From Pseudomonadota bacterium (GTDB taxonomy: Bacteria; Desulfobacterota; Desulfobulbia; Desulfobulbales; SURF-16): a stretch of DNA of 37,309 bases. A program made the translations under genes and the position numbers. The notes beneath the pieces are model-generated. The model was not told the origin of the DNA. It saw nothing but the letters and a program-made list of their open reading frames with translations, and did not search any database. The DNA lies in NCBI GenBank assembly GCA_018897105.1, contig JAHILF010000020.1, positions 1 to 37,309 of the forward strand, in the 5' to 3' direction. Shown here one piece after another: positions 1-37,309 of the stretch. The number at the start of each line of letters is the position of its first letter. Within the stretch, counting starts at the first letter, position 1.

Positions 1-135
1 CTTTTCGCCGGTTGCCTGAGCCCAGGTTCGTCATTCCGGCGAAGGCCGGAATCCAGGTAGTTACGACAATTCTGGACCCCGGCCTTCGCCGGGGTGACGA
101 CGAGTGTAGTCAGTTTTTCTTAAGTTAACGGCATT
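1..135. repeat. Left copy of terminal dispersed repeat (REP-bearing element)
   Basis: Bases 1-119 are identical to 37191-37309. The unit carries two small hairpins. One is ATTCCGGC-GAAG-GCCGGAAT near 34-53. The other is CCCCGGC-CTTC-GCCGGGG near 77-94. The two halves are inverted copies of each other and differ only by paired changes that keep each stem. The flank CTTAAGTTAACGGCATT at 119-135 is the inverse, at 15 of 17 positions, of 37173-37189 just before the right copy. Joined end to end, the two flanks bracket a single element of about 153 bp. Confidence 0.85.
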
Positions 136-150
136 GATTCGGAGACCGTA

Positions 151-175
151 AACTGTAAACCGGCAACTGTAAACC
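151..175. repeat. Short tandem direct repeat upstream of the MBL gene
   Basis: AACTGTAAACC occurs at 151-161 and again at 165-175, separated by GGC, and a further GTAAAC lies just upstream. It sits 36 bases before the MBL-fold start. It could be a binding site or simply low-complexity intergenic repeat; nothing in the sequence decides. Confidence 0.4.
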
Positions 176-210
176 CTCGAGGTTCCCCCTCAAGAAACAG
201 CGAGAAAATC

Positions 211-1083
211 ATGCAAGTCACCAAACACCTCCATGCCGTCAGAATTCCTTTCCAAATACCTCTCTCGCCGGAGAAAGCACTTGATCGGTTCGTCTATGCC
301 TTCATCTGCATGGCAGAAACCATCACCTTGATCGACAGCGGGGTGGCCGGGGCGGATTTCATTATTTTTGACGCCATCAGGGAGCATGGTAGAGATCCGG
401 CCGAGATAGCCATGCTGATCCTGTCCCATTCCCACCCGGATCATCTGGGCGCAGCCAGGGCTGTAAAGAATGCCACAGGCTGCCGTATCTGCGCCCATGC
501 CAATGAACGTCTGTGGATCGAGGATACGCAGCAGCAGTTTCAGGACAGGCCTGTTCCAGGCTTTCAAATGCTGGTCGGCGGTCCGGTCCCTGTTGACCGC
601 GTACTCCGTGATGGCGAGACCGTGGAACTTGGCCAAGACCTCTCCTGCACGGTCATACATACCCCCGGCCATTCAGCCGGCTCCATCTCGCTGCTGCTGG
701 CCGGGGACAAGACCCTTTTTACCGGCGATGCCCTGCCCCTGCCGGGTGATCTGCCGATCTACGAAAATATCGTTGATTGCGTGCAATCCATCAGAAAACT
801 GCAGGACATTGACGCCGTGCAGACCCTTCTTTCCTCATGGGAGCCGCCAGTGGTCGGACAGAAAAAAATACAGGTGAGAATGGCCGCAGCTATTGCCTAT
901 CTTGAGAAGATCCATGGTGCAGTCCTTGCTGCAGCCACCGGCAAAAAACTTGATATGATGGAACTCTGCCGCCAGGTGGTTGCCGCTCTGGGCCTGCCGC
1001 CTGCTGCCGCAAATCCACTGGTTGCCAGATCTTTTGCCTCAAGCCTTGCTGCCGGAGCGGACCACAGTTTGTTTGCGGTATAG
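211..1083 (+). CDS. MBL-fold metallo-hydrolase
   Basis: A 290-residue cytoplasmic protein of the metallo-beta-lactamase superfamily, with no signal peptide. The metal-binding motif HxHxDH is seen as H73-S-H75-P-D77-H78. The second ligand region is HTPGHSAGS (H150 to about S158), and TGDA with D173 supplies the bridging aspartate. These residues predict a dinuclear metal centre. The C-terminal third (about 200-290) is helical and resembles that of general MBL-fold thioesterase or glyoxalase-II-like hydrolases, but the substrate cannot be named. The ATG at 211 is preceded only by a weak purine stretch (GCGAGAAAATC). The gene stands alone next to the terminal repeat and before a degraded sensor gene, so context gives no function. 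Confidence 0.85.
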   Translation: MQVTKHLHAVRIPFQIPLSPEKALDRFVYAFICMAETITLIDSGVAGADFIIFDAIREHGRDPAEIAMLILSHSHPDHLGAARAVKNATGCRICAHANERLWIEDTQQQFQDRPVPGFQMLVGGPVPVDRVLRDGETVELGQDLSCTVIHTPGHSAGSISLLLAGDKTLFTGDALPLPGDLPIYENIVDCVQSIRKLQDIDAVQTLLSSWEPPVVGQKKIQVRMAAAIAYLEKIHGAVLAAATGKKLDMMELCRQVVAALGLPPAAANPLVARSFASSLAAGADHSLFAV

Positions 1084-1213
1084 TAACTCTTTCCTGGAGT
1101 GCTATTTTTGAATAGGAGCTTTGTATTTTAACCAGGGAAAACACCCGCAGTCCCGCCAACACGAGGGTTCGACAGTTGAGGCCTCCAGCTGCGGAAGGCA
1201 TTGCCCGATCAAG

Positions 1214-1496
1214 ATGATGAAAATCCCATTTAAAATTTTATACGCAGTAATAGGCGCCGGCATTATTCCTGTGCTTATGAGAATAAATATCCATAGGACA
1301 GGATTAGAAAGTGATCTTAATAAATATATTATTCCGTTTATTGTGGGCAGCATCGGAGGTTTACTGATCGGCCATATAAAGGATAAGTGGCTTGTCCTGT
1401 TAGACAACCAACAGCAGACATTCCGAGGCAGGGATTACCCATAGTATCTGTCCGGACTGCCTGCGCAAGCATTATCCCGAGGCATTCGATACCTGA
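1214..1496 (+). pseudogene. Remnant of a membrane PAS/sensor protein with an internal deletion
   Basis: From the ATG at 1214 the frame reads MMKIPFKILYAVIGAG and then two hydrophobic segments (about residues 8-22 and 37-55). These end in a short basic stretch typical of the membrane anchor of Desulfobacterota sensor proteins, and the frame closes at 1442-1444. In another frame, from about 1419 to the TGA at 1494, the sequence reads HSEAGITHSICPDCLRKHYP. This matches the conserved C-terminal Cys-x-x-Cys tail motif of many PAS/response-regulator proteins in these bacteria. Everything between the anchor and the tail is missing, and the two parts are out of frame. I interpret this as a large internal deletion. 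The motif recognition is from memory of the family. Confidence 0.6.
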
Positions 1497-1812
1497 AGCA
1501 AAACATGATCTGATCAATGAGGGATATATCCTCTTTCACGTAACATCAGTCCAGCAGGCTCTTCCCGGTAGCTAACCCCCAAACAAATCCTTTCCAGCCC
1601 TCCCCCCTGCAACAATTCGTTTGTTTTAATGTTCCTCTCCGTCAGCAGACATTGAGCCTCTGCATTGTCAAATATGGTGGTCATATTGTCGCACTAAAAT
1701 AAATGTGATGACAATAAGTTGCCGCTATTGATATGGTGCGAAACAGGGCAGCGGGCTCTGTTTCAAAAAATATGCAGGGCGAATCTTCCATCAAATAAGG
1801 AAGGAGAGGCGC
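1497..1812. other. Intergenic region before the multiheme cytochrome
   Basis: This 316-base stretch has no gene that I can support. It holds a perfect inverted repeat AATATG-GTGGT-CATATT at 1671-1687, which could be an operator for the downstream cytochrome. Immediately before the cytochrome ATG lies a strong ribosome binding site (AAGGAAGGAGAGG). No clear sigma-70 promoter was recognised. Confidence 0.4.
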
Positions 1813-3498
1813 ATGGACAGTCACCATCATTTTCTCAAACGTTACGGGACGATGATTGTTTTTTGTATCAGTACCGCGATGATACCCCAGGCAAGCCCGG
1901 CCGACATGTCCGATGGCAAATTGATGAGTCTGGATGAGATCGTAAAGTCCGGCCAGAGCTGTGAAGAGTGCCATGAAAAAACAACTCCCCGTATCTTCCG
2001 GGAGCACATGGAAGGTGAGCACGGTAAAATCGGCGTCAGCTGCGCCGACTGCCACGGTAATGATCACCTGGCCATGCCGACTGCCACGGCACGGGCTGCC
2101 TGTGAGCAGTGCCATCCGGATGAGACTGCACAGTTTCTGGCCAGCCGCCACAGTCGAACCTGGGAGAGCATGGTGAACAGAATCCTCTACAGCAGACAGC
2201 CGGAGGTTATCAGACGAAATGGCTGCGAGGCATGTCATGCCATCGGCTATGGGGATGATGACGGTCGCTGTGATTTCTGCCACAGCAAACACAGCTTCTC
2301 AAAAAAAGAGGCCGCTGACCCGCAAACATGCTCTCCCTGCCATATGGGACCCGATCATCCGCAGATGGAAGCGTACCGACACTCCGCTCAACACTTCACC
2401 CCTGCCACCTGTGCCGGCTGCCATATGCCGGCTGACAACCATAATGCCGGCGAAAACCTCGAACAGTTGCACGAGGGCTTTATCGAACCAGAATGCACTA
2501 AATGCCATGATGCGCCCTTCATCAGCCAGTGGCTGCAGGGGGCTTCCATTGTCAAGGAGCAGGGCCGGCAGTATCTGGCCCGCGGCCTGCGGATCATCAG
2601 CATGCTGCGCGACAAGGGCCGTCTCTATCCCGATCCCCGTGCCGGCATCCCGGCTCCGGAGACAGACCAGGCAGCGAAACCTGGTGCGCATCCGTTTTAC
2701 TACGGGGACACCTCCCGGGCGGAAAAGCTTTACTTTGACCTGCAGAGGTACCTGCAGGAGCATGACGTCCGGGGCGCCTATCACCAGGATTTTAAGCTGG
2801 CTGCCTATGACGTTTTGAATACAATGCAGCAACAACTAGAGGAACTGCAGGCCGAAGCCCTGCTGCTGCAGGAGCTTAGCGCGGAAAAGGTGCAGCTCAC
2901 GCCGATTAAGAGTTTTGTCCCGGCACCGGATACCGGCGATATCTACCGGCTCACCTATGAATCATCCTTTCACGGTGTACTGGCCAATGACCGCCAGAAA
3001 CCGTCCTGTGAAACATGTCACGGCTCCGGCGAGTATCGCAAGCCCGAGGCAAAGGCATGGGCCCCGGTCTGCGGCGCCTGCCATCAGCATGCCCTGGTTG
3101 AGCAATTTGTCGGTGACCTGACGGCGATAAAAGACCAGGCCGAGGGATTGCGGCGTACGGCAGATGAGACAGTGGCAAAACTGATCAGTAAACAGATTAT
3201 TGCCAGGGACGCCTCCGGCAATCTTATGCTGCTGGACAACTATAAACAGAACCAGAAGGTGGCGGAGGTGCTGCTGGCAAGGCTGGTTTATTATCTGAAT
3301 AATCTTGACCGCAGCCGGAAAACAATGACAGTGGGCGTTGCCCATGGAAATCCGGATTATACCCTCTGGTACGCCAACGGCCCGGTTAAGGGAGATCTGA
3401 TCGAAATCAGGGACGCGGCCGCAAAACTGATGAGAATGGAGAAGGTCTTTGTGGATGTCTCCGGTGTGCCCTTCGGTCCGTTGCCCCAGGAAAATTGA
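1813..3498 (+). CDS. Ten-haem c-type cytochrome, hydroxylamine oxidoreductase-like
   Basis: A 561-residue exported cytochrome. Residues about 10-30 form a signal peptide, so it should act in the periplasm. Ten CxxCH haem motifs are visible, starting at C50, C77, C97, C138, C153, C173, C200, C228, C399 and C420. The region 138-204 has the spacing and side motifs of the HAO/cytochrome c nitrite reductase superfamily: CDFCHSKHSFS, CSPCHMGPDHPQ, then CAGCHM. HAO enzymes interconvert hydroxylamine, nitrite or nitric oxide, but classical members carry eight haems. Here eight are packed in the first 232 residues, and two more follow a haem-free helical stretch (about 235-395). No quinol-oxidising partner such as NapC/NrfH is adjacent, so the electron donor is unknown. 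The start is well supported by AAGGAAGGAGAGGCGC-ATG. The substrate is not predictable. Confidence 0.8.
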   Translation: MDSHHHFLKRYGTMIVFCISTAMIPQASPADMSDGKLMSLDEIVKSGQSCEECHEKTTPRIFREHMEGEHGKIGVSCADCHGNDHLAMPTATARAACEQCHPDETAQFLASRHSRTWESMVNRILYSRQPEVIRRNGCEACHAIGYGDDDGRCDFCHSKHSFSKKEAADPQTCSPCHMGPDHPQMEAYRHSAQHFTPATCAGCHMPADNHNAGENLEQLHEGFIEPECTKCHDAPFISQWLQGASIVKEQGRQYLARGLRIISMLRDKGRLYPDPRAGIPAPETDQAAKPGAHPFYYGDTSRAEKLYFDLQRYLQEHDVRGAYHQDFKLAAYDVLNTMQQQLEELQAEALLLQELSAEKVQLTPIKSFVPAPDTGDIYRLTYESSFHGVLANDRQKPSCETCHGSGEYRKPEAKAWAPVCGACHQHALVEQFVGDLTAIKDQAEGLRRTADETVAKLISKQIIARDASGNLMLLDNYKQNQKVAEVLLARLVYYLNNLDRSRKTMTVGVAHGNPDYTLWYANGPVKGDLIEIRDAAAKLMRMEKVFVDVSGVPFGPLPQEN

Positions 3499-3518
3499 TG
3501 AACTCGTGAAAACTGAAA

Positions 3519-3787
3519 ATTCACCACGGATAGCAGAGCCCACAGCGCTAATTGACTGTAGAGCCTCTTGCAAAATGAACATCTACTCCGATCGGCTAAA
3601 AATATCCTGTGCGGCGTCTTCCTTGTGAAATCGTTCTCAACGTAGCACTGCTACGCTTCCGGGCGGTTTCACAACTCATCCTTGCACAGAAAATTTTTCT
3701 CTCGATCTCGCTACGACGTTCATTTTGCAAGAGGCTCTGTTACAAAAAATATTTCTCTGTGATCTCTGTGTGCTCTGTGGTGAAAAA
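3519..3787. repeat. Nested palindromic repeat (MITE-like)
   Basis: A 21-base perfect inverted repeat at 3560-3580 and 3718-3738 (core GAGCCTCTTGCAAAATGAAC) encloses an imperfect palindrome of about 180 bases centred on GTAGCACTGCTAC near 3648. Outside it, TTCACCAC at about 3520 and GTGGTGAA at about 3776 form a second inverted pair. Their CAGAG/CTCTG-rich flanks resemble a common intergenic repeat. This looks like one small element inserted into another. No transposase is present. It fills the 306-base gap after the cytochrome gene. Confidence 0.7.
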
Positions 3788-3804
3788 AGACTTTGGGTTT
3801 CACC

Positions 3805-4119
3805 CTAAACCCGCGGCGGGAAAAGCAGGATCTTGTCCTTTTTCAATCTGTTTACCTGCAGGGCCAGAAGCTGCTTGCGGATTTTCTGCCGGCAGACGGG
3901 ACAGAGGATGAAAGATATCTCCTCATAGACTTGGGCCGACAACTCCTCAGGCGAACGACCGGTCATGTTGGCACAGGCTTCCCTGATAAGTTCATCCCCA
4001 TCCTCTTCCGCATCCGGGATATAATTGTCGAAACCGGAGATGATCTCCGTGCGGCAGTTGTATAACAAACCTCCCGGCTGGATCCTGCAGCCGCAGTTGT
4101 TGCAGATATGCTTCTTCAT
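3805..4119 (-). CDS. Small CxxC zinc-ribbon-like protein, uncharacterised
   Basis: A 104-residue protein starting MKKHICNNCGCRI and carrying a second pair, LCPVCRQK, near residue 82. The two CxxC pairs together suggest one zinc site or a rubredoxin-like knuckle. I do not recognise a named family, and no catalytic motif is visible. An upstream in-frame ATG at 4191 exists, but the ATG at 4119 has GGAG seven bases before it and begins with the conserved-looking cysteine pair, so it is preferred. It is the last gene of a minus-strand series and lies 61 bases after the M28 peptidase. Confidence 0.6.
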   Translation of the reverse strand: MKKHICNNCGCRIQPGGLLYNCRTEIISGFDNYIPDAEEDGDELIREACANMTGRSPEELSAQVYEEISFILCPVCRQKIRKQLLALQVNRLKKDKILLFPPRV

Positions 4120-4180
4120 TTTTTTCTCCGTCGGAAAATGGGAAGGCGACATTTTTATGACTGATGCCGCTCCCAGGGAT

Positions 4181-5221
4181 TTATCGGGCAAGCACCCTGA
4201 TTGTTGCGGTCAAACCGTTTAACAGCCGGGCCATGCGCTCATAGTCAAGTTTTTCCGCCGTATCCTCAGGGGTGTGATACTCTTTTGAACGGAAAAAAGC
4301 GGTATCAGTCACCATCAGGGCCGAATAGCCCTCCTTCCAGAAAGACCAGTGATCCGACCAGCCGATGCCGGTAATAAAACCCGGTGCGGCAATTCCTTCC
4401 GAAGGTAAAAGGGTATGCTGACGGAACACCGCAGTCAGACGACGCACGAGCTGACGTGACTGGAAGTTGCCGACAAAGGCGATAAAATCTGCGGTATTCG
4501 GATAAAAAAGAAAAAAAGGAAAGGGGTAGCGCTGACTGCCGGGATCAAACTTATAACAGCCGATTGTCTCCAGGGAAAGCATGGCCACGATCTTTTCTCC
4601 CATATTGTGAGACCGATGGGCATAATGGCGGCTGCCCATGTCCCATGAGTAGTAAAACGGCGGTTCCTCGTTGGCAAAAAAAACCAGCCGGATGGTGTGC
4701 TGCGGCCGGGCATCGATCAGCAGACGGGCGATTTCCAGCAGGGCTGCCACGCCGGAGCCATTGTCGTTTGCCCCCGGGCTGCCCTCAACCGTGTCGTAAT
4801 GGGCGCCGATAACGATAATCTCTCCTGCCTGCAGTTTACCGGGGATCTCAACTTCCAGGTTGACCGTCGGCACGCCATAGGAATCAAATTTTTGCTGTTG
4901 CACGCTATAGCCCAGATCATGCAGCACCTTTTCCAGGTAATGCACCGTGCTGCTCATGGAGTCGGGACGCCAAATGTTGCGGGGGCCGATGTCCTGGCTG
5001 AGAACCACGGTATGCTTTTGCAGCATGCTGGCGGAAAACCGCTCATCAGCGGTCAGCGGCGGCAATTGGCCGATGAAAGAGGAACCCGGCATCCAGGTGA
5101 CCGCCAAAAGCCCTGCCCAGAGAACCAGCCCGAGCAGAAAAACCAGGGCAAGCGCCCAAAGCCATTGCGGTATTTCCCATGGATGCAATGCCAATTTGAA
5201 AGGACCCAACTTCTTTTTCAC
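4181..5221 (-). CDS. Membrane-anchored M28 family zinc aminopeptidase
   Basis: 346 residues. A single hydrophobic segment at about 21-43 should anchor the protein with its catalytic domain outside the cytoplasm. Zinc-binding motifs of the M28 (aminopeptidase Y/S) family are present in order: GAHYDTV (H141, D143), GANDNGSG (D153), NEE (E185-E186) and, near the C-terminus, EYHTPEDT. The enzyme should remove N-terminal residues from peptides using two zinc ions. The first codon is GTG at 5221, with only a weak Shine-Dalgarno (GACAAGA). It lies 37 bases after a small conserved gene in the pcm-hpf operon. The real peptide substrate is unknown. Confidence 0.85.
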   Translation of the reverse strand: MKKKLGPFKLALHPWEIPQWLWALALVFLLGLVLWAGLLAVTWMPGSSFIGQLPPLTADERFSASMLQKHTVVLSQDIGPRNIWRPDSMSSTVHYLEKVLHDLGYSVQQQKFDSYGVPTVNLEVEIPGKLQAGEIIVIGAHYDTVEGSPGANDNGSGVAALLEIARLLIDARPQHTIRLVFFANEEPPFYYSWDMGSRHYAHRSHNMGEKIVAMLSLETIGCYKFDPGSQRYPFPFFLFYPNTADFIAFVGNFQSRQLVRRLTAVFRQHTLLPSEGIAAPGFITGIGWSDHWSFWKEGYSALMVTDTAFFRSKEYHTPEDTAEKLDYERMARLLNGLTATIRVLAR

Positions 5222-5258
5222 TCTTGTCGGATGTTAATGGTATACACAGCAGTTAACG

Positions 5259-5555
5259 TCAGTTTGTGTCCCCCTGATGCTGATGCAAATGTTCAGGTGT
5301 TGCTGTTTTAGACGACATATCACTCGGCCCGCTGATGTACATGATCAGTTGCCAGACGCCGTGGGCCACGTCGTTACGGATGATGTAGAGCGCCCCGTCG
5401 TCCCCCCGCAATTTGAAATAGCGGTTATCCGGGGCCAGCCAGCGGTCAATGACCTCGACCACCTCAATCTGCCGGTCATGCAGGAAAAAACGGCGCGGCG
5501 TCTCTTCGCCGCAATAACCGGCATAGCATTGAACTTTAATGGAAAAGAGGTTCAC
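5259..5555 (-). CDS. Small conserved protein, uncharacterised
   Basis: A 98-residue soluble protein with the motif YAGYCGEETPRRF followed by IEVVEVIDRWL and YFKLRGDDGALYIIRND. I recognise this pattern as a short protein conserved in Desulfobacterota with no assigned function. It looks like a compact beta-rich domain. The C-terminal tail after about residue 75 is polar and probably disordered. It starts with GTG, 10 bases after the HPF/cold-shock gene, with no good ribosome binding site, which suggests translational coupling to that gene. Confidence 0.65.
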   Translation of the reverse strand: MNLFSIKVQCYAGYCGEETPRRFFLHDRQIEVVEVIDRWLAPDNRYFKLRGDDGALYIIRNDVAHGVWQLIMYISGPSDMSSKTATPEHLHQHQGDTN

Positions 5556-5565
5556 TTGCCGGCAA

Positions 5566-6114
5566 TCAGTCTATTTTGACGGTGCTGGCCCGCGGACCTT
5601 GATCACCTTCCTCTTCATGAAAAGTGACCATGGTACCGATGGTCAGGGCGTCAAAATCAGTATTCAAGACACTGTTTCGATGAAAATAGATCTCCCGGTT
5701 ATCAACGGTGGTGATGAGCCCGTAATTCTCCAATGGGAAGAGATGGGTAATCCGTCCCCGGGGTATTTCCTCATGGGTCTTGACCAGGCCCTGCCGGCGC
5801 CGGTTATACTGCTCAAGCTGTCTAGTTGCTGCATTGACCGCATCACGCAGAGCCACATAAACATCCTCATGGGAGCGGTCCTGTGCAGGAGGTTCACGGT
5901 TCACAGCCACCTTCCCTTCCGGGCAGGTGATGTCGATATTGACCTTGAAAAGTCCCCCTTTTCTGCTGTGCTGGGGGGGGGCCTCCACCACAACCCGGCA
6001 ACTGATGATCTGCTCATAGGCTTTTGTCAGTTTATCAATCCGCTTACGGATTTCCGCCTCGAGCGCTTCCGAGGAATCCATATTACGAAAGGTGATCTGT
6101 AATGGTACCTGCAT
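5566..6114 (-). CDS. HPF/RaiA-like ribosome factor fused to a cold-shock domain
   Basis: 182 residues in two parts. Residues about 1-105 match the ribosome hibernation factor fold (S30AE/RaiA), including the opening QITFRNMDSSEALEAEIRKR and a helix with VVEAPPQHSRKGG. Residues about 115-182 form a cold-shock (OB-fold) domain: RGRITHLFPLENYGLI, then IYFHRNSVL and VTFHEEEGDQGPRAS. The first part should bind near the ribosomal decoding site and the second single-stranded RNA, so a role in stress or translation pausing is inferred. The start has a strong site (AAGGAGAAGACG-ATG). It follows pcm by 28 bases and precedes a small gene by 10 bases, so it is probably co-transcribed with them. Confidence 0.85.
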   Translation of the reverse strand: MQVPLQITFRNMDSSEALEAEIRKRIDKLTKAYEQIISCRVVVEAPPQHSRKGGLFKVNIDITCPEGKVAVNREPPAQDRSHEDVYVALRDAVNAATRQLEQYNRRRQGLVKTHEEIPRGRITHLFPLENYGLITTVDNREIYFHRNSVLNTDFDALTIGTMVTFHEEEGDQGPRASTVKID

Positions 6115-6142
6115 CGTCTTCTCCTTATCATATTAGTCTGGT

Positions 6143-6835
6143 TCAGCCAATTTCATCATCTGTCCGAGGTATGCCGCTGCCGCTGCCGGTTAGGGGTACA
6201 AAGGCCACGGACAGGACATCCCGGCTTATGAATTTACCTCTTTTATCTTTTTCCAGCACCATCAATTGCTGGGTCATTGCCGGATGTCCTATGGGGAGGA
6301 CAAGTCTGCCGCCAGGTTTGAGTTGCTCCTTCAGGGCCGGGGGCACGTGACCTGCAGCCGCCGTGACGATAATACCGTCAAACGGGGCATGCTCCTGCCA
6401 GCCGGCATAGCCATCGCCCCGGCGCACTTCAACATTGGAAAAATCAAGTTTTCTGAGCCGCTCGGCGGCAACCCCGGCCAAGCCGGGAACAATCTCAATG
6501 GAGTAAACCTTTTTAACCAGGAGGGAGAGTACCGCTGCCTGGTAGCCGCAACCGGTGCCCACCTCCAGGATCACATCATCTTTGCCGGGCAGCAGCAGAC
6601 CAGTCATGAGGGCAACGATAAAGGGTTGGGAAATTGTCTGGCCATGGCCTATGGGCAGTGGCATGTTGTCATAGGCCATGGATTTGTAAAAATTCGATAC
6701 GAACTCCTCGCGCGGCACCTGCCCCATGGCCTCCAGCACCTGGGGTCGTATTGTCGCTACCCCGGTAATTCCTTTGGTATAGCGGCACTCAGTTTCAATG
6801 GTCCGCAGCATTTCTTCAACATTCTGCCTGTCCAT
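6143..6835 (-). CDS. pcm: Protein-L-isoaspartate O-methyltransferase
   Basis: A 230-residue SAM-dependent methyltransferase that methylates isoaspartyl residues in aged proteins so that they can revert to aspartate. Characteristic motifs are PLPIGHGQTISQP before the fold, motif I LEVGTGCGYQAA, and the later stretch DGIIVTAAAGHVPPALKEQL with GGRLVLPIG. Length fits the family. GAGG lies seven bases before the ATG at 6835. As the first gene of a minus-strand series (pcm, HPF-CSD, small protein, M28 peptidase, CxxC protein) it suggests a protein-repair and stationary-phase theme. Confidence 0.93.
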   Translation of the reverse strand: MDRQNVEEMLRTIETECRYTKGITGVATIRPQVLEAMGQVPREEFVSNFYKSMAYDNMPLPIGHGQTISQPFIVALMTGLLLPGKDDVILEVGTGCGYQAAVLSLLVKKVYSIEIVPGLAGVAAERLRKLDFSNVEVRRGDGYAGWQEHAPFDGIIVTAAAGHVPPALKEQLKPGGRLVLPIGHPAMTQQLMVLEKDKRGKFISRDVLSVAFVPLTGSGSGIPRTDDEIG

Positions 6836-6962
6836 AATGTAGCCTCATATTTTGTCAGTATTTTATATCGATAACTATTTTGGAGGCAAACAATTATAAA
6901 ATAAAAAAGCAAGAGCTGAAACGCGACTCGTTCTTTTTTCATATTTTTTGGCTAATATTTAT

Positions 6963-6990
6963 TTGTATTTGTTGAATTTCTTTCTATAAA
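6963..6990 (+). promoter_or_regulatory. Possible sigma-70 promoter for the hybrid kinase
   Basis: TTGTAT at 6963-6968 and TATAAA at 6985-6990 are separated by 16 bases in an AT-rich divergent intergenic region (6836-7040). Transcription would begin about 45 bases before the kinase start. The assignment is by eye and weak. Confidence 0.35.
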
Positions 6991-7040
6991 ATGATTAGTT
7001 ATGGGAAATGACGATTATCTTAAGGTGAAGGGGCTCGCTG

Positions 7041-10000
7041 GTGATGAATAAAATGTATCTCAATTGTCTTTTCTTCGTCATCCTCTTCATTTTCCTGCCC
7101 TCTTCCCTTGTCTGTTCACAAACTGAGACCTCGGAAAAAATTGATGTCGGTGTCCTCAGGTGTTGTCCCCCCCAGTATATTACCGATGAAAACGGCAAGC
7201 CCGCCGGATTTGCCATTGATCTGATGGACTCCGTGGGGAATGCCGCCGGTCTGCAGTTCAACTATAAAGTCTACGACAACTGGCCCCAACTGCTTGAAGC
7301 AGCCCGTTCAGGTGTAGTTAAGGTTGTTCCCAATGTGGACATTCCCGGGGAAGGAAAAGAAGTCTTTGACTTCAGCTCCCCCTATGAAACATTCGCCATC
7401 CGTATCTTTATCAGCGCGAAAACCGCGGATATCGCTTCCCTTGATGATTTGATTGAACGAAAAGTGGCGGTGGTCAGTACGAGCAAGGCCCGTTATTTCA
7501 TGGAAAAGAGAGGCGGCGTTGATCTCGTCATATATCCGACCATACAGGAGGCACTGGTGGCCCTGCTCAGCGGCCAGGCGGATGCGTTCATCAGTCCGGA
7601 GGCTCCGGTGGTGCAGCTGCTGCGCAACTCCAATATCGAAGATCATATCAACGCGGTCGGTTCACCGGTTGTTGAGGTAAGACGTGGGTTGGGCGTCATC
7701 AAGGGTCACCGGGAACTGCTGTTGAAACTCGATGCGGCCCTGGCTGATTTTGTCAGTAAGCCGCTTTACGGTTTCATTTATACCAAGTGGTACGGTAAGC
7801 CGAAACCCTTCTGGAATGCCCAACGCGTCATGCTGTGCATGACCATCCTGTTTATTGCCGCCGTTTTTCTGCTGCTCTTCTGCCGATACATGTTTATCAG
7901 AAGGTTGAATAACCTGCTGCAGAATGCCTCTGATGAATGCGTCCGTGTTCATGGGGAACTGGAAAGAACCCACATCGAGCTTGAGGAGAGAGTTGCCCAG
8001 CGAACCCTTGAGCTGGAAAAAATCCGCAACAGCATGGAAAAATCCCAGGAGGTTGCCAAATTCGGCAACTGGGATTGGGATATTATCGCGGGTACCATCT
8101 GGTGGTCGGATGGCATTTACCGCATACTGGGTATCAAAACTCATGAATTTCAGCCCAACTATGACGAGTTTCTGAAAAGGGTTCACCCCGAGGATCTCGA
8201 CTTTGTCAAGGGATCGGTAAAGAATGCCCTGGCCGGCAAGGACTCTTACAGACTGGAACATCGTATTGTTCTTGAAGACGGTAACGTGCGAACCATCCAT
8301 GAGGAGGCGGAAATTGTCCGTAACGGGGCAGGCAAACCTCTCCGCATGGTCGGCATCATGCAGGATATCACGGAAAAGAAGAGCACGGAGGCAACCCTGA
8401 AATTCAATGAGGAACGCCTGAAGACACTCTTTCAATTAAGCCAGATGGATGACGCCTCAAAACAGATTCTTGCCAATTATGCCCTGGAATCAGCGGTGAA
8501 AATGACCGGGAGCAAAGGGGGATACCTGCATTTTTATGATGAAGACAGTCAAAGCATCATCATCCATCTGTGGAGCAATGATGTTCTGAAAATATGCAAG
8601 ACCAAAGAACAGCATCAGTACCAGATTGAAACCGCCGGCGTCTGGGCGGACTGCATCCGTCAGCGGCGGGCGGTGATTCATAATAACGAATGCAACACCC
8701 CATCCCCGGATGGTTATCCTGCAGGCCATTTCCCTGTCGGTCGTCATATGGTCGTGCCGGTCATCGTGGATAACAGGATCGTCGTCATCGCCGGGGTCGG
8801 CAATAAGGAAACCCCATATGATGAGTCGGACATGCAGCAGCTGACCCTGCTAATGAATGAGGCCTGGGGCATTATCCATAAAAAGGAAATCAAGGCTGAG
8901 AAGACGGAGTTGGCCAATCTGCTGCGACAGTCCCAGAAGATGGAAGCCATCGGCACCCTGGCCGGCGGCATCGCCCACGATTTCAATAATATTCTCACCC
9001 CCATCCTCGGTTATGCTGAGATGGTGCGGGATGAACTGCCTCTGGCTACCCCTCAGTCAGAAAATCTCACCCATGTCATCAAAGCCGCGAAACGGGCAAA
9101 GGAGTTGGTGCAGCAGATCCTGGCCTTCAGCCGGCAGACGGAAGAGGACCGCAAGCCGGTTCAGATACATCTGGTGGTGAAAGAGGCGGTGAAATTGTTG
9201 AGGGCCTCCATTCCCTCCACTATCCAGATCCATAAACAGCTCGATCCCAATTGCGGTCTGGTGCTCGCCGATGCCTCACAGATTCATCAGATTGTCATGA
9301 ATCTCTGCACCAATGCCTATCACGCCATGTTGAAAACCGACGGCGTTTTAACGGTCACCCTCGGCAATATCAATATACCGGCAAACGATCCCCGGGTGGT
9401 GGACATGCAGCTTTCGCCGGGGAATTATGTAAAACTTGCGGTCAGCGATACCGGCATCGGCATGGACCAGTCCACCATTGACAAAATATTTGACCCCTAT
9501 TTCACCACCAAGAAAAAGGCTGAAGGTACAGGTCTCGGCCTGTCGGTGGTGCACGGTATTGTCAAAAGCATGGGAGGACGCATCACGACCCACAGTGAAG
9601 TGGGTAAAGGGACAACCTTTCACATTTATCTGCCCCGGGTGACCCATGCGGTTATTTATGATAAAAAAGCGCAGAACCCCATTCCCCGCGGCAGCGAAAA
9701 AGTCATGGTGGTCGACGATGAGGAGACCATCGCCCTGATGGAGAAACAGATGCTGGAAAGTCTGGGTTACACGGTTACCGTCATGCAGAACAGTATGGAC
9801 GCCCTACGTGAATTTTCCAATCATCCGGAAAAATATGATCTGGTCATCACCGATATGGCCATGCCCATCATGAACGGTGACGAATTGGCTCTGAGGATTA
9901 TGGCACTGCGGACGGATCTGCCGGTTATCCTCTGCACTGGCTTCAGTGAAATCATCGATGAACCGCGAGCAAAGTCTATCGGCATCCGGGAATTTATCAT

Positions 10001-10082
10001 GAAGCCGATTATCAAAAGGGATCTGGCCGAGATCGTGCGAAGTGCGCTCGATCATGGGCAGAACAGGTCACAGAGGTCCTGA
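7041..10082 (+). CDS. BvgS-like hybrid sensor histidine kinase (SBP-PAS-GAF-HisKA-HATPase-REC)
   Basis: 1013 residues. Order: signal anchor (about 5-25); periplasmic solute-binding (SBP_bac_3) domain (about 33-250); membrane helix (264-288); coiled linker with ERVAQRTLELEK; PAS with GNWDWDIIAGTIWWS (about 335-450); GAF (about 470-620); kinase core with GGIAHDFNN; ATPase domain with FDPYFTTKKKAEGTGLGLS; and receiver domain with VMVVDDEE. H646 is the likely autophosphorylated residue and D938 (VITDMAMP) the receiver phosphoacceptor. The binding domain implies a small extracellular ligand, perhaps an amino acid, which is inference. No separate output regulator is adjacent. The first codon is GTG at 7041 with ATG directly after at 7044; AAGGGG seven bases before favours GTG slightly. 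Confidence 0.92.
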   Translation: MMNKMYLNCLFFVILFIFLPSSLVCSQTETSEKIDVGVLRCCPPQYITDENGKPAGFAIDLMDSVGNAAGLQFNYKVYDNWPQLLEAARSGVVKVVPNVDIPGEGKEVFDFSSPYETFAIRIFISAKTADIASLDDLIERKVAVVSTSKARYFMEKRGGVDLVIYPTIQEALVALLSGQADAFISPEAPVVQLLRNSNIEDHINAVGSPVVEVRRGLGVIKGHRELLLKLDAALADFVSKPLYGFIYTKWYGKPKPFWNAQRVMLCMTILFIAAVFLLLFCRYMFIRRLNNLLQNASDECVRVHGELERTHIELEERVAQRTLELEKIRNSMEKSQEVAKFGNWDWDIIAGTIWWSDGIYRILGIKTHEFQPNYDEFLKRVHPEDLDFVKGSVKNALAGKDSYRLEHRIVLEDGNVRTIHEEAEIVRNGAGKPLRMVGIMQDITEKKSTEATLKFNEERLKTLFQLSQMDDASKQILANYALESAVKMTGSKGGYLHFYDEDSQSIIIHLWSNDVLKICKTKEQHQYQIETAGVWADCIRQRRAVIHNNECNTPSPDGYPAGHFPVGRHMVVPVIVDNRIVVIAGVGNKETPYDESDMQQLTLLMNEAWGIIHKKEIKAEKTELANLLRQSQKMEAIGTLAGGIAHDFNNILTPILGYAEMVRDELPLATPQSENLTHVIKAAKRAKELVQQILAFSRQTEEDRKPVQIHLVVKEAVKLLRASIPSTIQIHKQLDPNCGLVLADASQIHQIVMNLCTNAYHAMLKTDGVLTVTLGNINIPANDPRVVDMQLSPGNYVKLAVSDTGIGMDQSTIDKIFDPYFTTKKKAEGTGLGLSVVHGIVKSMGGRITTHSEVGKGTTFHIYLPRVTHAVIYDKKAQNPIPRGSEKVMVVDDEETIALMEKQMLESLGYTVTVMQNSMDALREFSNHPEKYDLVITDMAMPIMNGDELALRIMALRTDLPVILCTGFSEIIDEPRAKSIGIREFIMKPIIKRDLAEIVRSALDHGQNRSQRS

Positions 10083-10227
10083 GGAAGAACGTCGTCCCCG
10101 CCCCTCTCTGCTGCTTGTTTCCCAGCGAACTTCTTAGAAATCCGCCTGAATCTCTTTCCCCCTTTTCCCCATTCAGTTTGGTCGGTCTGTTTGGCAGAAA
10201 AACCTAACAGCACGTATTTTACCATTG

Positions 10228-10257
10228 TTGCCGTCGGCAGTGTTACTGTGGTATAGG
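10228..10257 (+). promoter_or_regulatory. Candidate sigma-70 promoter for gpmI
   Basis: TTGCCG at 10228-10233 and TATAGG at 10252-10257 have an 18-base spacer, about 68 bases before the gpmI ATG. The short inverted repeat GGATAA/TTATCC follows (about 10256-10276). The rest of the 242-base gap after the kinase shows nothing recognisable. Confidence 0.35.
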
Positions 10258-10324
10258 ATAAGGGAATATTTTATCCAATAGGATCAATCCCATTTTACGA
10301 TAACTGCTCATCAAGGAGGAACCC

Positions 10325-11956
10325 ATGAGCAATATGAAGCTGAACAGATATGCCGGCTATGCTGAATTCCCCGGACCTGTGGTCACGGTGGTCATGGACG
10401 GCATGGGCATAGGCCCGGAAAATGAAAGCAACGGCATTTATATGGCCTACACCCCGCAACTCGATGCATTAAAAAAAGAACCGTTATACACCGAACTGAA
10501 GGCGCATGGCAAGGCGGTGGGCATGCCTTCTGATGATGATATGGGCAACTCGGAAGTCGGTCACAATGCCCTGGGGGCCGGCAGGATCTTTTCCCAGGGG
10601 GCCAAACTGGTCAATGAGGCCATCAGGTCGGGCTTCATCTTCCAGGGTAAGGCCTGGAAGGATATCCTCGAACGCACAGCAAAAGGCGGCACCCTGCATC
10701 TGCTCGGCATGGTTTCCGACGGCAACGTGCATAGCCACATTGATCATCTGTATGCTCTCCTTGACCGGGCAGCAACGGAAAATATCAAACGAGTACGGGT
10801 ACATGGCCTGCTGGACGGTCGTGATGTGGGTGAAAAGAGCGGGCTCTCCTATTTTGAGCCCCTGGAGCAGAAACTTGCCGATCACTCCCAAGACGGCCGG
10901 GATTACCGTATTGCTTCGGGCGGCGGGCGGATGGTGACCACCATGGATCGCTATCAGGCGGACTGGAGTGTGGTGGAACGCGGCTGGCAAGCCCATGTGC
11001 TGGGCGAGGGCCGGCCCTTTGCCTCGGCAACTGAGGCAATTCGCACCTATTACGCGGAGGATCCGGATATCACCGACCAGTACATGGAGAGTTTCGTGGT
11101 GGTTGAAAACGGCAAACCGGTGGGTACCATTGAAGACGGTGACGCCGTGGTGCTGTTTAATTTCAGAGGGGACCGGGCCATTGAAATCTCACGGGCATTT
11201 GATGAAAAGGATTTTGCCGAATTTGACCGCCAACGGGTCCCCGATGTTTTCTATGCAGGCATGATGCAGTATGATGGCGATGCGGGGATTCCCAATAATT
11301 ACCTGGTGGAACCTCCGGCCATTGACCGTACCCTGGGTGAATATCTATGCGGCAGCGGCATTACCTCCTTTGCCATTTCCGAGACCCAGAAATTCGGCCA
11401 TGTGACCTACTTCTGGAACGGCAACAATTCAGGTTACATTGATGAAAAACTGGAAAAATATGTGGAAATCCTCTCCGACAGAATCGCCTTTGACCTGCGC
11501 CCTTGGATGAAGGCCGCGGAAATCACCGATCAGGTGATAGAGGCCATCCACAGCGGCAGATACAAATTCATCCGCCTCAACTATGCCAACGGCGACATGG
11601 TGGGCCACACCGGCATCACCAGCGCCATCCGCATCGCCGTGGCAACGGTGGACATGTGCCTGGGCCGGCTGCTCAAGGCCGTCAGGCAGGAAAAGGGCGT
11701 GATGGTTATCACGGCGGATCATGGCAATGCCGACTGCATGTGGACCGAAAAAAAAGGTGTTCGTTCCCCCATGGTTGCCCACACGATAAATCCGGTCCCC
11801 TTTATCATTAAAGACTTTTCCGGCAAAAACGGTTTTTCTCTTGCCGGGGTGGAAAAGGCCGGGTTAAGCAACATTGCCGCCACCCTCTGCAATCTTCTGG
11901 GTTTTGAGGCGCCGGCGGACTATGACCCTTCCCTGATCACTCTGGGGAAGAGGTAA
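10325..11956 (+). CDS. gpmI: 2,3-bisphosphoglycerate-independent phosphoglycerate mutase
   Basis: 543 residues, slightly longer than the usual 510 or so. It interconverts 3- and 2-phosphoglycerate using a phosphoserine intermediate and two Mn ions. Seen: VVMDGMGIG with metal ligand D25, the catalytic serine S76 in DDDMGNSEVGHNALGAGR, the lid-like segment VHGLLDGRDVG, and the C-terminal metal site ITADHGNADCMW. A strong ribosome site AAGGAGGAACCC precedes the ATG. It stands alone between a sensor kinase and a convergent minus-strand cluster. It would serve lower glycolysis, downstream of the Entner-Doudoroff genes nearby. Confidence 0.96.
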   Translation: MSNMKLNRYAGYAEFPGPVVTVVMDGMGIGPENESNGIYMAYTPQLDALKKEPLYTELKAHGKAVGMPSDDDMGNSEVGHNALGAGRIFSQGAKLVNEAIRSGFIFQGKAWKDILERTAKGGTLHLLGMVSDGNVHSHIDHLYALLDRAATENIKRVRVHGLLDGRDVGEKSGLSYFEPLEQKLADHSQDGRDYRIASGGGRMVTTMDRYQADWSVVERGWQAHVLGEGRPFASATEAIRTYYAEDPDITDQYMESFVVVENGKPVGTIEDGDAVVLFNFRGDRAIEISRAFDEKDFAEFDRQRVPDVFYAGMMQYDGDAGIPNNYLVEPPAIDRTLGEYLCGSGITSFAISETQKFGHVTYFWNGNNSGYIDEKLEKYVEILSDRIAFDLRPWMKAAEITDQVIEAIHSGRYKFIRLNYANGDMVGHTGITSAIRIAVATVDMCLGRLLKAVRQEKGVMVITADHGNADCMWTEKKGVRSPMVAHTINPVPFIIKDFSGKNGFSLAGVEKAGLSNIAATLCNLLGFEAPADYDPSLITLGKR

Positions 11957-11979
11957 TCCCGCAGACCTGCCCGTACCCC

Positions 11980-12016
11980 GTGGGCACGGTGATCGTGCCC
12001 GCAGGGCCTCAGTTTT
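11980..12016. terminator. Probable terminator between convergent genes
   Basis: GGGCACG (11982-11988) and CGTGCCC (11994-12000) form a seven-base-pair stem with loop GTGAT, and TTTT follows at about 12012. It lies between the ends of gpmI (+) and the DUF3343 gene (-), so it may serve either direction. The T-run is short and not adjacent, so strength is uncertain. Confidence 0.5.
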
Positions 12017-12031
12017 AACCAACTATCCTGA

Positions 12032-12331
12032 TTAATTGAGGGCATTCACTGCAAGGTGCTCGGGAGAGATGGGCTGAAAGGAATTTTTGCCGTTTCTGCT
12101 GTACAGACCGGCGATGCGCAGGTCGGCAGAGGCAAGCAACTCTAAAACCCTCTCTTTTTCCAGACAGGAAAACTCGACAGCCATGCCGCAGTCCGAACTG
12201 ATCTCTCTGGGGACCGGGATGACATCATGACTGATCCCGTTTCTCTTGAGAAGCTTTTCAGCCTTCAGCACGAAATGGATGGAAAAAAGGATGACCACAC
12301 AGGTCGGTGTCTGCTGGATAGGTGACCACAT
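12032..12331 (-). CDS. DUF3343 putative Se/S carrier-like protein
   Basis: 99 residues from the ATG at 12331 (MWSPIQQTPTCVVILFSIHF). The pattern of a small alpha/beta protein with LKAEKLLKRNGISHDVIPVPREISSDCGMAVEF fits DUF3343, annotated as Se/S carrier-like. Here the DCGMA cysteine (about residue 47) is the key residue. Reading the frame further upstream to 12469 would overlap the preceding gene without support. It begins five bases after the stop of the aminotransferase gene and ends the yedF-led series. Its placement with a cysteine desulfurase-like enzyme and YedF supports a role in passing reduced selenium or sulfur; that is inference. Confidence 0.75.
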   Translation of the reverse strand: MWSPIQQTPTCVVILFSIHFVLKAEKLLKRNGISHDVIPVPREISSDCGMAVEFSCLEKERVLELLASADLRIAGLYSRNGKNSFQPISPEHLAVNALN

Positions 12332-12336
12332 AGTAT

Positions 12337-13503
12337 TTAATTTTTGCTGATTATCTCCAAGGCCGTGAGACTTGCCGTTACATCCGCCTCGGTATTGAAA
12401 AAGCCTAAGGAAAAACGCACCGTTCCCTCGGCAAATGTTCCCATGGCCCGGTGCGCCCCAGGGGCGCAATGCAGACCAGCCCTTACCATGATGCGAAAGT
12501 CGCGGTCTAGTCTTTGCGCCACCTCGGACTCGCTTTTCCCCTTGACCCTCAGTGAAATAACGGCGGCACGCTCCCTATCCGCTGTCGGGCCGAAAACCCT
12601 TATCTCTTTCATTTGCCCCACACCCTCAAGAAAGAGGCGGCATAACCTCTGTTCATGCTCACGAATGGCGGCAATACCTGTTCTGTTGACAAAGCCCACG
12701 CCTGCCCCCAGGCCGGCAATACCCAGGGTATTGGGTGTGCCCGCTTCATAGCAGTCCGGCATAAAATCAGGCTGGATCTCGGTCTCCGAATTGCTGCCCG
12801 TGCCGCCCATTTTCAGCGGTCGCAGGCTAAGCCCCTGGCGCAGATAAAATCCGCCGCTGCCGGTGGGACCGAGCAGGGATTTATGGCCGGTAAAGGCCAA
12901 CATATCAATGTTCATGCTGACCACATCAATAGGGAAAACTCCGGCCGACTGGGCGGCATCCACCATGAAGACGGCATCACCCTTGTTTCTGCCGATCGCC
13001 TCGATATCCGCCACCGCTCCTGTGACATTGGAGACATGATTGGCCACGATCAAGCGGGTGTTGTGTCGCATAAGACGCGGCAGTTCGCTCACCATCACCT
13101 CGCCGTCCCCGGAAACCGGCAGGATGGAGATGTTGATGCCTGCTGTTTTTTCAAGATAGCGCAAGGGCCGCATCACCGAGTTATGTTCAAGGGCCGTGGT
13201 GATGACATGGTCGCCGGGGTGCAGTTTCTTCCCCAGGAGACCGAAGATGCCAACATTGAGGGCCTCGGTCACATTGCAGGTGAAGGCGATGCGGCTGGAG
13301 TCAGGGCAGTTGAAAAAATCGGCCAGCGCCTCCCGGGTATTGAAGATGACCCGGCTGCATTCCAGCGAGTACTGATGGGCCGAACGTCCCGGACTCAGTG
13401 ACATGCTGCCCAGCACCGAGGAAACAGTGTCAATCACCTCGCGGGGCTTGGGAAAAGACGTTGCCGCGTTGTCGGCATAGATGGGAGAGGGTTTGGCGGA
13501 CAT
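12337..13503 (-). CDS. Class V aminotransferase, cysteine desulfurase family
   Basis: A 388-residue PLP enzyme. The PLP lysine is K208 in FTGHKSLLGPTGSGG. The catalytic cysteine is C346 in RAGLHCAPGAHR. The phosphate-binding and substrate loops (YADNAATSFPKP, ALEHNSVMRPL, VDAAQSAGVFPID) fit the NifS/CsdA fold. The opening and the LHCAPGAH loop resemble the EF2568-type subfamily that is often found beside selenium genes. It probably releases sulfur or selenium from cysteine or selenocysteine onto a carrier. It lies nine bases after yedF and five before the DUF3343 gene, with no good ribosome site, so translation may be coupled. Confidence 0.88.
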   Translation of the reverse strand: MSAKPSPIYADNAATSFPKPREVIDTVSSVLGSMSLSPGRSAHQYSLECSRVIFNTREALADFFNCPDSSRIAFTCNVTEALNVGIFGLLGKKLHPGDHVITTALEHNSVMRPLRYLEKTAGINISILPVSGDGEVMVSELPRLMRHNTRLIVANHVSNVTGAVADIEAIGRNKGDAVFMVDAAQSAGVFPIDVVSMNIDMLAFTGHKSLLGPTGSGGFYLRQGLSLRPLKMGGTGSNSETEIQPDFMPDCYEAGTPNTLGIAGLGAGVGFVNRTGIAAIREHEQRLCRLFLEGVGQMKEIRVFGPTADRERAAVISLRVKGKSESEVAQRLDRDFRIMVRAGLHCAPGAHRAMGTFAEGTVRFSLGFFNTEADVTASLTALEIISKN

Positions 13504-13512
13504 TTCGTTTCG

Positions 13513-14133
13513 TTAATAGGGGCTGACAACCTTGGTGGCACTGGCCATACCCTGCATGATCTCATACATATTGGTGGGCTTGCCGACCAAGAGTTTATCC
13601 TTTAGACCCAAAAAATCGAGACAGGTGCCGCAGGAGAAAATCTCTACGCCTTTGGCCTCAAGATCCTTCAGCGGCTGGATCACATCGGATTCGGTGGCGG
13701 TAAGCATCACCCCGGTATTGTAAAACAGCAGTTTGCGTGGCAGTGGAGAAACATCTTTCATGGTTTTGATATAGGCCCGCATCAGCACCTTGCCCAGTTC
13801 GTCATTGCCCCGTCCCATGGTGTTGGAGGGAATGATGTGGACAAGCTCCGTCTGCACCGGTTCGCAGGTGAAACTTGCGGCCTCTTTAGCTCCGCTGACT
13901 GGCCGTGAATCGCCTGTCTTATTGATAATGATATGAAAATTGCCGCCGTCTTCCGTTATCGTTGCCTGGCACCCCTGGCTTTTGGCAAAACGTTCGACAT
14001 TACTTCTGGAGGCCTCATTGTCCACCGTGATCTCAATTTCACCGGCCCCCATCTGCTCCAGTGCATCTTTGGCCTTGAGCACCGGTTGCGGACATTTGAG
14101 TCCCCGGCAGTCAATCTGCATGCGATCCGCCAT
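13513..14133 (-). CDS. yedF: Selenium metabolism protein YedF
   Basis: 206 residues. Residues 1-75 are a TusA/SirA-like domain with the CPxP motif (CPQP at 14-17) in RGLKCPQPVLKAK. Residues about 95-206 form a DsrE-like domain with LLFYNTGVMLT and a cysteine pair C168/C171 in FSCGTCLDFLGL. This two-domain length and layout match the selenium_YedF family, which occurs in genomes that use selenium. It starts the three-gene series and has a good ribosome site (GAGGAGAAGGACC-ATG). selD, selA and tRNA-Sec are not in the window, so the selenium link rests on family knowledge. Confidence 0.88.
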   Translation of the reverse strand: MADRMQIDCRGLKCPQPVLKAKDALEQMGAGEIEITVDNEASRSNVERFAKSQGCQATITEDGGNFHIIINKTGDSRPVSGAKEAASFTCEPVQTELVHIIPSNTMGRGNDELGKVLMRAYIKTMKDVSPLPRKLLFYNTGVMLTATESDVIQPLKDLEAKGVEIFSCGTCLDFLGLKDKLLVGKPTNMYEIMQGMASATKVVSPY

Positions 14134-14149
14134 GGTCCTTCTCCTCTCT

Positions 14150-14230
14150 ATTATAGAAATGGTCTATGCAAAATTTTTCTTTATAGGTTAATACGATAAG
14201 ATATATTTGCCAAACGTTACCATTTCTACT
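14150..14230 (-). promoter_or_regulatory. Probable promoter region of the yedF operon
   Basis: The 148-base AT-rich gap between eda and yedF contains, on the minus strand, TATAAT at 14155-14150 about 17 bases before the yedF ATG, and further upstream TTGGCA (about 14213-14208). The spacing does not give one clean promoter, so only the region is called. Confidence 0.3.
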
Positions 14231-14281
14231 TATAACACGGAAAATGTAAAAGAGAAAGATTGCCCACAAAATTTCCCCATA

Positions 14282-14935
14282 TCATGCCATACGGCTGTTA
14301 CGCACCGCATCAGAAGCCAGGGTGGTGATACGTGCCCAGTCTTCCTGCTCTATGGCGTCGGCCGGGGCAACCCATGATCCGCCCACACAGGCCACGTTCT
14401 TTAAGTCGAGATATTTCCTGTAATTATCAACGGATATACCTCCGGTCGGGCAAAAGGTGATATGGGGGAAAGGGCCGGCGATGGATTTGAGATAGGAGAT
14501 CCCACCGGCTGCTTCGGCAGGGAAAAACTTGAAATGCTCAAACCCCCTCGCCATCCCGGTCATCAGCTCGGAGATGGTGGAGATGCCGGGAATGAGGGCA
14601 ATGGCGCCCCTGTTGGCCGCATCAAGCAGTTCCGGCGTTAAACCGGGACTGATGGCAAAGACCGCCCCTGCCTCCTCCACCGCCCGCAGATCATGGGGAG
14701 TGACCACCGTCCCGGCACCTACCACGGCCTGGGGCACCTCGCGGCAGATGGCCCGGATGGCGTCAAGAGCCGCCGCCGTGCGCAAGGTGATTTCCAGTAC
14801 CCGGATGCCGCCCGCAACGAGCGCTTTTGCCAGGGGAACGGCATGGGACAGTTTTTCAATGACCATCACCGGCACCACCGGCCCCATGTTCAGAACCTCG
14901 GCCGGATCCATTTTCCATTTTCTCATAGGTGACAT
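14282..14935 (-). CDS. eda: 2-keto-3-deoxy-6-phosphogluconate (KDPG) aldolase
   Basis: A 217-residue class I aldolase that splits KDPG into pyruvate and glyceraldehyde-3-phosphate, the last step of the Entner-Doudoroff route. The Schiff-base lysine is K136 in [11 protein letters not shown]. The catalytic glutamate is E48 in [11 protein letters not shown]. The phosphate-binding loop is [15 protein letters not shown] lies seven bases before the ATG at 14935. It is the last gene of the pta-ackA-zwf-pgl-edd-eda series, 41 bases after edd. Confidence 0.96.
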
Positions 14936-14976
14936 GGTTGTTCTTCCGTCTTTTTTATTTTTAAGATTATCCTCAT

Positions 14977-16830
14977 TTACTGCTTTTCAAAGGAGACATG
15001 GCATCTCTCCTGAACGTAAGTAAAAAGTGAACTTGCCCCTTCTTCGGCACCCATCATATCCCGGCGCAGGGCGGCAAATATCTGGCGACCTACCCCGCTT
15101 CTGTGGGGCTCAAGATGGGCGTCGGCATAATCACGCTTCTCCAGTTCCTCCCGGCTCACCTGCAAGTCGAGAATACCTCTGCCGGCATCGATACGGATCA
15201 TATCCCCATCCCGCACCTTGGCCAGCAAGCCTCCGCAAAAGGCCTCCGGGGTCACATGGATTGCCGCGGGAACCTTGCCGGAGGCGCCGGATAATCTGCC
15301 GTCCGTGACCAGGGCAACCTTATAGCCGCGGTTCATCAGGACGCCCAGGGGAGTTATCAGTTTATGCAGTTCCGGCATGCCGATGGCCTGGGGACCCTGG
15401 AAACGGACCACCGCCACCATGTCCCGGTCAAGTTCACCGGCGTGGAAGGCTGTTTCCAGTTCCGCTTGATCATCAAAAACCTTGGCCGGCGCCTCAACCA
15501 CCGTTCTGGCTCCGTCGGCAAGGGGTGCCGTCTTGATGACGGCCCGGCCGAGATTGCCGGCAACCACCTTCAAACCGCCGCTTGCCTCAAAAGGACTGGT
15601 GATCGGAGCGATCACCTCAACATTTGATGATTGCGCCCTCCCTTGCTGATAGGTGAGAGAGTCGCCGTGCAGTTCCGGGGCTCTGGTGTAGCGTGCAAGT
15701 CCCTGGCCGGCCACGGTGACCACATCATCGTGCAGATATCCGCCCTCTAGCAGTTCGCCGATCAGCACGGCCATGCCGCCAGCAGCCTGGAAGCCGTTGA
15801 TGTCCTCCGGGCCATTGGGATATATCCTGGTCAGCAGAGGCACGACTTCTGAAAGATCGGAAAAATCATCCCAGTTGATCCTGACCCCGGCGGCCCGGGC
15901 AACGGCCACCAGATGCAGGGTCTGATTGGTGGAGCCGCCTGTGGCAAGCAGGGCGACGATGGCGTTGACCATGGACTTTTCACTGACCACCTGGGCAATG
16001 GGAGTGTACTGGTCGCCCAGCGAAGTCAGCCCGACGACCTGTCTTGCCGCCTCCCTGGTAAATGCCTCCCGCAATGGGGTGCCTGGGTTGACAAAGGAAG
16101 CTCCGGGCAGATGCAGCCCCATCACCTCGGCCAGCAGCTGGTTGCTGTTGGCGGTGCCGTAAAAGGTGCAGGTCCCGGCGGTATGGTAAGAGCGGCACTC
16201 CACCTCAAGCATTTCCTCCCGGCCTATTTCTCCTCCCGAGTACCGTTCGCGGGCCCTGTTCTTCTCCCGGTTGGCAATGCCCGTGGGCATGGGGCCACCA
16301 GGCACCAGAATCATGGGCAGATGGCCGAACTGCAGGCCGCCCATCAGCAGTCCGGGCATGATCTTGTCGCATATGCCGAGCAGCAGTGCCCCGTCAAAGA
16401 GATTGTGCGAAAGGGCAATGACAACGGACAGGGCGATGACATCCCTGCTGATGAGGCTCAGATCCATGCCCGCTTCCCCCTGGGTGATGCCGTCGCACAT
16501 GGCCGGCACCGCCCCTGCCACCTGAGCCACTCCCCCTGCCTGCGCCACGCTGTCTTTGAGCAGCTGAGGGTAGGTCTCATAGGTCTTATGGGCTGACAGC
16601 ATATCGTTATAAGCGGTGATGATAGCGATATTCGGGGCATCACTGTTGCGCATAATATTGTTTTCGCTGCTGCTGCAAACCGCCAGTCCGTGGGCCAGGT
16701 TGCTGCATGGCAGGAAATGGCGTTGCGGTCTGGAGTTACTTGCCTCGTCCACCCGCCGCAGGTAGCCTGCCCTGCTCTCTTTGCTTCGTTTGCTTATTCT
16801 CTCAGTGACTTCACGAACAATTTTGTTCAT
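14977..16830 (-). CDS. edd: 6-phosphogluconate dehydratase
   Basis: 617 residues from the preferred start. It dehydrates 6-phosphogluconate to KDPG and belongs to the IlvD/Edd family with a [4Fe-4S] cluster. Cluster cysteines are seen in [13 protein letters not shown] (about C112), GICDKIMPG (about C154) and [14 protein letters not shown] (about C222). The length and the opening REVTERI fit Edd rather than IlvD. An ATG at 16845 overlaps the pgl stop as TAATG, but the ATG at 16830 has AAGGAG six bases before it. Either could be used. It lies between pgl and eda, which confirms the pathway. Confidence 0.96.
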
Positions 16831-16844
16831 TCTTTGCTCCTTCA

Positions 16845-17567
16845 TTATGGCGCCCAGTATACCAACACCGGCGACTTGGCCCGTGCCAGCACATGTCTGA
16901 CGGGCATCTCGTTCAGCACAGCCGCTGACAGGGGTTCAGCTGCCAGGGCCTTTTCAAAAATCTGCAGTTTCCCCTTGCCGGTGATCAGCAGAATAATCTT
17001 ACTGGAATCAATCAATGCCGGCAGGGTCATGGTCATACGGTCATGGCTTGCGGTAAGCGGGCAAGTGGCCATGCAGAGCCTGCCGGAATCCAAATCCGTT
17101 GCCCCGGGCAGCTCTGCCGCGCCCGGGAAAAGCGAAGCGGTATGACCGTCGTCACCCATGCCCAGCACCAGCACATCAAAAGGCCGTGGTATGGAAAGGA
17201 GCCTTTTTTCGCAACTCTTCTCCCCTGCCAGCGCCGTATCATCTCCGGTCTTCAGCCCGAAAAATTTAGCCGTCGTCGCCCTGTTCTGCAGCAGATGCCG
17301 CCGCACCAGTTTTTCATTACTGTCATTGTCAGACGGGTCAACCCAGCGTTCATCAGCCAGGGTGATGATCACCTTTTGCCAGGGGATATTTTCCTGGGAC
17401 AGGGACTGAAACAACGGCACCGGGGTCGAGCCGCCGGAGACAACCAGGCTGGCAAAACCTTTTTTTGCCATGACCCCATGGAGAAAAGAAGCAATATCTC
17501 TTGCAAGACCTGCGGCAAGGCTTGGCCTATCATGAAATCCCCGGAATTGAACCTGATAATCCTGCAT
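16845..17567 (-). CDS. pgl: 6-phosphogluconolactonase (SOL/DevB type)
   Basis: 240 residues, hydrolysing 6-phosphogluconolactone made by Zwf. Family motifs are LVVSGGSTPVPLFQSL (phosphate-binding loop), LADERWVDPSDNDSN, and DVLVLGMGDDGHTASLFPG. The ATG at 17567 is preceded by GGGAGG about 10 bases upstream and lies five bases after the zwf stop. An upstream in-frame start at 17633 lies inside zwf and is disfavoured. The stop overlaps an edd ATG as TAATG, typical of tight coupling. Confidence 0.93.
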   Translation of the reverse strand: MQDYQVQFRGFHDRPSLAAGLARDIASFLHGVMAKKGFASLVVSGGSTPVPLFQSLSQENIPWQKVIITLADERWVDPSDNDSNEKLVRRHLLQNRATTAKFFGLKTGDDTALAGEKSCEKRLLSIPRPFDVLVLGMGDDGHTASLFPGAAELPGATDLDSGRLCMATCPLTASHDRMTMTLPALIDSSKIILLITGKGKLQIFEKALAAEPLSAAVLNEMPVRHVLARAKSPVLVYWAP

Positions 17568-17572
17568 GACGG

Positions 17573-19039
17573 CTATTCCTCCCAGTCCCGGCCGTCTTTG
17601 GCCAGCAGGGCCACTGCCGCCACCGGTCCCCATGTGCCGGCCGGATAGGCCTTGGGTGGTTCATTAAGGGACTGCCAGGCATCCTGGATGGAATCAACCC
17701 ATGTCCAGGCCTGCTCCACCTCATCCCGGCGGATGAACAGGGCCTGATTGCCGCGCATGGCCTCAAGCAGCAGCCTCTCATAGGCATCGGCCACCCGATC
17801 GATATTAAAGGCCTCGGAAAAGCTCAGGTCAAGCCTGGTCTGCTGCAGTTTCAGTGATTCGTCTATACCAGGCACCTTGTTCAGCATCATGATTTCCACC
17901 CCTTCATGGGGCTGCAGCCGGATGATCAGCTTGTTCGGCGGCAGTTTTTTATAGCTGTCCCGGAAAATGTTATGGGGAAGCTGCTTAAAATTGATCACCA
18001 CCTCGGAAACCTTGGTGGGCATCCTTTTGCCGGTGCGAAGATAAAACGGCACATCAGCCCAGCGCCAGTTGTCGATATCAACCCGGATGGCGACAAAGGT
18101 CTCGGTGGGGCTGGCGGTATGGGCATTGTCTTCATCGTTGTAACCCGGCACGGCGCCGCCTTTCATGTAGCCGCCGGAGTACTGGCCGCGCACGGTTTTT
18201 TCATCGACATTATCACAGGTAATGGGTCGCAGAGCCTTGAGCACCTTCAGCTTTTCATTGCGGATGCTGTCGCTTTCCAGGTTGACGGGCGGTTCCATGG
18301 CGATGAGGGTAAGGATCTGCAGCAGATGGTTCTGCACCATGTCGCGCAGCTGACCGGCCTGATCAAAATAGCCCCAGCGTCCCTCGATTCCCACCTCTTC
18401 AGCCACGGTGATCTGCACATGATCAATGGTGTTGTGGTCCCAGTTGGTGGTGAAGATGGAATTGGCAAAGCGCAGGGCCAGCAGATTGAGCACCGTTTCT
18501 TTGCCCAGATAATGGTCGATGCGGTAAATCTGCTCTTCGGCAAAAAACCTGGCCACCTCGTCATTGATCACCTGGGCGGAGGCAAGATCGTGGCCGATGG
18601 GTTTCTCCAGCACCACCCTGGTTTCGGCATTGACAAGTCCTGCACTCTGCAGTCCGGTGCAGATATTGCCGAAAATGTCGGGAGGCACAGCGAAATAATT
18701 GGTCATCACCCTCTCCTGCTGATCGACAACACTGCACAGTTTCCGGTAGTCTTCAGACTTTGCCATATCAATATGGACATAGGTCAGCCTGGCAGCCAGG
18801 CGTTGCCAGACAACCTCATCAAAATTCCATTTGAGAAACTGGTCAAGACTCTCCCTCATTTTGACAATAAAGGACTCAGTGGTCTCATTACGACGGGCCA
18901 CACCGATAATTCTGGTGGCCGCATCGATGAGTTCAACCCGTTCCAGATGATACAGGGAGGTGATGAGCTTGCGCCGGCATAAATCCCCCATGGCCCCGAA
19001 TATGACGAAATCACACGGTTTACTTTTTGTTTTTATCAT
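17573..19039 (-). CDS. zwf: Glucose-6-phosphate 1-dehydrogenase
   Basis: 488 residues, oxidising glucose-6-phosphate to the lactone with NAD(P)+. Seen: dinucleotide motif FGAMGDLCRRKL (about 14-25), substrate motif LEKPIGHD (144-151), and active-site RIDHYLGKE (173-181, with H176 and K180). AGGGAGAAACGTGC precedes the ATG. It follows ackA by 24 bases. Together with pgl, edd and eda it supplies the complete upper Entner-Doudoroff route. No 6-phosphogluconate dehydrogenase is adjacent, which favours carbon flow to KDPG rather than to pentoses. Confidence 0.97.
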   Translation of the reverse strand: MIKTKSKPCDFVIFGAMGDLCRRKLITSLYHLERVELIDAATRIIGVARRNETTESFIVKMRESLDQFLKWNFDEVVWQRLAARLTYVHIDMAKSEDYRKLCSVVDQQERVMTNYFAVPPDIFGNICTGLQSAGLVNAETRVVLEKPIGHDLASAQVINDEVARFFAEEQIYRIDHYLGKETVLNLLALRFANSIFTTNWDHNTIDHVQITVAEEVGIEGRWGYFDQAGQLRDMVQNHLLQILTLIAMEPPVNLESDSIRNEKLKVLKALRPITCDNVDEKTVRGQYSGGYMKGGAVPGYNDEDNAHTASPTETFVAIRVDIDNWRWADVPFYLRTGKRMPTKVSEVVINFKQLPHNIFRDSYKKLPPNKLIIRLQPHEGVEIMMLNKVPGIDESLKLQQTRLDLSFSEAFNIDRVADAYERLLLEAMRGNQALFIRRDEVEQAWTWVDSIQDAWQSLNEPPKAYPAGTWGPVAAVALLAKDGRDWEE

Positions 19040-19063
19040 GCACGTTTCTCCCTGATGGTATTT

Positions 19064-20284
19064 TCAATCACAACTTGCCCGGCGCAAAAGCACGTCAATG
19101 GTCTGGCGGGCTATTTCAAGCTCTTCGTTGGTGGGGATGACCAGCACCTTGAGGGGGCCGTCATCCTGTTGCAGCTCCCGCAGGCCCTTTGTCGCGGCCA
19201 GGTTTTTCTCCCTGGCAATGCCCATGCCGAGAGCGGCGAGCCCGAAGCAGACCTTCTCTCTGACAATGGCGGCGTTTTCGCCGATGCCACCGGTGAAAAC
19301 CAGGGCGTCAACCCGGCCCAGCACAGCCAGGTAGGAGCCGATGTATTTTCTGATGCGATAGCAGAACATGTCGAGTGCCAGTTCGGCATGGACGTCGCCC
19401 TGGGCGGCACATTCGGTGATGCGCCGCATGTCGTTATCGCCGCAGATCCCTTTCAGCCCGCTGTCATGATTGAGCAGGGCATCAAGCTCCTGGAGCCCCA
19501 TGCCCGTCTCCCGGGCCAGATAAAAGATAATGGCAGGGTCGAGGTCGCCGCAGCGGGTGCCCATGATCAACCCCGCAAGCGGGGTCATGCCCATGGAGGT
19601 GTCGACACACCGACCGTTTTTTATGGCGGCAATGCTGGCGCCGTTGCCCAGATGCAGGGTAATGAGGTTGGTGTCGCTAAAATCCCTGCCCAGATGGACC
19701 GCCGCCTCCTTGGCCACGAAGAAATGGGAGGTGCCGTGAAAGCCGTAGCGCCGCACCTGCAGTTTTTCATACAGACTCCTGGGCAGGGCATAGAGGTAGG
19801 CATGTTCGGGAATGGTCTGATGGAACGCCGTATCAAAGACCGCCACCTGCCTGACCTCCGGGGCATACTCCCTGGCCACCTGGATGCCGGTCAGGTTGGC
19901 CGGGTTATGCAGAGGCGCCAGGGGGATAAGCCCGCGGATCGTTTCCATGACCTCTTCCGTGATGATGACCGGCGCCTGAAATTTCTCGCCGCCATGCACC
20001 ACCCTGTGCCCCATGGCGGCAAGTTCGGAGGTATGGCGGATCGCTCCGGTTTCCGAAAGAATCTGTCCCATCAGTTCAAAACCCTGGCGGTGATCAGCCA
20101 CCGGCAGGGATCTGCGGATGGTTTTCTCGTCCTCACTGCCGGAACCTCTAACCTTATGGATGATATGGCCCTGGGCTTCGCCGATCCGTTCAACCATGCC
20201 CGAGGCAAGAACCGCCAGGCTGTCCATGTCAAAAAGCTGGTATTTGATGGAAGAGCTGCCGGAATTCAGCACAAGGACCTTCAA
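19064..20284 (-). CDS. ackA: Acetate kinase
   Basis: 406 residues, interconverting acetyl-phosphate + ADP and acetate + ATP. Family signatures are VLVLNSGSSSIKYQLF at the N-terminus, MGHRVVHGGEKF, AFHQTIPEHAYLYALP, RRYGFHGTSHFFV, LHLGNGAS, and FTGGIGENA. The first codon is TTG (20284-20282), overlapping the pta TGA stop as TTGA. The purine run GGTAAGGAG ends only about two bases before TTG, so coupling to pta is likely. It is followed by zwf, joining acetate metabolism to the sugar pathway. Confidence 0.96.
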   Translation of the reverse strand: MKVLVLNSGSSSIKYQLFDMDSLAVLASGMVERIGEAQGHIIHKVRGSGSEDEKTIRRSLPVADHRQGFELMGQILSETGAIRHTSELAAMGHRVVHGGEKFQAPVIITEEVMETIRGLIPLAPLHNPANLTGIQVAREYAPEVRQVAVFDTAFHQTIPEHAYLYALPRSLYEKLQVRRYGFHGTSHFFVAKEAAVHLGRDFSDTNLITLHLGNGASIAAIKNGRCVDTSMGMTPLAGLIMGTRCGDLDPAIIFYLARETGMGLQELDALLNHDSGLKGICGDNDMRRITECAAQGDVHAELALDMFCYRIRKYIGSYLAVLGRVDALVFTGGIGENAAIVREKVCFGLAALGMGIAREKNLAATKGLRELQQDDGPLKVLVIPTNEELEIARQTIDVLLRRASCD

Positions 20285-22380
20285 GACTCCTTACCTTCTG
20301 CCCGGGTCTGGATAGCCGTGATGGCAATGGTGTTGACGATATCAGCCACGGTGCATCCCCGGCTGAGATCATTGACCGGTTTATTGAGCCCCTGCAGAAC
20401 TGGCCCGATGGCCACGGCGTTGGCGGCCCGCTGCACGGCCTTGTAGGTGTTGTTGCCGGTATTAAGATCCGGAAAAATGAAAACCGTGGCCCTGCCGGCG
20501 ACTTCGCTGTTGGGCATTTTTGATTTAGCCACTCCCGGATCAATGGCTGCATCATACTGGATCGGACCTTCGAGTTTGAGATCGGGACGCTGTTTTCTGG
20601 CGATTGCCGCTGCTTCCCGTACCTTGTCCACATCCACCCCCTTGCCGGACTCCCCCGAGGAATAGGACATCATGGCAATGAACGGCTCAATGCCGAACAT
20701 CAGGGCCGTTTCCGCCGAACTGATGGCAATGTCGGCCAGTTGCTGGGGATTGGGGTCCGGATTCACCGCGCAGTCTCCGAAAACCAGCACCCGGTCGGCC
20801 AGGCACATCAAAAAGACACTGGAGACGATGGAGCAGCCCGGTTTGGTGCGGATGATCTCAAAGGCCGGACGGATGGTATGCTGGGTGGTGTGCGCCGCGC
20901 CGGACACCATGCCATCGGCATAGTGACAATGGACCATCATGGTGCCGAAATAGCTCACATCGGTGATGGTATCCTGGGCCATCTGCGGGGAAATGCCCTT
21001 ATGCCTGCGCAATTCAAAGTACTTGCCGGCGAATTCCTCCCGCAGTTCCGAACTGGCCGGGTCAATGATCTGTGCCGCCTCAAGACGAAGCCCCAGGGCG
21101 TTGATCCTGCCCTTGACCTCCTGAATGCTGCCCAGCAGAATAAGGTCCGCCACCCCGCGCAGCAGGATGATTTCCGCGGCCCGCAGGATACGTTCATCAT
21201 TGCCCTCCGGCAGAACGATGCGGCAGCGTTTCTCCTTTGCCCGCTGCAGCAGGTCATGCTCAAACATGAGCGGCGTGACCTTGGTGACTCTGGGCATGGC
21301 GATGCGTTTTTCGAGTGAGACCAGATCTACCGCCGCCTCCATCAGACCCAGTCCAGCGGCGATTTTCCGCTGATCGCCGGCGGTAAATGTGCCGCTTAAG
21401 GCATTGACATTCATGGCCGTGGTGAAGGTGTCGGTTTTCACCCCCAGAATGGGCACGGGGAAACGGTCAAGTCCCGCAATAAGCTTGCTGACCTGTGGAG
21501 CAGGTTCGAGCCCGCCGGTGAGCAGCAGAGCGGCGATCTGCGGGTAGGTTTTGGCAGGATAGGAGAGCAGGCTGCCGAGAATGATGTCGGAGCGGTCGCC
21601 GGGGACAATGATCAGACTGTCCTTTTCAATGTAGTCGAGAAAATGGGGCAACTCCATGGCCGCAACCTTGTAGTTGCTGATCTGCCGGTGCATCCAGTCA
21701 TTTTCCGCATTAAGGGGGACGGCGCCGAGTGCCTCGGCAATGTTGCCCACCGTGGGCTTTGCCAGGATGGAACTCTCCGGCACCACATAAAAGGGCACCT
21801 TGCCGGCCAGCGCTTCCTCGAGTTTTTTGGTCACCTCACCCATCATGGCTGATGCCACCCGGTTGACCACCACGGCAAGAATGTCACAGTTGCGCTCACG
21901 CAGAGATTCGATGATGGTTGACGATCTGTCTACCGCTTCCTGGGGGTCGGTGCAGCGGCCGTTGACGACAAACATGACAAGGCAGCCGAGATTATTGGCA
22001 ATGTCGGTGTTGAAGTCGAACTCCATGGCCGGGGAGATATTTCTGAAATCCGTGCCGATGCAGAGGATCTGATTACATCTGTTTTCAAGGGCCTTGAATT
22101 TATCCAGAATGGCCTTGAGCAGTTCATTGTATTTGCCGGAGTTGATCAGCTCCCTGGCGCTGGCCGCCGTACAGCCGTACATGGACTCATAGGGCACATC
22201 GGAACTGTAGCGCTCCATGATAAAGCGCAGGTCAGGATCAACCTGGTCACCAGAGGCGATGAGCGGCTTGAAACAACCGACCTTATGGCCGCTTCGGGCA
22301 AAGAGATCCATCATGCCCAGCACCACAAGGGACTTGCCGCTGCCCGGTTCGCCGCTGGCGATGTATATTTTCTGCGTCAT
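20281..22380 (-). CDS. pta: Phosphate acetyltransferase, long form
   Basis: 699 residues, close to the E. coli enzyme in size and layout. N-terminal P-loop region (1-230, with GEPGSGKS at 10-17), DRTGG-type regulatory domain (about 230-345), and the catalytic PTA_PTB domain (about 375-695) with RIVLPEGNDERILRAA, GMVSGAAHTT and VFIFPDLNTGN. It exchanges CoA and phosphate on acetyl groups. AAGG about nine bases before the ATG is a weak ribosome site. It is the first gene of the six-gene series and its stop overlaps the ackA start. Confidence 0.96.
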   Translation of the reverse strand: MTQKIYIASGEPGSGKSLVVLGMMDLFARSGHKVGCFKPLIASGDQVDPDLRFIMERYSSDVPYESMYGCTAASARELINSGKYNELLKAILDKFKALENRCNQILCIGTDFRNISPAMEFDFNTDIANNLGCLVMFVVNGRCTDPQEAVDRSSTIIESLRERNCDILAVVVNRVASAMMGEVTKKLEEALAGKVPFYVVPESSILAKPTVGNIAEALGAVPLNAENDWMHRQISNYKVAAMELPHFLDYIEKDSLIIVPGDRSDIILGSLLSYPAKTYPQIAALLLTGGLEPAPQVSKLIAGLDRFPVPILGVKTDTFTTAMNVNALSGTFTAGDQRKIAAGLGLMEAAVDLVSLEKRIAMPRVTKVTPLMFEHDLLQRAKEKRCRIVLPEGNDERILRAAEIILLRGVADLILLGSIQEVKGRINALGLRLEAAQIIDPASSELREEFAGKYFELRRHKGISPQMAQDTITDVSYFGTMMVHCHYADGMVSGAAHTTQHTIRPAFEIIRTKPGCSIVSSVFLMCLADRVLVFGDCAVNPDPNPQQLADIAISSAETALMFGIEPFIAMMSYSSGESGKGVDVDKVREAAAIARKQRPDLKLEGPIQYDAAIDPGVAKSKMPNSEVAGRATVFIFPDLNTGNNTYKAVQRAANAVAIGPVLQGLNKPVNDLSRGCTVADIVNTIAITAIQTRAEGKES

Positions 22381-22412
22381 TGTTTTCTGCCTTGCGTTGT
22401 TGACCTAAAGCC

Positions 22413-22459
22413 GGGGACAGAATGATTTTCGCCAAAACCGCGAAAAAAATTCAGTCCCC
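22413..22459. repeat. Hairpin-forming repeat upstream of pta
   Basis: GGGGAC at 22413-22418 pairs with GTCCCC at 22454-22459, and an inner TTTCGC/GCGAAA pairing extends the stem. A further GACAGAT-type copy lies at about 22482-22495. The GGGGACAG core resembles known REP-like motifs. It lies in the 117-base gap between corA and pta. In the pta direction it would be a leader hairpin; for corA it could help termination. Confidence 0.55.
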
Positions 22460-22497
22460 ACAGTCTGGAGGAAAAATTAAATCTGTCTCCCCGGGAT

Positions 22498-23565
22498 CTA
22501 AAACCACTTCTTCACTTTGAAATAATATCCCATCAAAGAACCGATCAGGAACATGAAGGAGAGCACGGCAAAATAACCCCAACGCCAGTCCAGTTCCGGC
22601 ATGTATTTGAAATTCATGCCGTACACCCCGGCGATGAAGGTCAGGGGAATAAAGATGGTGGCAATGATGGTCAGCACCTTCATGATCTCGTTCATCTTAT
22701 TGCTGTTGAAGGAAATCGTCATTTCATGGAGGTTGGAGAGCATGTCGCGGAATGTTTCGACAATATCGATGGACTGGATGACATGATCGTAGACATCCCG
22801 CAGATAATATCTGGTGTTGTCGGCAACCAGCCAGTCATTTTTTTCCAGACGGCTGATGAGATCCCGCACCGGCCAGATGGATTTGCGGATAACGGTCATC
22901 TCCCGCTTCAGTTCATGGATCCGGTGAAAGGCTTCATGGGTATTGTTTTCCAGGATGGCATCCTCCAGATCTTCGATTCTGTCGCCGATTTTTTCCAACA
23001 GGGAGTAGTAGCCGTCAACAATGGTGTCGAGCAGACTATAGACCAGATAATCCACCTTCTTTTTTCTGATCCTGCCTTTACCGGTTCTGATCCTCTCCCT
23101 GACTGACATGAACAGATCCGGACCTGATTCCTGAAAGGAAAAAACGATATCCGCTGCACAGATGATGCTGATATGCCCCGGCATGACCAGGGTTGTCTGC
23201 TCATTATAGATGAGAGATTTGACAATCAAAAACAGGTAATCATCCCAGTCGTCAATTTTGGGCCGATGTCCGGTGTTGACAATATCTTCCAGCACCAGGG
23301 AGTGGAAATCGAATTTTATACCGAGTTCCTCAACAACCTGGGGATGATGGATGCCGTTCATATGAATCCAGGTGACTGTTCCGGGACCCGCATCATCAGG
23401 AAGATCATTGACCCGCAGATATTCCTGTTCGCTGCAATCACTTTCGGAATATCTGACAAACTGTATGGTGCTCGCCTGCTCTTTCTCTTCCCCGACCAGG
23501 ACCACGGAACCAGGAGGTAATCCTGATTTCCTGGAAAATTCCTGGAAAATTCTATCAATCATCAT
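22498..23565 (-). CDS. corA: CorA-type magnesium/cobalt transporter
   Basis: 355 residues. A soluble N-terminal domain (1-290) with a long helical stalk precedes two membrane helices (about 295-315 and 328-348). The signature YGMNF sits between them. CorA proteins form pentameric channels for Mg2+ or Co2+ in the inner membrane. The first codons are ATG ATG. It stands between the pta operon and a divergent sensor kinase; I see no functional link to either. Confidence 0.93.
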   Translation of the reverse strand: MMIDRIFQEFSRKSGLPPGSVVLVGEEKEQASTIQFVRYSESDCSEQEYLRVNDLPDDAGPGTVTWIHMNGIHHPQVVEELGIKFDFHSLVLEDIVNTGHRPKIDDWDDYLFLIVKSLIYNEQTTLVMPGHISIICAADIVFSFQESGPDLFMSVRERIRTGKGRIRKKKVDYLVYSLLDTIVDGYYSLLEKIGDRIEDLEDAILENNTHEAFHRIHELKREMTVIRKSIWPVRDLISRLEKNDWLVADNTRYYLRDVYDHVIQSIDIVETFRDMLSNLHEMTISFNSNKMNEIMKVLTIIATIFIPLTFIAGVYGMNFKYMPELDWRWGYFAVLSFMFLIGSLMGYYFKVKKWF

Positions 23566-23896
23566 CTCCCCCGCTATGAAAAACCAATGGTTACATCTTT
23601 TTAGCTTGCATGTTAATGAACGGACTTGTCAATCCGTAATTGTGCCATGTCCAAAAGTGGTCATCAATTAAGGAGGATTATCCCTGCCCCTGTTTCTGCG
23701 AATTTTAAGAAAAATATCCTTTTTTTCCCCTTGGCAGTGCTGTTGGAAAATCTGTAACCAGCAGTCTGTGGAAAGACTTTATCAGTTCGTTATTTTTAGT
23801 ATTTGTAAAAAAAACATGTGTTAACTCTCGAAAAAAAATGTATAACGGCAGGCGGAACAAATCGGAACAAAGGCGAGGCAGAAAGATTATTGTGCC
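23566..23896. other. Divergent intergenic region
   Basis: A 331-base AT-rich region between corA (-) and a histidine kinase (+). It must hold promoters for both. On the plus strand TATAAC at about 23841 with TTAACT 14 bases upstream is suggestive, but the spacing is short. No gene, repeat or hairpin of note was recognised. Confidence 0.35.
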
Positions 23897-25654
23897 ATGA
23901 AGAAACACGAGAAGAACAACAGAGAGGGGCATCCCAGGCAGCCGCCGCAGAAGTTGCTTGGCCGGTTGGCATATCTGGTCAGATACAGTCCCAACACCCT
24001 TATTATCACCGACACCGATGGAACCATCGAGTATGTCAACACCGTTTTTACCTCTATAACCGGCCATCAGTACGAAGATGTCATCGGTCATCATCTGGAC
24101 GACTTCAACCTGCACGATAAACAATCCATGCCCGGCTTTTCGCTGGCGGCAATCAGACGCGGGGATGTATGGCAGGGCGAGATCACCAGCTACACAAAGG
24201 ATGGCACCTCTTTTTACGAGCAGGTTTCCGTGCTGCCGATTACCGACGAAAATGACCGGATCTGCTGGATCGCCTTCATCAAACAAAATATCAGCAAAAC
24301 AAAAAGGGTTGAAGAAGAGCTGCGCACCCTGACCCAAACCCTGGAAGAGCAGATCAGGGATCAGAAGGCTACCGAGATTGAGCTGGCCGTGCTGAACCGG
24401 CAGAACGAGCTGATATTAAATTCGGTGGCTGAAGGCATCTTCGGGGTGGATGTCGAGGGGAGTATCACCTTTGTCAACGCCACGGCGGAGAAACTGACCG
24501 GCTACCGCAGTGACGAGGTTTTCGGCATCCCCTACCGCGTTTTCTTTCAGCCGAAAAGCGTAGATGGTGTGCGCTTCGACCCCCGGCCCTGCCCCATTTC
24601 CGCCTCGTTTAAAGATGGCATGACCCACCGCAGTTCCCAGGAGGTTTTTGCCAGGGAGGACGGATCGAGCTTTCCGGTCCGTCTGGTCAGCGCCCCGATT
24701 ATCGAGGATGAAACCGTGATCGGTGCTGTCGTCCTGTTTGAGGATATTACGGACGAACTGCGCATCCAGCGTGAAAAGCAGAAGGCGGAACAGCAGTTGC
24801 GCGAACTGACGGCTACCCTTGATGAGCGGGTGCAGAAACGCACGGCCCAGTTAAATGCCATAAATATCGATCTATTAAACACCCTGAACCAGCTGCAGAA
24901 AACTCAGGCGCAACTGGTCCAGTCGGAAAAAATGGCCTCCCTGGGCGGTCTTGTTGCCGGTGTGGCCCATGAAATCAACACCCCGGTGGGCATCGCCTTT
25001 ACCGCCGCCACCCACCTTGACAAGGAAACCGCTGAGGTGCTCAAGCTGTACCGCAGCGGGAAGATGAAGCGCAGTGACTTGGATGAGTATCTCGATACCT
25101 GCCGGGAATCCACCGCCCTGCTGCAATCAAATCTGAACCGGGCTGGGGAATTGATCCGCAGCTTCAAACAGGTTGCCATCGATCAGACCGGGGAAGCAAA
25201 GCGCACATTCAACCTGGGTGAATATATAGATGAAGTTCTGCTGAGCCTCAGGCCGATGCTGAAAAAGACCAGACATGCGGTCGAGGTCATCTGCGATGAG
25301 AAAATTTCTCTTTGCAGTTATCCCGGGGCATTTTCCCAAATACTGACCAACCTCATGACCAATTCGCTCACCCATGCCTATGCTGAAGGTGAGGCCGGCC
25401 GCATCCGGCTGTTTTTTTCACAAACCCCGGACAACCTTACGCTCGACTTCAGCGATGACGGCAAGGGCATAGCGACAAATGACCTGCCCCGCATCTTTGA
25501 GCCTTTTTTTACCACGAACAGGAAAATGGGGGGAAGCGGGCTCGGCCTGCACATTATTTATAACATTATTACCCAGAAACTTAACGGCGCCATCATCTGC
25601 CGGAGTGAACCGGGCAAAGGTACGACCTTTGTCGTCAATATTCCGTTGGTGTAG
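23897..25654 (+). CDS. Cytoplasmic PAS-PAS sensor histidine kinase
   Basis: 585 residues, no membrane segment. PAS1 (about 25-140, SPNTLIITDTDGTIEYVN), PAS2 (about 168-300, ILNSVAEGIFGVDVEG), coiled linker ending RVQKRTAQLNA, dimerisation/phosphoacceptor region with H358 in GVAHEINTPVG, and ATPase domain with N-box NLMTNSLTHAY, DDGKGI and GGSGLGLHI. The H-box form HEINTP is typical of kinases paired with separate regulators. It precedes the REC-HD-GYP gene by 82 bases in the same direction, its probable partner. The ribosome site is weak (GAAAG about 11 bases before ATG). The sensed signal is unknown; PAS domains often bind haem, flavin or small ligands. Confidence 0.92.
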   Translation: MKKHEKNNREGHPRQPPQKLLGRLAYLVRYSPNTLIITDTDGTIEYVNTVFTSITGHQYEDVIGHHLDDFNLHDKQSMPGFSLAAIRRGDVWQGEITSYTKDGTSFYEQVSVLPITDENDRICWIAFIKQNISKTKRVEEELRTLTQTLEEQIRDQKATEIELAVLNRQNELILNSVAEGIFGVDVEGSITFVNATAEKLTGYRSDEVFGIPYRVFFQPKSVDGVRFDPRPCPISASFKDGMTHRSSQEVFAREDGSSFPVRLVSAPIIEDETVIGAVVLFEDITDELRIQREKQKAEQQLRELTATLDERVQKRTAQLNAINIDLLNTLNQLQKTQAQLVQSEKMASLGGLVAGVAHEINTPVGIAFTAATHLDKETAEVLKLYRSGKMKRSDLDEYLDTCRESTALLQSNLNRAGELIRSFKQVAIDQTGEAKRTFNLGEYIDEVLLSLRPMLKKTRHAVEVICDEKISLCSYPGAFSQILTNLMTNSLTHAYAEGEAGRIRLFFSQTPDNLTLDFSDDGKGIATNDLPRIFEPFFTTNRKMGGSGLGLHIIYNIITQKLNGAIICRSEPGKGTTFVVNIPLV

Positions 25655-25736
25655 ATGAGGCCCGAGAATTTCAATATATCGTCAATTTCTGCAATAGACT
25701 TGCCGCAACTAACAGAAAACACCCGAGAGCATTGCC

Positions 25737-27320
25737 ATGACCGATAACAGCAAAGATGACCTGATATTTTTCGACGAACCGGGCAACCTCTCATCCGCTC
25801 AGGATGAGAGGCCGGGAACTCAGCAGTCTCCTGCCAGGTGCTGGAAAATCCTGATTGTTGATGATGACAGGGAGGTGCACAGCATCACCACCCTGGTGTT
25901 GAAAAAATTCAGTTATGACGGCAGGGGGTTACAGTTTCTGCATGCCTACAGCGAAAGTGAGGCAAGAGCCCGGATCATGCAGCATCCGGACACGGCGGTC
26001 ATCCTGCTTGATGTGGTCATGGAGAACAATGATTCCGGATTGGCCTTTGTCGAGTTTGTCCGCAAGGTACAAAAGAATGCCTTTGTCCGTATTATCCTGA
26101 GAACCGGCCAGCCTGGCCAGGCCCCGGAAGAAAAGGTCATCGTCGAGTATGACATCAACGACTACAAGGAAAAGACCGAGCTTTCCTCCCAGAAACTCTT
26201 TACCGTCATGGTCTCGTCGCTACGCACCTACCGTGATATCCTGGTCATTGAGGCAAATCGTCAGGGTCTGCGGAGAATTATCGATGCCTCGGCCAACCTT
26301 TTCGAGCTGCGCTCCCTCAGGCAGCTCGCCTCCGGGGTGCTCACCCAGCTCGTTTCCATCCTGCACATGGACCCCAATGCCATTGTTTTTGAGACATCAG
26401 GATTTGCCGCGACAAAATCGGCAAAGCAGTTTGATATCCTGGCCGCCACCGGCAAGTTTGCAGGCTTGACGGAGATAACCAGGGAGGATGAATTACCGAA
26501 AAATGTTCTTGTCGATCTGCATGAGGCCATTTCCCGTAAAAGATGCCTCTGCTATGCTGACAGATACATCGGTTACTTCAAAAGCCAGTTCGGCGCGGAA
26601 ACGGTTATCTACTGCGAGGGCTGGAATGAGCTGAGCGAACTCAACAAATCGCTGATCGAAATTTTCTGCACCAATGTCCATATCGCCTTTGAAAATACCC
26701 ACCTCAATTTAGAGATTGAGGACACCCAGAAAGAGATCATTTATACCTTGGGCGAGATCGCCGAGGCCCGCTCCCAGGAAACCGGGTTCCACGTCAAGAG
26801 GGTTTCGGAATACAGCCGATTGCTTGGTGAAAAATGCGGATTGTCCCCGACCCATATTGAAATACTGCGCCTGGCCTCACCCATGCACGATGTGGGCAAG
26901 GTGGCCATCCCGGACAATATCCTCAATAATCCTGGTCCGTTGAACAGTGATGAATTTTCAACCATGAAAAATCATGCCGCCATCGGCCATGATATGCTGG
27001 TCTCCTCGAGCCGGGAAATCATGCAGGCGGCAGCGATCATAGCCGTCCAGCACCACGAAAAATATGACGGATCCGGCTATCCGGCTGGGCTTAAAGGCAA
27101 TGATATCCATGTGTTTGCCCGTATTACCGCTATTGCCGATGTCTTTGATGCCCTGTGCAACGACCGGGTCTACCGCAAGGCCTATGACATGAATGAGATT
27201 CTTGGCTATTTCTCCAAGGAAAGGGGCTGCCATTTTGATCCTGCCATGGTGGACATTTTTCTGGCCAATATCAACGATTTCATCACCATTAAAAAGACAC
27301 TTGATGGTCGCGCTCTGTAA
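25737..27320 (+). CDS. Response regulator REC-DUF3369-HD-GYP, cyclic di-GMP phosphodiesterase
   Basis: 527 residues. Receiver domain (about 37-170) with ILIVDDDRE and phosphoacceptor D92 in ILLDVVMEN. Middle DUF3369 domain (about 175-330). HD-GYP domain (about 335-515) with HD pair H384-D385 in MHDVGKVAIPD, HHEKYDGSGYPAGL and RITAIADVFDAL. HD-GYP enzymes hydrolyse cyclic di-GMP using a two- or three-iron centre, and all main metal-binding motifs appear intact. Phosphorylation by the kinase just upstream would set its activity. This suggests control of motility or biofilm, which is inference. Confidence 0.93.
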   Translation: MTDNSKDDLIFFDEPGNLSSAQDERPGTQQSPARCWKILIVDDDREVHSITTLVLKKFSYDGRGLQFLHAYSESEARARIMQHPDTAVILLDVVMENNDSGLAFVEFVRKVQKNAFVRIILRTGQPGQAPEEKVIVEYDINDYKEKTELSSQKLFTVMVSSLRTYRDILVIEANRQGLRRIIDASANLFELRSLRQLASGVLTQLVSILHMDPNAIVFETSGFAATKSAKQFDILAATGKFAGLTEITREDELPKNVLVDLHEAISRKRCLCYADRYIGYFKSQFGAETVIYCEGWNELSELNKSLIEIFCTNVHIAFENTHLNLEIEDTQKEIIYTLGEIAEARSQETGFHVKRVSEYSRLLGEKCGLSPTHIEILRLASPMHDVGKVAIPDNILNNPGPLNSDEFSTMKNHAAIGHDMLVSSSREIMQAAAIIAVQHHEKYDGSGYPAGLKGNDIHVFARITAIADVFDALCNDRVYRKAYDMNEILGYFSKERGCHFDPAMVDIFLANINDFITIKKTLDGRAL

Positions 27321-27392
27321 GAGTCTGCGTTCAATCCCTGCTGGCAATGATGACGGGTGATGCGGAAAAAGAAGCAGGCTGTCTGGAGGAGA

Positions 27393-27450
27393 GATCCACT
27401 CCCCTTTTTCCTGATTGTAACGAGGCGACAGGAGAAAAAAAGAGTGGATC
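27393..27450. terminator. Bidirectional hairpin terminator
   Basis: GATCCACTC with a following pyrimidine tract (27393-27413) pairs with a purine tract ending GAGTGGATC (27429-27450), with small bulges. It sits between the ends of the HD-GYP gene (+) and flxA (-). Polypyrimidine runs inside the stem could serve as T-tracts in either direction. Confidence 0.6.
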
Positions 27451-27459
27451 GGGGAGAAG

Positions 27460-28290
27460 CTATAGTTCGTTGGGTAATTGTCTGAGCTGGGCGCGGGTGA
27501 ACACGGGGCCGTCCATGCACACATAGCTGGTGCCGATGTTGCAACGGCCGCAGATTCCCACTCCGCATTTCATGCGTTTTTCCAGGGTGGTGACAATCTG
27601 TTCATCCTTGAAGCCGAGCTTTTCCAGGGCCTGCAGGGTAAACTTGATCATGATCGGCGGGCCGCAGGTGATGGCCACGCTGTTTCCCGGGCTTGGCGCT
27701 ATATCGAGCAGCACGTTGGGAATGAGACCCACTTTGTGTTGCCATCCCTCGTATGGGGCGTCGATGGTCAGATAGGTATCCAGATCATCGCGATCCAGCC
27801 AGTCCTGCAATTCATAGCTGTAGGCCATGTCAACCGGGGAACGTGCCCCATAGAGCAGGGTGATTTTGCCGTAATCAGCCCGGTTGTCGAGCATGAACAG
27901 CAGCAGAGTGCGCAGGGGCGCCATGCCGATGCCGCCGCCGACAAAGACAATATCTTTGCCCTTCATATCCTCATAGGGAAACGAATTGCCAAGGGGTGCG
28001 CGTACGCCGATCTGATCGCCGGCCTTGAGGGAATGCAGTTTGCTGGTCACTTCGCCGGTGCGCATGACGCTGAACTGCAGATAATCCATGCGCGTGGGCG
28101 GCGAATTGATGACAAAGGTGGCCTCGCCGGTGCCGAAGGAGGAGACCTGTCCCACCTGACCCGGCTTGAAGGAGAAATTTTTCATGGCTTCCGGGTTATT
28201 CAGGGTGACCCTGAAGGTCATGATATTATGCGTTTCCCGGATAACTTCCTGAATGGTCGCCATTTCCGGTAGATAAATATTTTTGGTCAT
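27460..28290 (-). CDS. flxA: FlxA, FAD/NAD-binding oxidoreductase subunit
   Basis: 276 residues. Ferredoxin-NADP reductase-like FAD domain (about 1-100), NAD-binding domain with VFVGGGIGMAPLRTLL (about 113-225), and C-terminal [2Fe-2S] site with CGVGICGRCNIGTSYVC, as in PyrK/hydrogenase gamma proteins. In FlxABCD-HdrABC this subunit is thought to oxidise NADH. It starts three bases after the flxB stop with GAGGAG as ribosome site and ends the operon. Placement after flxB and the shared operon with hdrABC support the name over a generic dihydroorotate dehydrogenase electron-transfer subunit. Confidence 0.85.
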   Translation of the reverse strand: MTKNIYLPEMATIQEVIRETHNIMTFRVTLNNPEAMKNFSFKPGQVGQVSSFGTGEATFVINSPPTRMDYLQFSVMRTGEVTSKLHSLKAGDQIGVRAPLGNSFPYEDMKGKDIVFVGGGIGMAPLRTLLLFMLDNRADYGKITLLYGARSPVDMAYSYELQDWLDRDDLDTYLTIDAPYEGWQHKVGLIPNVLLDIAPSPGNSVAITCGPPIMIKFTLQALEKLGFKDEQIVTTLEKRMKCGVGICGRCNIGTSYVCMDGPVFTRAQLRQLPNEL

Positions 28291-28293
28291 GTC

Positions 28294-29355
28294 TTACTCC
28301 TCAACCGCTGCAGGCTCAAAATCAATGGCCTTCAGCACGATTTCGCGAATGTCTATGCCGGCAGGGCAGCTCTTGATGCATCTGCCGCAGCCGCAGCAGG
28401 AGATCACTCCCCCATGGATGGTGGGATAATAGCTGAACTTGTGGCCAACCCGATTTTTCAGCCGATGTGCCTTGGTGGGGCGCGGATTGTGACCGCTTGC
28501 TTCCATGGTGAACTGGGCTGACATGCAGTTGTCCCATGACCTGAGCCGTTTCCCTTTCATGCCGTTGGTTTCATCGGTGATGTTAAAACAATAACAGGAG
28601 GGGCAGAGATAGGTGCAGGCCCCACAGCTGAGACATTTTGCCGAAACTTCTTCCCAGAATTGCATGTTGTCAAAGACGGCCAGGAGTTTTGCCGGAGCCT
28701 GGGACAGGTCTTTGGTGTTGTTTATGGAGCCGGCGATCTCCTGACAGATTTTGTCTGCTTCGACTTTTCTGGATGATCCGTCGGCCAGCAGTTTTGAGTT
28801 GAGCAGTTTTTCGCCCTGCTCAGACACGGACTCCAGCAGATAGCCGTCGTTCATCGGAATAGCCAGCACATCGGAGCCGGTTGGATCACAGGGATCGCTG
28901 TCCACCCAGTTGCAGAAACAGGTGTTTTCGATTGTCCTGCAGGCCAGGGTAATGAACAGCGTGTTCTTCCTGCGGGCCTGGTAGTAGATATCGGTGTTTT
29001 TATCGGACAGATAGACCCGGTCAAACATGGTGAAACCGCGTGCGTCACAGGGCCGGCTGCCAAAGACCACCGTACTCCCTTCGGGCAGGGTTTCCCTGGC
29101 GTCGATTTTGACCCTGCTCAGATTTTCCGGATCTTTACTGTAGGTGAAATCAACCAGCTTTTCACTCTGGGGGAAGACCGTCTTTTTGGGCGGCATGGTG
29201 GCTGCACGGTCAAGGATAATCTCCTGCTCCAGGTCAAAGGGACGGAAAAGCAATGCCTCACCGTCATAACTCGGGGCAAAGACCCTGTGTTCCTTTGCCA
29301 GTTCGGCCAGCCAGGGCTTCACATCCGCTGATTTAATGAATTGGACCTTCGCCAT
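28294..29355 (-). CDS. flxB: FlxB, iron-sulfur subunit
   Basis: 353 residues. Two ferredoxin-type sets of cysteines: CLSCGACTYLCPSCYC (about 240-255) and CCGCGRCIKSCPAG (about 325-340). An additional pair is present in the N-terminal half (TCFCNW). The N-terminal part resembles sulfhydrogenase beta-type 4Fe-4S proteins. It should relay electrons from FlxA towards the Hdr part. The ATG at 29355 overlaps the flxC stop as TAATG and has better spacing to GAGAGGG than the ATG at 29361. Confidence 0.83.
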   Translation of the reverse strand: MAKVQFIKSADVKPWLAELAKEHRVFAPSYDGEALLFRPFDLEQEIILDRAATMPPKKTVFPQSEKLVDFTYSKDPENLSRVKIDARETLPEGSTVVFGSRPCDARGFTMFDRVYLSDKNTDIYYQARRKNTLFITLACRTIENTCFCNWVDSDPCDPTGSDVLAIPMNDGYLLESVSEQGEKLLNSKLLADGSSRKVEADKICQEIAGSINNTKDLSQAPAKLLAVFDNMQFWEEVSAKCLSCGACTYLCPSCYCFNITDETNGMKGKRLRSWDNCMSAQFTMEASGHNPRPTKAHRLKNRVGHKFSYYPTIHGGVISCCGCGRCIKSCPAGIDIREIVLKAIDFEPAAVEE

Positions 29356-30311
29356 TACCATTCCCTCTCATTGATATTCTCTTCTTCCATCTTGAAGGAG
29401 AGCAGGGGCGGAGTAGCTTCAGGGTCAACTCCCGCCTCATATTGAAATAGTTCTTTGATTTCCTTGTTCATTTTTTTCTTCAGCAGGAGCAGCGGAATAT
29501 CCATGGGGCAGGCCCGCTGGCATTCACCACACTCGGTGCATCGTCCGGCCAGATGATAGGCATGAATAAGCTGAAACATCCATTTGTCACGGACACTGTC
29601 TTCCTGGCTCAACCAGTGCGGGTCGCGGCTTTCGGCCAGACAATGGTCGCGGCAAACGCACATGGGGCAGGCGTTGCGGCAGGCGTAACAACGGATACAG
29701 CGGTCCATTTCCTTCTGCCAGAAGGCGAAACGTTCGTCCATCGGCATTTTTTCAAAGGCCTCCAGGTCGTCGTCGCCTTCAGTCTGAACGGAGGGGCTGA
29801 TCTTCTCCCCCACAAAATGGTCGGAGATCAGGGCATTGGGGTACTGGCAGGAAAAACACTTGTCGGCCAGCACCTTGGAAAGACGCAGCTTATGCTCCTC
29901 GCCGCCTAAGCCGATGACGACCGTCTGGGACGCTATCTGACAAAAATCAACCTTGCCGGTATGACCCAGGGCCTTGCGTATTTTTGTCTGGTCTACCACG
30001 CCGGTACAGGGGAAACCGAAAATGGTGACCTCTTCCCGGTTGATCAGATTTTCCTGCAGCAGTTCAATGACGGAACGGCTGTCGCAGCCCTTGACCACAA
30101 TGCCGACCTTCTTGCCGCGCAAACCGGGGAGATAGGTTGCCAGATTATGCACACTGAACGGTCCTATCTCAAGCCGGTCGATATCTTCTTCCCGGCGGAT
30201 GAAGTGGGGGGTGGCATGCAGGGGATCATATCCCGCGCTCCAGGCTATAACCACATCAAGACCCGGCAGGGCCTTTCTGATGCTGTCTTTTAGTTCTTGT
30301 TGGTATTTCAC
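29355..30311 (-). CDS. flxC: FlxC, iron-sulfur subunit
   Basis: 318 residues. The N-terminal part resembles the FrhB/coenzyme F420 hydrogenase beta-type fold (KKVGIVVKGCDSRSVIELLQ, VTIFGFPCTGVVD). Two ferredoxin-like cysteine sets follow: CIRCYACRNACPMC (about 205-218) and CTECGECQRACPMD (about 258-271). The start is GTG with AAAGGAGAACCA before it. Adjacent to flxD by 24 bases and overlapping flxB. Most likely an electron-transfer subunit of the FlxABCD-HdrABC complex. Confidence 0.82.
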   Translation of the reverse strand: MKYQQELKDSIRKALPGLDVVIAWSAGYDPLHATPHFIRREEDIDRLEIGPFSVHNLATYLPGLRGKKVGIVVKGCDSRSVIELLQENLINREEVTIFGFPCTGVVDQTKIRKALGHTGKVDFCQIASQTVVIGLGGEEHKLRLSKVLADKCFSCQYPNALISDHFVGEKISPSVQTEGDDDLEAFEKMPMDERFAFWQKEMDRCIRCYACRNACPMCVCRDHCLAESRDPHWLSQEDSVRDKWMFQLIHAYHLAGRCTECGECQRACPMDIPLLLLKKKMNKEIKELFQYEAGVDPEATPPLLSFKMEEENINEREW

Positions 30312-30335
30312 TGGTTCTCCTTTGAGGCGCAGAGC

Positions 30336-30800
30336 TTAGAGGGCTGCTTCCATCTGCCTCAGTGTCTCCGAGGCCGCTGGTCCTGCTATTTTCGGGGCCG
30401 GACCGAGTTTGTGAATCTGTTCTGTAAACCGGGTCACCACCTGCTGCCACCGCTGGCCTTCCGATGCCGAGACCCAGGTATATTCGAATCTGCCCGGTTC
30501 AATACCGAGGATGGGCAGAAATCTGTGCAGCACCTCAAGCCTTCTGCGGGCATAAAAGTTTCCTTCCGCATAGTGGCAGTCACGGGGATGGCAACCGGAG
30601 ACCAACACGCCGTCTGCGCCGTTCAGCAGGGTTTTCATGATAAACAGGGGATCGATCCTGCCGGAACAGGGAACCCTGATAATGCGCAGGTCAGTGGGCT
30701 GATTAAAGCGTCCCACACCCGCGGTATCGGCGCCGCCGTAGGAGCACCAGTTACAGAGAAAACCTACAATACGAAGCTCCTTACCTTTTAAAACTGGCAT
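30336..30800 (-). CDS. flxD: FlxD, MvhD-like subunit
   Basis: 154 residues of the MvhD/hydrogenase delta family that connects an electron-input module to HdrA. Cysteines CNWCSYGGAD, VPCSGRID and GCHPRDCHY would hold a [2Fe-2S]-type cluster. No in-frame TGA is present, so it is not a selenocysteine form. The ATG overlaps the end of hdrA by 13 bases and has GGAGG about 10 bases before it. Confidence 0.86.
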   Translation of the reverse strand: MPVLKGKELRIVGFLCNWCSYGGADTAGVGRFNQPTDLRIIRVPCSGRIDPLFIMKTLLNGADGVLVSGCHPRDCHYAEGNFYARRRLEVLHRFLPILGIEPGRFEYTWVSASEGQRWQQVVTRFTEQIHKLGPAPKIAGPAASETLRQMEAAL

Positions 30801-32746
30801 AGGGCGTTAACCTCCGAAAGAATCTGGTTGTCGGTAAAATGCTGGAGTTGGGCCGCTCCCTGGGGACAGGTTGAGGTGCAGATACCGCAGCCCTGACATA
30901 CTGTTTCAATGACTTCGGCCTTTTTCATGCCACGGAAGTCAATCTCCTTGATGGCGCCGAATGGGCAGGTTTTTATGCACTTGCCGCAACCGATGCAGCG
31001 TTTGATGTCCACCACGGAAACCTGTGGATCGCTTGCCAGCTTGTCCTTGGAGAAGAGCCCCAGCACCTTGGATGCTGCGGCGCTGCCCTGGGCGACCGAG
31101 GAGGGAATGTCCTTCGGCCCCTGGCAGCACCCGGCCAGATAAACACCGGCAGTGTTTGTTTCCACCGGTTTGAGTTTCGGATGGCCTTCCATGTAAAAGC
31201 CGTACGAGTCGTAGGAGATGCGCAGTTTTTCCGCCAGTCCCGCGGCGCCTGCTGACGAATCGGCGCCAACGGCCAGCACGACCAGGTCTGCATCAACTTC
31301 AACCTGCGTTCCCATCAGGGTGTCGGCGCCGCGTACCAGCAGACTGTCGCCCTTGGGATAGATCATGGAGACCCGGCCTCTGATATATTTGGCATTGTAT
31401 TCTTCCATGGCCCGGCGGGTGAACTCGTCGTAATTTTTCCCCGTAGCCCGGATATCCATATAAAAGACATAGGTTTGGGCCTCGGGCAGGTGGTCCTTGG
31501 TCAGGATGGCCTGCTTGGCGGTATACATGCAGCAGAAACCGGTGCAGTACGGACGTCCCACGGATTTGTCCCGGGAACCCACGCACTGGATGAAAACCAC
31601 GTTTTTCGGTTCCTTGCCGTCCGAAGGACGCTTGATATGGCCGCCGGTGGGTCCGGAGGCTGACAGCATGCGCTCATACTGCAGGGAGGTAATGACATCC
31701 GGATAGCGTCCGCCGCCATATTCGCCGTAAACGGTCCAGTCAAACAGATCGAAACCCGTGGCCGCAACGATGGCGCCGACCTTTTCGGTGACAAATTCAT
31801 CCTGCTGGGTGAAGTCAATGCATCCGGACGGGCAGACCTTGGCGCAGATGCCGCATTTGCCCTTCTGTAGTTTCATGCAGAAATTAGCATCGATCTTGGC
31901 CTTTTTCGGGATGGCCTGGGGAAAAGGGATATTGATGGCGGTCGTCTTGCCGATGCCTTCGTTAAAAAAATCCGTGGCCTTTTTACTGGGGCATTTTGTC
32001 ATGCAGATGCCGCAGCCCGTGCATTTATCCCAGTCGACATAGGTGGCCTTCTTTTTCACCTTGACTTCAAAGTTGCCCACATAACCGCTGACCTCTTCAA
32101 TCTCCGAGTAGGCATACAGGGTGATATTGGGATGCTGGGCCACGTCAACCATGCGCGGACCGAGGATACAGCAGGAGCAGTCAACCGTGGGAAAGGTCTT
32201 GTCAAGTTTTGCCATCTTGCCGCCGATGGTAGTGGTCTTTTCCACCAGAATCACTTCAAGACCACCTTCCGCACAATCCAGAGCCGCCTGGATTCCAGCC
32301 ACTCCGCCGCCGATGATCAGCACGCGTTTATTGATGTCGAACTGTTTGGAAAGAAGCGGTCGGTTGTGCAGCAGTTTTGAGGCGGCCATGCGCACCAGTT
32401 CGGTCGCCTTGTTGGTGTTGGCTTCGCGATCTTTGCCGATCCAGGAAACATGCTCGCGGATGTTGGCCATCTCAAAGAGATAACGGTTCAGTCCGGCACG
32501 TTCCACGGTGCGGCGGAATGTCTGTTCGTGCATGCGCGGCGTACAGGATGCTACGACCACGCCATCGAGCTGATGTTCCTTGATGGCGTTAACGATTTCC
32601 TCCTGTCCCGGTTCGGAGCAGGTGTACATGGTATCGGTCGCAAAGGCCACGCCGGGAAATTCCCTGGCTGCCGCTGCTACTGCTGCGGTGTCAACTGTAC
32701 CTTCGATATTGCTGCCGCAATGACAGACAAAAACTCCGATTTTCAT
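30788..32746 (-). CDS. hdrA: Heterodisulfide reductase subunit A
   Basis: 652 residues. N-terminal CHCGSNIEG region, FAD-binding domain with VLIIGGGVAGIQAAL and the cysteine stretch TVDCSCCILGPRM, then two ferredoxin sets: CTGCGICMTKCP and CGICAKVCPSGC near the middle, CIGCGKCIKTCP and CQGCGICTSTCP near the C-terminus. HdrA carries the bifurcating flavin in related complexes. It would split electrons from NADH between ferredoxin and the HdrB disulfide site. Its start overlaps the hdrB stop by four bases (ATGA). Confidence 0.95.
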   Translation of the reverse strand: MKIGVFVCHCGSNIEGTVDTAAVAAAAREFPGVAFATDTMYTCSEPGQEEIVNAIKEHQLDGVVVASCTPRMHEQTFRRTVERAGLNRYLFEMANIREHVSWIGKDREANTNKATELVRMAASKLLHNRPLLSKQFDINKRVLIIGGGVAGIQAALDCAEGGLEVILVEKTTTIGGKMAKLDKTFPTVDCSCCILGPRMVDVAQHPNITLYAYSEIEEVSGYVGNFEVKVKKKATYVDWDKCTGCGICMTKCPSKKATDFFNEGIGKTTAINIPFPQAIPKKAKIDANFCMKLQKGKCGICAKVCPSGCIDFTQQDEFVTEKVGAIVAATGFDLFDWTVYGEYGGGRYPDVITSLQYERMLSASGPTGGHIKRPSDGKEPKNVVFIQCVGSRDKSVGRPYCTGFCCMYTAKQAILTKDHLPEAQTYVFYMDIRATGKNYDEFTRRAMEEYNAKYIRGRVSMIYPKGDSLLVRGADTLMGTQVEVDADLVVLAVGADSSAGAAGLAEKLRISYDSYGFYMEGHPKLKPVETNTAGVYLAGCCQGPKDIPSSVAQGSAAASKVLGLFSKDKLASDPQVSVVDIKRCIGCGKCIKTCPFGAIKEIDFRGMKKAEVIETVCQGCGICTSTCPQGAAQLQHFTDNQILSEVNALCQF

Positions 32747-33648
32747 TGAGACTTCTCCTTGGAATCCCCTTCCATGCCGAGAGCATTTATCACTGAGCGG
32801 GGATTCACGCAGAGCTTGTCAATGCCCAGTTCTTTTTCTGAAAGGCCGAAGGCCAATCCCATAAGCTGGGTAAAGTAGAAAATCGGCATATGATGCTTTG
32901 AGCCATTGGCGCTGTTGATCTGTTCCTGCCGCATGTCCAGATTCATCTGGCACAGGGGACAGGCAGTGACCAGGGCCATGGCGCCCATTTCTTTGGCCGT
33001 GTCCAGCAGCTTGCCGGAAAGCCGCATGACCACATCCTTGCGCGGGATGCCGAATGATGCGCCGCAGCACTCCACCTTGAGCGGGAACGGCACAACGGTT
33101 GCGCCCAGGGCTGTCATGATGTTGTCCATGGCCATGGGATGTTCGCGGTCGTCAAAGTTCATGATTTCGGCCGGCCGGTTCATGATGCAGCCGTAATAGG
33201 CGGCAACGATGAGACCCGTCAGGGGCTTTGTCACTTTTGCCTTGATTTTCTCGATACCGTAATCTTCCACCAGTATCTGCAGCACCGATTTGGTCTCAAC
33301 GGTGATGTCGGCCGGTTTGTCCAGCAGTTTGCTGACCTTTTCCCGGAAACTGTCATTTTTCATGCGGTGTTGTGCCGTCTTGAGGTTGGACAGACAGCTG
33401 GGACAAGGGGTCACAGCCGCGGTCAGACCCATGGAGGCCACCTGGCACAGATTGCGGGCGGAAAGGGCGGACGACAGGGTGTGGTCAACAGTATGAGCAG
33501 GGGTGGAACCGCAGCAGCTCCAGTTGGGGACATCGGTCAGCGTAATGTCCAGAGCAGCGCAGATGGCGCGGCTGGACATGTCATATTCTATGGATGTCCC
33601 GGTGCTTGAACAGCCGGGATAGTATGCGTAAGTTAAAGAAACGCTCAT
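32743..33648 (-). CDS. hdrB: Heterodisulfide reductase subunit B
   Basis: 301 residues with two CCG domains: CCGSTPAH (about 45) and ECCGASFG (about 195). Partner cysteines are YYPGCSSTG, TPCPSCLSN, YYGCIMNR and TACPLCQMN. These motifs hold the noncubane iron-sulfur clusters that reduce disulfides in HdrB. In bacteria of this type the substrate may be DsrC, which is inference. It overlaps hdrC and hdrA by four bases at each end. Confidence 0.94.
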   Translation of the reverse strand: MSVSLTYAYYPGCSSTGTSIEYDMSSRAICAALDITLTDVPNWSCCGSTPAHTVDHTLSSALSARNLCQVASMGLTAAVTPCPSCLSNLKTAQHRMKNDSFREKVSKLLDKPADITVETKSVLQILVEDYGIEKIKAKVTKPLTGLIVAAYYGCIMNRPAEIMNFDDREHPMAMDNIMTALGATVVPFPLKVECCGASFGIPRKDVVMRLSGKLLDTAKEMGAMALVTACPLCQMNLDMRQEQINSANGSKHHMPIFYFTQLMGLAFGLSEKELGIDKLCVNPRSVINALGMEGDSKEKSQ

Positions 33649-34205
33649 TTTGACGACTCCTCTGTATAGCGACGAAAAATTTTAGCGACCTCTTCTTTGC
33701 CCTGCATGGCGGACGGTTTGAGATGTATCTTGCCCTTGGGCAGCATCATGGGGCCAAGACCCATATCCGTCCAGAATCTTCCTGTATGGGATATGTAATT
33801 TGCCAGCAGGCCTACTTCAAACACCCGGCCATTTTTTTGGACGGAATGCAGAAAAGAATCCCAGAAGGTTTTTACCGTCTTTACTCCGCCATAGCCTTCG
33901 CGGCGAGCCATATGGCGCAGTACGTCCATAATGCGGGCCACGTCGATTTTGTTGGGACAACGGGCGGTGCAGGATTCGCAGGTGGCGCAGAGCCAGAGAG
34001 ATTTTGACTTGAGCACCAGCTCCTTCTGTCCCGCCTGGGTCAGGCGCATGATCTGGCTGACCGGGATGTCGTATTCGGTCGTATAGGGACATCCTGCCGT
34101 GCATTTACCGCACTGATAACAGAGGCTGAGCTGCTGGCCGCTCTCCTCTTCCACCTGTCTGACGAAATCAGAGTTACATGATGATGTTAAATTGATTACG
34201 TTCAT
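33645..34205 (-). CDS. hdrC: Heterodisulfide reductase subunit C
   Basis: 186 residues with two [4Fe-4S] sets: CYQCGKCTAGCP (about 29-40) and CATCESCTARCP (about 73-84). The small size, without membrane helices, is that of the soluble HdrC type. It passes electrons between HdrA and HdrB. First of the hdr genes, 106 bases after adh. The ribosome site is weak (AAAGGCGG further upstream). Confidence 0.93.
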   Translation of the reverse strand: MNVINLTSSCNSDFVRQVEEESGQQLSLCYQCGKCTAGCPYTTEYDIPVSQIMRLTQAGQKELVLKSKSLWLCATCESCTARCPNKIDVARIMDVLRHMARREGYGGVKTVKTFWDSFLHSVQKNGRVFEVGLLANYISHTGRFWTDMGLGPMMLPKGKIHLKPSAMQGKEEVAKIFRRYTEESSK

Positions 34206-34256
34206 ATTCTTGCTTGCCGCCTTTATTTGCCCTTTTACTGTTTAAATCCCTGCGAA

Positions 34257-34286
34257 TCAGGGAGCGGGCGAAAGCCCGCTCCCTGA
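34257..34286. promoter_or_regulatory. Strong hairpin in the adh-hdrC spacer
   Basis: A perfect 13-base-pair stem (TCAGGGAGCGGGC and its complement) closes the loop GAAA. It lies 26 bases after the adh stop. No T-run follows on either strand, so it is more likely a partial terminator, RNA-stability or processing hairpin that uncouples adh from hdr-flx levels. Confidence 0.6.
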
Positions 34287-34311
34287 TATGTAAAGATGTC
34301 CGTTTTGGTAA

Positions 34312-35493
34312 TTACAGTGCTGCTTTGTAGATGGCTGCAACGTCTGCATCTTTCGGACAACGGGGATTGGTGAAACCACAGGCGTCTTTCTGAGCATTAC
34401 CTGTCATGGTGGCGATATCTTCTTCCTTTACATCCTTGCCATAGCGTTTGCCGAGGGCAATCAGTCCGTCCGGGATGCCGACGTCGGCGGACAGTTTCTT
34501 GATGGCAACCAGAGCCAGTTCCGCTGCATCGCGGGGAGCAAGACCTTCAACGTTCTCACCCAGCAGTTGGGCGATTTTGACGAAACGGTCAATTTTGGCG
34601 ATCAGGTTGAATTTCTCAACATGGGGGAGAAGGATGGCATTGCACTCGCCATGGGGCAGGTCGTAAAAACCGCCGAGCTGATGGGCCATGGCATGAACGT
34701 GGCCGAGGCTGGCGTTGTTGAAGGCCATACCGGCCAGGTACTGGGCGTAACACATACCTTCACGGGCAACGATGTCGCTGCCGTTTGCCACTGCGGGGCG
34801 CAGGTGCTGAGCAATCAGCTCAATGGCCTTTTCCGCAGCGGAGTCGGTCATCGGGGTGGCGATGGTGGAAACATAAGCCTCAACAGCATGGGTCAGAGCG
34901 TCCATACCGGTGGCGGCAGTCAGTGCGGGCGGCATACCCATCATCAGCAGCGGATCATCGAGGGCGATCCCGGGAGTGACACGCCAGTCAACGATTGCCA
35001 TCTTCACTTTGCGGCTGGTGTCGGTGATGATGCAGAAACGGGTCATTTCAGAAGCGGTTCCCGCTGTGGTGTTTACTGCAACGTAGGGAGGCATGGGTTT
35101 GGTCGATTTGTCCACGCCTTCGAAATCGTGAATTTTGCCGCCATTGGCAATAACCAGGCCTACACCTTTACCGCAGTCATGGGAGCTGCCGCCGCCCAGG
35201 GTGATTAGGCTGTCGCATTTGTTTTTCTTGTAAATTTCTACACCCGCATGGACGTTATTGTCAGTGGGGTTCGGAATGGTGTCGTCGTAAACAACGAAAT
35301 CCATGCCGGCTGCTGCCAGAAGGTCGGTGATTTTTTTGGTGATGCCTGCGCCGGTGATACCCTTGTCGGTGACGACCAGGGGTTTGCTGCCGCCCAGGGC
35401 TTTGATCTTGGCGGGAATTTCTTTGTGAGCACCAATACCGATGAGGGTTACGCTGGGAATGAAAAATCCGTAAACTTGTTCGCGTACTGCCAT
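34312..35493 (-). CDS. adh: Iron-containing alcohol dehydrogenase
   Basis: A 393-residue group III Fe-dependent alcohol dehydrogenase. NAD-binding GGGSSHDCGKG (100-110). Metal ligands D198 and H202 (DALTH), H267 (GHVHAMAHQ) and H281 (LPHGECNA). It interconverts ethanol and acetaldehyde with NADH. The ribosome site AGGAAGG precedes the ATG by about eight bases. It is first in the series with hdrCBA and flxDCBA, an arrangement known in Desulfovibrio vulgaris, where it was linked to ethanol metabolism. Confidence 0.95.
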   Translation of the reverse strand: MAVREQVYGFFIPSVTLIGIGAHKEIPAKIKALGGSKPLVVTDKGITGAGITKKITDLLAAAGMDFVVYDDTIPNPTDNNVHAGVEIYKKNKCDSLITLGGGSSHDCGKGVGLVIANGGKIHDFEGVDKSTKPMPPYVAVNTTAGTASEMTRFCIITDTSRKVKMAIVDWRVTPGIALDDPLLMMGMPPALTAATGMDALTHAVEAYVSTIATPMTDSAAEKAIELIAQHLRPAVANGSDIVAREGMCYAQYLAGMAFNNASLGHVHAMAHQLGGFYDLPHGECNAILLPHVEKFNLIAKIDRFVKIAQLLGENVEGLAPRDAAELALVAIKKLSADVGIPDGLIALGKRYGKDVKEEDIATMTGNAQKDACGFTNPRCPKDADVAAIYKAAL

Positions 35494-35581
35494 GATGTTA
35501 CCTTCCTTTTTTGAGATAATTAGTTGTACTACTGCTCCATTGCCTCACTTTGGATCCAAACAACGTTTAGCCTTCCATATT

Positions 35582-35597
35582 AGCAACTCGCGTGCCA
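35582..35597 (-). promoter_or_regulatory. Sigma-54 (-24/-12) promoter of the adh-hdr-flx operon
   Basis: On the minus strand the sequence is TGGCACGCGAGTTGCT, which matches the RpoN consensus TGGCACR-N4-TTGCW at every fixed position. The -24 GG and -12 GC have the required spacing. The start of transcription would fall near 35571, giving a leader of about 78 bases before the adh ATG. An enhancer-binding activator is required by this promoter class; none is encoded in the window. Confidence 0.88.
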
Positions 35598-35794
35598 CAA
35601 AATAATACTTAATAAAATCAATAAATTATCTGTTTTTTTGAAAAAATGTAATGGGGCAACATGACTCAAACCAAGGCAGTGAAGTTTTTTTCGATAACAA
35701 CTCAGGGAGGCATCGGGCTCGCAAAGCATGCGCAGCAGGCCCTTAACAGGCACGAAGACAAAATGAAACATCGAACAAGGAAGAATGAGTCAGA

Positions 35795-35816
35795 ATGACC
35801 CGTATTATTTGGTCAT
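35795..35816. promoter_or_regulatory. Candidate upstream activator site
   Basis: ATGACC at 35795-35800 and GGTCAT at 35811-35816 form a perfect inverted repeat with a 10-base AT-rich spacer, about 200 bases upstream of the sigma-54 promoter. That distance suits an enhancer-binding protein. By-eye assignment only. Confidence 0.4.
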
Positions 35817-35817
35817 G

Positions 35818-36137
35818 GTGAAGATCTGGCGGCAAGCCAATGGGAGACAAATCGTCCGGAAATATTGGAATAATAAAGTGGACCCCTGAGTCAAGACAAA
35901 AATCCACTGAGTTTAAGCTGCACATTCAACTTCAAGCGCATGGGTACTTATCCACGATCACTGCACCGCCGGCCTTGCCCGCGATAACGGCGTTTTGGCA
36001 ATGCCAACGGTCGCGGGCAAGGCCGGCTCCTACCCCGCGAACTTTCATGCTTCGTTGTTCCCGCTTGCGGAGATGGGGGTTAGCCCCATAAGGAGAATTC
36101 GAGGCTCTTGGGTTTTCTGATCCTTTGTTGCCTCCGT
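35818..36137. other. Intergenic region with repeat remnants
   Basis: No supported gene. Contains a possible insertion-sequence end (AGTGGACCCCTGAGTCAAG from 35877, closed by TCCACT at 35903-35908) and a separate palindromic REP-type element at 35968-36027. The remainder shows nothing recognisable. Confidence 0.4.
35968..36027. repeat. Palindromic REP-type element
   Basis: GCCGGCCTTGCCCGCGA (35968-35984) and its exact complement (36011-36027) form a 17-base-pair stem. The loop itself contains TTGGCAATGCCAA. This core is common as a dispersed intergenic repeat in other bacteria. It lies about 110 bases beyond the end of the truncated kinase, and may act as a terminator for it. Confidence 0.75.
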
Positions 36138-37184
36138 CTATTTGGCAGCAATCACAATGGCTGGGAGGTGGATATGAAAGGTGGTTCCTTTGTCTGGTTT
36201 CGACTTCACGATGATCGCTCCGCCCTGCTTGCGGATGATCGTATCGCACAGGGCAAGTCCGAGGCCTATACCCTTCTGGCAACCAGGCTGTTTGGTGGAA
36301 AAATAGGGATCGAAGATGCGGGGCAGGTCCTCGCTGCTGATTCCACAGCCCTGGTCCTGGATCGAGATCTTTACGTAGTTACCGGGGGCAAGGGTTGGAG
36401 GCTTTTCAGCAGTCGACCGTAAGGGTTCATTGGTGGCCTTTACCTTGATCTTGCCGTCTGATCTTAAGGACATGGCATCCATGGCGTTCAGCACTATGTG
36501 TTTGATGACTAAACGGAATTGGGCAGGATCAACATTGATGAGCCAGAGGTCATTGGCCAGATCGAATTCGGCCACAAGGCCAGAATCGCCCAAGGTAGAA
36601 GTTACCACCTCCCTGATGTGGCTTGCCGGCTGGATATTTATCAGATGTGAGAACCCTCCAGAAGAGAAGGCAATGAGTTGGCTGGTGAGCATGGTGGCTA
36701 ATCGATACACCTGTTCAGCGTTTTCCAGAACCTGGAAGGCCTTATTTGATTGCGGAGTGAACATCTTGGCAAGCGTGAGATTGCCCAAAAGCCCCTGAAG
36801 CAGATTATTGAAATCATGGGCGATACCGCCGACCAGGACGCCAAGGGACTCAAGATTTCTGGCCTTCATGGCCTCGGCCTCAAGGCGCTTGCGCTCGGTA
36901 ATGTCTCTGGTGTTTGACACCACTCCGACGATGCGATTTTTCATATCCCTGTAAGGGGAATAGGTTACATCAACACATCTCCTTCCTAATGTTGGGTAGT
37001 CAAACCACTCTTGATAGTTGATAATTTCACCCTGCAGGCATCTGTCCAAGTGAGGCTTAATAGCGTGCTGAAAGACATCTTCGCCAAGATATTCTGCGAC
37101 TGTCAGTCCGATTAATTTCTCCTGGTTAATGCCTGAGAATTTCTCATAAGATTTGTTTACTATTCTATATCCAATGTCATTAAC
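36138..37184 (-). CDS. PAS sensor histidine kinase, 5'-truncated
   Basis: The open frame encodes the later part of a PAS domain (VNDIGYRIVNKSYEKFSG onward), a phosphoacceptor domain with GGIAHDFNNLLQGLLGN and an ATPase domain with DQGCGISSEDLPRIFDPYFSTK and GIGLGLALCDT. The C-terminal end is complete. At the 5' end the frame meets TAA at 37187-37185, inside the arm of the terminal repeat. No ATG or GTG start lies between that stop and 37049, where the first TTG occurs, and using that TTG would remove half of the PAS domain. The gene is therefore cut by the repeat, either in the genome or by the assembly. The HDFNN type of H-box matches that of the hybrid kinase at 7 kb. No receiver domain follows. 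Confidence 0.8.
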   Translation of the reverse strand, partial: VNDIGYRIVNKSYEKFSGINQEKLIGLTVAEYLGEDVFQHAIKPHLDRCLQGEIINYQEWFDYPTLGRRCVDVTYSPYRDMKNRIVGVVSNTRDITERKRLEAEAMKARNLESLGVLVGGIAHDFNNLLQGLLGNLTLAKMFTPQSNKAFQVLENAEQVYRLATMLTSQLIAFSSGGFSHLINIQPASHIREVVTSTLGDSGLVAEFDLANDLWLINVDPAQFRLVIKHIVLNAMDAMSLRSDGKIKVKATNEPLRSTAEKPPTLAPGNYVKISIQDQGCGISSEDLPRIFDPYFSTKQPGCQKGIGLGLALCDTIIRKQGGAIIVKSKPDKGTTFHIHLPAIVIAAK

Positions 37185-37309
37185 TTAAGCCTTTTCGCCG
37201 GTTGCCTGAGCCCAGGTTCGTCATTCCGGCGAAGGCCGGAATCCAGGTAGTTACGACAATTCTGGACCCCGGCCTTCGCCGGGGTGACGACGAGTGTAGT
37301 CAGTTTTTC
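37173..37309. repeat. Right copy of terminal dispersed repeat
   Basis: 37191-37309 equals 1-119 exactly. The flank AATGTCATTAACTTAAG at 37173-37189 is inverted relative to 119-135 at 15 of 17 positions. The arm overlaps the truncated kinase frame and supplies its in-frame stop. Confidence 0.85.

Follow-up and report, generated by a model that had tools for sequence, protein, structure and literature searches.

In Desulfovibrio vulgaris Hildenborough, published accounts place the operon DVU2405-2397/2399 under sigma-54 and the activator DVU2394 (Rajeev 2011, Kazakov 2015), and others have shown the role of ADH in ethanol metabolism in this organism. For DVU2394 the motif that has been validated consists of a direct repeat, reported only from D. 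vulgaris Hildenborough and Miyazaki. A more distant precedent is ErcA-ErcS of Pseudomonas aeruginosa, in which an iron-containing ADH is encoded beside a sensor kinase and, as described, is involved in regulating ethanol oxidation. Sigma-54/DVU2394 control of adh-hdr-flx is already published for D. vulgaris, and the core idea is not new. What comparison of related genomes adds here is a likely activator, three candidate docking sites and further targets, extending the known circuit to another order with a testable activator and sites named.

The window, by which we mean the whole 37,309-nucleotide stretch of contig JAHILF010000020.1 that was analysed, carries on its minus strand, at 27460-35493, the eight-gene adh-hdrCBA-flxDCBA set that the first-pass annotation had described within 27460-35597; all eight open reading frames were confirmed (Table 1). 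Pfam and NCBIfam matches agree with the names and bear out the claimed content, an adh for ethanol oxidation with FlxABCD-HdrABC, and none of the eight proteins reaches a curated NCBIfam cut-off. The adh gene leads, with hdrCBA and flxDCBA contiguous, and the nearest solved structure to its product (ADH1) is an NAD-dependent methanol dehydrogenase. The subunit set and the coupling to ADH are those described for FlxABCD-HdrABC (Ramos 2015), recognised here from sequence alone. The adh, hdr and flx genes are the same as in D. vulgaris, but the order is Desulfobulbales-like, and flxC and flxD are separate whereas the D. vulgaris table lists FlxCD as one protein. The genome encodes a DsrC that has its two C-terminal cysteines. 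No Rfam family was found in 27000-37309.

Table 1. Genes and predicted regulatory features of the adh-hdr-flx locus (positions in the window).
Feature	Position	Strand	Remarks
flxA, NAD-binding flavoprotein (reductase)	27460..28290	-	PF00175/PF10418
flxB	28294..29361	-	Fer4_22; synteny
flxC	29355..30311	-	Fer4 domains; synteny
flxD (FlpD/MvhD-like)	30336..30800	-	PF02662
hdrA	30788..32746	-	HdrA2-like; NF040770 HdrA2 819 bits, below cut-off 1100
hdrB	32743..33648	-	CCG domain match
hdrC	33645..34205	-	4Fe-4S dicluster match
Hairpin in adh-hdrC gap	34256..34287	-	14-bp perfect stem, no T run after
adh (ADH1), iron-containing alcohol dehydrogenase	34312..35493	-	PF00465/PF25137
Palindrome TTTGGATCCAAA	35549..35560	-	at about +12 to +23; sole place in genome
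Predicted transcription start	35571 (about)	-	12 bases after -12 C; agrees with the first-pass position
Sigma-54 promoter TGGCACGCGAGTTGCT (-24/-12)	35582..35597	-	exact consensus; kept in 16/16 adh-led operons
UAS3 GAGTCATGTTGCCCC, predicted activator site	35653..35667	-	70 bp before sigma-54 site
UAS2 GTTTCATTTTGTCTT, predicted activator site	35755..35769	-	weak, 8/12; 172 bp before sigma-54 site
UAS1 GGGTCATTCTGACTC, predicted activator site	35787..35801	-	204 bp before sigma-54 site; position kept in relatives

The claim that the promoter matches every fixed sigma-54 base holds for TGGCACGCGAGTTGCT, which has the GG and GC dinucleotides at the fixed -24/-12 spacing (TGGCAC-N5-TTGC). The exact pattern occurs once in the window (35597-35583), and allowing one mismatch yields 2 matches versus 4.6 expected, so the informative part of the site is its exactness and conservation only. 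Across the 4.95 Mb genome, TGGCACGN4TTGCT occurs at five places and its reversed control at none. Comparison of orthologous upstream regions was favourable: a site scoring 13-15/15 precedes adh in 16 of 16 adh-led operons, 71-94 bp from the ATG in 15 of them and 212 bp in L037, and between 0 and 2 of 200 Markov-resampled upstream sequences scored as high as the real sites. The rpoN gene, on which the proposal depends, is present in single copy (PF04552, 213.5 bits). Downstream of the predicted start, the palindrome TTTGGATCCAAA recurs in seven of the nine Desulfobulbales adh leaders compared, with one base different in L039 and a shortened form in L033. Mainly constitutive expression from sigma-70, with the sigma-54 site minor or silent, appears very improbable to us. 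Two sigma-70-like matches do lie upstream, from which basal transcription may occur, and D. vulgaris adh is reported to be highly expressed on several electron donors, but 1.0 such match is expected in shuffles, different orders retain the sigma-54 site as well as the three upstream sites, and in D. vulgaris the operon has been assigned to sigma-54 in the literature.

The comparison took in 71 related loci, of which 15 are adh-led (16 with the window), 43 are hdrC-led and 13 were excluded as fragments or for having no hdrC (L034, L040, L043, L046, L053, L054, L060, L065, L087, L093, L097, L098 and L101). A sigma-54 site precedes 16/16 adh-led operons (score 13-15) versus 1/43 hdrC-led operons at a score of at least 13.5, a result that rules out sigma-54 control as a general feature of hdr-flx operons, and adh genes without a downstream hdrC often have the site too. 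As judged from these upstream regions, the sigma-54 promoter goes with adh and not with the bifurcation genes, and in genome annotation sigma-54 control is a sign of FlxABCD-HdrABC in its adh-linked role, not of the complex itself. A weaker sigma-54 site, scoring 12.5-13.5 at 174-182 bp, is common to five related loci (L061-L064 and L069) and may be real.

Expression of the downstream genes may be complicated by the gap between adh and hdrC (106 bp here), which contains a hairpin at all 17 adh-hdrC junctions, lacking a T run in 16 of them. Covariation in the stem is supported by an alignment of nine of the 17 hairpins (L038 and seven Desulfovibrionales, not alignable by eye, were excluded), so the expression of hdr-flx may depart from that of adh. 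Taken further, the sigma-54 signal would govern adh only, with hdr-flx largely uncoupled by processing or partial termination at the hairpin or by a promoter of their own, and spectra in one D. vulgaris table are more numerous for Adh1 (111) than for HdrA (52). We consider such uncoupling rather unlikely, given that neither a terminator nor a sigma-70-like promoter was found in the gap here, that its best sigma-54 score is 9.0/15, and that the hairpins are nearly all without a T run. Strong hairpins also lie 3' of 7/12 adh genes without hdrC, so the adh-hdrC hairpin may be no more than the 3' end of adh. Where the first-pass annotation had tied the whole energy module to an activator signal, its activator dependence and sigma-54 control are supported, while equal expression of the whole module is left uncertain by the conserved hairpin.

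Upstream of the promoter we identified three inverted repeats with a consensus near GGGWCA-N3-TGWCCC. The same layout, with sites 202-204, 170-172 and 68-71 bp before the sigma-54 site, is found in 9/9 promoters from three genomes, those of adh, a molybdenum aldehyde oxidoreductase gene and a rubrerythrin-like gene; the latter two promoters were left out when the motif was derived. A pattern combining the sigma-54 site with the nearest activator site matches four places in the genome (control 0), three of which are these same promoters. The fourth (C113:9435) was rejected from the regulon, having a single weak activator-like site at 65 bp, and G019:C170 was likewise rejected. The activator motif by itself matches at least 65 places versus 43 in the control and is therefore too weak to define targets. 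The layout fades outside the two families in which the motif was seen, and Solidesulfovibrio sites fit it only in part. Among 13 further ADH1 genes (17 regions were compared, of which 4 repeat loci already named and were not counted as new), 11 have a sigma-54 score of at least 13, but just 5 score 10 or above in at least two activator slots. These inverted repeats differ from the direct repeat reported for DVU2394, and the predicted targets here include two genes beyond those of D. vulgaris.

An activator gene was expected elsewhere in the genome, and the search for enhancer-binding proteins returned 40 strong matches, including a candidate on contig C72 (L115 7172-5835). It encodes an NtrC-type response regulator with GSFTGA, together with a cytoplasmic-looking histidine kinase immediately adjacent (L115 8404-7172) and a second Fe-ADH (ADH2). 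The regulator is 78% identical to the operon-adjacent regulator of L038, compared to 39% for the next best protein in the genome; orthologues lie beside the operon in L038, L039, L044, L045 and L048 and near it in L046, L052-L056 and L088. Across 116 genomes of the order, the orthologue occurs in 17, ADH1 in 17 and both in 16 (hypergeometric 1.6e-17, phylogeny ignored), and the sole regulator-only genome (G079) has a broken ADH1 directly after its regulator. As in the D. vulgaris accounts, a sigma-54 promoter is paired with an NtrC-type response regulator bearing the GSFTGA loop, DVU2394 being represented in this comparison by its listed GSFTGA alone; the cassette here lies on another contig than the operon. 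From these comparisons, the C72 regulator is probably the activator of adh-hdr-flx. That the operon is instead activated by another of the roughly 40 enhancer-binding proteins, the C72 regulator serving its own neighbourhood only, seems improbable: G070 has a perfect sigma-54 site yet no regulator orthologue at threshold, and the three-site layout is missing before ADH1 in several regulator-bearing genomes (G050, G057, G084 and G114b), but regulator and operon adjoin in several lineages, regulator and ADH1 co-occur in 16 of 17 genomes, and adh has the same three-site layout as two genes adjoining the regulator gene. As cognate sensor we rejected a kinase fragment lying close by on the upstream side (36138-37049 of the window), because relative L032 has other genes there and the regulator has its own kinase on C72.

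We think it quite likely that the operon supplies the enzymes of a sigma-54 regulon that responds to alcohol and is driven by the C72 regulator through the three sites; for DVU2394, others have shown the regulator-operon link in D. vulgaris. An alcohol or its product would signal to the adjacent kinase, which would phosphorylate the regulator; this would bind the sites about 203, 171 and 70 bp upstream of the sigma-54 site, loop to the holoenzyme and open the promoter. ADH1 would convert ethanol to acetaldehyde, producing NADH that FlxABCD-HdrABC would reoxidise through flavin-based bifurcation, with ferredoxin and probably DsrC as acceptors. Further targets of this regulator would be the molybdenum aldehyde oxidoreductase, which would turn acetaldehyde into acetate, and the rubrerythrin-like gene, suggesting that cells switch on the oxidation of alcohol and of aldehyde jointly with electron bifurcation.

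The order ADH2-kinase-regulator is kept at 10/10 regulator loci examined (of 17) and at 4/10 Desulfovibrionales loci (L044, L045, L046 and L048), and in D. vulgaris the second ADH (DVU2396, 'Adh2'), DVU2395 and DVU2394 have adjacent locus numbers. It likewise joins an Fe-ADH gene to a sensor-kinase gene as in ErcA-ErcS, although in Pseudomonas, as described, hybrid kinases and AgmR act on PQQ enzymes whereas the partner here is a sigma-54 regulator. ADH2 scores 392.4 bits against the ErcA model NF041833, missing the cut-off of 550, though no other model listed fits it better. More tentatively, and with somewhat less than even confidence, we propose that ADH2 is an Fe-ADH turned alcohol receptor that informs its partner kinase, that the sigma-54 regulator then fires a three-promoter alcohol-to-acetate regulon, and that the covarying hairpin sets the adh:hdr-flx ratio. 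On this reading Pseudomonas ErcA would parallel ADH2 without belonging to its family. If ADH2 is the sensor, this enzyme fold would have been turned to alcohol reception both in anaerobes and in Pseudomonas. Laboratory evolution of D. vulgaris reportedly yielded mutations in both ADH2 and the regulator gene, as expected of one pathway.

All eight open reading frames of the adh-hdrCBA-flxDCBA operon, and the sigma-54 promoter before them, lie in the window where the first-pass annotation had placed them, and the family matches of the eight proteins fit the gene names, at scores that do not reach the NCBIfam cut-offs. The genome containing the window comprises 4.95 Mb in 177 contigs (the window is contig C73); by FlxB identity, JAHIVT010000004.1 (95%) is the closest named record, ahead of a Desulfurivibrio sp. 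record (87%) and then of Desulfocapsa and Desulfobulbaceae records, and the group is therefore provisionally termed Desulfobulbales here. The circuit had been read correctly and is ordinary but well conserved, a D. vulgaris version having already been described. There, the NtrC-type regulator DVU2394 is reported to regulate DVU2405-2397 and to have a direct-repeat motif found elsewhere only in Miyazaki (Rajeev 2011, PMC3333781), and a sigma-54 regulome of ten Desulfovibrionales genomes lists DVU2405-2399 as the target of DVU2394 (Kazakov 2015, PMC4641369); the words aldehyde, DVU1559 and Desulfobulb are absent from the main text of the latter. Proteomics and a Flx-Hdr model (PMC10920352) and mutations in DVU2394, DVU2395 and DVU2396 (PMC8319347, PMC7439460) have also been reported. 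What the present analysis adds is the activator, the site layout, the extra targets and a hairpin. Open-access literature listings yielded no account of the circuit in Desulfobulbales or with an aldehyde oxidoreductase, and an earlier description of either, in supplements or RegPrecise for instance, is possible.

The exact sigma-54 core occurs once in the window and near matches to it are no commoner than in shuffles (2 versus 4.6), so that conservation decides whether the promoter is real. Comparison of the upstream regions of orthologous operons, as the first-pass annotation had proposed, placed a sigma-54 site before 16 of 16 adh-led operons (the window and 15 loci), with scores of 13-15 of 15 that 0-2 of 200 resampled sequences equalled; in Desulfovibrionales the element mostly reads TGGCCCG or TGGCTCG, not TGGCACG. 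Among 43 hdrC-led operons, one had a site scoring at least 13.5 (0.29 expected). Eleven of 13 further genes for ADH1, the iron-containing alcohol dehydrogenase heading the operon, scored at least 13, the two below being second copies within one genome, and hdrC was found downstream of only one of the 13 (in G090). The predicted sigma-54 promoter thus goes with adh. In five hdrC-led operons (L061-L064, L069; three come from records titled Desulfomicrobium or Desulfovibrionales MAG), a shared sigma-54-like site stands 174-182 bp upstream of hdrC. Just past the predicted start of the window's operon is a palindrome, TTTGGATCCAAA, unique in the genome, and GGATNCAAANTGAGGC is common to the adh and aldehyde oxidoreductase leaders; a second operator or an RNA element is possible.

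We then found a candidate for the activator gene that had been expected elsewhere in the genome. In five compared loci (L038, L039, L044, L045, L048) the gene immediately upstream of adh encodes an NtrC-type response regulator; such a regulator lies near flxA in six others (L052-L056, L088) and is present also in L046. These operon-linked regulators form one group (51-99% mutual identity), at most about 42% identical to the own-genome activators (29 of 40 extracted). Searching the whole genome with the regulator of L038, a Desulfocapsa record, returned a single outlier, a gene on contig C72 at 78% identity and 768 bits; the runner-up reached 39% and 322 bits. The product of the C72 gene combines a receiver, a sigma-54 activation and a Fis-type HTH domain, and it carries a GSFTGA loop, which is also the loop listed for DVU2394. 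The regulator (E up to 1e-130) and ADH1 (E up to 1e-150) were each found in 17 of 116 genomes of the order and share 16 of them, a co-occurrence with a probability of 1.6e-17 if relatedness of the genomes is ignored. The sole ADH1-only genome is G070; in the regulator-only genome, G079, a frame-broken ADH1 lies right behind the regulator, followed by an aldehyde oxidoreductase.

In the window's genome the candidate activator is encoded in a cassette with a second iron-containing alcohol dehydrogenase, ADH2, in the order ADH2, kinase, regulator, rubrerythrin-like gene, molybdopterin aldehyde oxidoreductase (NF045668 at 1723 bits, cut-off 1100) and FeS flavoprotein. The trio ADH2, kinase, regulator recurs in that order at all 10 regulator loci inspected, out of 17 genomes (in L146 ADH2 runs past the contig edge), and in L044, L045, L046 and L048; the Solidesulfovibrio loci L052-L056 and L088 have kinase and regulator, with no ADH2 within the fetched stretch. 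In the kinase, HisKA and HATPase domains are accompanied by a match to PAS_4 slightly under the cut-off. Iron-containing alcohol dehydrogenases bind metal through D, H, H and H at four positions. ADH2 is 36% identical to ADH1, and all four positions are kept in the 14 ADH2 sequences covering them (a fifteenth, in L038, is a fragment with the last metal motif only and is complete in L156). ADH2 may thus be catalytically active besides, or in place of, being a sensor. ErcA, a regulatory iron-containing alcohol dehydrogenase of Pseudomonas tied to a sensor kinase, is described in PMC7427536 and PMC12997753.

When nine Desulfobulbales adh upstream regions were aligned, three blocks upstream of the sigma-54 site proved conserved, putative activator sites that recur before the aldehyde oxidoreductase (consensus scan of the activator locus) and the rubrerythrin-like gene (found by reading the sequence). 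The layout is present in 9 of 9 promoters of these three genes in the window's genome, G021 and G018, where the sites stand 202-204, 170-172 and 68-71 bp upstream of the sigma-54 element, with scores of 9-12, 8-10 and 10-12 (of 12) from far to near; in random sequence one slot reaches at least 10 with p of 0.001-0.002, and two slots together did so in 0 of 20000 draws. A pattern search matched four places in the genome (control, 0) and 9 of 22 family genomes (2 control matches across the set). Against the layout, only 5 of 13 further ADH1 genes score at least 10 in two or more slots. The layout recurs in the Desulfocapsa record L038, before adh and before a rubrerythrin-like gene, and a related promoter, with a sigma-54-like site and three activator-like sites, precedes the Desulfocapsa cassette in L156, which suggests autoregulation there. 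Behind an enhancer-binding-protein gene on contig C113 is another sigma-54 site, accompanied by a single weak activator-like site. The aldehyde oxidoreductase gene is separated from its sigma-54 promoter by a leader of more than 400 bases, which holds a short reading frame (~40 codons) that has a good ribosome-binding site.

Positions of the features discussed
Feature	Position	Evidence
Hairpin, adh-hdrC gap	window 34256-34287	covariation
Extra ADH1 copies without sigma-54 or activator sites	G103, C48 and C52 (L153, L154)	
Further ADH1 genes with at least two activator slots at 10 or more	G075, G085, G090, G108, G115	
Candidate activator gene	C72:32849-34174	
Promoter before Desulfocapsa cassette	L156 4590 (-)	
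Sigma-54 site with weak activator-like site	L137 9449 (-), G000:C113	
Short reading frame, activator locus	L115 about 4456-4334 (-)	
Palindrome	window 35549-35560	
Kinase and response regulator behind flxA	window 23897-27320	
Histidine-kinase gene fragment	window 36138-37049	
Long inverted repeats	window 35968-36027, 37218-37290	

All 17 adh-hdrC junctions have a strong hairpin 16-79 bases past the end of adh, matched by 0-4 of 100 resampled sequences, and in 16 of the 17 no T run comes after it. In nine aligned hairpins, pairing cells amounted to 95.4%, compared to 83.3% when shuffled (0/500) and 38-48% in slid versions, and two-sided changes to 16 cells versus 5.5 (0/500); the six pairs with two-sided change were reached in 42 of 500 shuffles. 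A strong hairpin also ends 7 of the 12 adh genes that lack hdrC, so the element may be no more than a mark of the adh 3' end; we suggest, by inference, that it protects the adh mRNA or causes partial termination.

The region behind flxA encodes a PAS histidine kinase, in convergent orientation, and a response regulator of the HD-domain (HD-GYP-like) kind carrying DUF3369. Near the contig end, a histidine-kinase gene fragment without its N-terminus sits beside an inverted repeat, one of two with a REP-type extragenic look, whose arms are 17 bp and perfect in one and 29 bp at 86% in the other.
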